Virus record (IMG/VR): IMGVR_UViG_3300025732_000134
Coordinates: 1 to 35,143 of that record
Reading direction: 5' to 3' (one strand)
Length of the DNA: 35,143 nt
Source: a virus
Shown here: one piece after another, positions 1 through 35,143 of the stretch
Layout of the letters: each line of letters opens with the position of its first letter
Position numbering within the stretch: position 1 is the first letter of the stretch
Notes under the pieces: generated by a model
Told to the model about the DNA's origin: nothing
The model's database searches: none
The model's input: the letters and a program-made list of their open reading frames with translations, nothing else
Position numbers and translations under genes: made by a program

Positions 1-1
1 T

Positions 2-1171
2 GGCCGTGTTTCCGCAACATCAAAGAAAAAAGCAAATGCCATTTACACTCATGGTATTTGTCGTTGTTTAGAACTGATTATTTACCAAGAAGAACAGTTG
101 TTTAAGTCAACACTTGCAGCAGCTGCAGGCCTTGAAAAACCCGTGACACTTGCCCCTGGCGCACCACCAGAAGAAGAAAATGCGTATAAGCAAGCAATGC
201 AAATGTACGATGACAAACTCAAAAAGATTATGATGGCTTGTATCGAGACCCAAATGATTCCACCAGGGGTTATGGGTCTTATTCCGGATGGAGATGTCAC
301 TGTTCTATGGCGTTGGCTGGGTCCTGTTTATGAGGATTCAACCCAAGATATTCTTAACAACTCAATTGTTGTAAGAAATTTGCAAGAATTAGGTGTTGAT
401 AGCATTGAAGCATTGAAGTACCTCTTTCCGTCTAAGACGGATGAGGAAAGGGCCGAGATGTTATCTGGGTTCCCATTCAGGATGGTGAATGAACTACAGG
501 GTGCATACTCTGCATTTGCCAGGTTAGTGGGGGGAATGATGCAGACTCCCCACCCGCAAGCACCGGATTTACCGATGGCAGCGGACCCAAGATTGGACTT
601 GACTCCATATCTGTATCGAACTCTAGAAGCTTTACAAAAGGAGATGAGTTATGCAGGACGCTACCGTCCAATCGATCCCACAGACGAGCCCAACTCCGGC
701 AGCGGTGGCTCCCAGCAGCTACGTGGTGCCCAGTTACCAAGCGGCCCCAGCAGCCCAGGCTCCAGTGGCAGCACCGGTCCAGTATCAGGTGGGTACCAGC
801 TACCCCCAAGCGGTACCTCAGGCGGCCCCCAATTACCAATTCGCCCCGTCTCAGTACGCCCCCCAATCCCCATCGGAAGCTCAGAGCAACCCATGGGAAT
901 CGGCGTTCAACAAGGTGGTGAACCTGCTGAGCGCACCAGTTCAATCCCCGTTCCAGGGTCAACCATCTCAGACGACTCAATACGCTCCAGCCAATTACGG
1001 CCAGCAAGCACCCCAAGTTACGCCACAATCGGCTCCGCAGACCTGGCAAGCCAACCCGACATCCTCGCCCAACTCTTCCCAAACCTTCTCGGTTCAATCC
1101 TTGGAGGACGTAGCGGATCTGCTCCAGTGGAGCCCAGAAACCCGCCACGTGGTAAGCGCGTACGGCGTTGA
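2..1171 (+). CDS. Portal protein, C-terminal part (5' truncated)
   Basis: The reading frame is open from the first bases of the window, so the gene begins upstream. The part seen has a charged helical region (about the first 170 residues, including WRWLGPVYEDSTQDILNNS) followed by a tail of about 174 residues rich in Gly, Ser, Pro and Gln that ends in a basic RGKRVRR. Position directly before a scaffold-like gene and the capsid gene, and the helical character, fit the C-terminal end of a phage portal, the dodecameric ring at the packaging vertex. This is inference from order; no diagnostic portal motif is in the visible part. The last 521 nt overlap the next gene in another frame. Because there is no stop before 1171, the Gly/Ser/Pro tail must be translated unless a frameshift occurs. 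Confidence 0.6.
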   Translation, partial: GRVSATSKKKANAIYTHGICRCLELIIYQEEQLFKSTLAAAAGLEKPVTLAPGAPPEEENAYKQAMQMYDDKLKKIMMACIETQMIPPGVMGLIPDGDVTVLWRWLGPVYEDSTQDILNNSIVVRNLQELGVDSIEALKYLFPSKTDEERAEMLSGFPFRMVNELQGAYSAFARLVGGMMQTPHPQAPDLPMAADPRLDLTPYLYRTLEALQKEMSYAGRYRPIDPTDEPNSGSGGSQQLRGAQLPSGPSSPGSSGSTGPVSGGYQLPPSGTSGGPQLPIRPVSVRPPIPIGSSEQPMGIGVQQGGEPAERTSSIPVPGSTISDDSIRSSQLRPASTPSYATIGSADLASQPDILAQLFPNLLGSILGGRSGSAPVEPRNPPRGKRVRR

Positions 1172-1616
1172 AGCACCAGCCATCCTTAACAACTATGCCC
1201 TCCAACTGGAAGGGATGCTGGATAGTGCTGTTGCCTGGGGCACTCAAGCCAAAGGTCTGATCGAAGGCTACGCCGAGTTCGCAGTCAACGAGCACCAAGA
1301 GAACCTGGCTTACAACGAAATTCTGACGAACCCTGATGTTCTCAGTGATTACACTCTGAAGTTCTTTGGTCCCGAAGGTCCGTACCCTGTGTACGAGAGC
1401 GAGGCTGAACTTGAAACCCCTGGTTATCGCACCGAAGCAGTGAATCCCATGCTAGGCCAATTCCCTGCACCTCCTTCTGCTTCTGCTCCTCAACAACCTG
1501 AGAATTTCTGGGGCAGCTTCAAGCAGCAGATGGATGTGGATCCCAGCAATGCCTGGCGCCTCCTGAACCAAGCTCAGCCTCAAGTTGTTGCAAACAAACT
1601 GTTTGTGATGGAGTGA
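651..1616 (+). CDS. Putative scaffold or head-assembly protein
   Basis: The 321-residue protein starts at an ATG preceded by a good ribosome binding site (AAAGGAG at 637-643). Residues 1 to about 150 are low complexity, rich in Pro, Gln, Ala, Ser and Tyr. Residues about 155-260 look helical and acidic (VQSLEDVADLLQWSPETRH onward), and the last 60 are again Pro/Gln-rich before a short helical end. No catalytic motif is visible. Genes between portal and capsid genes commonly encode scaffolding proteins that guide prohead assembly, and an extended acidic or helical protein suits that; this is position-based inference. The first 174 codons overlap the portal frame, which is unusual. It could instead be an internal head protein. 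Confidence 0.7.
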   Translation: MQDATVQSIPQTSPTPAAVAPSSYVVPSYQAAPAAQAPVAAPVQYQVGTSYPQAVPQAAPNYQFAPSQYAPQSPSEAQSNPWESAFNKVVNLLSAPVQSPFQGQPSQTTQYAPANYGQQAPQVTPQSAPQTWQANPTSSPNSSQTFSVQSLEDVADLLQWSPETRHVVSAYGVEAPAILNNYALQLEGMLDSAVAWGTQAKGLIEGYAEFAVNEHQENLAYNEILTNPDVLSDYTLKFFGPEGPYPVYESEAELETPGYRTEAVNPMLGQFPAPPSASAPQQPENFWGSFKQQMDVDPSNAWRLLNQAQPQVVANKLFVME

Positions 1617-1620
1617 AGTA

Positions 1621-2262
1621 ATGTTTAAACTTGCTGGTAAATACGCAAACGCAATCAGCAGGGATCCCGTTGCTTCTGCAGTGGCTGGCGGTCTTGGTGC
1701 CGCCGGCCTTGCTACATTAGGTAATGTAATTTCTGGCGAAGCTCAGGAAGAAGGCCCTGGTCGCGTCGCACTCGAAGCTCTAGGTGCCGCAGGACTTGGT
1801 AGTGTGATGGGGTCCAGGATCCCAGCAATGCGTGGAGTAGCTGCAAAGACACTTCGTGATTTACGTAGTGTTGTTAATACTTCACCAGCCGCCACGGCTC
1901 ACCGCGCAAAAATGTCAGAAAGAGACATTGCTTCTGCAGAAGGACTTCGTAATTTTATGCGCGAAGCCTATAAGCAAGGTGGGGATCCAGAACAACTTGT
2001 TAATCAATTCAGAGGTGGTCTTCGTGCTGGACAGGCCTTGATTAACACGGCCGGAATTCCCCTCGGCTTGACTGCTGCTGGCGCTGCAGGCGGCATGATT
2101 GGCGGTGGTGTGGCTAATCTTGGTCAGTTTGTTGGTATCCCTGGTTTAAATCAGGATGAAGCAATGCAAGCTGTGGCGCAACAAGCATTGGATCCTGAGG
2201 CCTATGGTTCCAGTAATTCCCTTGGTGCTCGCTATAAAGCACCAACTACGCAGTACGCGTAA
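1621..2262 (+). CDS. Gly/Ala-rich hydrophobic virion protein, unknown role
   Basis: The 213-residue protein starts five bases after the previous stop, with GGAG at 1610-1613 as ribosome binding site. It has two Gly/Ala-rich hydrophobic stretches with glycine-zipper spacing, one near residues 16-38 and one near 145-170 (LTAAGAAGGMIGGG), separated by a charged helical section with SERDIASAEGLRNFMREA. Such stretches occur in phage proteins that enter or cross membranes during DNA delivery. The gene lies between the scaffold-like and capsid genes, so a virion or head-assembly role is likely, but I do not recognise the family. Confidence 0.75.
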   Translation: MFKLAGKYANAISRDPVASAVAGGLGAAGLATLGNVISGEAQEEGPGRVALEALGAAGLGSVMGSRIPAMRGVAAKTLRDLRSVVNTSPAATAHRAKMSERDIASAEGLRNFMREAYKQGGDPEQLVNQFRGGLRAGQALINTAGIPLGLTAAGAAGGMIGGGVANLGQFVGIPGLNQDEAMQAVAQQALDPEAYGSSNSLGARYKAPTTQYA

Positions 2263-2366
2263 TAAATAAATTACCGGCTGCTAAAATTTGTGTTAGATAA
2301 GACATATCTATGTCTGAATCTTTCACCCGATAAAACACTTCCTGCGACACTGGAGGATAAAACAAA

Positions 2367-3530
2367 GTGTTCATTGATAACGACTTTCCAAAGATTCTGG
2401 GTGCCGAACTCTATCGGCCCCATCCTGCGTATATCGCAGAAATGGCAGTCGAGCCTGTAGTTGTTCACGACTTCACTCGTCAGCCTGGTCAAACGGTCCA
2501 GCTAGATAGGTATAAGTTCTGGGGAACCCCTGGTACCAAGGACAGCCGTGAGCGCATTGCCGATCAAACCATCGGTACCGCTAACAGCCGTAACATCACC
2601 AAGGAGAAAGTCCTGGTGGTGCTTAAGGAGTACACTGGTCCTGCAGATCCGGGTGATCCGACTCAGCCTAGCACCTTTAAGATTGCTCGCGAGACCTTGA
2701 TCACGGCTCAGCGCCTGCTTCTGGACTCCGGGAACTTAAATATGTTCCACCAGTCGATCGGTAGCTTGACGCTGCTGGACGACTATCGCCGTTGGCGCGA
2801 CCGCGTGTTCATTGACGAACTCGCTAAAGCAGAAGCCAACGGTGCTGCCTCTACCACCCAAGGTGGTTACTACTTTGCTGGCGGTAAAACCAAAGACTCT
2901 TCCGGTCGTATCAGCTACACTAGCACCGAGTACAGCAACGAAGTTCAACAGTTCCAGGTGAAAACCGACCTGTTGACCATTGTTAAGGATCTGCGTAAGC
3001 GTAACGTTCCGACTTTCTCGGATGGGCTGTATCGTTGCATCTGCGATCCTACTTTCATGATGCACCTGCGTCGTGACGCGGACTTCCGTGAGATCGCACG
3101 CTACGCTGGCAATCCTGGTCAAGGCATGTACATGGGTAATCCCATGATGCCAAATAATGCCAGCTTCTACATGGGTCCCCAAGCTGGTCAGGGTTATTTC
3201 CTGGCTGGTGAGCCCGTGATGCCAACTGGTGTTCAGTTTGAAGGCGTTAAGTTCTTCGAGTCGACCAACTTCCCAACCAAGAACGTAACCGCTTCCTTCG
3301 ACGGTGGTTCTACTTATACTTCTCAAGAAGCTGCTCAAGGTTACTTCTTTGGCCCTCAGGCTATCGGCGTGGGTATTGGTGGCCCCAATGCTCAGGTGTT
3401 GATCAACAACAACGATGACTTCAGCCGTTTTATCATCCTAATCTGGCAACTTTACGCTGGTTTTGAAATTCTGAATAAGGATTTTGTGACCACTTCGTAT
3501 AGCTTTGTGGCTGACGACGGCACTGTTTGA
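2367..3530 (+). CDS. Major capsid protein
   Basis: The 387-residue protein starts at GTG with a near-perfect GGAGG (2352-2356) upstream, as expected for a very highly expressed gene. Its sequence (LYRPHPAYIAEM, DFTRQPGQTVQLDRYKFWG, KDSRERIADQTIG) resembles phage coat proteins of the N4-gp56-type HK97-fold family. The long regular body, the absence of Cys-rich or enzymatic motifs, and its place after the scaffold-like gene agree. Codon use is strongly biased to common codons, as in the next gene. The 104-base spacer upstream holds no other gene. The assignment as major coat protein is strong; the exact family is from memory of motifs. Confidence 0.88.
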   Translation: MFIDNDFPKILGAELYRPHPAYIAEMAVEPVVVHDFTRQPGQTVQLDRYKFWGTPGTKDSRERIADQTIGTANSRNITKEKVLVVLKEYTGPADPGDPTQPSTFKIARETLITAQRLLLDSGNLNMFHQSIGSLTLLDDYRRWRDRVFIDELAKAEANGAASTTQGGYYFAGGKTKDSSGRISYTSTEYSNEVQQFQVKTDLLTIVKDLRKRNVPTFSDGLYRCICDPTFMMHLRRDADFREIARYAGNPGQGMYMGNPMMPNNASFYMGPQAGQGYFLAGEPVMPTGVQFEGVKFFESTNFPTKNVTASFDGGSTYTSQEAAQGYFFGPQAIGVGIGGPNAQVLINNNDDFSRFIILIWQLYAGFEILNKDFVTTSYSFVADDGTV

Positions 3531-3565
3531 TAACAAACCATAAATTCAAAATACAGGAAAAATAA

Positions 3566-4369
3566 ATGACCTATTTGTCTGCAAAAAAAATCTACCCAGG
3601 TAACTGGGCAGAACCTCTGAACGGTTGGTACAAGAATATTGATACCAACGACAATGGTAGTGATGATAGTTCCAAGGGGGGGCCTACTTCTGTACTGGCT
3701 CTTCCTGGCTATCGTTATTTCCAGCAACGTGGTTACGTGGCCGTTACCGCTACCTCTGGTAGTGGCCCTGTAGCTGCAGCCGATGTGATCGTCCCTTCTC
3801 CTTATCGTCAAGACGACACTCGGCCCAATATCACCGGTATGGTGATCTCTGGCAGCAGCACGCTGCCTGCTTATGTGTATCGCGCTACCATTTCCGTTGC
3901 TTCTGGCTGGGGTGATGGTCGTGTTGCTTCCGGTATCTATGCCGCTACCGGTAACGTAATCTCCTTTGGTCGCAGCAATAGTGGTAACCCCACCGCTGCT
4001 TCTGGTGTTGGCGAAGGTGTGATTCAGGCCAACCTGGCTTCTACCACTTCTGGTACTCAGGCTGGAGAGATCTTCTTTGCTGCTGGCGCCGCTGCTTACA
4101 GCTCCAATCCGTTCTTAACGGCTTCTGGTGCCGCTGGCGTGACCGCTGGTAACGTGAACTATGCCGCTACTGCTGCTACCACTTTGAAAGTGTTTGCAAA
4201 AGAGACGGCTAATAGCACTGCCACTTCCGGCGGTTTCTACATCTCCAGTGGTGATGCTTCTGGTAACCGCACCGGTTATCTCGTGGTTGAGTGCTGCTAC
4301 ATCCAACCTGATGTTGCACCTGGCTACGAAGACATCGATGGCTACCTCCTGGGCCGCACTGTCAGCTGA
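3566..4369 (+). CDS. Abundant structural protein, possible capsid decoration or head fibre
   Basis: The 267-residue protein is rich in Gly, Ala, Ser and Thr and predicted to be beta-rich. It opens with MTYLSAKKIYPGNWAEPLNG and ends with DIDGYLLGRTVS; no enzymatic motif is visible. It directly follows the capsid gene, shares that gene's biased codon use, and is followed by a perfect hairpin, all signs of high expression as a virion component. A decoration protein or head fibre is the simplest reading, but this rests on context. It could also be part of the tail. Confidence 0.75.
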   Translation: MTYLSAKKIYPGNWAEPLNGWYKNIDTNDNGSDDSSKGGPTSVLALPGYRYFQQRGYVAVTATSGSGPVAAADVIVPSPYRQDDTRPNITGMVISGSSTLPAYVYRATISVASGWGDGRVASGIYAATGNVISFGRSNSGNPTAASGVGEGVIQANLASTTSGTQAGEIFFAAGAAAYSSNPFLTASGAAGVTAGNVNYAATAATTLKVFAKETANSTATSGGFYISSGDASGNRTGYLVVECCYIQPDVAPGYEDIDGYLLGRTVS

Positions 4370-4380
4370 TTAGGTTAAAC

Positions 4381-4405
4381 TAAGACCAGTGAACAACTGG
4401 TCTTA
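4381..4405 (+). other. Perfect 10-bp hairpin touching the next start codon
   Basis: TAAGACCAGT (4381-4390) is perfectly complementary to ACTGGTCTTA (4396-4405) across a 5-base loop. It begins 12 bases after the stop of the structural gene and its last base is the A of the following ATG. There is no T-run, so it is not a classical intrinsic terminator. It could mark a processed 3' end, protect the transcript, or control translation of the next gene. Confidence 0.8.
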
Positions 4406-4833
4406 TGTCAACTACAGCAGCAATGCTTTATCAGCACAAAAAAACAGGTGCAAGAGTCAAGATTGTAAGCGAATGGGATAATGGCGATTGGTTCATGGTC
4501 GAAGATCAGGACGGTCGCCTTTATACCGCTTACAAGACTGAGCTTACACCTGATGAAGCTGCCACTAAGACCGTGAAAACGCTTCAAGTGAAAGATAAAG
4601 CTTCTAAAGAGGAGCCGAGGACTTTCCCCCCGGACAACCGTTTAAATATCAATTCAGCTACCGCCCAAATGATCGCTGATCATATCAAGGGTATTGGATT
4701 AAAAACAGCCAGAGAGATTAAAGATCTTCAAATGTCCTTATCGGGTGAAAGGTTTAACAATCTCGAACAGTTAAAACAAATTGGGCGAGTTGACTGGGAA
4801 GCCGTTATTGCCGCTGACCTTATTAGGGTTTAA
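4405..4833 (+). CDS. Helix-hairpin-helix protein, probable head-tail connector or DNA-binding virion protein
   Basis: The 142-residue protein has an N-terminal SH3-like stretch (residues about 8-50, MLYQHKKTGARVKIV to RLYTAYKTEL), a Lys/Glu-rich linker, and a C-terminal helix-hairpin-helix (about 78-140) with LNINSATAQMIADHIKGIG and LKTAREI, as in ComEA-type DNA-binding modules. A second candidate start is Met7 at 4423. No Shine-Dalgarno is present at either; the first ATG is joined to a hairpin. A small HhH protein among head genes could contact packaged DNA at the connector. The domain is visible; the role is inferred. Confidence 0.75.
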   Translation: MSTTAAMLYQHKKTGARVKIVSEWDNGDWFMVEDQDGRLYTAYKTELTPDEAATKTVKTLQVKDKASKEEPRTFPPDNRLNINSATAQMIADHIKGIGLKTAREIKDLQMSLSGERFNNLEQLKQIGRVDWEAVIAADLIRV

Positions 4834-4850
4834 TTACCCATCTCCTTACT

Positions 4851-4877
4851 AAACCCTTGGGAAACCAAGGGTTTTTT
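4851..4877 (+). terminator. Intrinsic terminator after the helix-hairpin-helix gene
   Basis: A 10-bp perfect stem AAACCCTTGG / CCAAGGGTTT with a GAAA tetraloop runs straight into a T-run (4872-4877). It lies 18 bases after the stop at 4833 and is a clear Rho-independent terminator on the plus strand. Confidence 0.9.
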
Positions 4878-4888
4878 AGTCTTACAAT

Positions 4889-4900
4889 TAAAATAAAAAG
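4889..4900 (+). promoter_or_regulatory. Promoter-like TAAAAT box upstream of the M23-like gene
   Basis: TAAAAT at 4889-4894 followed by an A-rich run lies just after the terminator and 8 bases before the ATG at 4903. It matches the TANAAT box found before several other plus-strand genes in the window. The A-rich run with GAG also provides a weak ribosome binding site. Confidence 0.45.
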
Positions 4901-4902
4901 AG

Positions 4903-5571
4903 ATGGCTGGTTTAATTCCAGGGGGACACGTAGTTGATCCCAGCAAAGATATCTATCCAACTTCTGGCGTCCATATAGATCCACGAGTGTACCCTCGTTT
5001 TGGGCCCAATAAAGATAAACCTATCAATCCAAGAAACGCTAAATTTTTATTACAAAATCTTCTTGTTGGCGGTAAACCTGTAGTTGAACAACGCTACGGA
5101 ACTTGGCAGTGGAATTTTCCTATTACCAGTGAGTTTGGATTAAGAAACACAGGCATCCCTGGTGCTAGCACTGATCACAAGGGTATTGATATTGCTGGAA
5201 TGAGGGCCGGCACTCTAATTGCGTATCGAGGTTATGGATCATATAGACCAGGGGAAGGTTATGGTACTTTTAGTGTTACGGATGCTCAAGGCAACCCTTA
5301 TGATCTCCGAGTCTTACATACAACTCCTGGTACTTTTGCCGAAGTAATTGCAGGAACACCTCCTCCAGCTCCTATCCTTCCGCCTTCAGAAGCAGACTTA
5401 GCAAAAGAAGCAGCGGATAAAGAGAAGTTTTTAAAAAACTATATTGAGAAACAGTTTGAACGTGCGGCGTTAAATGAAATGCTTAACAGAGAAAAAAAAG
5501 ATCCTTTTGCAGAATTTCAAGAATTAATGCAAGCCATCCCAATGGGTGTCATGCAAAATCCCCTGGGTTAA
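4903..5571 (+). CDS. M23-like (lysostaphin-fold) virion protein, catalytic site incomplete
   Basis: The 222-residue protein has an M23 endopeptidase-like core at about residues 65-150: ITSEFGLRN, then DHKGIDIAG, which matches the HxxxD zinc motif of the family, then a region ending VLHTTPG. In active M23 enzymes the second motif is HxH; here only the last His is seen (VLH), so one zinc ligand or catalytic His appears missing. The C-terminal third (from about 165) is charged and helical. The gene sits among connector genes, so it may be a structural derivative of a peptidoglycan hydrolase used at the tail or in entry. The fold call is moderate and the activity doubtful. Confidence 0.65.
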   Translation: MAGLIPGGHVVDPSKDIYPTSGVHIDPRVYPRFGPNKDKPINPRNAKFLLQNLLVGGKPVVEQRYGTWQWNFPITSEFGLRNTGIPGASTDHKGIDIAGMRAGTLIAYRGYGSYRPGEGYGTFSVTDAQGNPYDLRVLHTTPGTFAEVIAGTPPPAPILPPSEADLAKEAADKEKFLKNYIEKQFERAALNEMLNREKKDPFAEFQELMQAIPMGVMQNPLG

Positions 5572-5588
5572 TTCAGTGCATTTATAAT
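5568..5588 (+). promoter_or_regulatory. Candidate phage promoter
   Basis: TTAATT (5568-5573), a 9-base spacer and TATAAT (5583-5588) followed by an A-rich run precede the GTG start at 5611 by 22 bases. The same arrangement recurs at 19619, 21684 and 23341. Confidence 0.5.
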
Positions 5589-5610
5589 GAAAAACATACG
5601 GAAATAAGCT

Positions 5611-6072
5611 GTGCAGCTCAGCGACTTTGATAAAAGTAGAGTCAGGTATCACCTAGGCTACTTCACGGTTTCCGTGCCAGCGGGCGACTATGCCCGTCTG
5701 GAAGAAGCAATGAATACAGTCCCCGATTCGTATTTCTACGATAAGATTGTTATTCAGATTGGTCGCTGCGACACAGCTGAAAAGAAAACCGAGGTTGCTA
5801 CTTCACCTTCTACTCGCCTTGAAAGTATTGCTGGTGACGTTGATCGTACGATTCGTTCCAGTAATGCTAAGGAGGCACTTAAGGTTTGGGATGAGATTTA
5901 TCTTTACGAAACCAACCGTTTAGCCGGCATCCTTTACGTTCCCAACTACAAGGATCCCTTCCAAGCCAGATACCGTTACGAACGCTCTGGTGCTGAATTT
6001 ATTCAGGCATTACCTGGTCCCGCCGATACTGCTGTTGGCTCTCGTCTTTATTTACATGAGGTTTGGCGCTAA
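5611..6072 (+). CDS. Probable head-tail connector or adaptor protein
   Basis: The 153-residue protein starts at GTG (MQLSDFDKSRVRYHLGYF). It looks alpha/beta and mostly soluble, with VWDEIYLYETNRLAGILYVPNY and a C-terminal beta stretch ending YLHEVWR. I see no enzymatic motif. Size and position between head genes and large internal proteins fit a small adaptor that joins portal and tail, but I do not recognise the family with certainty. Its stop (TAA) overlaps the next ATG as TAATG, so the two are translationally coupled. Confidence 0.72.
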   Translation: MQLSDFDKSRVRYHLGYFTVSVPAGDYARLEEAMNTVPDSYFYDKIVIQIGRCDTAEKKTEVATSPSTRLESIAGDVDRTIRSSNAKEALKVWDEIYLYETNRLAGILYVPNYKDPFQARYRYERSGAEFIQALPGPADTAVGSRLYLHEVWR

Positions 6073-7568
6073 TGGCTCCTAAATCACCCGCTGCTTTTCT
6101 TTATAACTTTTTGGGCCGTGCCGCACAAGACCCAAGAAATTATCGTTTCTTGCAAGAAGCCGCAGGAGATGTGCTCTCTCGTGTAATTCCAAAGGGCGTA
6201 AACTGGGGCGGGTTACCTGGCCAGTTTTTAAATACTCTTGACGATATCAGCAGAATGGCTCCTGGTGCAGCAAAAGAAGCTGCACGTACAAATGCAAAAA
6301 CAACTTTAACTCGCGCCGCAGTTTCTCCGCCATCACCTTCTTCTGTACGCATTGGCCCCGGTGGCTTGCCTAGTGCGCCTCCTATTGGCACACCAGTGGT
6401 GCGTCCTCCAGTAACAGCCAGGGCTCCTTCTACACCACTACCTGGCGGTGGTCCTTTTAATATTGATTACGCACTTCGTCGTGCCACTGGGTTTACCGGT
6501 TCTCCTGCGCAAATAGCAGAAAAACTTGGCATTCCTCTTACTAAACCAAAGCCAACATCTTTTTCAATGCCTATGGAGGGCATGCTTGGCCCGTCCAGCC
6601 CTCTTGGTCAAATCACTGCAAAAACATCAATGTTTGCAAGGGCACCTCAAAGTGCTCTGCAGACAGGTGTTGGGCAAGTCGGAGGACTACTGAGAAATCT
6701 CCAGGGACGTATCCCTACGGCACTCAATCCTTTTGCAACCCAGAATCCAACAACGTTATTAGGTAGAACAGGTAAGTTCTTTAATCCTTTAAATCCAGGG
6801 GGACCATTTAATCTTGTCAATACGCTTAATCCGGTCCCTGGCATCAGTGTAGGAACCAGACTTGCCTCTAGCCTTGGTTTGACAGGTGCTGCAGGACTTG
6901 GCACATCAGTTGCAGGCGGCCTGGCTGGTTATGGTGCACTTGAAATGCTTTTCCCACAAGGCACCGCCGATGGAACGTTAGAAGGAAAAGACGCATATCG
7001 AAATAATTACATGCCTTTTGGTGGAGACCCAAGTCTTCGTGACGCACAAGGACGTATTTGGGCAGGAAAAGATTATGGATTCCAGTCACCAGAGTCATTT
7101 AATAAGTTATTTAGTGGAGCACAACAAACTACGGCTGGTGGGGCTTCCCCGCCACCACCGACCCTCCCGCCTTCTGTGGATCCTGGGTCGCAAGCCGGAC
7201 AACTGATAACACCTCCCACACTTCCGCCTGCAGCCCCCGCTGCACCTGGTGGGCCTACGGTGTTATCTAACGGGGCCGGTGTTCCCGCACAACGTCAAAA
7301 TGTCAAAGAACGCCAACTCTCTCAAGACGTACTTAACGCTGCTCAGCAGTACGCTGCTCCTGCAGGTATCCCCCTTTCTTCCTTCTATGCGGGCCAGCAG
7401 CAACTGGGTAGGAGCATGGAACAGGGTGGAGAGCTTCAGCGTCGCTTGAAAGAACTTGGTGGCGCTGCTGGGATGAGCGATCAAGCCTTGATGGCTTGGG
7501 CTCAAAAGAACCCTGGCCTTGCTTACCGGGAGTTATTGAAACTCCAAAACAGAACCCCACAGATGTAA
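6072..7568 (+). CDS. Large Pro/Gly-rich virion protein, unknown
   Basis: The 498-residue protein starts at ATG 6072 inside the TAATG overlap; an upstream in-frame TTG (6063) is less likely. It is rich in Pro, Gly, Ala and Leu with long low-complexity stretches (about residues 90-150 and 350-400). Near 275-300 there is a hydrophobic Gly/Ala segment (AAGLGTSVAGGLAGYGALEM), and the C-terminal 100 residues look helical and soluble. These traits fit an internal virion or DNA-ejection protein with membrane-active segments. The family is not recognised. Confidence 0.72.
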   Translation: MAPKSPAAFLYNFLGRAAQDPRNYRFLQEAAGDVLSRVIPKGVNWGGLPGQFLNTLDDISRMAPGAAKEAARTNAKTTLTRAAVSPPSPSSVRIGPGGLPSAPPIGTPVVRPPVTARAPSTPLPGGGPFNIDYALRRATGFTGSPAQIAEKLGIPLTKPKPTSFSMPMEGMLGPSSPLGQITAKTSMFARAPQSALQTGVGQVGGLLRNLQGRIPTALNPFATQNPTTLLGRTGKFFNPLNPGGPFNLVNTLNPVPGISVGTRLASSLGLTGAAGLGTSVAGGLAGYGALEMLFPQGTADGTLEGKDAYRNNYMPFGGDPSLRDAQGRIWAGKDYGFQSPESFNKLFSGAQQTTAGGASPPPPTLPPSVDPGSQAGQLITPPTLPPAAPAAPGGPTVLSNGAGVPAQRQNVKERQLSQDVLNAAQQYAAPAGIPLSSFYAGQQQLGRSMEQGGELQRRLKELGGAAGMSDQALMAWAQKNPGLAYRELLKLQNRTPQM

Positions 7569-7573
7569 AGAAA

Positions 7574-8305
7574 ATGCCGGCACCCTCAGGACTTGCTGCA
7601 ATTTTTCCTCAAGCTTTTTTAAACGCAGCTTTTCGTATTGGAACCCAAGAAGCAAGAGATCCCAAATATGGGGCAAATCCAGGTACCATTACGTCTATTC
7701 TTAACCGCTACCACCATCCTGGTTATGGTAGTAATTGGCAGAAATGGTTACTAAATCCTAGCCAGTACGCTGTTCTTAAGAAACCACAAACCGAAAGCGG
7801 TTCTCAAGCACGTCAGTTTTACAATTCACCAGAAGGATTAAATCTTCTTCAGCAAACTGCGCAACAATTACGTGGCGCTACTGACTTTAGGTCGACATCT
7901 TACCTAAAAGATCAAGGTTTGTTAATGAAATATTCTGACAACTTGATTCCTGTTCAAGTTGGCGGACGCATTCAATACTTGCCACCTGCAGAACTAACAA
8001 AACGGAGGCTATCACCTTATTTACGAGAGAACACTTTTTTTAGTGAATCAGGGCCAACTAAGACACAATGGTGGCAAAGGTTAGGACCGCGCAGTGAAAC
8101 TTTTGAAGAAGAATTGTCCCCAATGGCTTTAAACAAAGCCGACATTGAATTGGCTGGACAAATGGAAACCATTGACGCATGGCAAAAGTGGTACAAAGAA
8201 AATAAAATTGTTGCCGAAATGAATGAACCGCTACTCTCAAAACGTGAAACTCCTACTTCTTCTTTTGCTAATTTTATGCGGGTTTTCGGAACACTTGGCG
8301 CATAA
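7574..8305 (+). CDS. SleB-like cell-wall hydrolase, tentative, virion associated
   Basis: The best start is ATG 7574, five bases after the previous stop, giving 243 residues (MPAPSGLAAIFPQAFLNAAF). Residues about 10-110 resemble the SleB/hydrolase_2 cell-wall hydrolase fold: IGTQEARDP near the N-terminus, an SxxNRY helix, LNPSQYAVLKK (compare the YxPxQF motif) and RGATDFRSTSY (compare GAxxF). The C-terminal half is charged and helical. If correct it would cut peptidoglycan during entry. The match is by eye, and the usual catalytic Glu may be E25 in TQEARD. It could be purely structural. Confidence 0.6.
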   Translation: MPAPSGLAAIFPQAFLNAAFRIGTQEARDPKYGANPGTITSILNRYHHPGYGSNWQKWLLNPSQYAVLKKPQTESGSQARQFYNSPEGLNLLQQTAQQLRGATDFRSTSYLKDQGLLMKYSDNLIPVQVGGRIQYLPPAELTKRRLSPYLRENTFFSESGPTKTQWWQRLGPRSETFEEELSPMALNKADIELAGQMETIDAWQKWYKENKIVAEMNEPLLSKRETPTSSFANFMRVFGTLGA

Positions 8306-8322
8306 CATTTATAATAAATAAA
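8306..8322 (+). promoter_or_regulatory. Promoter-like TATAAT box
   Basis: TATAAT at 8310-8315 followed by AAATAAAA lies directly after the stop at 8305 and 20 bases before the ATG at 8336. It resembles the other TANAAT boxes, but the upstream TTAATT element is absent here. Confidence 0.4.
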
Positions 8323-8335
8323 ACAGAGTAAATGA

Positions 8336-9115
8336 ATGTCATCAACTTCAACAAACAAACAACCACTGTTGATTGATCGGCCGTTATTTGATTCGGTTCG
8401 AGTAACAACCCAAACTGTTGGCAGTTCTACTGCCAACACGCTTTTTGTTCAAGGCGGCCAGGCTCCATCAATCCTGGTTGATATGGATGCAACTCTGCAA
8501 GAAGACAACAACAATGGCGGCGTTGTTGACTCTATTGCCATCACACGCAATGACTTTTATCGTGGTGCAGATTACACGGTTAACGCGTCAACTTCTGGTA
8601 CTGTTATATCTCTTGTCAGTGGTCAGGTTGTATTTATTTCTTCCACTGGAGTCTTAGGAACTGCTGCAGCAAGCGGTTACGGTTATTACACATACACAGG
8701 TGCAACCACTCTTACAGGCGTCAATACTGCCTTAATTTATTCGGGTGGAACTAGTAGTGGTTTTTCGTACAACGGAGTTGCTTATGGCTATCAACCGGCG
8801 GTGACTTTTGTGTTTTATCACACCCGTGGCACAACAACCCCTATCCCAGCTTCGGGCGATTACCGTGTTTTGTTTGCAAAAACTCTTCCCGCCAACAGCG
8901 GCTCAGTTGATTGTTCTGACTTGATGCCACAACTTGCGGCTCCTGTTGCACAAGCCGGTAACACTACTGGTTTAGGTTCCACTGCACCGCTACGCAACAA
9001 AGGAATTTACCTGGAGCGAGGTGACCGCATTTACGTTGGTGTATTCCCAGATGGACCGAATATTTCTGGCTATACACCAGGTGCTCATGTTGTTGCTCAA
9101 GGTGGCTTTTTCTAA
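8336..9115 (+). CDS. Structural protein, beta-rich, unknown
   Basis: The 259-residue protein (MSSTSTNKQPLLIDRPLFDS) is rich in Ser, Thr, Gly, Ala and Tyr with a beta-rich pattern and no catalytic motif. The C-terminal part has GIYLERGDRIYVGVFPDG, a style seen in virion surface or head proteins of cyanophages. It is followed two bases later by the next structural gene, so the two are likely made together. Head fibre, decoration or tail component are all possible. Confidence 0.72.
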   Translation: MSSTSTNKQPLLIDRPLFDSVRVTTQTVGSSTANTLFVQGGQAPSILVDMDATLQEDNNNGGVVDSIAITRNDFYRGADYTVNASTSGTVISLVSGQVVFISSTGVLGTAAASGYGYYTYTGATTLTGVNTALIYSGGTSSGFSYNGVAYGYQPAVTFVFYHTRGTTTPIPASGDYRVLFAKTLPANSGSVDCSDLMPQLAAPVAQAGNTTGLGSTAPLRNKGIYLERGDRIYVGVFPDGPNISGYTPGAHVVAQGGFF

Positions 9116-9117
9116 TC

Positions 9118-10668
9118 ATGGCCAAGCAGAGTGGAAGTTCTTTTGGGAACTTTACTCGTGTAGAAGTTTTTGAACCACGGGGTGTACGTCCAATAACAAC
9201 GGAGTTTTCCCGTGGTTCTGTACCAAACTCTTTGTATACCGTAAACCGTGAATCTGCATGGTCTAGATGGCGCAGAGGTTATGAGTTAGCAACTGCTACT
9301 TCGTACAATAACGACTACGTTTATCAATTTAAATACAATATACCTAACGCAACATCGAGCGGTAATCCCTCTCCTGTAATCTCAGGTGCTTTTGTTGGTT
9401 ATCCAACAACAAGTAAAGAGCTTGGAATGCATTGGGCTATTTGGCGTTATGCTGGATCTGTGCGTTGCGACCAGTTAACCGATCCAATAAGCAGTCAAAA
9501 ATTATTTGTTGAATCGGTTACTGAGGACACCAATTATTGGTATGTAAAACTTGCAGGTACTTGGAGCGCATCTAATCAGCTTCCGTCACCTTTTTATATT
9601 CCTGTACCAGGTGAACCTAACGGTTTAAAGCCCGCTAACACAGAAATTTTTGAAGACAGGATACTTGACGTTAACGGACCAATTATTGATAAAGACACAA
9701 TAAATCCAGCTACGCAAACAAGATACGGTTATGTACAAGCTGTTGTAACAGCAGTTGACCAAAACACAGGCATTCTTACATTTAAAAAAGCTGGTTCAGT
9801 GTATATAACTCCTGACCAAGCTTATGTAACACCGTCTCCCCTTGGGTTTACACCCGGACGTTATTTAGTTACAGGCTCAAGATATAGTTGTACGTGTCAA
9901 GATTTTACGCGGCGTGATTATTCTTTTATGTCAGGTGGAGGCGCCAGCAATAAAAAACAATTTCCACGCACAACTCTTTCAAATATTAAACCTGGACGTT
10001 TTGAATTGACAAAACGAGATGGAATATTAGATAACAGTGCAATGACACGCCCAGATCAAAATCGTTCATTAGAAGTTATATCACCAGATGGGTTTGAAGT
10101 TGACTACAGCGTTACAGATAACGCGCAAAATAGTCGTAAAGCAGCCAGAGACAACCCTGGTGTCTATCGAGATTTTGGCGCCACCTACGTAAGAAGTAGC
10201 TCGGATATTGCTGTTGTTGGATCCCAGGCAGAAGGACTTCCTAGTTTTGAAGACTATTCTTCGTCTACGGTGTTTACTGATAAAAATTCCATCGAACAGA
10301 TTACTATTACGGCTGTTGATGATGCATGGACTCCTCTTTTAGATGAATTGCGTTATTGCAAACATATTTACGCACTTAAATTTAAAGATCATTTGTTTCC
10401 ACCTGAGCCATCTGATTTTCCAGTTGAAGCAGGAAGTATGGTGGAATGGGAACAAACACTAGTTGAAAAATCAGAAAAAGAACAGCAGAGTATTAAAGAG
10501 TTTATGCAAACTAAAAACGCACTTGCAAAAATGGATGTTCCACCCTATAACTGTCAATCTCCAATGATTTTTCCTATGCTTCAACGTTTGTTTAACTTTG
10601 CTACAGATCGTATTGAGATAAAAAATTTTACAATGTTTGACAAAAACGGAATAGAGTATACCCCTTGA
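9118..10668 (+). CDS. Large structural protein, tail or adaptor
   Basis: The 516-residue protein begins two bases after the previous stop. It is mostly beta with few low-complexity regions. Notable are SRYSCTCQDFTRRDYSF (about residues 260-276), a Cys-X-Cys pair in a Tyr-rich setting, and a helical acidic C-terminus (EKSEKEQQSIKEFMQTKNAL) followed by FDKNGIEYTP. I see no enzymatic motif. Length and position at the end of the head module fit a tail or vertex structural protein. Its codon use is more AT-rich than that of the capsid gene, suggesting lower expression. Confidence 0.72.
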   Translation: MAKQSGSSFGNFTRVEVFEPRGVRPITTEFSRGSVPNSLYTVNRESAWSRWRRGYELATATSYNNDYVYQFKYNIPNATSSGNPSPVISGAFVGYPTTSKELGMHWAIWRYAGSVRCDQLTDPISSQKLFVESVTEDTNYWYVKLAGTWSASNQLPSPFYIPVPGEPNGLKPANTEIFEDRILDVNGPIIDKDTINPATQTRYGYVQAVVTAVDQNTGILTFKKAGSVYITPDQAYVTPSPLGFTPGRYLVTGSRYSCTCQDFTRRDYSFMSGGGASNKKQFPRTTLSNIKPGRFELTKRDGILDNSAMTRPDQNRSLEVISPDGFEVDYSVTDNAQNSRKAARDNPGVYRDFGATYVRSSSDIAVVGSQAEGLPSFEDYSSSTVFTDKNSIEQITITAVDDAWTPLLDELRYCKHIYALKFKDHLFPPEPSDFPVEAGSMVEWEQTLVEKSEKEQQSIKEFMQTKNALAKMDVPPYNCQSPMIFPMLQRLFNFATDRIEIKNFTMFDKNGIEYTP

Positions 10669-10724
10669 ATAAACTGTTTTATTAAAAAACAGCCCGGCAA
10701 TTTGCAGAGCTGTTCTAGTTTATT
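10668..10724 (+). terminator. Two-tier hairpin between convergent genes
   Basis: An outer 8-bp stem (AATAAACT 10668-10675 / AGTTTATT 10717-10724) encloses an inner 6-bp stem (AACAGC 10688-10693 / GCTGTT 10709-10714). It starts at the last base of the structural gene's stop and lies before the 3' end of the minus-strand HTH gene, so it may terminate transcripts from either side. Confidence 0.55.
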
Positions 10725-10740
10725 TAAGCAACAGCTAGTA

Positions 10741-10953
10741 TTAAGTTAATATCAAGCCTTGTTTTTGCAAGTGTTTCTTAACAGCTACTACATTCCAACA
10801 ATAACTATCCCTGGAACGAGTCTCAGGAAAAGCAGCGTAGTGGGGGCCAAGCTTCAGGGTACCGTCATCGCGGTACTTGAAGAGCGTCTTACGGTCGATT
10901 CCAAGGAGGTCTTCGATCTGCTGAGCAGAGACCCAACCAGGGTGTTTAGCCAT
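10741..10953 (-). CDS. Small excisionase-like helix-turn-helix protein
   Basis: The 70-residue protein has an N-terminal winged helix-turn-helix of the excisionase/MerR type: GWVSAQQIEDLLGIDRKTLF, then a wing-like segment with DDGTLKLGPHYAAF and a C-terminal VVAVKKHLQKQ helix. Such proteins bind DNA as regulators or as excision factors; no integrase is seen here, so a regulator is more likely. It is alone on the minus strand inside a plus-strand structural region and faces the HNH gene across a 135-base divergent spacer. It resembles the HTH region of the gene at 18859-19269 in type only. Confidence 0.8.
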   Translation of the reverse strand: MAKHPGWVSAQQIEDLLGIDRKTLFKYRDDGTLKLGPHYAAFPETRSRDSYCWNVVAVKKHLQKQGLILT

Positions 10954-11088
10954 TGATGTGGCAGTGGTTACTCATATACCTTATCGTGAGTCAAAACCTT
11001 ATCAACGTTCTTAATCAAAGTTTAATGTCTTTATTTTGTAATAGATATTGCATGGGAAATTAGAATAAATTAACGGCAATCGAAGAGC
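10954..11088. promoter_or_regulatory. Divergent intergenic region with a shared motif
   Basis: This 135-base AT-rich spacer separates the minus HTH gene from the plus HNH gene. CTTTATTTTGTA at 11029-11040 is identical to 19281-19292 in another divergent spacer. ATTAGAATAA (11059-11068) is a TANAAT-type box 20 bases before the ATG and recurs at 15372 before the NblA-like gene. Confidence 0.5.
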
Positions 11089-11427
11089 ATGTTTTGCAAC
11101 GAGCACGAGCCCCTCGCCCTGCTAGTTGAACTAACACCAAAACTTGCCAAGAAACGTTTTAGAGAAAGTATATACCAAGCCTGGGGCTACAAGTGTGGTT
11201 ATTGTGGAGATACTGCCACAAGCCTGGACCACATCGTACCAAGGTTTAAGTCTGGTTCTTCTAATCGCCATAATCTAATCCCTTGTTGCCGGCGCTGTAA
11301 TGCGCACAAAGGATCAGAAGATATGCGAAAATGGTTTGAGAAGCAAACTTTCTTTTCTACTAAAACGCTTGATAGGATTGAATCCTGGATTAAACAGGAA
11401 TCTGTTTTTATTTTTGGTGAAGTGTAA
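11089..11427 (+). CDS. HNH endonuclease
   Basis: The 112-residue protein carries a complete HNH module with zinc-binding Cys pairs: CGYCG (about 41-45), SLDHIVPRFKSG with the catalytic His, NRHNLIPCC with the Asn, and RRCNAHKGS. Such small nucleases are often mobile homing enzymes in phages, though free-standing HNH proteins next to packaging or structural genes can have roles in DNA processing. Its stop overlaps the next ATG (TAATG), coupling it to a large virion-like gene. Homing enzyme or resident phage nuclease cannot be separated from sequence alone. Confidence 0.9.
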   Translation: MFCNEHEPLALLVELTPKLAKKRFRESIYQAWGYKCGYCGDTATSLDHIVPRFKSGSSNRHNLIPCCRRCNAHKGSEDMRKWFEKQTFFSTKTLDRIESWIKQESVFIFGEV

Positions 11428-14243
11428 TGGCAACAGCTTTAGAAGAATACGTAAGTAGCTACTCAGACCTTGATCAATCGTATGCAAATGATTTAAAAAA
11501 TCAAGATTGGGAAGCTTATGTATGGACAGGCGGTAATATTAACTGGCAGCCAAGTCAAGGCATAAGCGATTTAGATAGAGCATGGACTAATTTAACCAGT
11601 GCACAAAAAAATAATTATGAAGTTAATAAAGGTACTTTCTCAAGTGGTAAAGCTTTATGGGGCGCAGAACATTACACAAAATATGGACACAATGAAGGCA
11701 GACAAGTTCCATTTACTGCTTACACATTTCAAACAAGTAGTGACCCTAAACCTTTAATTTGGAATAAAGACCAGTGGGGTGCTAAACATTGGCAAATGTT
11801 TGGGCATAAAGAAGATCGTGTTGTACCAGGTGCCAAATTTGCTCTTGATGAAAACAACAATATTTATATTGCTAGATCCGATCTTATTGGAGAGGGTTTA
11901 AAACGAAACTACAATGATTTAATCCGTGTTTTTCAGAACTCTAACGGTGGAAACTACAAGGGTTTAATGGAGGGAATACAAGCTTCACTTACTACACAAT
12001 CTTTTAATGATCTTGTTAGTAATGGAGATCTTGATTCTCTTTCCGCGTACTACCAAAAAAATAAAGTCAGTGTTTGGGATGGATTAACGCAAGGTGCTCA
12101 ACCACCCGTTGGTGGTTTTGATGCCGAGTATTATAGATTAAAAACTACTGGTGGCAGTGACGCTTTAAATCAATGGAATAATGCACAGTCTTCAGTTAAT
12201 GTAGGAGGTTATTTTTTACCTGATCTTGATGTAACTGGGCGCTACACAAGGGACTCTTATCTTCACTGGTACTATACAACACAAGGTAAAGCTGCAGGCG
12301 ACCGTGGAAATGCAGCACAAAATCCAGAACTTACAGAAAAATACACTGAATACTTAACCGATTCTGACTACCAAACGTATCGAGATCAAGTTTTGGGACT
12401 TGCGGATCGCTTTGATAACATCAAAGATTGGGCTGACGCTCAAGATCCAACAGTGTTAAGTGAGTGGTACAAATCACTTCCATCTGATCAAAAAAATCAA
12501 TATAACGCAGGAACACTTCCCGTACCCACACTGGATTATATTCCAGATCGTTTGCGTGACAAGATCAAGATGGCAAAAGAGGCCACGATTCTTGAAGGTC
12601 GTTTGTCTACCGTGCTTGGTGAAAAAGAAAAACAACAACAGCAAGTTTTTAGTGCTTTAACTCAAGATTCGCTAAAGCAAGCAGCAGCTCAATTACAAAA
12701 AGCAAAACTACAAGAGCAGCAATTTGATTTTTACAAGGGGTTGCCAGGGCTCAACGAGGTCATGACAATCAATGAATCCATTGCTAATTCGTTGCTTGGT
12801 GACACTGGAATTGGTGGTGTGTTTGGCTGGATGGGAGATAGTGAAAAAACACAGAAGAGTTTAGAGAAAAGTTTGTTTAGTGCAACAGGTGTCCCCAGCA
12901 GAAGTAACGCTGTTTATAACTGGCAAAAATGGTTTGATGATGAATTGGTTAAGCGTTATGAATCCGGTCTTACAGTTGAAGATCCCTTGGATGCTTCTGT
13001 CACTTATGACATTGATGCTGAATTTGCCAAAGATTACATTGATCGTTATCTAAAACCACGTTTTGATAATTCAAAATCCATGAGCGAATTTGTTAGCTAC
13101 ATGGACGTGAAACAGAATGAACAAAACATTTTTCAAACACAAAGCGCTTTGGATTCTTTGCGTGACATTGCTGATGTGCGCTCTAAAGCGTATCTTGACA
13201 ACATTAAATCAGCCTCGCCACTAAATTTTAACGCTGATTTTTACTGGAATCCCCAAGGCAATTTTGATCAAACAGACCCTAAATATCAAACATACCAACA
13301 ACAAAAAGATGAAGTTGCTACTGATTGGGAAATTGCGAAAACAAAAGGTAGCACAGAGAAAGTCCCTGGCACCGATTGGACATGGAATCAATGGGCTTAT
13401 TACTACGGTTTAGATCCAAACGATAAAGATCAATTTGCTAAACTCCACTATCAAGTCAAAGGAGCTGCTGCCGGGTTTGACCCAGCAAAAGATTTAATTA
13501 CATTGAAAGATGCAGACGAATATATCCAAAATAAAATACTGCCTGAAATAACTAATGAAAAATTAAAAATTGGTGACATTACATTTCTTAATTTTGTAAC
13601 GCCAGAAGAGTTTGCCGACAAATTACTTGAGGGTATTAGTCCAGAATCACACAAAGAAGAATGGGAAAAAGTGTTAAAAACCCTGGGATTAAGCGAGAAA
13701 GATATGGGTATTGCCGAAGTAAAACAATACATCGTTGAAGCTTTTAGAACAGGTGCTGCCAAAGAAATTAGGGAATCGATTAAGTATTTGAATGAGAAAA
13801 AACTTACACCAACACAAGAGAGGCTTGGTGTTGAATACATCGAGCGTCCCGAAGACGCTAAAGCGACAGATGACCCTAATGCCACAGCTCTTTACAAGAT
13901 CTTTAAAAATGCTGGGTACCAAGGTAATGAAGATGAGTTCTACGGTCAGTTTATGACCGATATAGATCGCAGTGAGATGGAACTAGTAACACAAGCAAGC
14001 AAAGGTCTCCAGGCAAGTAGCTTGTTTTCTGGTCTATCTAGCAAAGATCCTTTTGAAAGTTTAGTATCTCTTCAAAGTCTCTTTGATGAAGACAATAAGA
14101 CTACTAGTACAACAACAAAAGATACGTCTGCGCCTAGTTATTTTAAACTATTTGGAGACGATAAAGAAGACGAGGATTACAAATCCAAGTCCGGTCAAAA
14201 GATTCTTGGTGAGTTTACTTCCCTGTTTAAAGGGTTTACTTGA
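11427..14243 (+). CDS. Large virion-like protein with repeated HYxxxGxxEGR modules
   Basis: The 938-residue protein begins inside a TAATG overlap. Its N-terminal third has repeated modules of the kind Y-x-x-S-Y-x-D-L ... A-x-H-Y-x-x-x-G-x-x-E-G-R: EEYVSSYSDLDQSY, WGAEHYTKYGHNEGRQVP, WGAKHWQMFGHKEDRVVP, and a later LPDLDVTG ... HWYYTTQGKAAGDRG. Similar repeats occur in secreted cyanobacterial surface proteins. The middle (about 385-440) is Gln/Lys-rich and likely coiled coil; the rest is charged and helical with Asp/Lys-rich stretches. Length and position suggest an internal ejection protein or large tail component. It has no membrane segment or catalytic motif that I can see. Confidence 0.75.
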   Translation: MATALEEYVSSYSDLDQSYANDLKNQDWEAYVWTGGNINWQPSQGISDLDRAWTNLTSAQKNNYEVNKGTFSSGKALWGAEHYTKYGHNEGRQVPFTAYTFQTSSDPKPLIWNKDQWGAKHWQMFGHKEDRVVPGAKFALDENNNIYIARSDLIGEGLKRNYNDLIRVFQNSNGGNYKGLMEGIQASLTTQSFNDLVSNGDLDSLSAYYQKNKVSVWDGLTQGAQPPVGGFDAEYYRLKTTGGSDALNQWNNAQSSVNVGGYFLPDLDVTGRYTRDSYLHWYYTTQGKAAGDRGNAAQNPELTEKYTEYLTDSDYQTYRDQVLGLADRFDNIKDWADAQDPTVLSEWYKSLPSDQKNQYNAGTLPVPTLDYIPDRLRDKIKMAKEATILEGRLSTVLGEKEKQQQQVFSALTQDSLKQAAAQLQKAKLQEQQFDFYKGLPGLNEVMTINESIANSLLGDTGIGGVFGWMGDSEKTQKSLEKSLFSATGVPSRSNAVYNWQKWFDDELVKRYESGLTVEDPLDASVTYDIDAEFAKDYIDRYLKPRFDNSKSMSEFVSYMDVKQNEQNIFQTQSALDSLRDIADVRSKAYLDNIKSASPLNFNADFYWNPQGNFDQTDPKYQTYQQQKDEVATDWEIAKTKGSTEKVPGTDWTWNQWAYYYGLDPNDKDQFAKLHYQVKGAAAGFDPAKDLITLKDADEYIQNKILPEITNEKLKIGDITFLNFVTPEEFADKLLEGISPESHKEEWEKVLKTLGLSEKDMGIAEVKQYIVEAFRTGAAKEIRESIKYLNEKKLTPTQERLGVEYIERPEDAKATDDPNATALYKIFKNAGYQGNEDEFYGQFMTDIDRSEMELVTQASKGLQASSLFSGLSSKDPFESLVSLQSLFDEDNKTTSTTTKDTSAPSYFKLFGDDKEDEDYKSKSGQKILGEFTSLFKGFT

Positions 14244-14515
14244 TGGCTGAACAACGTAAAAAAGCTGCAAAAGCGGCTAAGATTGCCAAAGACAAGATGG
14301 AGTGTAATAAGCCTCGTCGTGATGTCCAAGGAGGTAAAAAATCAGTTGTAAAAGCGTGCGAGAACGGCCAAGAAAAAATTGTACGTTTTGGAGATGCGAA
14401 CATGGAAATTAAACGGGATGATCCAGAGCGTCGCAGAAATTTTCGTGCAAGGCACAACTGTGATGAAAAAAAGAGTAAGTTGACTGCTGGCTACTGGAGT
14501 TGCAAAGCCTGGTAG
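14243..14515 (+). CDS. Conserved small basic cyanophage protein (KACENG/GYWSCKAW type)
   Basis: The 90-residue protein starts at ATG 14243 in a TGATG overlap with the previous stop. It is Lys/Arg-rich at the N-terminus and has SVVKACENGQEKIVRFG and a C-terminal FRARHNCDEKKSKLTAGYW. From memory, this resembles a small protein widely found in marine cyanophages and pelagiphages near structural genes, with a KACxxGxEKIIRFG core and an AAYWADKVKW end. It carries three Cys residues, two of them in the AC and HNC contexts, so metal binding is possible. Function unknown; a virion-associated role is suggested by context. Confidence 0.82.
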   Translation: MAEQRKKAAKAAKIAKDKMECNKPRRDVQGGKKSVVKACENGQEKIVRFGDANMEIKRDDPERRRNFRARHNCDEKKSKLTAGYWSCKAW

Positions 14516-14544
14516 CACTAGCTAAGATCCCATGGTTGCTACCA
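14510..14544 (+). repeat. Inverted repeat across the gene junction
   Basis: TGGTAGCA (14510-14517) pairs perfectly with TGCTACCA (14537-14544) around a 19-base loop. It includes the stop codon of the upstream gene and ends 7 bases before the ATG at 14552. Confidence 0.5.
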
Positions 14545-14551
14545 CAACACA

Positions 14552-14674
14552 ATGGCAAAACCCAAGTCAACCACAGTCCGTCTTGAGTCCAAACCCAAGA
14601 AAACACGTCAAGGTCAAGGTCGTAATTCTTTAGCTAATCACGGGCGCAAAAAAATGAGGGGTCAAGGTAAATAA
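14552..14674 (+). CDS. Tiny basic protein, 40 residues
   Basis: ATG 14552 to TAA 14674 encodes 40 residues: MAKPKSTTVRLESKPKKTRQ, then a segment with GQGRNSLANHG and RKKMRGQGK. About a third of residues are Lys or Arg. Similar very short basic proteins with a KPKKTRQG motif are, from memory, common in cyanophage genomes beside the KACENG-type gene, as here. It is too short for common ORF cutoffs. The likely role is nucleic-acid or virion binding; this is inferred from charge only. Confidence 0.75.
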   Translation: MAKPKSTTVRLESKPKKTRQGQGRNSLANHGRKKMRGQGK

Positions 14675-14688
14675 AAATTATGTATATT

Positions 14689-14710
14689 GGGGATAACAAT
14701 AGTTATCTCC
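14689..14710 (+). other. Hairpin ending directly at the lysozyme start codon
   Basis: GGGGATAAC (14689-14697) pairs with GTTATCTCC (14702-14710) around the loop AATA, nine pairs with one G-T wobble. The next base is the A of ATG 14711. The 3' arm ends in CTCC rather than a ribosome binding site. It may hold the start closed or act as a transcript end. Confidence 0.75.
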
Positions 14711-15370
14711 ATGTCGGATCTTTCGCGTGCTATTAACCTAATTCGTAAATACGAAGGGTTTAACGAGAAAGCATACGCAGATCCACACACTGGCGCAGAG
14801 CCCTACACCATCGGGTTTGGAACCCAGTTTTACCCCGATGGTTCCCCTGTCAAAAAAGGTCAACGCTGCAGCCAAGAGAAAGCACTAGAGTACCTCTTCC
14901 ATGAGGTCAACGTCATTGAGTCCCAGTTACTGCGTCAGAACCTTGGGCTTGATGACAACATGCGCCAAGCCCTGATATCATTTATTCACTCAGTTGGCTG
15001 GGAATCTTTCCTCTACAGTCACATCATTGATTACCTGGAAGTGGAAGATTTTGCCAGTGCCACCACAGAAATGAGCCACTGGATCTTTGATCAAAACCAC
15101 AAGGTTGTTGGTGGTCTCTTGGAACGCAGAAGAGAAGAAACGGGTCTTTTCCTTCGTAACGTGGGCACCAGCCCTTGGGCGTCAACCGAAGTTTTGTTGA
15201 CTGCTTTCCGTAATTACAGTGCTGCTCCCCATGAGGTTCGTGCAATTCGCGCTCTAGAAGAACGCATTAATCCTTATATTCTTTCTGAATTTGCCAATGG
15301 TTTTCGCATTGATGAAGATCCATGGGGGGATTTCACCAACGAGTGCGTTGATCTGATATTTAACAGCTAG
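14711..15370 (+). CDS. Endolysin, T4-type lysozyme (GH24)
   Basis: With the start at ATG 14711 the protein has 219 residues (MSDLSRAINLIRKYEGF). The GH24 catalytic set is visible: Glu15 in KYEGF, Asp24 in AYADP and Thr33 in YTIGFGT, spaced as in phage T4 lysozyme. It cuts the MurNAc-GlcNAc bond of peptidoglycan. No signal peptide is seen, so it would need a holin or another export route. The C-terminal 60 residues (from about 160) extend beyond the compact GH24 core and may be a substrate-binding addition. An upstream TTG at 14687 is possible but would place the start inside the hairpin region. Confidence 0.92.
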   Translation: MSDLSRAINLIRKYEGFNEKAYADPHTGAEPYTIGFGTQFYPDGSPVKKGQRCSQEKALEYLFHEVNVIESQLLRQNLGLDDNMRQALISFIHSVGWESFLYSHIIDYLEVEDFASATTEMSHWIFDQNHKVVGGLLERRREETGLFLRNVGTSPWASTEVLLTAFRNYSAAPHEVRAIRALEERINPYILSEFANGFRIDEDPWGDFTNECVDLIFNS

Positions 15371-15394
15371 CATTAGAATAATTGCAATTAGCAA

Positions 15395-15700
15395 ATGCAG
15401 AGTGGGATGGAGCGTTCAGTCGAACCACGAGAGTTTGAACTTCCTCTTGAACTTCAGTTTGCCATGCGCAAAGCTGAGCTTCAATCAGAAGAGATGACTT
15501 GGGAAGAGCTCCGCTTTGCTCTGTTAAGTCTTTACCATCAACGTCTGATGGAATGGCATGCTATCAAAGACATCATGGCGTCTGAAAACATTGAGATCGA
15601 CTGGGATCATCCAACCGATCTTGAATTAGCAAAACTCGCCGCCGCCTGTGGATATCGAGACGACGACGAGGATGATGACGACGAGCTTCAGCCTTTCTGA
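15395..15700 (+). CDS. nblA: NblA-like phycobilisome-degradation adaptor
   Basis: The 101-residue protein has, at residues 16-61, the two-helix pattern of NblA: LPLELQFAMRKAELQSEEM, then TWEELRFALLSLYHQRLMEW. The spacing aligns without gaps to cyanobacterial NblA (LxxEQxFxxR ... MxxExxxxxLxxLYRQxMxxE). NblA binds phycobiliproteins and guides them to Clp protease, freeing amino acids and altering light capture. Unlike the roughly 60-residue host form, this one has an N-terminal extension and an acidic tail (DDDEDDDDEL). A later Met5 (15407) could be the start. NblA homologues are known in some freshwater and uncultured marine cyanophages. The call rests on pattern only; a generic helical hairpin is the alternative. 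Confidence 0.6.
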   Translation: MQSGMERSVEPREFELPLELQFAMRKAELQSEEMTWEELRFALLSLYHQRLMEWHAIKDIMASENIEIDWDHPTDLELAKLAAACGYRDDDEDDDDELQPF

Positions 15701-16251
15701 GCTTCGTCAAGTTGAATGAGGCGGTCCAAATACCACTGAGCTTTCTTCAGTGATTCTGTACCGCCCTTGTGACGTTCGCGCCAAATATACTTGATGCAAT
15801 TTCCTTTGCAGTAACCACGGAACTCTTCAATGGTTAGTGCTGCCTCGATGGCTTCAATTGTTTCGATGGGGCCATCAGTGTAGTGAGGAGGATGATTAAC
15901 CACATCCCCCTGGATCACAGGAGGTGTTTCAATCGTGTTCTCTCCAGGGAAGTTTGAATTTCTATCGCTGGACAAAAACTCAGAAGCCGAGAGTGTTTCT
16001 ACAGTTTTTGCCCAGGGAACTGGGCACACACCTCCAGGGCAATCGCTAATTTCTTCTACCGGAGCAAACCACGTCGTTTGGCTGACAGCATCTTCTCCTC
16101 CTCCTCCGGCCCCTCCAGTTCCAACACCAGAGTCTTTGGCTTCGGAGATGCTCCCATCGCCAAGCCCTGCTCCATTGAGGGGATATAACCCGTCATTCCA
16201 GGCCGTTGCCCCTCGAGATTCAACGGATTCCTTTCTAGCCCCTGCTCGCAT
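15688..16251 (-). CDS. DUF3310 protein (T7 gp1.7-like nucleotide kinase domain)
   Basis: The 187-residue protein ends in a DUF3310 domain (about 115-185): VVNHPPHYTDGPIETIEAIE, FRGYCKGNCIKYIWRERHKG and LKKAQWYLDRLIQL. The family includes T7 gp1.7, reported as an unusual thymidylate kinase. The N-terminal 110 residues are Gly/Glu-rich and poorly conserved in look. The ATG at 16251 has GAGG about 9 bases upstream, supporting this start even though the first 196 nt overlap the upstream minus-strand frame. Its end overlaps convergently with the NblA-like gene by 13 bases. A role in nucleotide supply is inferred from the family. Confidence 0.85.
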   Translation of the reverse strand: MRAGARKESVESRGATAWNDGLYPLNGAGLGDGSISEAKDSGVGTGGAGGGGEDAVSQTTWFAPVEEISDCPGGVCPVPWAKTVETLSASEFLSSDRNSNFPGENTIETPPVIQGDVVNHPPHYTDGPIETIEAIEAALTIEEFRGYCKGNCIKYIWRERHKGGTESLKKAQWYLDRLIQLDEAQKG

Positions 16252-16397
16252 GCAACCAATCCTCGGTTGTACATATCATATAAGGGTACATCATTTTCTT
16301 CATTGGCGAGAGGAGCACCAAAATCTTCTTCATCAAGACAACGACATTTCACTTCATCTTGAACAAAGGCATCTAAAAATCCTGCGGCAGAATGCAT
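16056..16397 (-). CDS. Hypothetical protein overlapping the DUF3310 gene
   Basis: From ATG 16397 the frame encodes 113 residues (MHSAAGFLDAFVQDEVKCRC), acidic in the first half and with Lys/Glu-rich helical character at the end (GPEEEEKMLSAKRRGLLR). No family is recognised. The last 196 nt overlap the DUF3310 frame. Upstream extension in frame to 16523 exists but would run into the divergent plus-strand gene, so the shorter form is preferred. No strong ribosome binding site is seen. The gene is plausible because it fills the gap between the divergent start and DUF3310, but could be a chance frame. Confidence 0.5.
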   Translation of the reverse strand: MHSAAGFLDAFVQDEVKCRCLDEEDFGAPLANEENDVPLYDMYNRGLVACEQGLERNPLNLEGQRPGMTGYIPSMEQGLAMGASPKPKTLVLELEGPEEEEKMLSAKRRGLLR

Positions 16398-16436
16398 CAC
16401 GGTAGTTAATTGATTCACTGCTTCTACAATGATAAT

Positions 16437-16808
16437 ATGGCCAACAGATTCAGACCTACTTACGATCCAGGTATTGACTCTGGTACTTCTGGAGCTGAAG
16501 TAACAGATCTCAATCCGGAGCAAGCGTACGACACAGACATGCGTCGTCTAGCAGAAGACGAGCGTGGAGCTGCTGAATCTGTCAATAATGAGCAGAATCG
16601 TGTGGCTAAGTTTATGCGGGCGGCAAAGACTGCTGGCGCATACAAACAACGCGCAAGTATTGATGAACCTTTGATTCGAGGAAAAGTACCCCGTACCAGA
16701 GCAGAAATTGCTGGCGTGGAACTTCCTAGTACGGGTGATTCCGGTGGGCGTACCGGTGCTGTTGGTTACGCCCGTAAACCGGCAGCTCAATTTGGCAAAG
16801 GGTTTTAG
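16437..16808 (+). CDS. Hypothetical protein, Arg/Ala/Glu-rich
   Basis: The preferred start is ATG 16437 (MANRFRPTYDPGIDSGTSG), giving 123 residues. The middle is helical and charged (YDTDMRRLAEDERGAAESVN), and the C-terminus is Gly/Arg-rich (GDSGGRTGAVGYARK). I see no known motif. It lies on the plus strand inside a minus-strand island and overlaps the end of the dCTP deaminase gene by 4 bases. The start has no Shine-Dalgarno but follows TACAATGATAAT directly, so a leaderless or near-leaderless transcript is possible. It may be a virion-associated protein; function unknown. Confidence 0.6.
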   Translation: MANRFRPTYDPGIDSGTSGAEVTDLNPEQAYDTDMRRLAEDERGAAESVNNEQNRVAKFMRAAKTAGAYKQRASIDEPLIRGKVPRTRAEIAGVELPSTGDSGGRTGAVGYARKPAAQFGKGF

Positions 16809-17392
16809 ACCTGAGAAAACACCACGTTATTTGGCTGATCCTGGTACTTACCCTTTCGGTCTTGATAAGTTACATGACATGGATTGCCACGATAAAAGAG
16901 AAGTTGCGTGATTCCTTCATTGGCGTAGATTCTGTTGAAAAGACCAGTGCAATTGCTGATCTCCAATGTTAAGTAGCCTTCCCAACCACTTTCTGCTGGC
17001 GTGATATTGACCAAAATTCCTGAACGTGCGTAAGTAGATTTACCTACCGCAACTACAGTAACATCACGAGGAAGCTTTAGGCGTTCTTGCGCAACGCCAA
17101 GGCAATAACCATACGGAGGAAGCAAGAAGTATTGACCCCGCTCATCCTCCTGGAGATCGGCAGGCTTTAAGATATCAGGATCAAAATTTTTTGGATCACA
17201 ATCCCCGGCTTGCACTTTACCAAAAAGCAAGCATTGTGCAGGGGAAAGACGGATGTCATAACCATAAGAACTAAGGCCATAGCTCAGAAGTTTGCGTTCT
17301 TTTTCTTTGCTGACTAAATGGTCAACAAAAGGTGCAATCATCTGCTCTTCTTCAGCTAGTTGCTTGATCTCCCAGTCGGCTAAGACGCTCAT
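16805..17392 (-). CDS. dcd: dCTP deaminase
   Basis: The 195-residue protein matches the dCTP deaminase/dUTPase trimer fold along its length: SVLADWEI at the N-terminus, SYGLSSYGYDIRLSP, LPPYGYCLGVAQERLKLPRD, VAVGKSTYARSGILVNITPA, ESGWEGYLTLEISN and YANEGITQLLF. It turns dCTP into dUTP, feeding dTTP synthesis. Length is close to the usual 170-200. Upstream (minus strand) lies TATACT as a possible -10 near 17412-17417. The same island has DUF3310, so nucleotide supply genes are grouped. Confidence 0.93.
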   Translation of the reverse strand: MSVLADWEIKQLAEEEQMIAPFVDHLVSKEKERKLLSYGLSSYGYDIRLSPAQCLLFGKVQAGDCDPKNFDPDILKPADLQEDERGQYFLLPPYGYCLGVAQERLKLPRDVTVVAVGKSTYARSGILVNITPAESGWEGYLTLEISNCTGLFNRIYANEGITQLLFYRGNPCHVTYQDRKGKYQDQPNNVVFSQV

Positions 17393-17425
17393 AAATCCCT
17401 GTAATCGTCTTTTAGTATACAGAGC

Positions 17426-18022
17426 TCAAACTAAAAGATGCCCTCGTTCACCATAGATTTTGGTGAAAGTTTCCACAGCATCAGTCGAAGAATCTTGGGG
17501 AGGGAAGTAAACCAGAAACGAAGTACACGTTTGCTTCTTGCTTACCTCACCATTTTTATTACACCAAAGAAAAGGTACAGTTCTGAGAACGCACATTGGG
17601 AACTTAAAGATTTTTGGCTCGTAACGAATCATGTCAGGACAGTTGCTGAAATAAAGACCTTGTTTTATTTCGTTTGCCAGCCACGCATGGTACATACGTC
17701 GGAACCAAACAGCATGAGACGAAGTAAGAGTCAGTGAAGAAGCCCGTGTCATTTTCCACTTTTCATTCTTCTGATCCCAAAAGTACGCCCCCGCTGGAGG
17801 AAACAAATAACAACTTCCGTACCACTGCTGGCTGTTCAGTCCATCATCCGTAGGTGTGTAATACTCTGTTGCTTGCACATATTGATTAGCAACCTTGGAA
17901 CTAGCAACATCAAGATCAATGCCGCCCATCAGTTCGTTGGCAGCAAGTACCAAATCTTGGTTAGTGATCAGTTCAGCGCCTTCATTACGAGCAGCAACAC
18001 CACGAACACCTTTTTCTGCCAT
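17426..18022 (-). CDS. Dam-like phage N6-adenine methyltransferase, altered catalytic motif
   Basis: The 198-residue protein follows the phage DNA N-6-adenine-methyltransferase family: DLDVASSKVANQYVQATEYY, then TPTDDGL and QQWYGSCYLFPPAGAYFWD. In active members the last part reads close to NPPY or DPPY; here it is FPPA, so the residue that contacts the target adenine is replaced. The remaining C-terminal part (SFLVYFPPQDSSTDAVETF) matches the family's closing strand. It may protect phage DNA from host restriction, act on another substrate, or be inactive. Its ATG overlaps the stop of the upstream gene (TAATG). Confidence 0.75.
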   Translation of the reverse strand: MAEKGVRGVAARNEGAELITNQDLVLAANELMGGIDLDVASSKVANQYVQATEYYTPTDDGLNSQQWYGSCYLFPPAGAYFWDQKNEKWKMTRASSLTLTSSHAVWFRRMYHAWLANEIKQGLYFSNCPDMIRYEPKIFKFPMCVLRTVPFLWCNKNGEVSKKQTCTSFLVYFPPQDSSTDAVETFTKIYGERGHLLV

Positions 18023-18405
18023 TATGCTGTCTCTTTGTTATAGTTAATTTCTAAATAGCGAATGCCTTCGCCATCGTTAATAATATAGCCAGCTTTTTCT
18101 ACCGGATTAATTTTTTGTGCTGCTCCAAGAATTCGCCGGAAAGTTTCCGCTAAGTCTCCGTCGTTGCTACGCTCACACTCTTCTTGTGCTGCATGAATTT
18201 CTTTAAGAGTCCAAAAAAACATAGACCGCGCTTTGTTTTTTGGCTGGAATACCATTACTCCTGGACCTTCTACCTCCCACATTTTGCAGTACTGTGCACC
18301 CATATCACCAAGAATTAACTTAATTGTGGCGTCAAGCATTTTGGCTTTTGTTTCATCAAGTTCTGAGCCAATCACAGAAGCAATTAATTTTTCACGTCGA
18401 TCCAT
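18022..18405 (-). CDS. Hypothetical protein in the Dam-like operon
   Basis: The 127-residue soluble protein (MDRREKLIASVIGSELDETK) is mainly helical in the first two thirds and ends in a short beta segment (EKAGYIINDGEGIRYLEINY). AAGGAT upstream gives a fair ribosome binding site. It overlaps the previous gene by 14 bases and the next by one. No family recognised. Tight coupling to the Dam-like gene suggests shared timing rather than a known shared function. Confidence 0.72.
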   Translation of the reverse strand: MDRREKLIASVIGSELDETKAKMLDATIKLILGDMGAQYCKMWEVEGPGVMVFQPKNKARSMFFWTLKEIHAAQEECERSNDGDLAETFRRILGAAQKINPVEKAGYIINDGEGIRYLEINYNKETA

Positions 18406-18859
18406 TTTTTAGTAATCCTTGGCGGTTTAGTGATTCCAGAAGCTTAGGCGTTGGTTGGTATAGTACGACCAATTTGCCCAAAACACCACGTTTTTTAACA
18501 AGTTTTCCATTTTCATCTTTTACTTTATTAAATTCTCCAGATCGAATAAGATATTCAGCTACACAGCGAAGCCTGCGTTTAAGAGGCAGTTCTGCTTGTG
18601 GAAACTTTCCGCAGATTGTGTCTGCTTGTAAATCATAAAAAGCAAGACGTAAACGATTGGCAAGTGTCATACCAGAATTAGCATCCTCTTCTTCATAGTT
18701 TTTTAAATTTTCAAGGTACCTACGAAGACATCCGTCATCAAAAGAACCACTAGGAAACAAAAACATTTCTACTTGTTTAATTAATGACTCGGGCAACAAC
18801 TCTTTATGGTTTTTAAGTGTCACAGCATTAATATCAATATCTTGGAACCGATGAGCCAT
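18392..18859 (-). CDS. Hypothetical protein downstream of the HTH gene
   Basis: The 155-residue protein (MAHRFQDIDINAVTLKNHKE) is basic and helical. A central segment (LKRRLRCVAEYLIRSGEFNK) and the C-terminal VVLYQPTPKLLESLNRQGLL hint at a compact winged-helix-like fold, but I cannot name a family. Start and stop overlap the neighbouring genes by 1 and 14 bases, so it is part of a single minus-strand transcript starting at the HTH gene. A regulatory or replication-accessory role is possible. Confidence 0.7.
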   Translation of the reverse strand: MAHRFQDIDINAVTLKNHKELLPESLIKQVEMFLFPSGSFDDGCLRRYLENLKNYEEEDANSGMTLANRLRLAFYDLQADTICGKFPQAELPLKRRLRCVAEYLIRSGEFNKVKDENGKLVKKRGVLGKLVVLYQPTPKLLESLNRQGLLKNGST

Positions 18860-19269
18860 TATGGTAAAAACTCCTTTTTATTCTGATATTGGCTATAACT
18901 TTGACGCAGATTTCGCAAATCAAGATTTTCGTTTTTTGAAAAAGATTGGATTAAAGCATTCCAAGGAATGCGTAAAACCGCTTTGCGATGTACGTCAGGA
19001 GAAACATTGACATAATGGATGCCCTCAACCCAGCCTTTGTCAGGTGTTTTTCTACCTATAGCAATCCAATTGCGGATGGTTTGATCAGAAACCCCTAGGC
19101 GTTTTCCGCATTCTTCTGTTGAGATGTATTCATCAGCAAAAGCCTCTGGATTTAAAACGTCTGTTTCACCGTTTTTATAACGGCTATGCCACATAGAACC
19201 AAGAATGTTTTTAATTCCCCTGAGTTCGTGCGCAACTTCTTCTAAACTTTTACGTAATCCGTACTGCAT
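18859..19269 (-). CDS. HTH DNA-binding protein (excisionase/MerR-like), likely regulator
   Basis: The 136-residue protein has a helical N-terminus (LRKSLEEVAHELRGIKNILG) and a central helix-turn-helix with STEECGKRLGVSDQTIRNWI, followed by a wing with GWVEGIHYVNVSPDVHRKAV and RIPWNALIQSF. This layout is typical of phage DNA-binding proteins of the excisionase or terminase-small-like HTH group. It is the first gene of the minus-strand run that ends at the Dam-like gene, and faces a divergent spacer that holds a motif shared with two other divergent spacers, so it may bind there. That link is inference. Confidence 0.8.
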   Translation of the reverse strand: MQYGLRKSLEEVAHELRGIKNILGSMWHSRYKNGETDVLNPEAFADEYISTEECGKRLGVSDQTIRNWIAIGRKTPDKGWVEGIHYVNVSPDVHRKAVLRIPWNALIQSFSKNENLDLRNLRQSYSQYQNKKEFLP

Positions 19270-19322
19270 GCCAACACATCCTTTATTTTGTATGTTAGTC
19301 TTTGAGAAAACAAAATGCGACC
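19270..19322. promoter_or_regulatory. Divergent intergenic region with shared motif
   Basis: The 53-base spacer between the minus HTH gene and the plus membrane-protein gene contains CTTTATTTTGTA (19281-19292), also at 11029-11040, and TTTGTATGTTA (19287-19297), present in the other orientation at 33624-33634. All three sites are in divergent spacers. Confidence 0.5.
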
Positions 19323-19622
19323 ATGGAAGAACAGATTCCCTCTAGCCAACCGCCTCAACAAATGCCCCTGGAAGGTCAGATTACACCTGAGCAACTGGCG
19401 CAGATGAAAGCTCGGGCACGTGAGCTTGCTGTTCAACAAACCATCGCGCAACAACAAGCCATTCAACAGCAACAACCCCAGATTGTTTATGTGAGACGCA
19501 ACCTTACGGTTGCTGAAGTACTGCTGGTTATCCTGCTTTCCTGTGGAATTGTAACAGGAATTCAGTGGGGATGGAATGTTATGACAAACATTTTACCTCG
19601 TATTGAAATTAAAATGCGTTAA
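19323..19622 (+). CDS. Gln-rich single-span membrane protein
   Basis: From ATG 19323 the protein has 99 residues. The first 60 are rich in Gln, Pro and Glu with a helical Gln-rich run (QQQAIQQQQPQ), followed by one transmembrane segment at about residues 66-86 (VAEVLLVILLSCGIVTGIQW) and a short basic end (IEIKMR). It lies just before the fibre genes. A long soluble N-terminus and a single span could suit a holin, spanin-like or virion membrane protein, but there is no decisive motif. The earlier in-frame TTG at 19302 is less likely. Confidence 0.7.
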   Translation: MEEQIPSSQPPQQMPLEGQITPEQLAQMKARARELAVQQTIAQQQAIQQQQPQIVYVRRNLTVAEVLLVILLSCGIVTGIQWGWNVMTNILPRIEIKMR

Positions 19623-19645
19623 ATAAGCCCCTTTATAATTAAAAG
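19619..19645 (+). promoter_or_regulatory. Candidate phage promoter before fibre gene 1
   Basis: TTAAAT (19619-19624), a 9-base spacer and TATAAT (19634-19639) with an A-rich run precede the GTG at 19666. Same layout as at 5568. Confidence 0.55.
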
Positions 19646-19665
19646 AAAGCTTGAGAAATAAGTAG

Positions 19666-21681
19666 GTGTCAAACCGTAGGATTAGCGAATTTCCCGCTAT
19701 TAGTGGGGGCGAAATTAATGAACAGGACCTGCTAACGCTGGTTCATGTTTTTGAGGTTGACCCTACTTTACGCAACAAAAAAATTACCTTTACTCAATTC
19801 AAAGAATATCTCAATGAATATTACGCACCTGCTAGTGGTGCAACCTTTAGTGGTAACGTCACAATCACAGGGAACTTAACGGTTTCTGGTGCTAGCTCAT
19901 TCAACTCAATTACGGCATCTGGTTCCAGTACATTTAGTGGGATTGTTGTTCAAAACAATGCTGTTGTCAGCGGTACCGTCAGTGGGCTGACCATTACGGG
20001 TACCAATGTTCAGGGCACCAACGTCAATGCAGTTACCGCAACGGTTACGACTGCAACCGGCACAACAAGTGCTTTTACGTCCGGCGTTTACCAAAACCTG
20101 TCGGGTGCCACAATCACGGGTGGCATTGTCCGCTCGCCATCTGGTGTCTTCACCAATCTGAGCGGTGTCACGATCACTGGCACGACTGTCGCAGCAACCA
20201 CAGGTACTTTCCAGGTTCTTGGCACACCAGTCCTGGACGTAAACGGAAATCTTTCCGTTGCTAGTGGCCTGACGGTTACTGGTACCGCTCAATTTAGTAA
20301 TGGTCTTCAAGTCACAGGTACCTTATCAGGAACAACAGTTACTGGAACTACGGCACGTTTTACTAGTGTCACTGGAGTATCCGGTGTTTTTACAACACAG
20401 TTATCTGGTGCCACTATTACTGGAGATACGTTACAAGCTTCTAACGTAACTGGTGTTTCAGGTACATTTACAACCAGGGTTTCTGGTGCAACCGTAACCG
20501 GTAATACGGGTGCTTTTGGTAACGTATCAGGCATCTCTGGTGTCTTTACACAATTTCTTTCTGGTGCTGTAATTACAGGTGACACCGGACGCTATACCAC
20601 ACTGACTGGTGTATCCGGTACATTTACAACAGTTTCTGGTGCAACCGTCACTGGTAACACAGTTGCGGCAACGATTGTTTCTGGTGTATCGGGTGTTTTC
20701 AATAGTCAGCTATCGGCTACCACAATTACTGGAGCATCAGGTATTTTTACAAACCTGACCAGTACGTCCGGTACGTTCACGACTCAAGTTTCAGGTGCAA
20801 CCGTTACCGGTAACATTGGCGCCTTTACTTCCCTGACGGGAGCAACCGGCACATTTACCACACGTGTTTCTGGTCTTCTCGTCACCGGAGATACGGGTAG
20901 CTTCACAAACCTTACTGGTATTGCAGGCGTATTTACCACCAGTGTTTCGGGTACCACAATCACTGGTAATACAGTCCAAGGTACGTCAGGTGTCTTTGTC
21001 AATCTTAGCGGAGTTACGTTAACCGGTACGACAGTTAACGCAACAACAGGTGTATTTAATACTCTTCAAGCAACCAATCTTTCTTTTACGAATACCACAG
21101 TTTCTGGTGATTTAAACGTCTTAGGTTCTGGTTTTTTTGCTTCTGGTGTTCAAATCACTGGCACACTTAGTGGCACGACAATTACAGGCGCCACGGTCCA
21201 GGCTGTAACAATATCAGCTACAACTGGTACTTTTACTTCATTAACGGGAACAACTTTTACAGGTACTACGGTTCAAGCGATTACGACCTCTGCAACGACT
21301 GGTACCTTTACCTCGTTAACAGGAACGACAATTACAGGTACTACAGTTCAAGCTGTAACAATATCAGCTACAACTGGTACTTTTACTTCGTTAACAGGAA
21401 CGACTTTTACAGGTGCCACGGTTCAGGCTGTAACTACTTCTGCAACAACCGGCACATTCACATCGTTAACGGGAACAACAACCACAGGTGTGACTGCGAC
21501 GTTTACAACTGTTTCCGGCGTCACAGTCACTGGTGCGACCGGTACATTTACCAATATCACCGGTAGCACTCTTGCTATTACAACACCTTCTGGTGCAACA
21601 CCTGCCATTGTTTGTTCTGGTGTTGTTTCAGGTGGTACAAGCGGATTTGTAATTCAAGGTCCTCTAATTATCCTTCCTTGA
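19666..21681 (+). CDS. Tail fibre 1, long beta-repeat shaft
   Basis: The 671-residue protein starts at GTG (MSNRRISEFPAISGGEINEQ). Residues 1-50 form a short attachment-type domain (ISEFPAISGGEI, DLLTLVHV, KITFTQFKEYL) common at the start of phage fibre proteins. From about 55 the chain is almost only Gly, Ser, Thr, Val, Ala, Ile, Phe and Asn in imperfect repeats of about 25 residues of the form SGATITGxT ... TGVSGTFTT, a pattern expected for a trimeric beta-helical shaft. The C-terminus (GTSGFVIQGPLIILP) is short, with no clear receptor-binding head or chaperone domain. A TANAAT-type promoter lies upstream. It probably forms the shaft to which the next protein, or its own short tip, adds specificity. 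Confidence 0.85.
   Translation: MSNRRISEFPAISGGEINEQDLLTLVHVFEVDPTLRNKKITFTQFKEYLNEYYAPASGATFSGNVTITGNLTVSGASSFNSITASGSSTFSGIVVQNNAVVSGTVSGLTITGTNVQGTNVNAVTATVTTATGTTSAFTSGVYQNLSGATITGGIVRSPSGVFTNLSGVTITGTTVAATTGTFQVLGTPVLDVNGNLSVASGLTVTGTAQFSNGLQVTGTLSGTTVTGTTARFTSVTGVSGVFTTQLSGATITGDTLQASNVTGVSGTFTTRVSGATVTGNTGAFGNVSGISGVFTQFLSGAVITGDTGRYTTLTGVSGTFTTVSGATVTGNTVAATIVSGVSGVFNSQLSATTITGASGIFTNLTSTSGTFTTQVSGATVTGNIGAFTSLTGATGTFTTRVSGLLVTGDTGSFTNLTGIAGVFTTSVSGTTITGNTVQGTSGVFVNLSGVTLTGTTVNATTGVFNTLQATNLSFTNTTVSGDLNVLGSGFFASGVQITGTLSGTTITGATVQAVTISATTGTFTSLTGTTFTGTTVQAITTSATTGTFTSLTGTTITGTTVQAVTISATTGTFTSLTGTTFTGATVQAVTTSATTGTFTSLTGTTTTGVTATFTTVSGVTVTGATGTFTNITGSTLAITTPSGATPAIVCSGVVSGGTSGFVIQGPLIILP
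21202..21480 (+). repeat. Tandem repeats of 75 nt and 150 nt in fibre gene 1
   Basis: Four consecutive 25-residue units (TVQAVTISATTGTFTSLTG plus TTFTGT type) fill this stretch. Units 1 and 3 are nearly identical in DNA: 21202-21239 and 21352-21389 match over 38 bases at a distance of exactly 150. Units 2 and 4 differ more, so a two-unit block was likely duplicated recently. Confidence 0.85.
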
Positions 21682-21683
21682 GT

Positions 21684-21712
21684 TTAATTGCTTCAGTTAA
21701 AATAAGAAAAAA
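21684..21712 (+). promoter_or_regulatory. Candidate phage promoter before fibre gene 2
   Basis: TTAATT (21684-21689), 8 bases, TAAAAT (21698-21703), then an A-rich run. The 16 bases 21697-21712 are identical to 23356-23371 before the DUF7936-like gene. Confidence 0.6.
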
Positions 21713-21723
21713 GTAACAGTAAA

Positions 21724-23322
21724 ATGCCGTACGGAACCATCAAGATCGACACAGTTACCTTTACGAATGCTGGCGTCGATAAAAGCGTTACGCTTTCTGG
21801 GTTAGTTCAGAACCCTACCTTTAGTGGTAACGTTACCGTTACTGGTACTCTTTCTGGTGTTACCGTAACCGGTACAACTGCCAACTTCACGAGCGGTAAT
21901 TTTACTAATATTAGTGGTGGTACTCATACTATTACATCGGGTGTATTTGCGTCAGGCAGTGCGGCAAGCCCTTCAATTACATTTACAGGTGATTTAAATA
22001 CCGGTATTTATTCCCCCGGCGCAGACCAAGTAGCCATCTCGTCTAACGGGGTTGGGAGACTCTTTATTGATAGCAGTGGGAATGTTGGACTAGTTTCAGC
22101 GCCAAGCGCATTTGGCACACGTACAGCAATTCAGCTAAATGGAGCTGTTAGCAACTGGTTCGCTGGCGGAGTCAACGGACTTACGCTCTTTTCTCGGAAC
22201 CTGTACAACGATGGGGGCAATAAGTTCATTGGATCTAGCTATGCAAGTAGTTATTACCAAAGCACAAGCGGCGATCATGTATTTGAGTATTCGTCAGCAT
22301 CCGGTACCGCTGGAGCCGCTGCAACAATGCTTGAGGCAATGCGTATCACAAACGCAGGCCGCTTAGGTCTGGGGACTAGTAGCCCTGGGCAAGCACTGGA
22401 CGTTAAAGGCATTGTTCGTAGCTCTATTGGAACAGGTACCGGCGCAGGCGGGGCTGGTTACGCTTTTTACCAATTTGGCACATCTGCTACCGCAACAGAG
22501 AACTGGCATATTGGTGCAGAGGGCGATGGATCGTTCCGTTTTTACAACCAAAGCGTTGGTGCTGGAGTAGAGCGAGTTCGGATCACATCTGCAGGCAACG
22601 TAGGGATTGGCACTACTGCGCCGGGATCTCAGCTTCAAATCACATCTAATGCGGCTGTTACCATTGGGCTTGAAGACACAAGAACACCTAATACGACTGG
22701 TAAGTTCTCAAACTCAAACGGCACAGTCATAATTGACGCACAATTTAACAATGGCAATGGAATTATTCGTTTTACGGGCAATTCTAGCGCTACTGACTAT
22801 GGCAGATTTGACACCTCAGGTCGTTTTTTAGTTGGCACGTCTTCGAGCGTTAACACTACTGCGCTGGGAAATGCTCAAGTTCAGGTGGTGGGTTCAACCA
22901 ACGAAACAGCGCAACTTGCTATTTCCAGATTCTCCAATGATGCAGACCGTGGCAGGCTGACATTTATTAAATCCAGAGGCTCATCTGGAACTAATACAAT
23001 TGTTCAGGCTGATGATGCTATTGGTCGGATTGAGTTTCTTGCCGCAGATGGCAGTGCCAGTACCGCATATCCGGTAGCCGCGCACATTGGCGTTTTTGTA
23101 GACGGCACCCCCGGCGCTAACAACATGCCGGGCCGGATTGTCCTGAGCACAACCGCATCGGGTGCGAGCAGCCCGACGGAGCGGATGAGGATCAAGAGCA
23201 ACGGCACGATCAACTTCTCGAACGTTGCTACCTATGCCGACAACGCAGCAGCAACCACTGGTGGCCTGGCTGTGGGTGATGTCTATCGCACCAGTACGGG
23301 TCAGCTGATGATCCGCTACTGA
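21724..23322 (+). CDS. Tail fibre 2 / receptor-binding protein
   Basis: The 532-residue protein (MPYGTIKIDTVTFTNAGVDK) starts with a short domain, then a few shaft-like repeats (NVTVTGTLSGVTVTG). The middle and C-terminal parts carry units such as RITNAGRLGLGTSSPGQALD, VRITSAGNVGIGTTAPG and RMRIKSNGTINFS, typical of phage and bacterial fibre proteins. It ends with TTGGLAVGDVYRTSTGQLMI, a C-terminus that recurs in cyanophage structural proteins and probably trimerises the tip. It is likely the adhesin that contacts host surface polysaccharide or protein. The last 240 nt look more GC-rich than the rest. Confidence 0.85.
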   Translation: MPYGTIKIDTVTFTNAGVDKSVTLSGLVQNPTFSGNVTVTGTLSGVTVTGTTANFTSGNFTNISGGTHTITSGVFASGSAASPSITFTGDLNTGIYSPGADQVAISSNGVGRLFIDSSGNVGLVSAPSAFGTRTAIQLNGAVSNWFAGGVNGLTLFSRNLYNDGGNKFIGSSYASSYYQSTSGDHVFEYSSASGTAGAAATMLEAMRITNAGRLGLGTSSPGQALDVKGIVRSSIGTGTGAGGAGYAFYQFGTSATATENWHIGAEGDGSFRFYNQSVGAGVERVRITSAGNVGIGTTAPGSQLQITSNAAVTIGLEDTRTPNTTGKFSNSNGTVIIDAQFNNGNGIIRFTGNSSATDYGRFDTSGRFLVGTSSSVNTTALGNAQVQVVGSTNETAQLAISRFSNDADRGRLTFIKSRGSSGTNTIVQADDAIGRIEFLAADGSASTAYPVAAHIGVFVDGTPGANNMPGRIVLSTTASGASSPTERMRIKSNGTINFSNVATYADNAAATTGGLAVGDVYRTSTGQLMIRY

Positions 23323-23340
23323 GCCTTCTAGACCTACTCA

Positions 23341-23371
23341 TTAATTACCCTGGTATTAAAATAAGAAAAAA
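23341..23371 (+). promoter_or_regulatory. Candidate phage promoter
   Basis: TTAATT (23341-23346), a 10-base spacer, TAAAAT (23357-23362) and an A-rich run lie before the ATG at 23381. The last 16 bases repeat those at 21697-21712. Confidence 0.6.
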
Positions 23372-23380
23372 CATCTTGCT

Positions 23381-23704
23381 ATGGCTACCCCTATTTGGTC
23401 CGTTGTGAACCTGGAGCACAAACTTCCTGATGGTGCTACACCTCCCAATGGTCAGGTCACCACTGCACATTGGACCGTCACCCTGGAAGATCAAGGTGAA
23501 ACCGCAAGTGCATATGGTTCCGTTGGTTTTGGTGAGCCAGATCCTTCTGCTTACGTTCCCTACGATCAACTGACAGAAGCAGAAGTTCTGCAGTGGGTCT
23601 TTGATGCGCTTGGCTATGAACAAGTGACCGCCATTAACGACGGTCTTGTCGCACAGATCGAACAGAAGCTGAACCCAACTTCTGCAGCTGGCGTACCTTG
23701 GTAA
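23381..23704 (+). CDS. DUF7936-like conserved cyanophage protein
   Basis: The 107-residue protein (MATPIWSVVNLEHKLPDG) is beta-rich at first (VTTAHWTVTLEDQGETASAY), has VPYDQLTEAEVLQWVFDALG, and ends in LNPTSAAGVPW. Short proteins with TVHWT, a YGxVG strand and a PTxAxGxPW end are found beside tail fibre genes in many phages (DUF7936, by memory). The function is not known; the location right after fibre genes suggests a small virion or fibre-associated protein. Confidence 0.82.
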   Translation: MATPIWSVVNLEHKLPDGATPPNGQVTTAHWTVTLEDQGETASAYGSVGFGEPDPSAYVPYDQLTEAEVLQWVFDALGYEQVTAINDGLVAQIEQKLNPTSAAGVPW

Positions 23705-23738
23705 TCTTTGTTATACTTTTTGAAGTTATTTGTTCGCT

Positions 23739-23924
23739 ATGGCTTGCACAAAGTCTCAGTTAGTCTCCGCTATCAATTCCTTTGGTTCTGCACGTGCCAC
23801 TGGTGATGGCAACCTAATTGCTTTCTCTGCCAACCTCATTGGTCAACTGATCGATACTCTTGAGTTTGCTCCAGAGGAAGAAGCAGCAGAGGACACTGAG
23901 GTAAAAGAAGCCAAACTTGTGTGA
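23739..23924 (+). CDS. Small hypothetical protein
   Basis: From ATG 23739 the protein has 61 residues: MACTKSQLVSAINSFGSARA, then TGDGNLIAFSANLIGQLIDT and an acidic tail (EEEAAEDTEVKEAKLV). It looks like a short helical hairpin with an acidic end. It lies between the DUF7936-like gene and the lysin gene. No known function. A TATACT-like box lies at 23711-23716. Confidence 0.68.
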   Translation: MACTKSQLVSAINSFGSARATGDGNLIAFSANLIGQLIDTLEFAPEEEAAEDTEVKEAKLV

Positions 23925-23933
23925 TTATTGACC

Positions 23934-23964
23934 TGGCCTAGAGTATTTGTATTGCTCTAGGCCA
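23934..23964 (+). other. Perfect 10-bp hairpin just before the lysin start codon
   Basis: TGGCCTAGAG (23934-23943) pairs perfectly with CTCTAGGCCA (23955-23964) around an 11-base loop. It begins 10 bases after the stop at 23924 and ends two bases before ATG 23967. There is no T-run and no ribosome binding site between the hairpin and the start. Confidence 0.8.
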
Positions 23965-23966
23965 AT

Positions 23967-24977
23967 ATGTTAATTAAACTTACAGACGCTGCAAAGTTCT
24001 ATAAGGAAGAAAAGCATCAAATTGATGCTTGGAATTGGCTCCAGGCTCAGGTATCTCCTGATGTTCTGGAGTCATTTGCGTCTAAATACCGTACACTACC
24101 TAAGCCTGTCGTTGAGATCAGCAACACTTGGGATGGTGTCCTTGCCGCAGCTAAAACAGCCGGTGCTAAGTGGCCCGAATGTGTTGCTGCACAGTGGGCA
24201 CTTGAGTCGGGCTGGGGACAACATACATCGGGCAAGAATAATTATTTTGGATTAAAAGGCCCTGGTTCTACAGTCAGTACGCAAGAATTTATTAATAACC
24301 AGTGGATCACTATTAAAGCAGGTTTTCTTGATTTTCCCGATCTTCAAACTTGCGTTTGTTATTTAGTTGAGCGTTGGTATAAAGACTTCGGAAATTATAA
24401 AGGTGTTAACAACGCTGCCAGCAGAAATGAATGTGCTCGTTTTTTGATAAAAGAAAGCTACGCTACAGATCCTGATTATGCAACAAAATTAATTCAAATT
24501 ATGGATCGTCAGCTCCAAAATATTGGAGAGAAAAAAGATTCTAACCCACACAACAATAACTTCAATCCTTGGAGCCCTTTCACATACAAAGTTACTCCTA
24601 ACATTACTTACGGTGAACTTTGTTTAAATCAAGAAGGAAGAAGATTTACCAAACAATATCAATGCGACACAGCAAAAGAACTTTGTTTGTTTCTTGAAAA
24701 AATACGTAAACAGTTTGGCAATAAACCACTAATTATTACAAGCGCTTCTCGTCCTGAACCTATTAATTCGTCTGTGGGCGGCGCTAAAAATAGTGAACAT
24801 ACTTACAATGCAGTATCTAAAGGAGCCATTGATTTTTATGTAGAAGGAGTTGATATCTATGCAGTGCAAGAGTGGTGTGATAAAACTTGGCCGTATTCCT
24901 TGGGCTATGGTGCGCCCAAGGGATTTATACATTTAGGTATTAGAGAAGGAAAACCACATGTACGGTGGGACTACTAA
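23967..24977 (+). CDS. Two-domain lysin: glucosaminidase-like (GH73) plus M15 peptidase
   Basis: The 336-residue protein begins with a short helical part (LTDAAKFYKEEKHQIDAWNW) often seen in phage lysins. Residues about 52-185 form a FlgJ/GH73-type glucosaminidase: AAQWALESGWGQHTSGKNNY, with Glu80 as the likely catalytic acid, and NYFGLKG. After a linker, residues about 205-336 form an M15 (VanY/M15_3-type) peptidase: LIITSASRPEPINSSVGGAK, SEHTYNAVSKGAIDFYV with the His and Asp zinc ligands, and FIHLGIR with the last His. It should cut both glycan and stem peptide of peptidoglycan. It may act at entry or lysis; the T4-type lysozyme at 14711 is a second lysin. Confidence 0.88.
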   Translation: MLIKLTDAAKFYKEEKHQIDAWNWLQAQVSPDVLESFASKYRTLPKPVVEISNTWDGVLAAAKTAGAKWPECVAAQWALESGWGQHTSGKNNYFGLKGPGSTVSTQEFINNQWITIKAGFLDFPDLQTCVCYLVERWYKDFGNYKGVNNAASRNECARFLIKESYATDPDYATKLIQIMDRQLQNIGEKKDSNPHNNNFNPWSPFTYKVTPNITYGELCLNQEGRRFTKQYQCDTAKELCLFLEKIRKQFGNKPLIITSASRPEPINSSVGGAKNSEHTYNAVSKGAIDFYVEGVDIYAVQEWCDKTWPYSLGYGAPKGFIHLGIREGKPHVRWDY

Positions 24978-25140
24978 CGTGAAAAAATATAAAGAGCCGC
25001 GTATACGCGTTAATGTTTGCTGGCAAATTGGAGACAATAAAAAATGCGTGACTTTACCAAAAGAGCACGCATATGAAACAAGAGATTGGGTTGAAAGCCA
25101 AGGAGGAACTATTTTTTGGTTTCAAGCATTAGAAGATTAA
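24958..25140 (+). CDS. Small basic protein after the lysin
   Basis: ATG 24958 has AGAAGGA nine bases upstream and overlaps the lysin end by 20 bases; a GTG at 24979 is the alternative. The 60-residue product (MYGGTTNVKKYKEPRIRVNV) looks like a small beta fold: CWQIGDNKKCVTLPKEHAYE, then WVESQGGTIFWFQALED. Two Cys residues could bind metal or form a bridge. Similar tiny proteins appear in phage genomes without known function. Confidence 0.65.
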   Translation: MYGGTTNVKKYKEPRIRVNVCWQIGDNKKCVTLPKEHAYETRDWVESQGGTIFWFQALED

Positions 25141-25298
25141 CGTTGTTTAGCTTTACCCACTACTAAAGCAAGTGTTTCAATTAGTTTGTACAGTTTTCCA
25201 ACAATTTTATCGTCTGAAGGTGTTGGTGTCATTGCTGTAATAATAGACGCTACTGCATGAATGGCTAATGCCAGCTCAATGTACTTGTTAAAGTCCAT
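25137..25298 (-). CDS. Small conserved-looking phage protein, 53 residues
   Basis: The minus-strand frame from ATG 25298 to the stop at 25137 encodes 53 residues: MDFNKYIELALAIHAVASII, TAMTPTPSDDKIVGKLYKLI, then ETLALVVGKAKQR. It has an amphipathic to hydrophobic first helix, a TPTPxDD turn and a second helix, a layout I recall from small phage proteins found beside lysis genes. It overlaps the end of the plus-strand gene by 4 bases. It is below usual length cutoffs. A holin-like or membrane-associated role is possible but the hydrophobic stretch is short. Confidence 0.72.
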   Translation of the reverse strand: MDFNKYIELALAIHAVASIITAMTPTPSDDKIVGKLYKLIETLALVVGKAKQR

Positions 25299-25356
25299 AA
25301 GTATTTTCCGTTTCTTTTATTGTAAGACTGGTTTTTTAAGATGTAACAATTTTTAA

Positions 25357-26268
25357 TTAGGGCCTATTGGTTAAAGGCACAAAAAGTTCAGGAAAGCGTT
25401 CTGTGTCTTGATGCTCTCTATCCCAAGCATCTTGCCATTCAGACAATGAATGATCATGAACTGTATTGTAGTATTCATCATTCCCTACATCAAGAATAAT
25501 TTTATAATTACCATAATCAGCAGCAGGAATACGCTCACCAATATACCAGGTTATTCCTGAATTAACAGTCACTGTTACACCCGAGGCAATCTCGCAGCTT
25601 GTTTCAGAAAACGAATTAACGCTGATTACAAGATTGCTTAAAATAGGGCCTACAATTTCTGCAGCATCAATTTCGGTTTCTTGTAAACAAACAGCACCAT
25701 CAAAGTCTTCTAATTCAAAAAACGCTTCATTAACAGGAAACTCAATAACAACACCTACGTTATACGCAAGTGTTTCATTGCGTGTAGATGATACACAAAT
25801 AAGATAACTGCCAGTAGCTAATGGATAGTATCGATCATCTCCTTTGTCTAATCGAAAATAATTAAAAGAGTTGTACAAATCCGACTGATTACTTAACACC
25901 GTATCTAAATACGGAATGTACACTTCTCCATTAGAACTGTTATAAATTGAATCAGCATCGAATATACCATTACCTTGCAGAGGAATCTTGTTTAAATCGT
26001 ATGCGGAAATTTGAATGTATTGAGGACGTGGTGGCCCTTTAGACAAAATAATCCAACCGGGCTCTTGAAGAGTAACCGCAAACCAATGGTTGAATGTTCC
26101 ACCACCAATACCACCGTTTGATGTTTGATTAGTATCAGCGCGACCAATGGGTTTCCATTGGGCTCCAAGAGTTCCTTTTAGGTAACGCAGCGAAGTTTGA
26201 CTAAACGCACCAAGATTTAAAGGATTATCCTGAGTTCTTTGTGGCTGACTTACCGAACTCCTGGGCAT
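25357..26268 (-). CDS. Beta-rich virion-like protein on the early strand
   Basis: The preferred start is ATG 26268 (MPRSSVSQPQRTQDNPLNLG), giving 303 residues; an ATG pair at 26298-26301 is an alternative. Two beta-sandwich-like halves are visible: residues about 35-155 (GTFNHWFAVTLQEPGWIILS, FNYFRLDKGDDRYYPLATGS, YLICVSSTRNETLAYNVGVV), reminiscent of pre-peptidase C-terminal domains, then a variable second half with many Thr/Val/Asn. It ends with EWQDAWDREHQDTERFPELF. It looks like a surface or structural protein, although its neighbours on this strand are nuclease genes. No catalytic residues seen. Confidence 0.65.
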   Translation of the reverse strand: MPRSSVSQPQRTQDNPLNLGAFSQTSLRYLKGTLGAQWKPIGRADTNQTSNGGIGGGTFNHWFAVTLQEPGWIILSKGPPRPQYIQISAYDLNKIPLQGNGIFDADSIYNSSNGEVYIPYLDTVLSNQSDLYNSFNYFRLDKGDDRYYPLATGSYLICVSSTRNETLAYNVGVVIEFPVNEAFFELEDFDGAVCLQETEIDAAEIVGPILSNLVISVNSFSETSCEIASGVTVTVNSGITWYIGERIPAADYGNYKIILDVGNDEYYNTVHDHSLSEWQDAWDREHQDTERFPELFVPLTNRP

Positions 26269-26965
26269 ATGAACCGTAATACAACTCCTGTTCTTCATCA
26301 TAATCCGGGGTATTTTTGTGTATCAACGGATGTTGAATAGTATTTTTATACTGTTGCTCAACAATAAACACCGGTTTATCTCTCAGTTGATTTTGCGCAT
26401 GGTGCATTGATTTAACCGGATCAAACTCAATGCAAAATGGGTGGATGATTTTTGGTGGGAATGTACGGTTCCAGCTTGAGACTAAATGTAAGGGGTTAAG
26501 ACAGTTTTTGTTTTTGCACGTGCGTGTAACAAACATCTTGCCAACGTCTCCCCAAGCACATTGATAGATTGCCTTGTGGATATTGACATTGTCATTTGCT
26601 CTGGATTCATCAAGCGTGCGATAGGAAGGAAAACGCATTCGCCTGGAAGCCAGCCAAGGCACTTCCCAGCACTCATCCCATTCACCAACGGGGATTTGAT
26701 TCCAAAGTGTAAAAAGCCTGGATTTGTAGTTTTTGTTGAGGTAATTGATGTCAAAACCACAATTGTTTCCTTGTATTTTGCGCGCGCATTCGTAACACCA
26801 ATGTTGTTTTAAATCACGTACGCGGTGTCCATGAGCGCAGTAATAACCACGGTAAAAACCATGAGTTTTTAATTCTTGATTATCCATGTCATGTATACCA
26901 GGAATAAAAGGTACAGCAGAAATGGCTTTGGCGGTTTTGACGATTTGTTTAGTGATATCAGCCAT
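26225..26965 (-). CDS. HNH-type zinc endonuclease, large form
   Basis: The start at ATG 26965 is supported by AAGGAG nine bases upstream, giving 246 residues. An N-terminal zinc-ribbon-like part has CAHGHRVRD and HWCYECARK. The middle resembles the cyanophage HNH family: WDECWEVPWLASRRMRFPSY, VNIHKAIYQCAWGD, then TCKNKNCLNPLHLVSSW with the Asn-Pro-x-His end of the HNH site. The C-terminal 75 residues are charged. Likely a homing or free-standing DNA endonuclease. It overlaps both neighbours by a few to 44 bases. Confidence 0.75.
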   Translation of the reverse strand: MADITKQIVKTAKAISAVPFIPGIHDMDNQELKTHGFYRGYYCAHGHRVRDLKQHWCYECARKIQGNNCGFDINYLNKNYKSRLFTLWNQIPVGEWDECWEVPWLASRRMRFPSYRTLDESRANDNVNIHKAIYQCAWGDVGKMFVTRTCKNKNCLNPLHLVSSWNRTFPPKIIHPFCIEFDPVKSMHHAQNQLRDKPVFIVEQQYKNTIQHPLIHKNTPDYDEEQELYYGSYAQEFGKSATKNSG

Positions 26966-27383
26966 GGTCAGAAGACTCCTTGTGAACGAAGCGGTAATTG
27001 GTGTGTGAATCGCGAAAAACAAGATTACCTTCTTCGTCTCTGACTCGACGCCTGTACTTAGGTGCTGGGCGCGTACGTCGTTTGTACAGCGCCAGGTTTA
27101 AACGGTTATCGCGGGCCGTGTTGTCTTTGTCATGCAACACATCTGCATCCCCTGGGTCATCACCAGTACGCAAGTAGTACACGACACGGTGAGCTGGATA
27201 GCGGATACCAAGAAGAGATACAACATAAAACCTGCCATCCGTACGCATGATCCCTGCTGGTTCACCGACATCATGATGGCGATTGGCTGTCCTCCACTTA
27301 AGGCCGCAAGGGTGATCGGAGGTAAGTTCCAGATTTTCTTGCGTCCACCAGAGGGGTGGCATCTCGTGATAAGTACGGGCCAT
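26958..27383 (-). CDS. HNH homing endonuclease
   Basis: With the start at ATG 27383 the protein has 141 residues. The core is of the HNH_3 type: LLGIRYPAHRVVYYLRTG, then VLHDKDNTARDNRLNL, in which the His, Asp/Asn and NRLNL match the metal-binding finger of phage homing nucleases. A basic tail (KRRTRPAPKYRRRVRDEEG) follows and may bind DNA. It is the first gene after the 300-bp inverted-duplicate region and overlaps the next nuclease gene by 8 bases. No strong ribosome binding site is seen; an in-frame TTG at 27425 would extend it. Confidence 0.85.
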   Translation of the reverse strand: MARTYHEMPPLWWTQENLELTSDHPCGLKWRTANRHHDVGEPAGIMRTDGRFYVVSLLGIRYPAHRVVYYLRTGDDPGDADVLHDKDNTARDNRLNLALYKRRTRPAPKYRRRVRDEEGNLVFRDSHTNYRFVHKESSDHG

Positions 27384-27417
27384 TAGTGCCAGGGGAATGT
27401 ACCTAGACAGAAGTATA

Positions 27418-27719
27418 GGGCACAAAAGCGGTATGTGCGGTGTACGTGTCGTTAATTCACCGTTTTAAGAGCGCGACTACATGCTTATTTATCTTATATA
27501 AGCCGTGATTACTTTTTATTTAAAAGTGTCGCATTAATCTGGTTTGTCTTACTTGCGTCTTACATAAGATTGCAAACCATTCTCAATAGCGACACTTTTA
27601 TTTCAAAACAGAGCACAGTTACCTTATGGTAAATACGGATGTAGTCGCGCTCATCACAACACGGTAAACACCCTCAATACTATCCCACTTACCGCGCATA
27701 CCTGCTTATGGGCACAAAA
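27418..27719. repeat. Inverted duplication of about 130-140 bp flanked by a 10-bp direct repeat
   Basis: This is the only stretch over 300 bases without a gene (27384-27762). Two diverged copies lie head to head around a centre near 27558. Perfect paired blocks are 27469-27482 with 27639-27652 (14 bp, GAGCGCGACTACAT), 27521-27532 with 27589-27600 (12 bp, TAAAAGTGTCGC), 27541-27546 with 27573-27578, and 27547-27551 with 27565-27569; outer ends 27426-27441 and 27691-27707 pair with one bulge and one mismatch. GGGCACAAAA flanks the whole at 27418-27427 and 27710-27719. Each arm also has its own small palindrome at matching places (27493-27502, 27619-27632). It could be a replication origin, a structured RNA, or a MITE-like insertion. 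Confidence 0.75.
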
Positions 27720-27741
27720 AAGCCCCTGCCGAAGCAGAGGC
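27716..27741 (-). terminator. Intrinsic terminator of the replication operon
   Basis: On the minus strand GCCTCTGC, loop TTCG and GCAGGGGC (27741 to 27722) are followed by six T (27721-27716). It lies 21 bases after the stop of the glycosyltransferase gene. Confidence 0.92.
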
Positions 27742-27762
27742 CTGGTTCCCCTTGACGCCTGC

Positions 27763-29040
27763 TCAGGTTACTGCATCTGTTTTTTCTTTCCGCAGACTCC
27801 TGCTTTTTTTTCGATTCCGTGGTGTCTTCTTCGTCTCAGCTGGGACTGAATGATCCACCTGCTTCATGACATCCTCAAAGATGCCACCAAATTGAGACGC
27901 AACTGTGTCCCATGAGAACTGTGAATCCAGTGCCCGTTCACGGCAGCGTTGGCCCACCAATTCCCGATACCCCCTCCCTTGGTACAAGTCATTCAAAATC
28001 TCAGCAAGGTGGTCAGAGGACGGGCATGGCATCTCCCGTGCGTAGTTGGTGTCCACATCGATGTGGTCGCAACGGATCAGTTCGCCGTAGCCCTCGAAGA
28101 TCTCTTTGCAGGACGTGTGGTCGGGCACCACCTGCGGCACACCACAGGCAGCGTGTTCAAAGTTGACAAGCCCCCAGCCCTCACCTTTACAAGTGTTGAC
28201 GCCCACATCGCATGCGTTATAGATGGTGTTGAGCGTGTCTACTGATACGTTCGGCGGTCCTTCCGTCTGCGTGGTCATAATGATGCGACCGTTAGGGTCC
28301 AGGCCAACCTTGGACATCTCCCTGGCAAAAACACCCATTACATCCCAGCCTTGGTCCTTCAAGCCCATGTGGAGGTAAAGCTGTGCTTCTGGTTTACCTA
28401 CAGCAAATTGGGCAAAGGCCTGGATCGTAATGTCAATCCGTTTACGGAATTGATTCCTGTTCCCGTTAAACACAATAAAGATGTCTTCCTTAAGACCCAG
28501 CTTGCGACGACATTCATTCCGATCCACGGGATAAAACTGCCCTGGTGTTACACCATGGGGGATAACAGCAATTGGTTTACGGATACCGCCTTTCACAAAT
28601 TCGTGCGCACCAAATTCCGTGTAGGAAATGATGGCATCCCAGTCGTTGGCTGTATCAGCAAGACAACCAATCCAGCCATACGAATCCATGGGCGCATACC
28701 CCACGAATTTAAATTTACCTTGCTTGTGGAGGTCTTCAATCTGACGGTACTGCTCATTGATGATCCACATGTCATTGATTGTGAAGACAATGTCAGGCGT
28801 TTCTTTTTCAACGACTTCACGGATGCGTTGCTCACCAAAGGGTGCAGTTTGAAAACGATTAGATGACGGATAAATTTTAAAATCCTTTTGTTGTTCACAT
28901 GGATCACCCCACCAGTTGTGACCAAGGACTACGATTTCAAAGTCATCCTTCAAGCGATAGATGACGTTTTCAGTTACACGTGCAAATCCAGTCATGGCGA
29001 CGATATCGCCACACCACAACACTTTAGTTTTTTTTGTCAA
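27763..29040 (-). CDS. Glycosyltransferase, GT-B fold (GT4-like)
   Basis: The 425-residue protein has a Rossmann-like N-terminal half (KVLWCGDIVAMTGFARVTEN), a linker with AVIPHGVTPGQFYPVDR, and a C-terminal nucleotide-sugar-binding half with FNGNRNQFRKRIDITIQAF and NACDVGVNTCKGEGWGLVNF. EGWGLVNFE gives the EX7E motif of retaining GT4 enzymes. A Lys/Arg-rich tail of about 30 residues ends the protein. It could glycosylate phage DNA, a virion protein or a host surface polymer; the operon with DNA replication genes makes DNA modification or superinfection exclusion both possible. It is the last gene of the operon. Confidence 0.9.
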   Translation of the reverse strand: MTKKTKVLWCGDIVAMTGFARVTENVIYRLKDDFEIVVLGHNWWGDPCEQQKDFKIYPSSNRFQTAPFGEQRIREVVEKETPDIVFTINDMWIINEQYRQIEDLHKQGKFKFVGYAPMDSYGWIGCLADTANDWDAIISYTEFGAHEFVKGGIRKPIAVIPHGVTPGQFYPVDRNECRRKLGLKEDIFIVFNGNRNQFRKRIDITIQAFAQFAVGKPEAQLYLHMGLKDQGWDVMGVFAREMSKVGLDPNGRIIMTTQTEGPPNVSVDTLNTIYNACDVGVNTCKGEGWGLVNFEHAACGVPQVVPDHTSCKEIFEGYGELIRCDHIDVDTNYAREMPCPSSDHLAEILNDLYQGRGYRELVGQRCRERALDSQFSWDTVASQFGGIFEDVMKQVDHSVPAETKKTPRNRKKSRSLRKEKTDAVT

Positions 29041-29064
29041 GGCAATCGAGTTACTCTTGATTTA

Positions 29065-29424
29065 CTATACCGAAACAGAAGGAGTTATCGACCGTACCAA
29101 CTCTTTCTCTTCTGCTGTTTTTGCTTTAAGTTTTGTTTTTAAAAACTTAGCCGCTCGATGCGTTTGAGTCGTATCACCACAGGTGTACAAATCAATAGCG
29201 CAATATCCAATCTCTGGCCACGTATGTATTGATGCGTGTGATTCTGACAGTAATGCTAACAACGTCACTCCCTGCGGCTCAAACTTTTCACCAAAAATTC
29301 GTAAGACGTTTGCTTTTGCCATGACGAGAGAAGCCTCAAGCAATCGTTGAAGCTCCTCATAGTCATTAAGAATTCCTGGGTCGCATTCATAAAGATCCAG
29401 GATTAAATGGCGACCATTGTTCAC
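29065..29424 (-). CDS. speD: S-adenosylmethionine decarboxylase proenzyme
   Basis: The 119-residue protein matches bacterial SpeD over its whole length. The self-cleavage site is clear: LLSESHASIHTWPEIGYCAI, with Glu61-Ser62 as the cut that makes the pyruvoyl group on Ser62, His67 nearby, and Cys82 in LYTCGD. It makes decarboxylated SAM for spermidine synthesis. speD is a known cyanophage auxiliary gene. Its ATG overlaps the primase stop (ATGA), so it is translated with the replication gene; polyamines could help neutralise phage DNA. Confidence 0.94.
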   Translation of the reverse strand: MNNGRHLILDLYECDPGILNDYEELQRLLEASLVMAKANVLRIFGEKFEPQGVTLLALLSESHASIHTWPEIGYCAIDLYTCGDTTQTHRAAKFLKTKLKAKTAEEKELVRSITPSVSV

Positions 29425-32075
29425 ACTTCTATTGCAATATTCTCCATTGTCGCACTAGTAGGTGTAGTAATGTCTATTCCATATAGTGGCATGTACTTCT
29501 GTGGATTAGCAGCCACTTCAACAATAGAAGGATAGGTTTCGTATTTGGGATTTGACTCTCGTGTTACTGCATTAAATACCATCAAACCCTTGTTGGTTTT
29601 CTTGCTAAAGACATTAAGTTTTAGCTGGTGCTTACAGATGTCAAAGAATAGAACTTCAAATCGACCACGTCCCACAAAACCAACGTTGCAACTGCGGCAA
29701 AATTCTGCGTAACTTGCATAAAGCCATTGTTGCCAGTTCTGATAGAAGTTATTAGAACCTTGCGCGTTTTTACAAGTACCTACAACAGACTTAGCCCCTG
29801 GATCATAGACAACATGTTGACTCATCCAATCCAGTACAGGATTAGAACGCAGGCTTTGTTCCTTCTCATACTTCTGGAAGAAATCGACATGTTGTGCGGT
29901 CTCCATAAGGTAGGAACGCATGTCAGCTTCTGGCATATCTAGCAGCCAGTTCACAAGCCCTGGCAGCAAAGGAGCAAACTCACCCTGCGGATTACCCTTG
30001 TTATCAAACTTAATCAGTTCTTTTTGTTCTGCTTGGCCGCCAGTAAATGGACGGTCAAATGGAATGGTAAGGCGCCGACGAGCAAGGCCAGACGTGTAAT
30101 CAGTGGACTGAATAGCTTCATTAGCAGTAATGATGACCATCCCATGGTATTGAAATGGATCTAATGCCTCTCCCTGGTATTTACGTTCAGAACGAATCCA
30201 ATCGTTACCAGTGATTGCTTTCAGTCTTGATACGGAGCCACCCCAACGATCAGCGTCTTGGAACAGCAAAAGTTTTTTACCCATGTAAGCCGCTGCTTCA
30301 AAGCGGTTTTTTTCCATGTTCTCAAAGTCCGTGGAATAGGTATTGCTCCGACCAACCAGTGCTACCGCAAGGTTTGCGTAAGTGGACTTACCAGATTTAC
30401 CTGGACCCACAATCTCCAGAAACTTCTGGATCTCGTAGTTACCAAGGAGTGTTGCACGCAGCCATGCCCTAAGCACTTGCGTACGATTCCAGGAATTGTG
30501 TTGGGTGTGTTTTAACCATTTAATAATTTGTTCACAGGTAGCCGATGGATCGTACTCATATGGCATTTGTTGCGTGATATATAAATCTCGTTTAAACGGA
30601 TGCAATTCCCTGGCGCTAACCTCAAGCAGCCCATTGGTAAACAACAGGTAGTCCATGCCGTCATACCAATCATCAAACGGTACTAACGCTTGAAGTTGCT
30701 TGTACATATCTTCCATTAGGTTGTGATTAAACCCTCTGGGTAACCAATCAGTTGCGGTAAGATCTTTTAAATTTTCCCGGATGGTGCCATACATCTCAAC
30801 TTTGGTTTGTTTTTCCCATAGCCCCCTCCTTGGGTCATAAAGAAAAAACTGGTTGTGAGGTTGGCTGAATAGCAGATTACCTGCGTAAGCAACAAGAAGT
30901 TGATCAGCAATTTCATGGGAAGGCCGGTTGTGCCCCCTGGCATCTTTAGGTTCTTTACTATCTGTTTCTTTTTTCCTGTTGCGTGTTAATGGTTTTGTCT
31001 TTAAAGGGTTTTTAGATGTTTGGAATGTTTCTGAATTTTGCTCTAATACTCTTTCCATGTGCTCTAAAGTGTCACCTTCAAGGTTGGGCAGTATTGAAGC
31101 AATTGCTTCTAAAGTTGCGTCATTAACGCTTTGTACGCGATAGTCTTGAGAAGGAACCCAACCGTTTTCTTTGGCGACATGAACGAGTGATCCGATACCA
31201 CGACCACCGCCTTTACTAAAAGAAAGCCAACGTCTATGGCATTCACCTTCTTTGTACTTATCGCTTTGCTTGGACCATTCATCCCATTGATCCAACAGCG
31301 ACTCATCCAAGCTGTGGAGCGACTGACCAACCGTGATCCAGATGTCATAATCATCCGTCGCTTCTGGAGGCATACCCCACATTGCTTCGGTTGCAACTTG
31401 GATATCACGATCCAGACCGATGACACTTTGGATAGCAAAGTTACCGCCGATCACACGTGATACTTCTTTTGCGGGTTTACCATGCTTGGCGTTTTTGGTG
31501 ATGATGTTATTAAGGATCCAGTCCGGTAGTTCAGGCAGAGAATCAGACCACTCAAAGCCTAAACCTTCAGCCGTGTAATAACCATCTGTTTCCGGATGTG
31601 TACCCATCAGCACCCCCTGGTGCTTTTTCCAAAGAATTTCAAGTTTCTCTTTATTTTCTTCTCCGTGCCAGGTGTATTTATTACGAAGAAAATGCTTGTG
31701 TTTATCGCGGTTTAGTTTGTAGAGTTTGCGTTCTCGGCCAATTTTACCACTGAAGATGGTAAGGGTGGCAGGCAGCGCGTCCTGGAGGGGAAGGCCGGAG
31801 ATTTGCTCAATGAGTGGATAGATACTAGGTCCATCAACATCAACCCAGACCAAACCATAAGGATGGTTATAGGCAGGGCCGCCAAGTACACCAATTGCTT
31901 TACAGTCACCGGTTGCAAGCTCTTCTTCAATTTCTTTGACGCTAAATGGTTTGTTCTGCCAGCCCTGGATATACGGGTCTTTATTTGCTCCTAATGGAGT
32001 TAACGGCCAGTCCAGAGGAATGTAATCGAGCCGAATTTCACCTGGCTTAAGTGACTTCTGGTTCTGGTTTGTCAT
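29421..32075 (-). CDS. PrimPol-type DNA primase fused to SF3 helicase
   Basis: The 884-residue protein has a primase-polymerase domain at about residues 10-190, with Asp79 and Asp81 in YGLVWVDVDGP as metal-binding residues. A PriCT-2-like region follows near 235-310 (DDYDIWITVGQSLHSLDESL), then a Lys/Asn-rich linker, a D5_N-like part (SQPHNQFFLYDPRRGLWEKQ, about 400), and an SF3 AAA+ helicase from about 540: Walker A GPGKSGKST near 556, Walker B LLLFQDAD, C motif MVIITANE, and arginine-rich GLARRRLTIPFD. It should both prime and unwind DNA at the phage fork. The last 150 residues include SYAEFCRSCNVGFVGRGRFE, likely a DNA-binding end. No DNA polymerase gene is in the window. Confidence 0.92.
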   Translation of the reverse strand: MTNQNQKSLKPGEIRLDYIPLDWPLTPLGANKDPYIQGWQNKPFSVKEIEEELATGDCKAIGVLGGPAYNHPYGLVWVDVDGPSIYPLIEQISGLPLQDALPATLTIFSGKIGRERKLYKLNRDKHKHFLRNKYTWHGEENKEKLEILWKKHQGVLMGTHPETDGYYTAEGLGFEWSDSLPELPDWILNNIITKNAKHGKPAKEVSRVIGGNFAIQSVIGLDRDIQVATEAMWGMPPEATDDYDIWITVGQSLHSLDESLLDQWDEWSKQSDKYKEGECHRRWLSFSKGGGRGIGSLVHVAKENGWVPSQDYRVQSVNDATLEAIASILPNLEGDTLEHMERVLEQNSETFQTSKNPLKTKPLTRNRKKETDSKEPKDARGHNRPSHEIADQLLVAYAGNLLFSQPHNQFFLYDPRRGLWEKQTKVEMYGTIRENLKDLTATDWLPRGFNHNLMEDMYKQLQALVPFDDWYDGMDYLLFTNGLLEVSARELHPFKRDLYITQQMPYEYDPSATCEQIIKWLKHTQHNSWNRTQVLRAWLRATLLGNYEIQKFLEIVGPGKSGKSTYANLAVALVGRSNTYSTDFENMEKNRFEAAAYMGKKLLLFQDADRWGGSVSRLKAITGNDWIRSERKYQGEALDPFQYHGMVIITANEAIQSTDYTSGLARRRLTIPFDRPFTGGQAEQKELIKFDNKGNPQGEFAPLLPGLVNWLLDMPEADMRSYLMETAQHVDFFQKYEKEQSLRSNPVLDWMSQHVVYDPGAKSVVGTCKNAQGSNNFYQNWQQWLYASYAEFCRSCNVGFVGRGRFEVLFFDICKHQLKLNVFSKKTNKGLMVFNAVTRESNPKYETYPSIVEVAANPQKYMPLYGIDITTPTSATMENIAIEV

Positions 32076-32260
32076 GCTTCTAAAGGGTTCTTGATTTCTA
32101 CTTTAAAGTCTCGATCAGGAAAAGAACCCTCCTTTAAAATACTGTAGGCATGAAGGTGCATAAGCGTGGGCAGACAAAAACAATCCCCGTCCATCGCACT
32201 CATCATGCGATTCATGAGGCTATTTGTCCACTCACCCACGCTGATCACGTGGATGTCCAT
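32072..32260 (-). CDS. Small hypothetical protein in the replication operon
   Basis: The 62-residue protein (MDIHVISVGEWTNSLMNRMM) overlaps the primase start as ATGA. It has CFCLPTLMHLHAYSILKEGS and a charged end (DFKVEIKNPLEA). It looks soluble with two Cys close together. The gene is supported by tight coupling to its neighbour; its function is unknown. Confidence 0.68.
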   Translation of the reverse strand: MDIHVISVGEWTNSLMNRMMSAMDGDCFCLPTLMHLHAYSILKEGSFPDRDFKVEIKNPLEA

Positions 32261-32325
32261 GGAAGGTGCTGTTGTGTGTTTTCTTATCCTACGGCTCCCA
32301 ATCCATGGAGCCCATCAAAAAATTC

Positions 32326-32517
32326 TTAAGTTAGTTGAGTCTTATTAGACTTACGTTCTTTGTATTGTTGACGCTTATCCATTGACTCAAATTCTTTCAT
32401 CATCTTGTTGTAAATCTTAACTGCGTCTTCTTTTGTGACGACAGCCCGCTCACAGGCGATTGTCCATGCCAGGCGCTTCCTGCACTCCATCTTGCCGTTC
32501 GGGTTGTATGCCGTCAT
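32326..32517 (-). CDS. Small basic hypothetical protein
   Basis: From ATG 32517 the protein has 63 residues (MTAYNPNGKMECRKRLAWTI); an upstream in-frame GTG at 32550 would add 11. It is helical and basic, with EDAVKIYNKMMKEFESMDKR. The first part overlaps the end of the upstream gene by 68 bases in another frame. No family recognised. Confidence 0.6.
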   Translation of the reverse strand: MTAYNPNGKMECRKRLAWTIACERAVVTKEDAVKIYNKMMKEFESMDKRQQYKERKSNKTQLT

Positions 32518-32767
32518 TGTACCAAGGTGCACGCAGTTCCATTGCCCCACCTAGCTTTTGGGATTCGCCGGTTTGGAGCACAGGATCAATCGGATGTTCG
32601 CTATAGAGCGGTTTGTTTTGTTCTTCCCGTTCTATTTCGGACTCAATCCGATTCTTAAGCTCTATCATATCGAGACGAGCCTTGAGCTTGGCTTCAAACC
32701 AGACACGTTTCCACCATTTGATGACGCTCTGGATAATGTCGTCAAATAAGATCCGGATCATAGACAT
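32450..32767 (-). CDS. Hypothetical amphipathic/coiled-coil protein
   Basis: The start at ATG 32767 has AGGTGG about ten bases upstream; the product has 105 residues. Residues 1-30 are amphipathic with several aromatic and basic residues (IIQSVIKWWKRVWFEAKLK), followed by a Glu/Arg-rich helix (DMIELKNRIESEIEREEQNK) and a Gly/Pro/Gln-rich tail. The first part could lie on a membrane. It overlaps the exonuclease gene by 26 bases and the next small gene by 68. No known family. Confidence 0.65.
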   Translation of the reverse strand: MSMIRILFDDIIQSVIKWWKRVWFEAKLKARLDMIELKNRIESEIEREEQNKPLYSEHPIDPVLQTGESQKLGGAMELRAPWYNDGIQPERQDGVQEAPGMDNRL

Positions 32768-33596
32768 TACAGTTGGCCACCTGGGTGTAATACTCTTCAA
32801 CAATCTTGTACCAATCTTCCCGAAGAGAATCTAAAAACCTTCGAGAAATTTTAAAAATTTGGGTACGCACAGGAGTTGATACTAGAATTGCTGCCTGCTG
32901 CACAGTCATGCCAAGGGTTTGCTCGATGGCGATGTCATATGCTGCCAACTGCTTACACGTCTTTTTGAACTTCATGTGACCGCCGAGCAGATCCCTCCAT
33001 TCCTGGGAGCCTTTCTCCAAATCTTTCGGCCATTTTCTGCTGTATGGTTTAACGCTGGTCTTTAGGTCCGCGAGCGTAAGTTTGTTATTAGCGACGGCAA
33101 TAATATCAGGGGCACCAGCCCAAGCACGACCTTCTGAGTCACAACCCCAAACGCGAGCAACGTCATCAGCACCAATAGTGAAGTTAAACTTATCCAGAAC
33201 AGGGGACTCGGCCCAAAGGACCTCCTCAAATTGATCCAGGATTGGCGGCATACCCGCCCAAAAGTCTGCATATTCATCTTTGATTTCTGGATTTTTGTTT
33301 CCCTTGAGGTATTGTTCCATGCCGTAGTGGATAGCAGTACCCCTTTCGGCAGCAGCTTCTTTAACGCCTGGGTTAGCTTTTGACCACATTTCAAGCTTCC
33401 GTTTATTTGCTTCGGAAGCTGTCTCGCCAATGATAGTAGTTACAGACGGCGCAGGCCCAGTGGGTAACGGAGTTGTATAGTGACGTTTTCCGTTAAGCGT
33501 AATTCTGGCTGCGGTCTTATTCAGCGACCGCATCATTTCTGGTTGCTTGTCCTTAGCGTGGATCCAAGGATCTGATGTATTCAGTTTAGCAACCAT
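32742..33596 (-). CDS. PD-(D/E)XK exonuclease (Cas4/RecB-like)
   Basis: The 284-residue protein has the family order: AAAERGTAIHYGMEQYLKG with the motif-I His, then WAGAPDIIAVANNKLTLADL and the following KTS, giving the PD and (D)xK core with Asp and Lys metal ligands, and QLAAYDIAIEQTLG as the QxxxY-type motif. It resembles phage exonucleases used for recombination or host DNA breakdown. It is the first gene of the minus-strand replication operon, so it is probably expressed early. No iron-sulfur Cys cluster is obvious, unlike true Cas4. Confidence 0.87.
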   Translation of the reverse strand: MVAKLNTSDPWIHAKDKQPEMMRSLNKTAARITLNGKRHYTTPLPTGPAPSVTTIIGETASEANKRKLEMWSKANPGVKEAAAERGTAIHYGMEQYLKGNKNPEIKDEYADFWAGMPPILDQFEEVLWAESPVLDKFNFTIGADDVARVWGCDSEGRAWAGAPDIIAVANNKLTLADLKTSVKPYSRKWPKDLEKGSQEWRDLLGGHMKFKKTCKQLAAYDIAIEQTLGMTVQQAAILVSTPVRTQIFKISRRFLDSLREDWYKIVEEYYTQVANCNVYDPDLI

Positions 33597-33647
33597 TGAT
33601 GGTTTTGTATATTGATGCTAACTTAACATACAAACCAACCGTGTAGC
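33597..33647. promoter_or_regulatory. Divergent control region between replication and hli operons
   Basis: An imperfect inverted repeat (GGTTTTGTAT 33601-33610 and ATACAAACC 33628-33636, one bulge) occupies this 51-base spacer. TAACATACAAA (33624-33634) is the complement of TTTGTATGTTA at 19287-19297. It is well placed as an operator for both operons. Confidence 0.6.
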
Positions 33648-33752
33648 ATGCAGTCTTTTAATTACGCAATTATCACAATCCTTGGCGCTATGCTTGTGGT
33701 TATTAGCATGGATGCTTACCTGTTCTTTATGGAAGTTGCATCTCGCCAATGA
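33648..33752 (+). CDS. 34-residue single-span membrane peptide upstream of hli
   Basis: ATG 33648 to TGA 33752 encodes 34 residues: MQSFNYAIITILGAMLVVIS, then MDAYLFFMEVASRQ. About 25 residues are hydrophobic, enough for one membrane span. Its stop overlaps the hli start (ATGA), so the two are translationally coupled. It is too short for common ORF calls. Size and make-up are like small photosystem subunits, and the beginning faintly resembles PsbT, but the C-terminus does not. A partner of the Hli protein or a thylakoid peptide is a reasonable guess. Unknown. Confidence 0.65.
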   Translation: MQSFNYAIITILGAMLVVISMDAYLFFMEVASRQ

Positions 33753-33991
33753 ACAAATTTTTTCTTGGTATACAGGGCTATTGGTCGTGTTTAGGCTGGG
33801 CTCTTCTTGCTTTATGGACCTGGGTACTGGAAATGTTACCTGATCTTCGTTTTTGGAAGTTGCATAACAACCTTGACGATCACCTTTGGTATGCCGAACG
33901 TGTCAACGGTCGTCTTGCCATGTTGGCACTGACCTTCCTTTTCATTTGGTGCACCACCCATGGGATCAAACTTAACGCGCTTTTATTTTGA
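33749..33991 (+). CDS. hli: High-light-inducible protein with an extra membrane segment
   Basis: The 80-residue protein has the chlorophyll-binding helix typical of Hli/Scp proteins: YAERVNGRLAMLALTFLF, with Glu50, Asn53, Arg55 and Met58 in the ExxNxRxAM signature. These proteins bind chlorophyll and carotenoid and protect photosystem II. Most cyanophage forms are 40-70 residues with one span. Here residues 11-30 (YWSCLGWALLALWTWVLEML) look like a second span, Trp-rich. It is second in the divergent operon, coupled to the 34-residue peptide. It should act in the thylakoid membrane during infection. Confidence 0.88.
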   Translation: MNKFFLGIQGYWSCLGWALLALWTWVLEMLPDLRFWKLHNNLDDHLWYAERVNGRLAMLALTFLFIWCTTHGIKLNALLF

Positions 33992-34121
33992 GTTTGATGA
34001 CGACTGTCGTACAGGTTGTTTTGAAGGCTTGGCTTTTGAAGATATTGAAACCATTGAGGCAGACGTTTATGAAATAGAGCTACAATCCAAGGAGATTCCG
34101 TACACTCGAGTTGATCTGTAA
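33960..34121 (+). CDS. Small acidic protein, 53 residues
   Basis: ATG 33960 to TAA 34121 encodes 53 residues: MGSNLTRFYFEFDDDCRTGC, FEGLAFEDIETIEADVYEIE, then LQSKEIPYTRVDL. Glu and Asp make up more than a quarter. It overlaps the hli end by 32 bases in another frame and ends one base before the next ATG. It fills the gap between hli and the methyltransferase, which supports it as a gene. It is shorter than common cutoffs. Function unknown. Confidence 0.65.
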   Translation: MGSNLTRFYFEFDDDCRTGCFEGLAFEDIETIEADVYEIELQSKEIPYTRVDL

Positions 34122-34122
34122 C

Positions 34123-34704
34123 ATGACACGTACCTGGGACGATTACTTTAACCCCATCAAAAACAAGCTGGGCGCACGTCAGCACACCTTTCAAAAGATC
34201 TTTAAGCATTTAGATGAGTGCCATAATCCAATCATCATTGAGACTGGTACATACCGAGAAAAAGACAACTACACGGGCGATGGTTGCTCAACCCTTCTGT
34301 TCGATAACTATATCGATATCCGTGGAGAGGGGCAGCTGATTTCAATTGACATTGATCCAGGTGCCTGTGCACTAGCAAAACAAGCAACCAAGCATGCCGA
34401 GATCATTGAGTCTGATTCCGTAGAAGCTCTTGACACCTTTACAGGTGCATGTGATCTGCTCTACCTGGACTCTTATAACATCACCGATTGGAACAATGAT
34501 TGGGCACCGGCTGCCCATCACCTCAAAGAGATATTTGCAGCTTATTCTTTGCTATCTCTTGGGACCTTGATCGTGATTGATGACAACATCAGAGCTCCTG
34601 ACGGTCGTCGCCATGGCAAGGGACGGCTTGTTTACGAACTTATGGAATCTATTGGTATTGACCCCTGCTTTGATTCATACCAAATTGGCTGGCTCTGGTA
34701 CTAG
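34123..34704 (+). CDS. Class I SAM-dependent methyltransferase-like protein
   Basis: From ATG 34123 the protein has 193 residues. It has the class I pattern: PIIIETGTYRE (motif I with acidic end), GQLISIDIDPGACALAKQA (motif II with Asp), AEIIESDSVEAL, and DLLYLDSYN (motif IV). It resembles the Methyltransf_24/cephalosporin-hydroxylase-like group found in glycan or small-molecule modification. The closing IDDNIRAPDGRRHGKGRLV keeps conserved Asp residues. The substrate is unknown; a sugar or cell-surface target is possible. It lies one base after the acidic gene's stop. Confidence 0.8.
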   Translation: MTRTWDDYFNPIKNKLGARQHTFQKIFKHLDECHNPIIIETGTYREKDNYTGDGCSTLLFDNYIDIRGEGQLISIDIDPGACALAKQATKHAEIIESDSVEALDTFTGACDLLYLDSYNITDWNNDWAPAAHHLKEIFAAYSLLSLGTLIVIDDNIRAPDGRRHGKGRLVYELMESIGIDPCFDSYQIGWLWY

Positions 34705-34746
34705 ATATCCGTACTTTCCAAGTCTTTCAACTTAGTCCATAATATA

Positions 34747-34780
34747 AACAGCTTAGAAGCTGTTATGTTTACTATAGTAA
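34747..34780 (+). other. Hairpin and palindrome in the leader of the next gene
   Basis: AACAGCTT (34747-34754) pairs with AAGCTGTT (34757-34764); the next base starts an in-frame ATG (34765). Just after it, TTACTATAGTAA (34769-34780) is a 12-base perfect palindrome. Confidence 0.6.
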
Positions 34781-34800
34781 GAGGACCCCGTAGTTCCGAA

Positions 34801-35013
34801 ATGTCTCTTTCTACTCAGGTTAAGGAGTCCATTGAGAACGCGGCTAATTGCATGCGTGATGCATTGGCGTTTGCTGCACGTACTGAGCATCCCATTACGA
34901 TTACTACCATCTCTGACATCTTGTGCCGCCTGGAATCTTTGGAGCAAGTTGATGATTTAATGCAGCAATTTGCAAAGAAAGATGACAACAAGACGAATTA
35001 TCACCGAGGCTGA
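34801..35013 (+). CDS. Small helical protein, unknown
   Basis: From ATG 34801 the product has 70 residues (MSLSTQVKESIENAANCMRD), with ALAFAARTEHPITITTISDI, LCRLESLEQVDDLMQQF and a charged end. An in-frame ATG at 34765 would add 12 residues and would touch a hairpin. It looks like a compact helical bundle; similar short proteins exist in cyanophages, by memory, without known role. It overlaps the next gene by 32 bases. Confidence 0.65.
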   Translation: MSLSTQVKESIENAANCMRDALAFAARTEHPITITTISDILCRLESLEQVDDLMQQFAKKDDNKTNYHRG

Positions 35014-35143
35014 ACGCCTTGAAAAATATTTAACAACATTACCCATACCTGAGCCAACTCCCAAAGAAATGGAGCAGGTATTATTACGTCTGTGTAAGTG
35101 GGCTAAAATATTAAAAGAACGTAAGAATAATCCTGATGGCTCA
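34982..35143 (+). CDS. Hypothetical protein, 3' end outside the window
   Basis: ATG 34982 opens a frame that runs to the window end (54 codons seen): MTTRRIITEAERLEKYLTTL, PIPEPTPKEMEQVLLRLCKW, then AKILKERKNNPDGS. It is helical and basic. It overlaps the previous gene by 32 bases, the same length as the hli/acidic-gene overlap. The family cannot be judged from this part. Confidence 0.6.
   Translation, partial: MTTRRIITEAERLEKYLTTLPIPEPTPKEMEQVLLRLCKWAKILKERKNNPDGS

Follow-up and report, generated by a model that had tools for sequence, protein, structure and literature searches.

NblA is a cyanobacterial protein that tags light-harvesting antennae for breakdown. It is described as contacting phycobilisomes through its C-terminus and binding ClpC (PMC7760959), and as acting as a ClpC adaptor (PMC7966870). 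Phages carry such genes as well: PMC9602691 reports nblA from 14 cyanopodoviruses and several cyanomyoviruses, lists the 14 cyanopodoviruses and S-TIM5 as carriers after Nadel et al. 2019, and states that phage NblAs, when expressed, cause loss of phycobilin. One such assignment, in phage S-SCSM1 (QFG06501.1), is distant and was published on HHpred evidence. For the S-EIV1 group, Table 2 of PMC5332604 gives environmental genomes with hli and ptoX, and nblA only for other groups; in excerpts from papers that name both nblA and S-EIV1, we found no assignment of nblA to S-EIV1.

Here we analyse an open reading frame in a viral contig of 35,143 nucleotides (IMG/VR record IMGVR_UViG_3300025732_000134; "the window" below means this whole stretch of DNA). 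Its product is, by distant homology, a probable member of the NblA family that is new in its C-terminal end. Like NblA (PF04485; 1OJH), it has a two-helix core, alignable without gaps over 50 residues; it differs from NblA in length (101 against ~60 amino acids), in having lost the K53 and W56 sites, and in what follows the core: an additional conserved stretch, a third helix (predicted) and a tail rich in acidic residues. The NblAs of Ma-LMM01 and PaV-LD are also phage-borne members of the family but lack the extension, while the S-SCSM1 protein has 54 residues, gave no Pfam NblA match here and, unlike the window protein, has no acidic tail.

Table 1. Features of the NblA-like locus, in window coordinates
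Feature	Position	Strand	Basis and remarks
Lysozyme/endolysin ORF, conserved upstream neighbour	14687..15370	+	PF00959, E 7e-20
NblA-like ORF, 101 aa	15395..15700	+	ORF call; Pfam; purifying selection; M5 (15407) is an alternative start
NblA-like helix-loop-helix core, residues 14-63	15434..15583	+	hhalign against NblA set; helix prediction
Extension without NblA counterpart, residues 64-86	15584..15652	+	Conserved D71, P73, T74, E77; predicted helix 75-86
Acidic tail, residues 87-101 plus stop, ending L-Q-P-F	15653..15700	+	Overlaps at its 3' end with the convergent DUF3310 ORF
DUF3310 ORF, convergent, conserved downstream neighbour	15688..16251	-	PF11753, E 4e-19; 13 bp overlap with the NblA-like 3' end

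A core gene of S-EIV1-type cyanophages

The ORF is a real gene under strong purifying selection, lying, as a preliminary description had it, beside the lysozyme, whose ORF ends 24 bp upstream. Its isolated relative is S-EIV1, a phage of Synechococcus, where the ortholog (AHV82245.1) occupies the same place after the lysozyme, is 61% identical to the window protein, and is annotated "hypothetical protein" and not as NblA; this ortholog, together with a gene order as in S-EIV1, places the contig, as judged from sequence, in the S-EIV1 cyanophage lineage. Scans for promoters and terminators gave no signal above chance.

Relatives were collected from several searches. From IMG/VR, 80 loci were kept out of 181 confirmed; a divergent member used as query added 66 further loci; and the S-EIV1 lysozyme as query gave 38 loci, 36 of them with the gene. 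The full collection comprises 185 loci, among which at least four contigs are present twice, and yields 111 distinct complete proteins, so that counts of 111 below refer to distinct protein sequences; one locus with a truncated start (L165) was left out of the protein count. The contig of the divergent query sits in a metagenome-assembled genome (MAG) labelled Euryarchaeota, and because its gene content matches that of S-EIV1-type phages we take it to be a misbinned phage. As a separate observation, two contigs in the Euryarchaeota-labelled MAG (C39 and C40 of G001, loci L096 and L097) carry two partial NblA profile matches, covering profile positions 1-32, one of them at 24.8 bits.

Across this collection the neighbourhood is nearly constant. 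A same-strand lysozyme precedes the gene in 140 of the 141 loci with room for one, and in the remaining case (L109) a lysozyme is also present, ~810 bp upstream; a convergent DUF3310 gene follows in 135 of 136 loci. The two lysozyme-derived loci without an NblA-like gene have lysozymes only 24% identical to the query, and all close lysozyme relatives (36/36) have it. The gene thus behaves as a core gene of the S-EIV1-type lineage, near-universal there and no rare extra. The preliminary description had called it a rare cyanophage gene, a view that does not hold for this lineage; nblA is, moreover, already on record from the podoviral and myoviral carriers of PMC9602691.

It had also counted the gene with hli and speD as three host-metabolism genes. 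The speD gene is clear (window 29068-29424, minus strand; PF02675, E 1.4e-34), with matches in 142 phage records. The nearest is in S-EIV1; there the match is split into two pieces and extends beyond the gene as annotated. The hli-like ORF (33749-33991, plus strand) has an NGRLAM motif and reaches only sub-threshold scores, 15.3 against 22.3 bits for PF00504 and E 0.014 for phrog_178, both below confidence. Elsewhere in the window we noted a second cell-wall enzyme, a glucosaminidase (PF01832) fused to a peptidase M15 (PF08291) at 23967-24977 (plus strand), and a methyltransferase-like protein (PF13578) at 34111-34704 (plus strand) with a strong match to phrog_24975, which is of unknown function.

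Relationship of the helical core to NblA

The window protein matches the Pfam NblA profile (PF04485) without gaps, residues 15-61 to profile positions 1-47, with a score of 18.6 bits (E 0.0025) that falls short of the curated cut-off of 25 bits; the gapless alignment of the two-helix core described earlier is therefore real, at a sub-cut-off score. In a six-frame search this ORF was the sole NblA match on the entire contig (E 4.8e-5), as the family gene is in the S-EIV1 genome. NblA was also matched in 4 of 14 control genomes, Synechococcus elongatus among them, and above the cut-off in only one, so a single weak match of this kind would not suffice.

The family as a whole provides several further lines of evidence. 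Firstly, in one-by-one Pfam scans, NblA was matched at E<=1 by all 35 members of set A1 and at E<=0.1 by all 42 members of set A2, where it was the only Pfam family common to every member scanned (the runner-up reached 14/42); the best member, L074, scored 28.1 bits, the only one above the cut-off among 16 members' individual Pfam scans. Secondly, when the A2 profile was run against 177,635 distinct PDB sequences, the NblA structure 1OJH came top at E 3.1e-4, with the second match at 0.38; another NblA, 2Q8V, appeared at E 1.2 in the PDB search with the A1 profile. Thirdly, hhalign aligned A2 with seven NblA references (five from cyanobacterial plasmids, plus Ma-LMM01 and PaV-LD) over 50 gapless columns at E 4.1e-6, probability 87 and score 34.1, while 100 column-shuffled versions scored at most 18.3. 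Lastly, 15 of 17 hydrophobic NblA columns are kept hydrophobic in the family as against 3 of 23 other columns, and L7, L9, E10, F13, R16, M25 and L34 are common to both.

Individual searches were often negative. Pfam NblA was not matched by the S-EIV1 protein at E<=0.01, nor by L216 even at E<=1; the NCBIfam NblA model matched only 3 of 42 A2 members, at best E 0.016; the A1 profile found nothing in the Ma-LMM01 and PaV-LD genomes; and PHROGs returned no match for the window protein and weak, scattered ones for other members. A 49-residue Anabaena-type NblA stretch matched no phage record even at E 10, and we therefore regard that search as insensitive. Matches to HRD1 were rejected, since they rest on the acidic tail.

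In NblA the two-helix hairpin dimerises into a four-helix bundle. In the window protein, helices are predicted at residues 18-31 and 36-63, with a third at 75-86. Two AlphaFold models had a mean pLDDT of 68-70, and Foldseek and VIA-align searches with both gave no useful match and no NblA; since so small a hairpin of helices, modelled at pLDDT ~70, makes an unsuitable query, we count the fold search as evidence neither for nor against. The HMM and profile-profile comparisons, by contrast, uphold the homology, so the lack of an HMM match that had been named beforehand as refuting did not arise, and residues 14-63 very probably represent a distant, highly diverged NblA homolog.

These comparisons also bear on the reading that the gene encodes a lysis-cassette or other late accessory protein whose helical hairpin merely resembles that of NblA. 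The short distance to the lysozyme, the conserved order of the two genes, the presence of the gene with every close lysozyme relative and the sub-threshold NblA scores of most members favour such a protein, and the site in an apparent late operon, atypical for a metabolic gene, suggests caution about an NblA-type metabolic role. Against it stand the NblA matches of every A2 member, the shuffle control and the L, E, F, R and M signature held in common, and we consider it quite unlikely.

The C-terminal end

At the C-terminal end of NblA helix 2 the phage family parts from NblA: in place of that end come a conserved segment, a further helix (predicted) and an acidic tail that evolves fast. We take Leu51 and Lys53 of NblA to be phycobilisome-binding residues. 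Six of the 7 references have a basic residue at position 53, and the corresponding window residue 62 is basic in only 1 of 111 family proteins; position 56 is Trp in all six references with a residue there, and the equivalent site (window residue 65) is Trp in none of the 111, being occupied by N, D, E, H or G.

Between core and tail lies a segment that the preliminary description had not mentioned (residues 64-86, including the predicted third helix), in which P73, T74 and E77 are invariant among the 111 proteins and D71 is conserved, giving the motif D-x-P-T-x-x-E-L; a PDB search with this extension returned no match. The features that the preliminary description did single out fared differently. 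The acidic tail holds up throughout the family, with 7-13 D/E among the last 22 residues of the 111 proteins. The N-terminal extension is short, and start-site uncertainty accounts for part of it, since M5, invariant in sets A1 and A2, is the common start and M1-G4 are missing from many relatives. Median dN/dS is lowest in the core (0.07), higher in the extension (0.22) and highest in the tail (0.53).

Of the 111 proteins, 83 have Phe as their last residue (Pro-Phe in 70, another residue before Phe, or xF, in 13), 27 have DPF followed by 1-5 residues, and one ends otherwise. A single change on the tree is enough for each of two forms, DPF-plus (with the one other) and xF. The tail of AHV82245.1 is longer than that of the window protein and ends ELAPF. 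The tip overlaps the end of DUF3310 in 170 of 183 loci, mostly by 13, 12 or 4 bp (2 of the 185 loci have no DUF3310 match). Because the PF tip occurs without overlap in four lineages (L048, L166, L218 and L017), overlap alone cannot account for it; in the window's clade the overlap may nevertheless help to hold the tip in place.

An acidic run ending in Phe recalls the tips of SSB and T7 gp2.5. The E. coli SSB C-terminus is given as DDDIPF (PMC8509808), and T7 gp2.5 requires its C-terminal Phe, according to a title cited in PMC9917605. The tail might accordingly mimic SSB and bind host or phage replication and repair proteins that normally take the SSB C-terminus. The prevalence of Phe and Pro-Phe ends, the persistence of PF in lineages without the DUF3310 overlap, and the PF ending shared by each of the 17 SSBs that these phages yielded (from 15 of 26 and 2 of 13 records searched, one split over two frames) are in keeping with mimicry. 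Yet 27 proteins continue beyond PF and one lacks it; the two SSBs of the DPF-plus clade still end in PF, and those of the SVF clade end in DPPF; and the 13-bp overlap contains the tip in the window's clade and may fix it there. The family also differs from SSB and T7 gp2.5 in having no OB fold and, in one clade, a tip that is not terminal. Co-evolution would predict joint change of family and SSB tips, which was not seen in the DPF-plus and SVF clades. Because the family's tips do not track the phages' SSB tips, family-wide SSB mimicry is not favoured, and we give it almost no weight. As an aside, the split SSB gene (L230/L231, record G028) may reflect a frameshift or a sequencing error.

Candidate functions

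We regard it as about an even proposition that the protein is a Clp adaptor of the NblA type whose partner-binding end is new, with phycobilisomes as its likeliest target. The NblA-like hairpin would form an NblA-type dimer, the dimer would recruit the host ClpC chaperone-protease, and the adaptor would hand a host protein over for degradation during infection, with the new C-terminal part setting the binding partner. Phycobilisomes as the actual target are the leading candidate, a putative function whose chances we put at even or a shade below. In favour of an NblA-type reading, Pfam NblA is matched at 52 bits by the phage protein of Ma-LMM01 and at 47 bits by that of PaV-LD. The loss of the K53 and W56 sites, at the end with which NblA would bind phycobilisomes, weighs against the phycobilisome breakdown proposed earlier. 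That the acidic tail changes partner choice, as proposed earlier, may be so and fits the data. The earlier observation is thus confirmed and its interpretation partly supported.

The altered end admits other partners. A retargeted adaptor would retain the NblA-like dimer and the Clp link, the new segment and acidic tail choosing a host protein other than the phycobilisome. The loss of the basic residue and Trp from the end of helix 2, next to the conserved D-x-P-T-x-x-E-L segment, is consistent with this, given the C-terminal contact of NblA with phycobilisomes described in PMC7760959, as is a tail that evolves fast yet keeps its acidity and PF tip, as expected of a docking peptide. However, picocyanobacterial phycobiliproteins may differ too, so that a changed binding end could still suit phycobilisomes; we think retargeting unlikely. 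We are more doubtful still of a rebuilt NblA-type Clp adaptor that keeps the dimeric hairpin but has, in place of the cargo-binding end, an acidic, Phe-tipped docking peptide similar to SSB tips. Such an adaptor would turn the host's Clp proteolysis on a new host target, perhaps one active in replication or repair, either in addition to phycobilisomes or in their stead.

A protein that keeps the core's hydrophobic pattern and lacks the putative cargo-binding end also has a dominant-negative look: it might pair with host NblA and block the breakdown of phycobilisomes, leaving the antenna to go on supplying the infection. A title cited in PMC7966870 reports that NblA1 and NblA2 of Synechocystis form an essential heterodimer, which would suit such a decoy. 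Known phage NblAs, however, are described as promoting breakdown and not blocking it (PMC9602691), and hosts without nblA and nblB, as reported for one Antarctic Synechococcus strain (PMC6337551), offer nothing to block; a decoy therefore seems very unlikely.

If the protein is indeed an NblA-type adaptor, its phage would supply the entire switch in hosts without nblA. The altered C-terminal end allows a direct test of which part of NblA picks the cargo. A widespread cyanophage lineage would then have an adaptor for host proteolysis as a core gene, as against an occasional auxiliary one.

Follow-up and report, generated by a model that had tools for sequence, protein, structure and literature searches.

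The 35,143-nt stretch of viral DNA analyzed here (IMG/VR record IMGVR_UViG_3300025732_000134, referred to as the window) encodes two lysins. An earlier note on this DNA had reported that each lysin gene has a hairpin against its start codon and no ribosome binding site, and had argued from this parallel placement for a shared lysis-timing function. This raises the question of what a helix positioned at a start codon does for the gene that it precedes, and whether it is a property of lysin genes as such. The closest cultured match of the lysin is found in Synechococcus phage S-EIV1 (KJ410740, 79 kb, host Synechococcus sp. PCCC-A2c), which has the same gene order as the window around both lysins; a megablast search of the window against cultured phages returned no match. 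The relatives are S-EIV1-type Synechococcus phages and are not T4-like.

Hairpins adjoin the start codons of both lysin genes

The lysin-2 hairpin has the perfect 10-bp stem that had been described, ending two bases ahead of the ATG; its loop is 11 nt long (TATTTGTATTG) (Table 1). The 81-nt region that contains it folds with an energy of -25.2 kcal/mol (z = -4.6), and 0 of 200 shuffled sequences were equally stable. Perfect stems of 10 bp or more that enclose a loop of 3-12 nt occur four times in the whole window (4381-4405, 4851-4874, 8416-8438 and 23934-23964), whereas dinucleotide-shuffled sequences average 0.2. Two of the four have a start codon at their end, namely those of lysin 2 and of a gene encoding a small helix-hairpin-helix (HhH) protein. 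The segment at 4851-4874 is a strong intrinsic terminator located between the HhH gene and position 4903, and it is conserved in the relatives seen. The lysin-1 stem is 9 bp long (14689-14697 paired with 14702-14710) and ends flush on its ATG, so a hairpin does stand against the start codon of both lysins. The assignment of lysin 2 as a GH73-M15 enzyme also holds, as its domain matches have E values of 5e-19 (PF01832) and 3e-16 (PF08291). As to the reported lack of a ribosome binding site, Shine-Dalgarno-like 4-mers occur in only 0-2% of the leaders of the hairpin genes, although a weak AGG is present in the lysin-2 3' arm. Convergent with lysin 2, a small ORF on the minus strand (25140-25298) encodes a short, partly hydrophobic product of ~52 aa, a size that would suit a holin.

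Table 1. Hairpin leaders and the genes that they precede, in positions of the window.
Feature	Position	Strand	Remarks
TAAACT, putative -10 of HhH gene	4376..4381	+	in 17/17 non-redundant leaders; predicted transcription start ~4388
HhH-gene hairpin, AAGACCAG-TGAACAA-CTGGTCTT	4382..4404	+	flush on ATG 4405; covariation
Small HhH protein, 142 aa (PF12836, below cut-off)	4405..4833	+	
TATATT, putative extended -10 (TGTATATT) of lysin 1	14683..14688	+	predicted transcription start ~14695
Lysin-1 hairpin, GGGGATAAC-AATA-GTTATCTCC	14689..14710	+	abuts ATG 14711; covariation
Lysin 1, phage lysozyme (PF00959)	14711..15370	+	domain match
Lysin-2 hairpin, 5' arm, TGGCCTAGAG	23934..23943	+	folding, covariation
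TAGAGT, putative -10 inside lysin-2 5' arm	23939..23944	+	predicted transcription start ~23951, in the loop
Lysin-2 hairpin, 3' arm, CTCTAGGCCA	23955..23964	+	followed by AT, then ATG 23967; covariation
Lysin 2, glucosaminidase (GH73-type, PF01832) and peptidase M15_3 (PF08291)	23967..24977	+	domain matches
Glycosyltransferase leader, TATAGT (29069-29064) then hairpin AATCAAG/CTCGATT	29044..29069	-	start 29040

The hairpins are conserved and also precede other genes

Single flush hairpins in one genome are weak evidence, since the hairpin score cut-off of 16 is attained at 3.5% of positions drawn at random from the S-EIV1 genome, and the argument therefore rests on conservation. For each lysin, 80 homologs were fetched. 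The cut-off is reached in 45 of 47 distinct lysin-1 leaders, including that of S-EIV1, while for lysin 2 a hairpin at the start codon is present in 28/32 distinct leaders from homologs at least 78% identical, in 5/9 at 70-78% and in 5/7 at 60-70%. The lysin-2 leader of S-EIV1 falls below the cut-off, yet an interrupted version is kept (TAGACT-GGATTC...GAATC-ATG). Within the lysin-2 set, a clade that includes L023, L029 and L035 uses a completely different stem (CTACTATCAG.../...GGTAGTAG) around another hexamer, TAAAAT, and its hairpin still sits flush on a GTG; in L064 the stem is lost or weakened, and a strong Shine-Dalgarno sequence stands in its place. The earlier note had raised the prospect of relatives that keep the lysin and lose the stem. 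Such cases exist, but a strong stem is missing only in a minority of mostly divergent relatives, whereas most retain it.

A survey of 34 gene families from the window, carried out across the relatives fetched, located hairpins no more than two bases from the start codon in 94% of lysin-1 leaders, 59% of lysin-2 leaders, 100% of the 17 leaders of the HhH gene (4405) and 38% of those of the glycosyltransferase (29040, minus strand); most other families have ~0-6%, and families with two or three leaders are uninformative. The 17 HhH leaders are non-redundant, and the share of glycosyltransferase leaders with a hairpin at the start codon is 27-38%. Flush hairpins also occur among the 128 genes of S-EIV1, for example before lysin 1, the HhH gene, the terminase large subunit and the glycosyltransferase. 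The terminase leaders of relatives contain TAGTAT followed by TTCAG...CTGAA, mostly several bases off the start codon, and may represent a weaker case in a shorter form. The proposal of a shared lysis function is thus upheld as regards the placement at both lysins, which is conserved and covarying, but its specificity for lysis is not, given the hairpins of the HhH gene, of about one third of glycosyltransferase leaders and, in shorter form, of the terminase; a function in lysis only was rejected because the same device recurs before these other genes. The lysins of the other cyanophages S-CBS1, S-CBS3, S-CBP3, DSL-LC07 and S-SRP01 have no flush hairpin and are closely packed or overlap with the upstream gene. 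The device is therefore a feature of S-EIV1-type phages rather than of the lysin family in general.

Covariation and G-U bias point to selection on the sense RNA

In the three well-sampled genes, 32, 20 and 12 alignment cells have changes on both sides of the stem, as compared to 11.2, 7.8 and 2.7 in column shuffles, a control that ignores relatedness. When one arm is slid by 1-3 columns, pairing falls to 16-71%. As an independent test, the strand under selection can be read from the G-U and A-C cells: G-U pairs are allowed in the sense RNA only, while an A-C cell corresponds to a G-U pair in the antisense RNA, and over the three genes G-U outnumber A-C cells by 85:10. It is thus the sense-strand RNA that selection keeps.

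A -10-like hexamer accompanies the 5' arm

In all four hairpin families, a TANNNT hexamer ends 21-23 nt ahead of the start codon. In lysin 1, the HhH gene and the glycosyltransferase it immediately precedes the 5' arm, and in lysin 2 it lies inside that arm. The sequence TGTATATT, TGTATGAT or TGTTTATTAT occurs in 17/17 non-redundant lysin-1 leaders, and the glycosyltransferase leaders L023, L035 and L048 contain TAGAGT in place of TATAGT at the same site. The lysin-2 hairpins carry TAGAGT, TAAAGT or TAAAAT. In 31/31 aligned lysin-2 leaders TARAGT is invariant while the partnering 3' arm varies, and TAGAGT is retained in leaders that have lost the pairing (L057, L066 and L070); the 5' arm of lysin 2 is therefore constrained as a sequence, beyond its role in the stem. 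TANNNT is present in at least 85% of leaders in 7 of 23 families, whereas each of six control patterns reaches 85% in at most one family. It also occurs at similar distances in several families that have no hairpin. No -35 element is evident at the hexamers, and a sigma-70 scan of the window lists no promoter at the sites of the hairpin leaders. By placing the transcription start seven bases past the hexamer, as inferred from standard promoters, it is predicted to lie 16-17 nt before the start codon.

Further leaders in the window (5611, 8336, 11089, 19666, 21724 and 23381) contain -10-like classes (TATAAT, TAGAAT and TAAAATAAGA) with no obvious -35, mostly ~16-27 nt from the start codon, and S-EIV1-type phages may generally have short leaders. 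In the lysin-2 leaders, a TTGAC(C/T) block is conserved five bases 5' of TAGAGT (window 23925-23938; L002-L081), and this region forms a TGACC-TGACC direct repeat. A reading of TTGACC as the -35 of lysin 2 is not supported, as its spacing is 5 nt to TAGAGT and 11-14 nt to hexamers in the loop.

A proposed gate against read-through translation

The conserved -10-like element at the 5' arm, which was absent from the earlier note, is the key to the mechanism that we propose. We estimate a probability of roughly three in four that the hairpins form a read-through gate built into each gene's own promoter, similar to that of T4 gene e; both the transcription start and the translational effect are inferred. 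RNA initiated at upstream promoters would carry both arms and fold into a hairpin flush at the start codon, such that it would be translated poorly. Transcription from the gene's own promoter, whose -10 lies at or in the 5' arm, would instead begin within the hairpin, in its apical portion. The resulting RNA would have a leader of ~16-17 nt from which most of the 5' arm is missing, so that it would be unable to fold and would be translated. Production of each lysin would then depend solely on the firing of its own promoter and would be independent of the strong transcription of the structural genes around it.

The predicted cost of opening the region from -12 to +3 is compatible with this scheme. 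Its median in long leaders is 10.3 kcal/mol for lysin 1, 12.6 for the HhH gene, 5.8 for the glycosyltransferase and 14.4 for lysin 2, and it amounts to 2.1, 1.9, 1.9 and 1.3 kcal/mol, respectively, in RNAs beginning at the predicted start; these low values follow from the choice of start and are no independent proof, because any leader of 16-17 nt folds weakly. Some control leaders fold to a comparable degree (median of up to 6.7 kcal/mol), which makes the glycosyltransferase a weak case. Other observations count against the gate: the hexamers have neither a -35 nor a promoter call in the sigma-70 scan, some relatives have a lysin with a weak hairpin or none, the window copy of the glycosyltransferase hairpin contains an A-C mismatch, and the TTGAC(C/T) block of lysin 2 falls outside the model.

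By analogy to T4 gene e, a role in lysis timing is plausible. The presence of the device before the HhH gene and the glycosyltransferase as well suggests that its general purpose is insulation from read-through. We are evenly divided on a broader proposal, namely that promoter-overlapping hairpins constitute a general insulation code in S-EIV1-type cyanophages, which arose independently of T4 and by which selected genes of long late operons stay silent on read-through RNA and depend for expression on their own start site alone. Such a code would cover both lysins, the HhH protein and the glycosyltransferase, and perhaps the terminase.

Alternative explanations

The conservation and strength of the hairpin by itself would also suit a plain RNA switch, in which the complete hairpin is present on every transcript and is opened late by a phage or host factor, by temperature or by a helicase. 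We regard this as unlikely, as the arms of different genes have no common sequence that one factor could recognize, and a switch gives no reason for a -10-like hexamer at the 5' arm every time; a single shared RNA-binding protein was likewise rejected, as the three stems differ in sequence. The hexamer is also left unaccounted for if the hairpin is an RNA processing site, where an endonuclease would cut read-through RNA and free the start codon, or where the message would be stabilized. The A/U-rich loops of several lysin-2 leaders are consistent with processing, but there is no common cut sequence and the lysin-1 loops are only 4 nt long, and we consider this quite improbable.

A palindrome overlapping the putative -10 and transcription start lies where repressors act, and the repeat could in principle be a DNA operator for a dimeric regulator. 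This is very improbable: within each gene the two arms covary, from one gene to another they differ, the loop length varies from 4 to 13 nt, and the 85 to 10 ratio of G-U to A-C cells is explicable only by sense RNA. The intergenic position would fit an intrinsic terminator or the 3' end of the upstream transcript, and the earlier note had allowed that the stem might act only in this way. We find this barely credible, since no U-tract follows the stems (AUAUGUUAAUU and AUGUCGG do), the lysin hairpins are unlisted on the plus strand in a terminator scan, and the lysin-2 hairpin stays with its gene, flush on the start codon, though the upstream gene varies among relatives. A split ribosome-binding site was rejected because there is no Shine-Dalgarno sequence upstream of the hairpin.

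Comparison with known systems

The read-through gate proposed here closely resembles the regulation of the T4 lysozyme gene e, where the long transcripts made early fold into an inhibitory structure, which reduces the synthesis of lysozyme ~100-fold, while the late promoter lies within the 5' strand of the leader hairpin and late transcripts lack that strand (PMC3014915). Inhibitory leader structures are also found in T4 soc, 49 and I-TevI (PMC3014915). Both systems involve a lysozyme gene and a helix over the initiation region of long transcripts, here predicted and covarying, and the short transcripts predicted here would, like those of T4, lack the 5' strand. However, the leaders of the S-EIV1-type cyanophages contain TATATT, TATGAT, TAAACT, TATAGT or TAGAGT rather than the T4 late promoter TATAAATA, most have no Shine-Dalgarno sequence, the helix is flush on the AUG, the 5' arm coincides with the -10 or with the spacer between -10 and start, and the device is also present at a second lysin, the HhH gene and the glycosyltransferase. 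The T4 gate is experimentally proven, whereas the present one is predicted from sequence. The hairpins would thus work like gene e by analogy and are not a member of the T4 system, because they lack the T4 late promoter and the behavior of their transcripts is only predicted.

Fold-back protection against read-through RNA is also known from the transposase genes of IS10 and IS50, where read-through RNA folds over the start and RNA from the element's own promoter does not, as proposed here. Unlike the phage gate, these are transposons whose repeat derives from the ends of the element. Hairpins just ahead of the start codon are also present in T4 genes 25 and 38, but there they help translation by bringing the upstream Shine-Dalgarno sequence of a split ribosome-binding site close (PMC3014915), whereas the sequence 5' of the hairpins studied here is A/T-rich and -10-like, with no conserved GGAG or AGGA. 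We found no report of such gates in cyanophages in open-access papers. If the gate is real, abundant, little-studied freshwater cyanophages have independently evolved or retained the kind of lysozyme gating described for T4, and apply it to several genes simultaneously. This would reveal how the dose or timing of single genes can be controlled without terminators or repressors in a phage with long read-through transcripts, and would provide a directly testable handle on cyanophage lysis control.

Two further features of S-EIV1 were observed. On the minus strand at 36949, a 12-bp hairpin is located six bases from a start codon, with no obvious -10 in front. The S-EIV1 TerL (L163:24902-27442) is 846 aa long, whereas in most relatives ~1,526 nt suffice to cover its full span; it therefore carries an insert of ~340 aa, which is possibly an intein.

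Follow-up and report, generated by a model that had tools for sequence, protein, structure and literature searches.

The sequence studied here, referred to below as the window, is a viral record of 35,143 bases from IMG/VR, and its source phage is a relative of the freshwater cyanophage S-EIV1 (66% identity for the glycosyltransferase and 56% for the primase). On the minus strand the elements of interest follow each other in the order primase, speD, glycosyltransferase (GT), terminator, palindrome, HNH-like gene and endonuclease-like gene. The primase-helicase gene (29421-32075, minus strand), identified by domain and structure matches, encodes a protein of 884 amino acids that we propose as the initiator. 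It is followed by speD, encoding an S-adenosylmethionine decarboxylase (29065-29424, minus strand; PF02675), by the GT gene (27763-29040, minus strand; domain matches) and by the intrinsic terminator of the primase-speD-GT operon (27720-27743, minus strand), which precedes a T run and is conserved in relatives. Beyond the palindrome lies a small HNH-like gene (26958-27383, minus strand; phrog_99) with a likely ATG at 27383, which is missing from some relatives, and then a gene for an endonuclease-like protein of 265 amino acids (d265; 26225-27022, minus strand; phrog_1872; first ATG at 26965), which comes next in nearly all relatives. Another small gene for an HNH endonuclease (PF01844) is located at 11089-11427, on the strand opposite to the replication operon. 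In S-EIV1, where the locus (L202:7270-8317) corresponds to about 7027-8074 of KJ410740, the tblastn match to the 265-aa gene begins about 180 bp upstream of the annotated CDS AHV82135, and two tiny CDS on the opposite strand, AHV82136 and AHV82137, are annotated within the same stretch; the annotation of this stretch is probably wrong.

The palindrome (27428-27695), proposed here as the replication origin on the basis of its self-complementary alignment, its folds and its uniqueness in the window, is situated where the initial annotation had put it, between the operon terminator and the HNH gene. The self-complementary alignment scores 81, whereas 2000 sequences sampled from an order-1 Markov model of this stretch gave a mean of 16.7 and a maximum of 44, and the inverted repeat is thus real. 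It is by far the top inverted repeat of the window (score 65; next 25). The fold reaches about 27424-27713, with a minimum free energy of -102.3 kcal/mol for the plus strand (z = -9.6) and -108.4 kcal/mol for the minus strand (z = -7.3), and no shuffle folded equally well. The longest exact paired blocks measure 14 bp (GAGCGCGACTACAT, 27469-27482, with the right inverted copy at 27639-27652) and 12 bp (TAAAAGTGTCGC, 27521-27532 on the plus strand and 27589-27600 on the minus strand); according to alignment and box enrichment, the latter pair contains, in inverted orientation, the AAAGTGT box that is found family-wide. The best ungapped arm pair (27469-27532 and 27589-27652) is 64 nt long and 73% complementary. 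The cluster of boxes at the centre consists of GTCTTAC (27546-27552, plus strand; box scans), the near-palindromic GTCTTACATAAGATT (27557-27571, plus strand), which the alignment of relatives and the box scan identify as the window's form of GTCTYATRAGAC, and TGAGAA (27580-27585, minus strand), conserved in the alignment of the window's clade. The coordinates, the exact blocks and the GGGCACAAAA repeats had all been given correctly in the initial annotation. Its description as two copies of 130-140 bp holds with respect to the inverted repetition, but what is present is really one imperfect palindrome, of which the central region of ~55 bp is itself partly paired. The sequence GGGCACAAAA occurs exactly twice on the plus strand of the window, as an outer copy at 27418-27427 that is not conserved in relatives and as an exact match at 27710-27719 that overlaps the tail of the terminator, as had been remarked, and is conserved in relatives as part of it.

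A scan based on the GT gene yielded 80 loci, most of which possess a long inverted repeat right after GT with a score of about 40-116 (at most 29 in the shuffle control). Pooling a primase-alignment scan with a scan using the S-EIV1 primase gave 89 usable loci, some of which are overlapping pieces of one contig. No more than 4 kb downstream of the primase, 81 of these 89 have the top inverted repeat of the whole locus (counted at a score of at least 40; the mean is 73.5, against 31.3 for the next best). The whole palindrome is kept in these, and the loss of a single arm, which had been put forward as a refuting observation, was mostly not seen. Genome-wide, too, it ranks first among inverted repeats in eight of the nine near-complete genomes, one of the eight being S-EIV1. 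Each genome has a single palindrome, and its position is constant across the S-EIV1-like clade, the primases of which are down to about 55-60% identical, and no empty site was seen across the loci of the clade. The 81 palindromes are flanked by GT and HNH (62), GT and d265 (14), speD and d265 (3), speD and HNH (1) or HNH and d265 (1). In four loci (L283-L285 and L305) the GT gene is on the opposite side of the palindrome, and where an ORF has been inserted after GT the palindrome comes behind that ORF. Given these varied neighbours, the palindrome is not the leader of one gene but a module of its own, associated with the stretch that follows the primase. The search for the 14-bp block elsewhere, as suggested earlier, returned 119 stretches; outside the syntenic loci the whole element gave only short matches, which argues against a dispersed element.

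Eight of the 89 loci lacked an outstanding palindrome, and some of these end at a contig end. Some relatives seem to lack the palindrome in the 500 bp past GT, but in several of them the element is located further on, behind an inserted ORF. Such an ORF, of about 116 amino acids, is found in one lineage (L181, L182, L187 and L191-L194), about 0-350 bp after GT. Seven loci with an unchanged gene order (L131, L133, L264, L265, L275, L282 and L335) have only a weak palindrome; these relatives may have lost the element or may use another arrangement. No comparable palindrome was detected in the stretches searched of three phages with distant PriCT_2/D5-type primases (L242-L244). The largest and most regular palindromes, of about 350 bp and with scores of 105-116, are found downstream of GT in L152, L153, L156, L157 and L162, the same five loci in which GCTATAC is repeated 5-7 times, resembling a lineage-specific iteron.

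Two motifs last across the family: GTCTYATRAGAC occupies the centre, and AAAGTGT boxes stand on either side of it at a distance of 30-60 bp. When 35 distinct elements were compared with the rest of their loci, AAAGTGT was seen 40 times (0.8 expected) and GTCTCA also 40 times (5.9 expected). Within 30 bp of the centre there are 44 occurrences of GTCTYA, against 1.9 expected per bin and often in the form of GTCTYATRAGAC, and AAAGTG is found 39 times at 30-60 bp from the centre. Within a larger set of 62 distinct elements the central box is present in 40 and the flanking box in 33 (4.7 and 4.5, respectively, in shuffled sequences), and the boxes are therefore common, not universal. The repeated boxes stand in an inverted array inside the palindrome.

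The primase carries PriCT_2, D5_N and DUF5906 domains, while its similarity to the P4 primase family stays below the curated cut-off. The whole-chain AlphaFold2 model has a pLDDT of 67 overall, with better values for the domains. Residues 11-202 of the model match the prim/pol domain of pRN1 ORF904 (1rni; Z 10.0, 3.7 A over 168 aa), PriCT_2 is recognized by domain match at residues 229-301, and the D5_N/SF3 helicase part, at about residues 368-740, is assigned by domain and structure match, with residues 368-842 resembling the primase-helicase of SaPI5 (7ola; Z 18.5). Residues 743-848 match the origin-binding domain of phage P4, both within the whole model (Z 9.7) and when the C-terminal domain was predicted alone (pLDDT 82), in which case the P4 domain was the top solved match (1ka8; Z 9.6, 3.1 A over 94 aa; Foldseek E 0.002, probability 1.00). 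For the domain alone, the Z-score and the Foldseek comparison both rank it above the RFX winged helices. According to the models, the primase would join a prim/pol domain of the pRN1 type to an SF3 helicase and to a winged helix that resembles the P4 origin-binding domain, although likeness of fold is no proof of function. The solved PrimPol of African swine fever virus is also among the best structural matches, for the helicase and C-terminal parts.

Taken together, we consider it probable that the palindrome is the replication origin of the phage, which is the one favored by the evidence of the two alternatives to transposition named in the initial annotation. The C-terminal domain of the primase would then bind the AAAGTGT and/or GTCTYATRAGAC boxes, and the inverted arrangement, perhaps with the arms extruded as a cruciform, would load two opposed SF3 hexamers. 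These could melt the centre of the palindrome, where the prim/pol domain would lay primers to be extended by a DNA polymerase in both directions. The GC-skew analysis that had been suggested as a check for an origin showed no consistent change of sign at the element in the window, S-EIV1 and eight near-complete relatives.

The palindrome could instead encode a long rod-like RNA, either free and non-coding or acting as a leader of the downstream endonuclease genes. The very strong folds of both strands fit such an RNA, and so does the fact that in almost all relatives HNH, the 265-aa gene or both lie downstream of the element, a placement that holds despite an inserted ORF or a moved GT gene. 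Selection on an RNA should, however, yield more G-U than A-C mismatches on the sense strand. We counted 323 G-U against 388 A-C in 50 loci and 338 against 403 in the 62 distinct elements (sign test p 0.06, toward A-C), so that neither strand prefers wobble pairs, whereas the adjoining terminators, under similar scoring, had 33 G-U and 5 A-C. On this ground, the strand-specific tolerance of G-U in helices being absent, a structured non-coding RNA is disfavored, and the pairing is maintained at the DNA level. Predicted stability favors neither strand, the fold of the GT strand having the lower energy in just 15 of 35 elements. The Rfam search of the whole window gave no match at the gathering score, although Rfam would not contain a family that is new, and promoter-like sites were not above chance. 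The structured RNA, which had been offered earlier as the second alternative, is consequently unlikely.

A DNA control site of another kind than an origin is improbable, too, for instance one for partition or condensation, for recombination or fork stalling, or an operator cluster for a phage regulator. Short conserved boxes in an inverted array, pairing at the DNA level and a single copy per genome would all suit such a site, but just upstream there is a gene for a protein predicted to have an origin-binding domain, and the absence of promoter-like sites above chance applies here as well. Neither a protelomerase (PF16684) nor a tyrosine recombinase (PF00589) was found in nine related genomes, and a protelomerase (telRL) site was dismissed on the former result.

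The arm sequences diverge between lineages while being self-complementary inside each genome (arm similarity of 0.319 within a genome versus 0.073 between genomes). Nevertheless, when the window is compared with close relatives, exact pairs turn out to be broken more often than compensated: the covariance check that had been recommended, with the fold of the window mapped on relatives, gave 5-17 compensated against 31-47 broken pairs, and classic pair-by-pair covariation is therefore not claimed. Since single pairs are often broken, the arms may stay similar partly through template-switch correction. Template switching has been described as homogenizing inverted repeats (PMC8604942), and this precedent, together with arms that are more alike within than between genomes in spite of their broken pairs, could suggest a quasi-palindrome that is kept by template switching during replication and has no function of its own. 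Such an explanation is very improbable, as it accounts neither for a single copy at one place across a clade with primases of such low identity, nor for boxes that are conserved and keep a fixed spacing from the centre. Going by the sequence comparisons, what is conserved is the palindrome as such and not its individual base pairs, and the pairing at the DNA level is maintained by selection, by template-switch correction or by both. The MITE-like transposable element that was proposed initially, on account of the inverted outer ends and of the flanking 10-bp direct repeat as a target-site duplication, was rejected as scarcely credible, given the single copy per genome, the constant position without an empty site, and a direct repeat that is specific to the window genome, lacks its outer copy in relatives and is partly terminator.

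Returning to the replication origin, it is possible, albeit doubtful, that the palindrome is recognized as extruded DNA and that these phages have large, fast-evolving cruciform origins, of which the initiator reads the shape plus two short boxes. The arms would then be free to change as long as they remain complementary, and a first box consensus would be defined for the origins of prim/pol-SF3 initiators. To our knowledge, the way in which self-contained primase-helicase initiators choose their origin is understood in detail for very few replicons, and for the plasmid pRN1 the mechanism is disputed between rolling circle and melting by the SF3 helicase. The 62 distinct natural versions of the probable origin share their layout of boxes and come with the matching initiator sequences, so that origin choice becomes testable, and the palindrome provides a candidate origin for a cultured freshwater cyanophage, S-EIV1. 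Among the open-licence literature we found no paper that describes the element in these phages.

Several known origins resemble the arrangement in part. The oriL of herpes simplex virus is likewise a large palindrome with inverted initiator boxes around the centre, but its initiator (UL9, an SF2 helicase) is unrelated and its centre is AT-rich. The likeness to P4 (alpha and ori/crr) and to the pri-rep-ori module of SaPI-type PICIs concerns the P4-type C-terminal origin-binding fold and the SaPI5-like helicase, both of them predicted only, the short repeated boxes and a probable origin near the initiator gene, PICI origins being located immediately 3' of that gene (PMC6092414). The cyanophage primase is, however, of the archaeo-eukaryotic prim/pol type whereas P4 has a Toprim primase, and the boxes reside inside one large palindrome instead of forming two iteron sets around an AT-rich stretch.

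The closest resemblance is to the pRN plasmids and to the Bordetella phages BIP-1/BPP-1, where the replication protein likewise combines a prim/pol domain, an SF3 helicase and a C-terminal winged helix (predicted folds in our case). In the Sulfolobus plasmid pRN1 the orf56/orf904 operon is followed on its 3' side by a terminator and then a stem-loop of 100 nt; within this region the stem-loop alone is needed for replication, it still works when moved, and in pRN1 relatives its structure is kept and its sequence is not (PMC4234260; for an independent deletion study see PMC3869888). The same authors pointed to a comparable layout in phage BIP-1, the protein of which contains a PriCT_2 domain (PMC4234260), like the cyanophage primase. 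Our scan of BIP-1 located a strong palindrome (26592-26724) about 450 bp away from where the replication protein is stated to end; the top inverted repeat of that phage (L245:33236-33631) coincides with the annotated variable region 2. A need of the stem-loop for replication has been demonstrated for pRN1 only, the origin of BIP-1/BPP-1 being a proposed one. In the window, too, the operon strand runs from the terminator (27743-27720) into the palindrome (27695-27428), an arrangement that is similar in relatives, and structure is conserved while sequence diverges, as the arm similarities given above illustrate. The cyanophage palindromes differ in being longer (about 140-350 bp against ~100 for the pRN1 stem-loop), in being usually separated from the primase by speD and GT, and in having conserved boxes (GTCTYATRAGAC at the centre, AAAGTGT on the flanks), whereas pRN1 is said to lack iterons. 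By analogy, the palindrome is best read as a larger, motif-bearing variant of the stem-loop origins of pRN1 and BIP-1.
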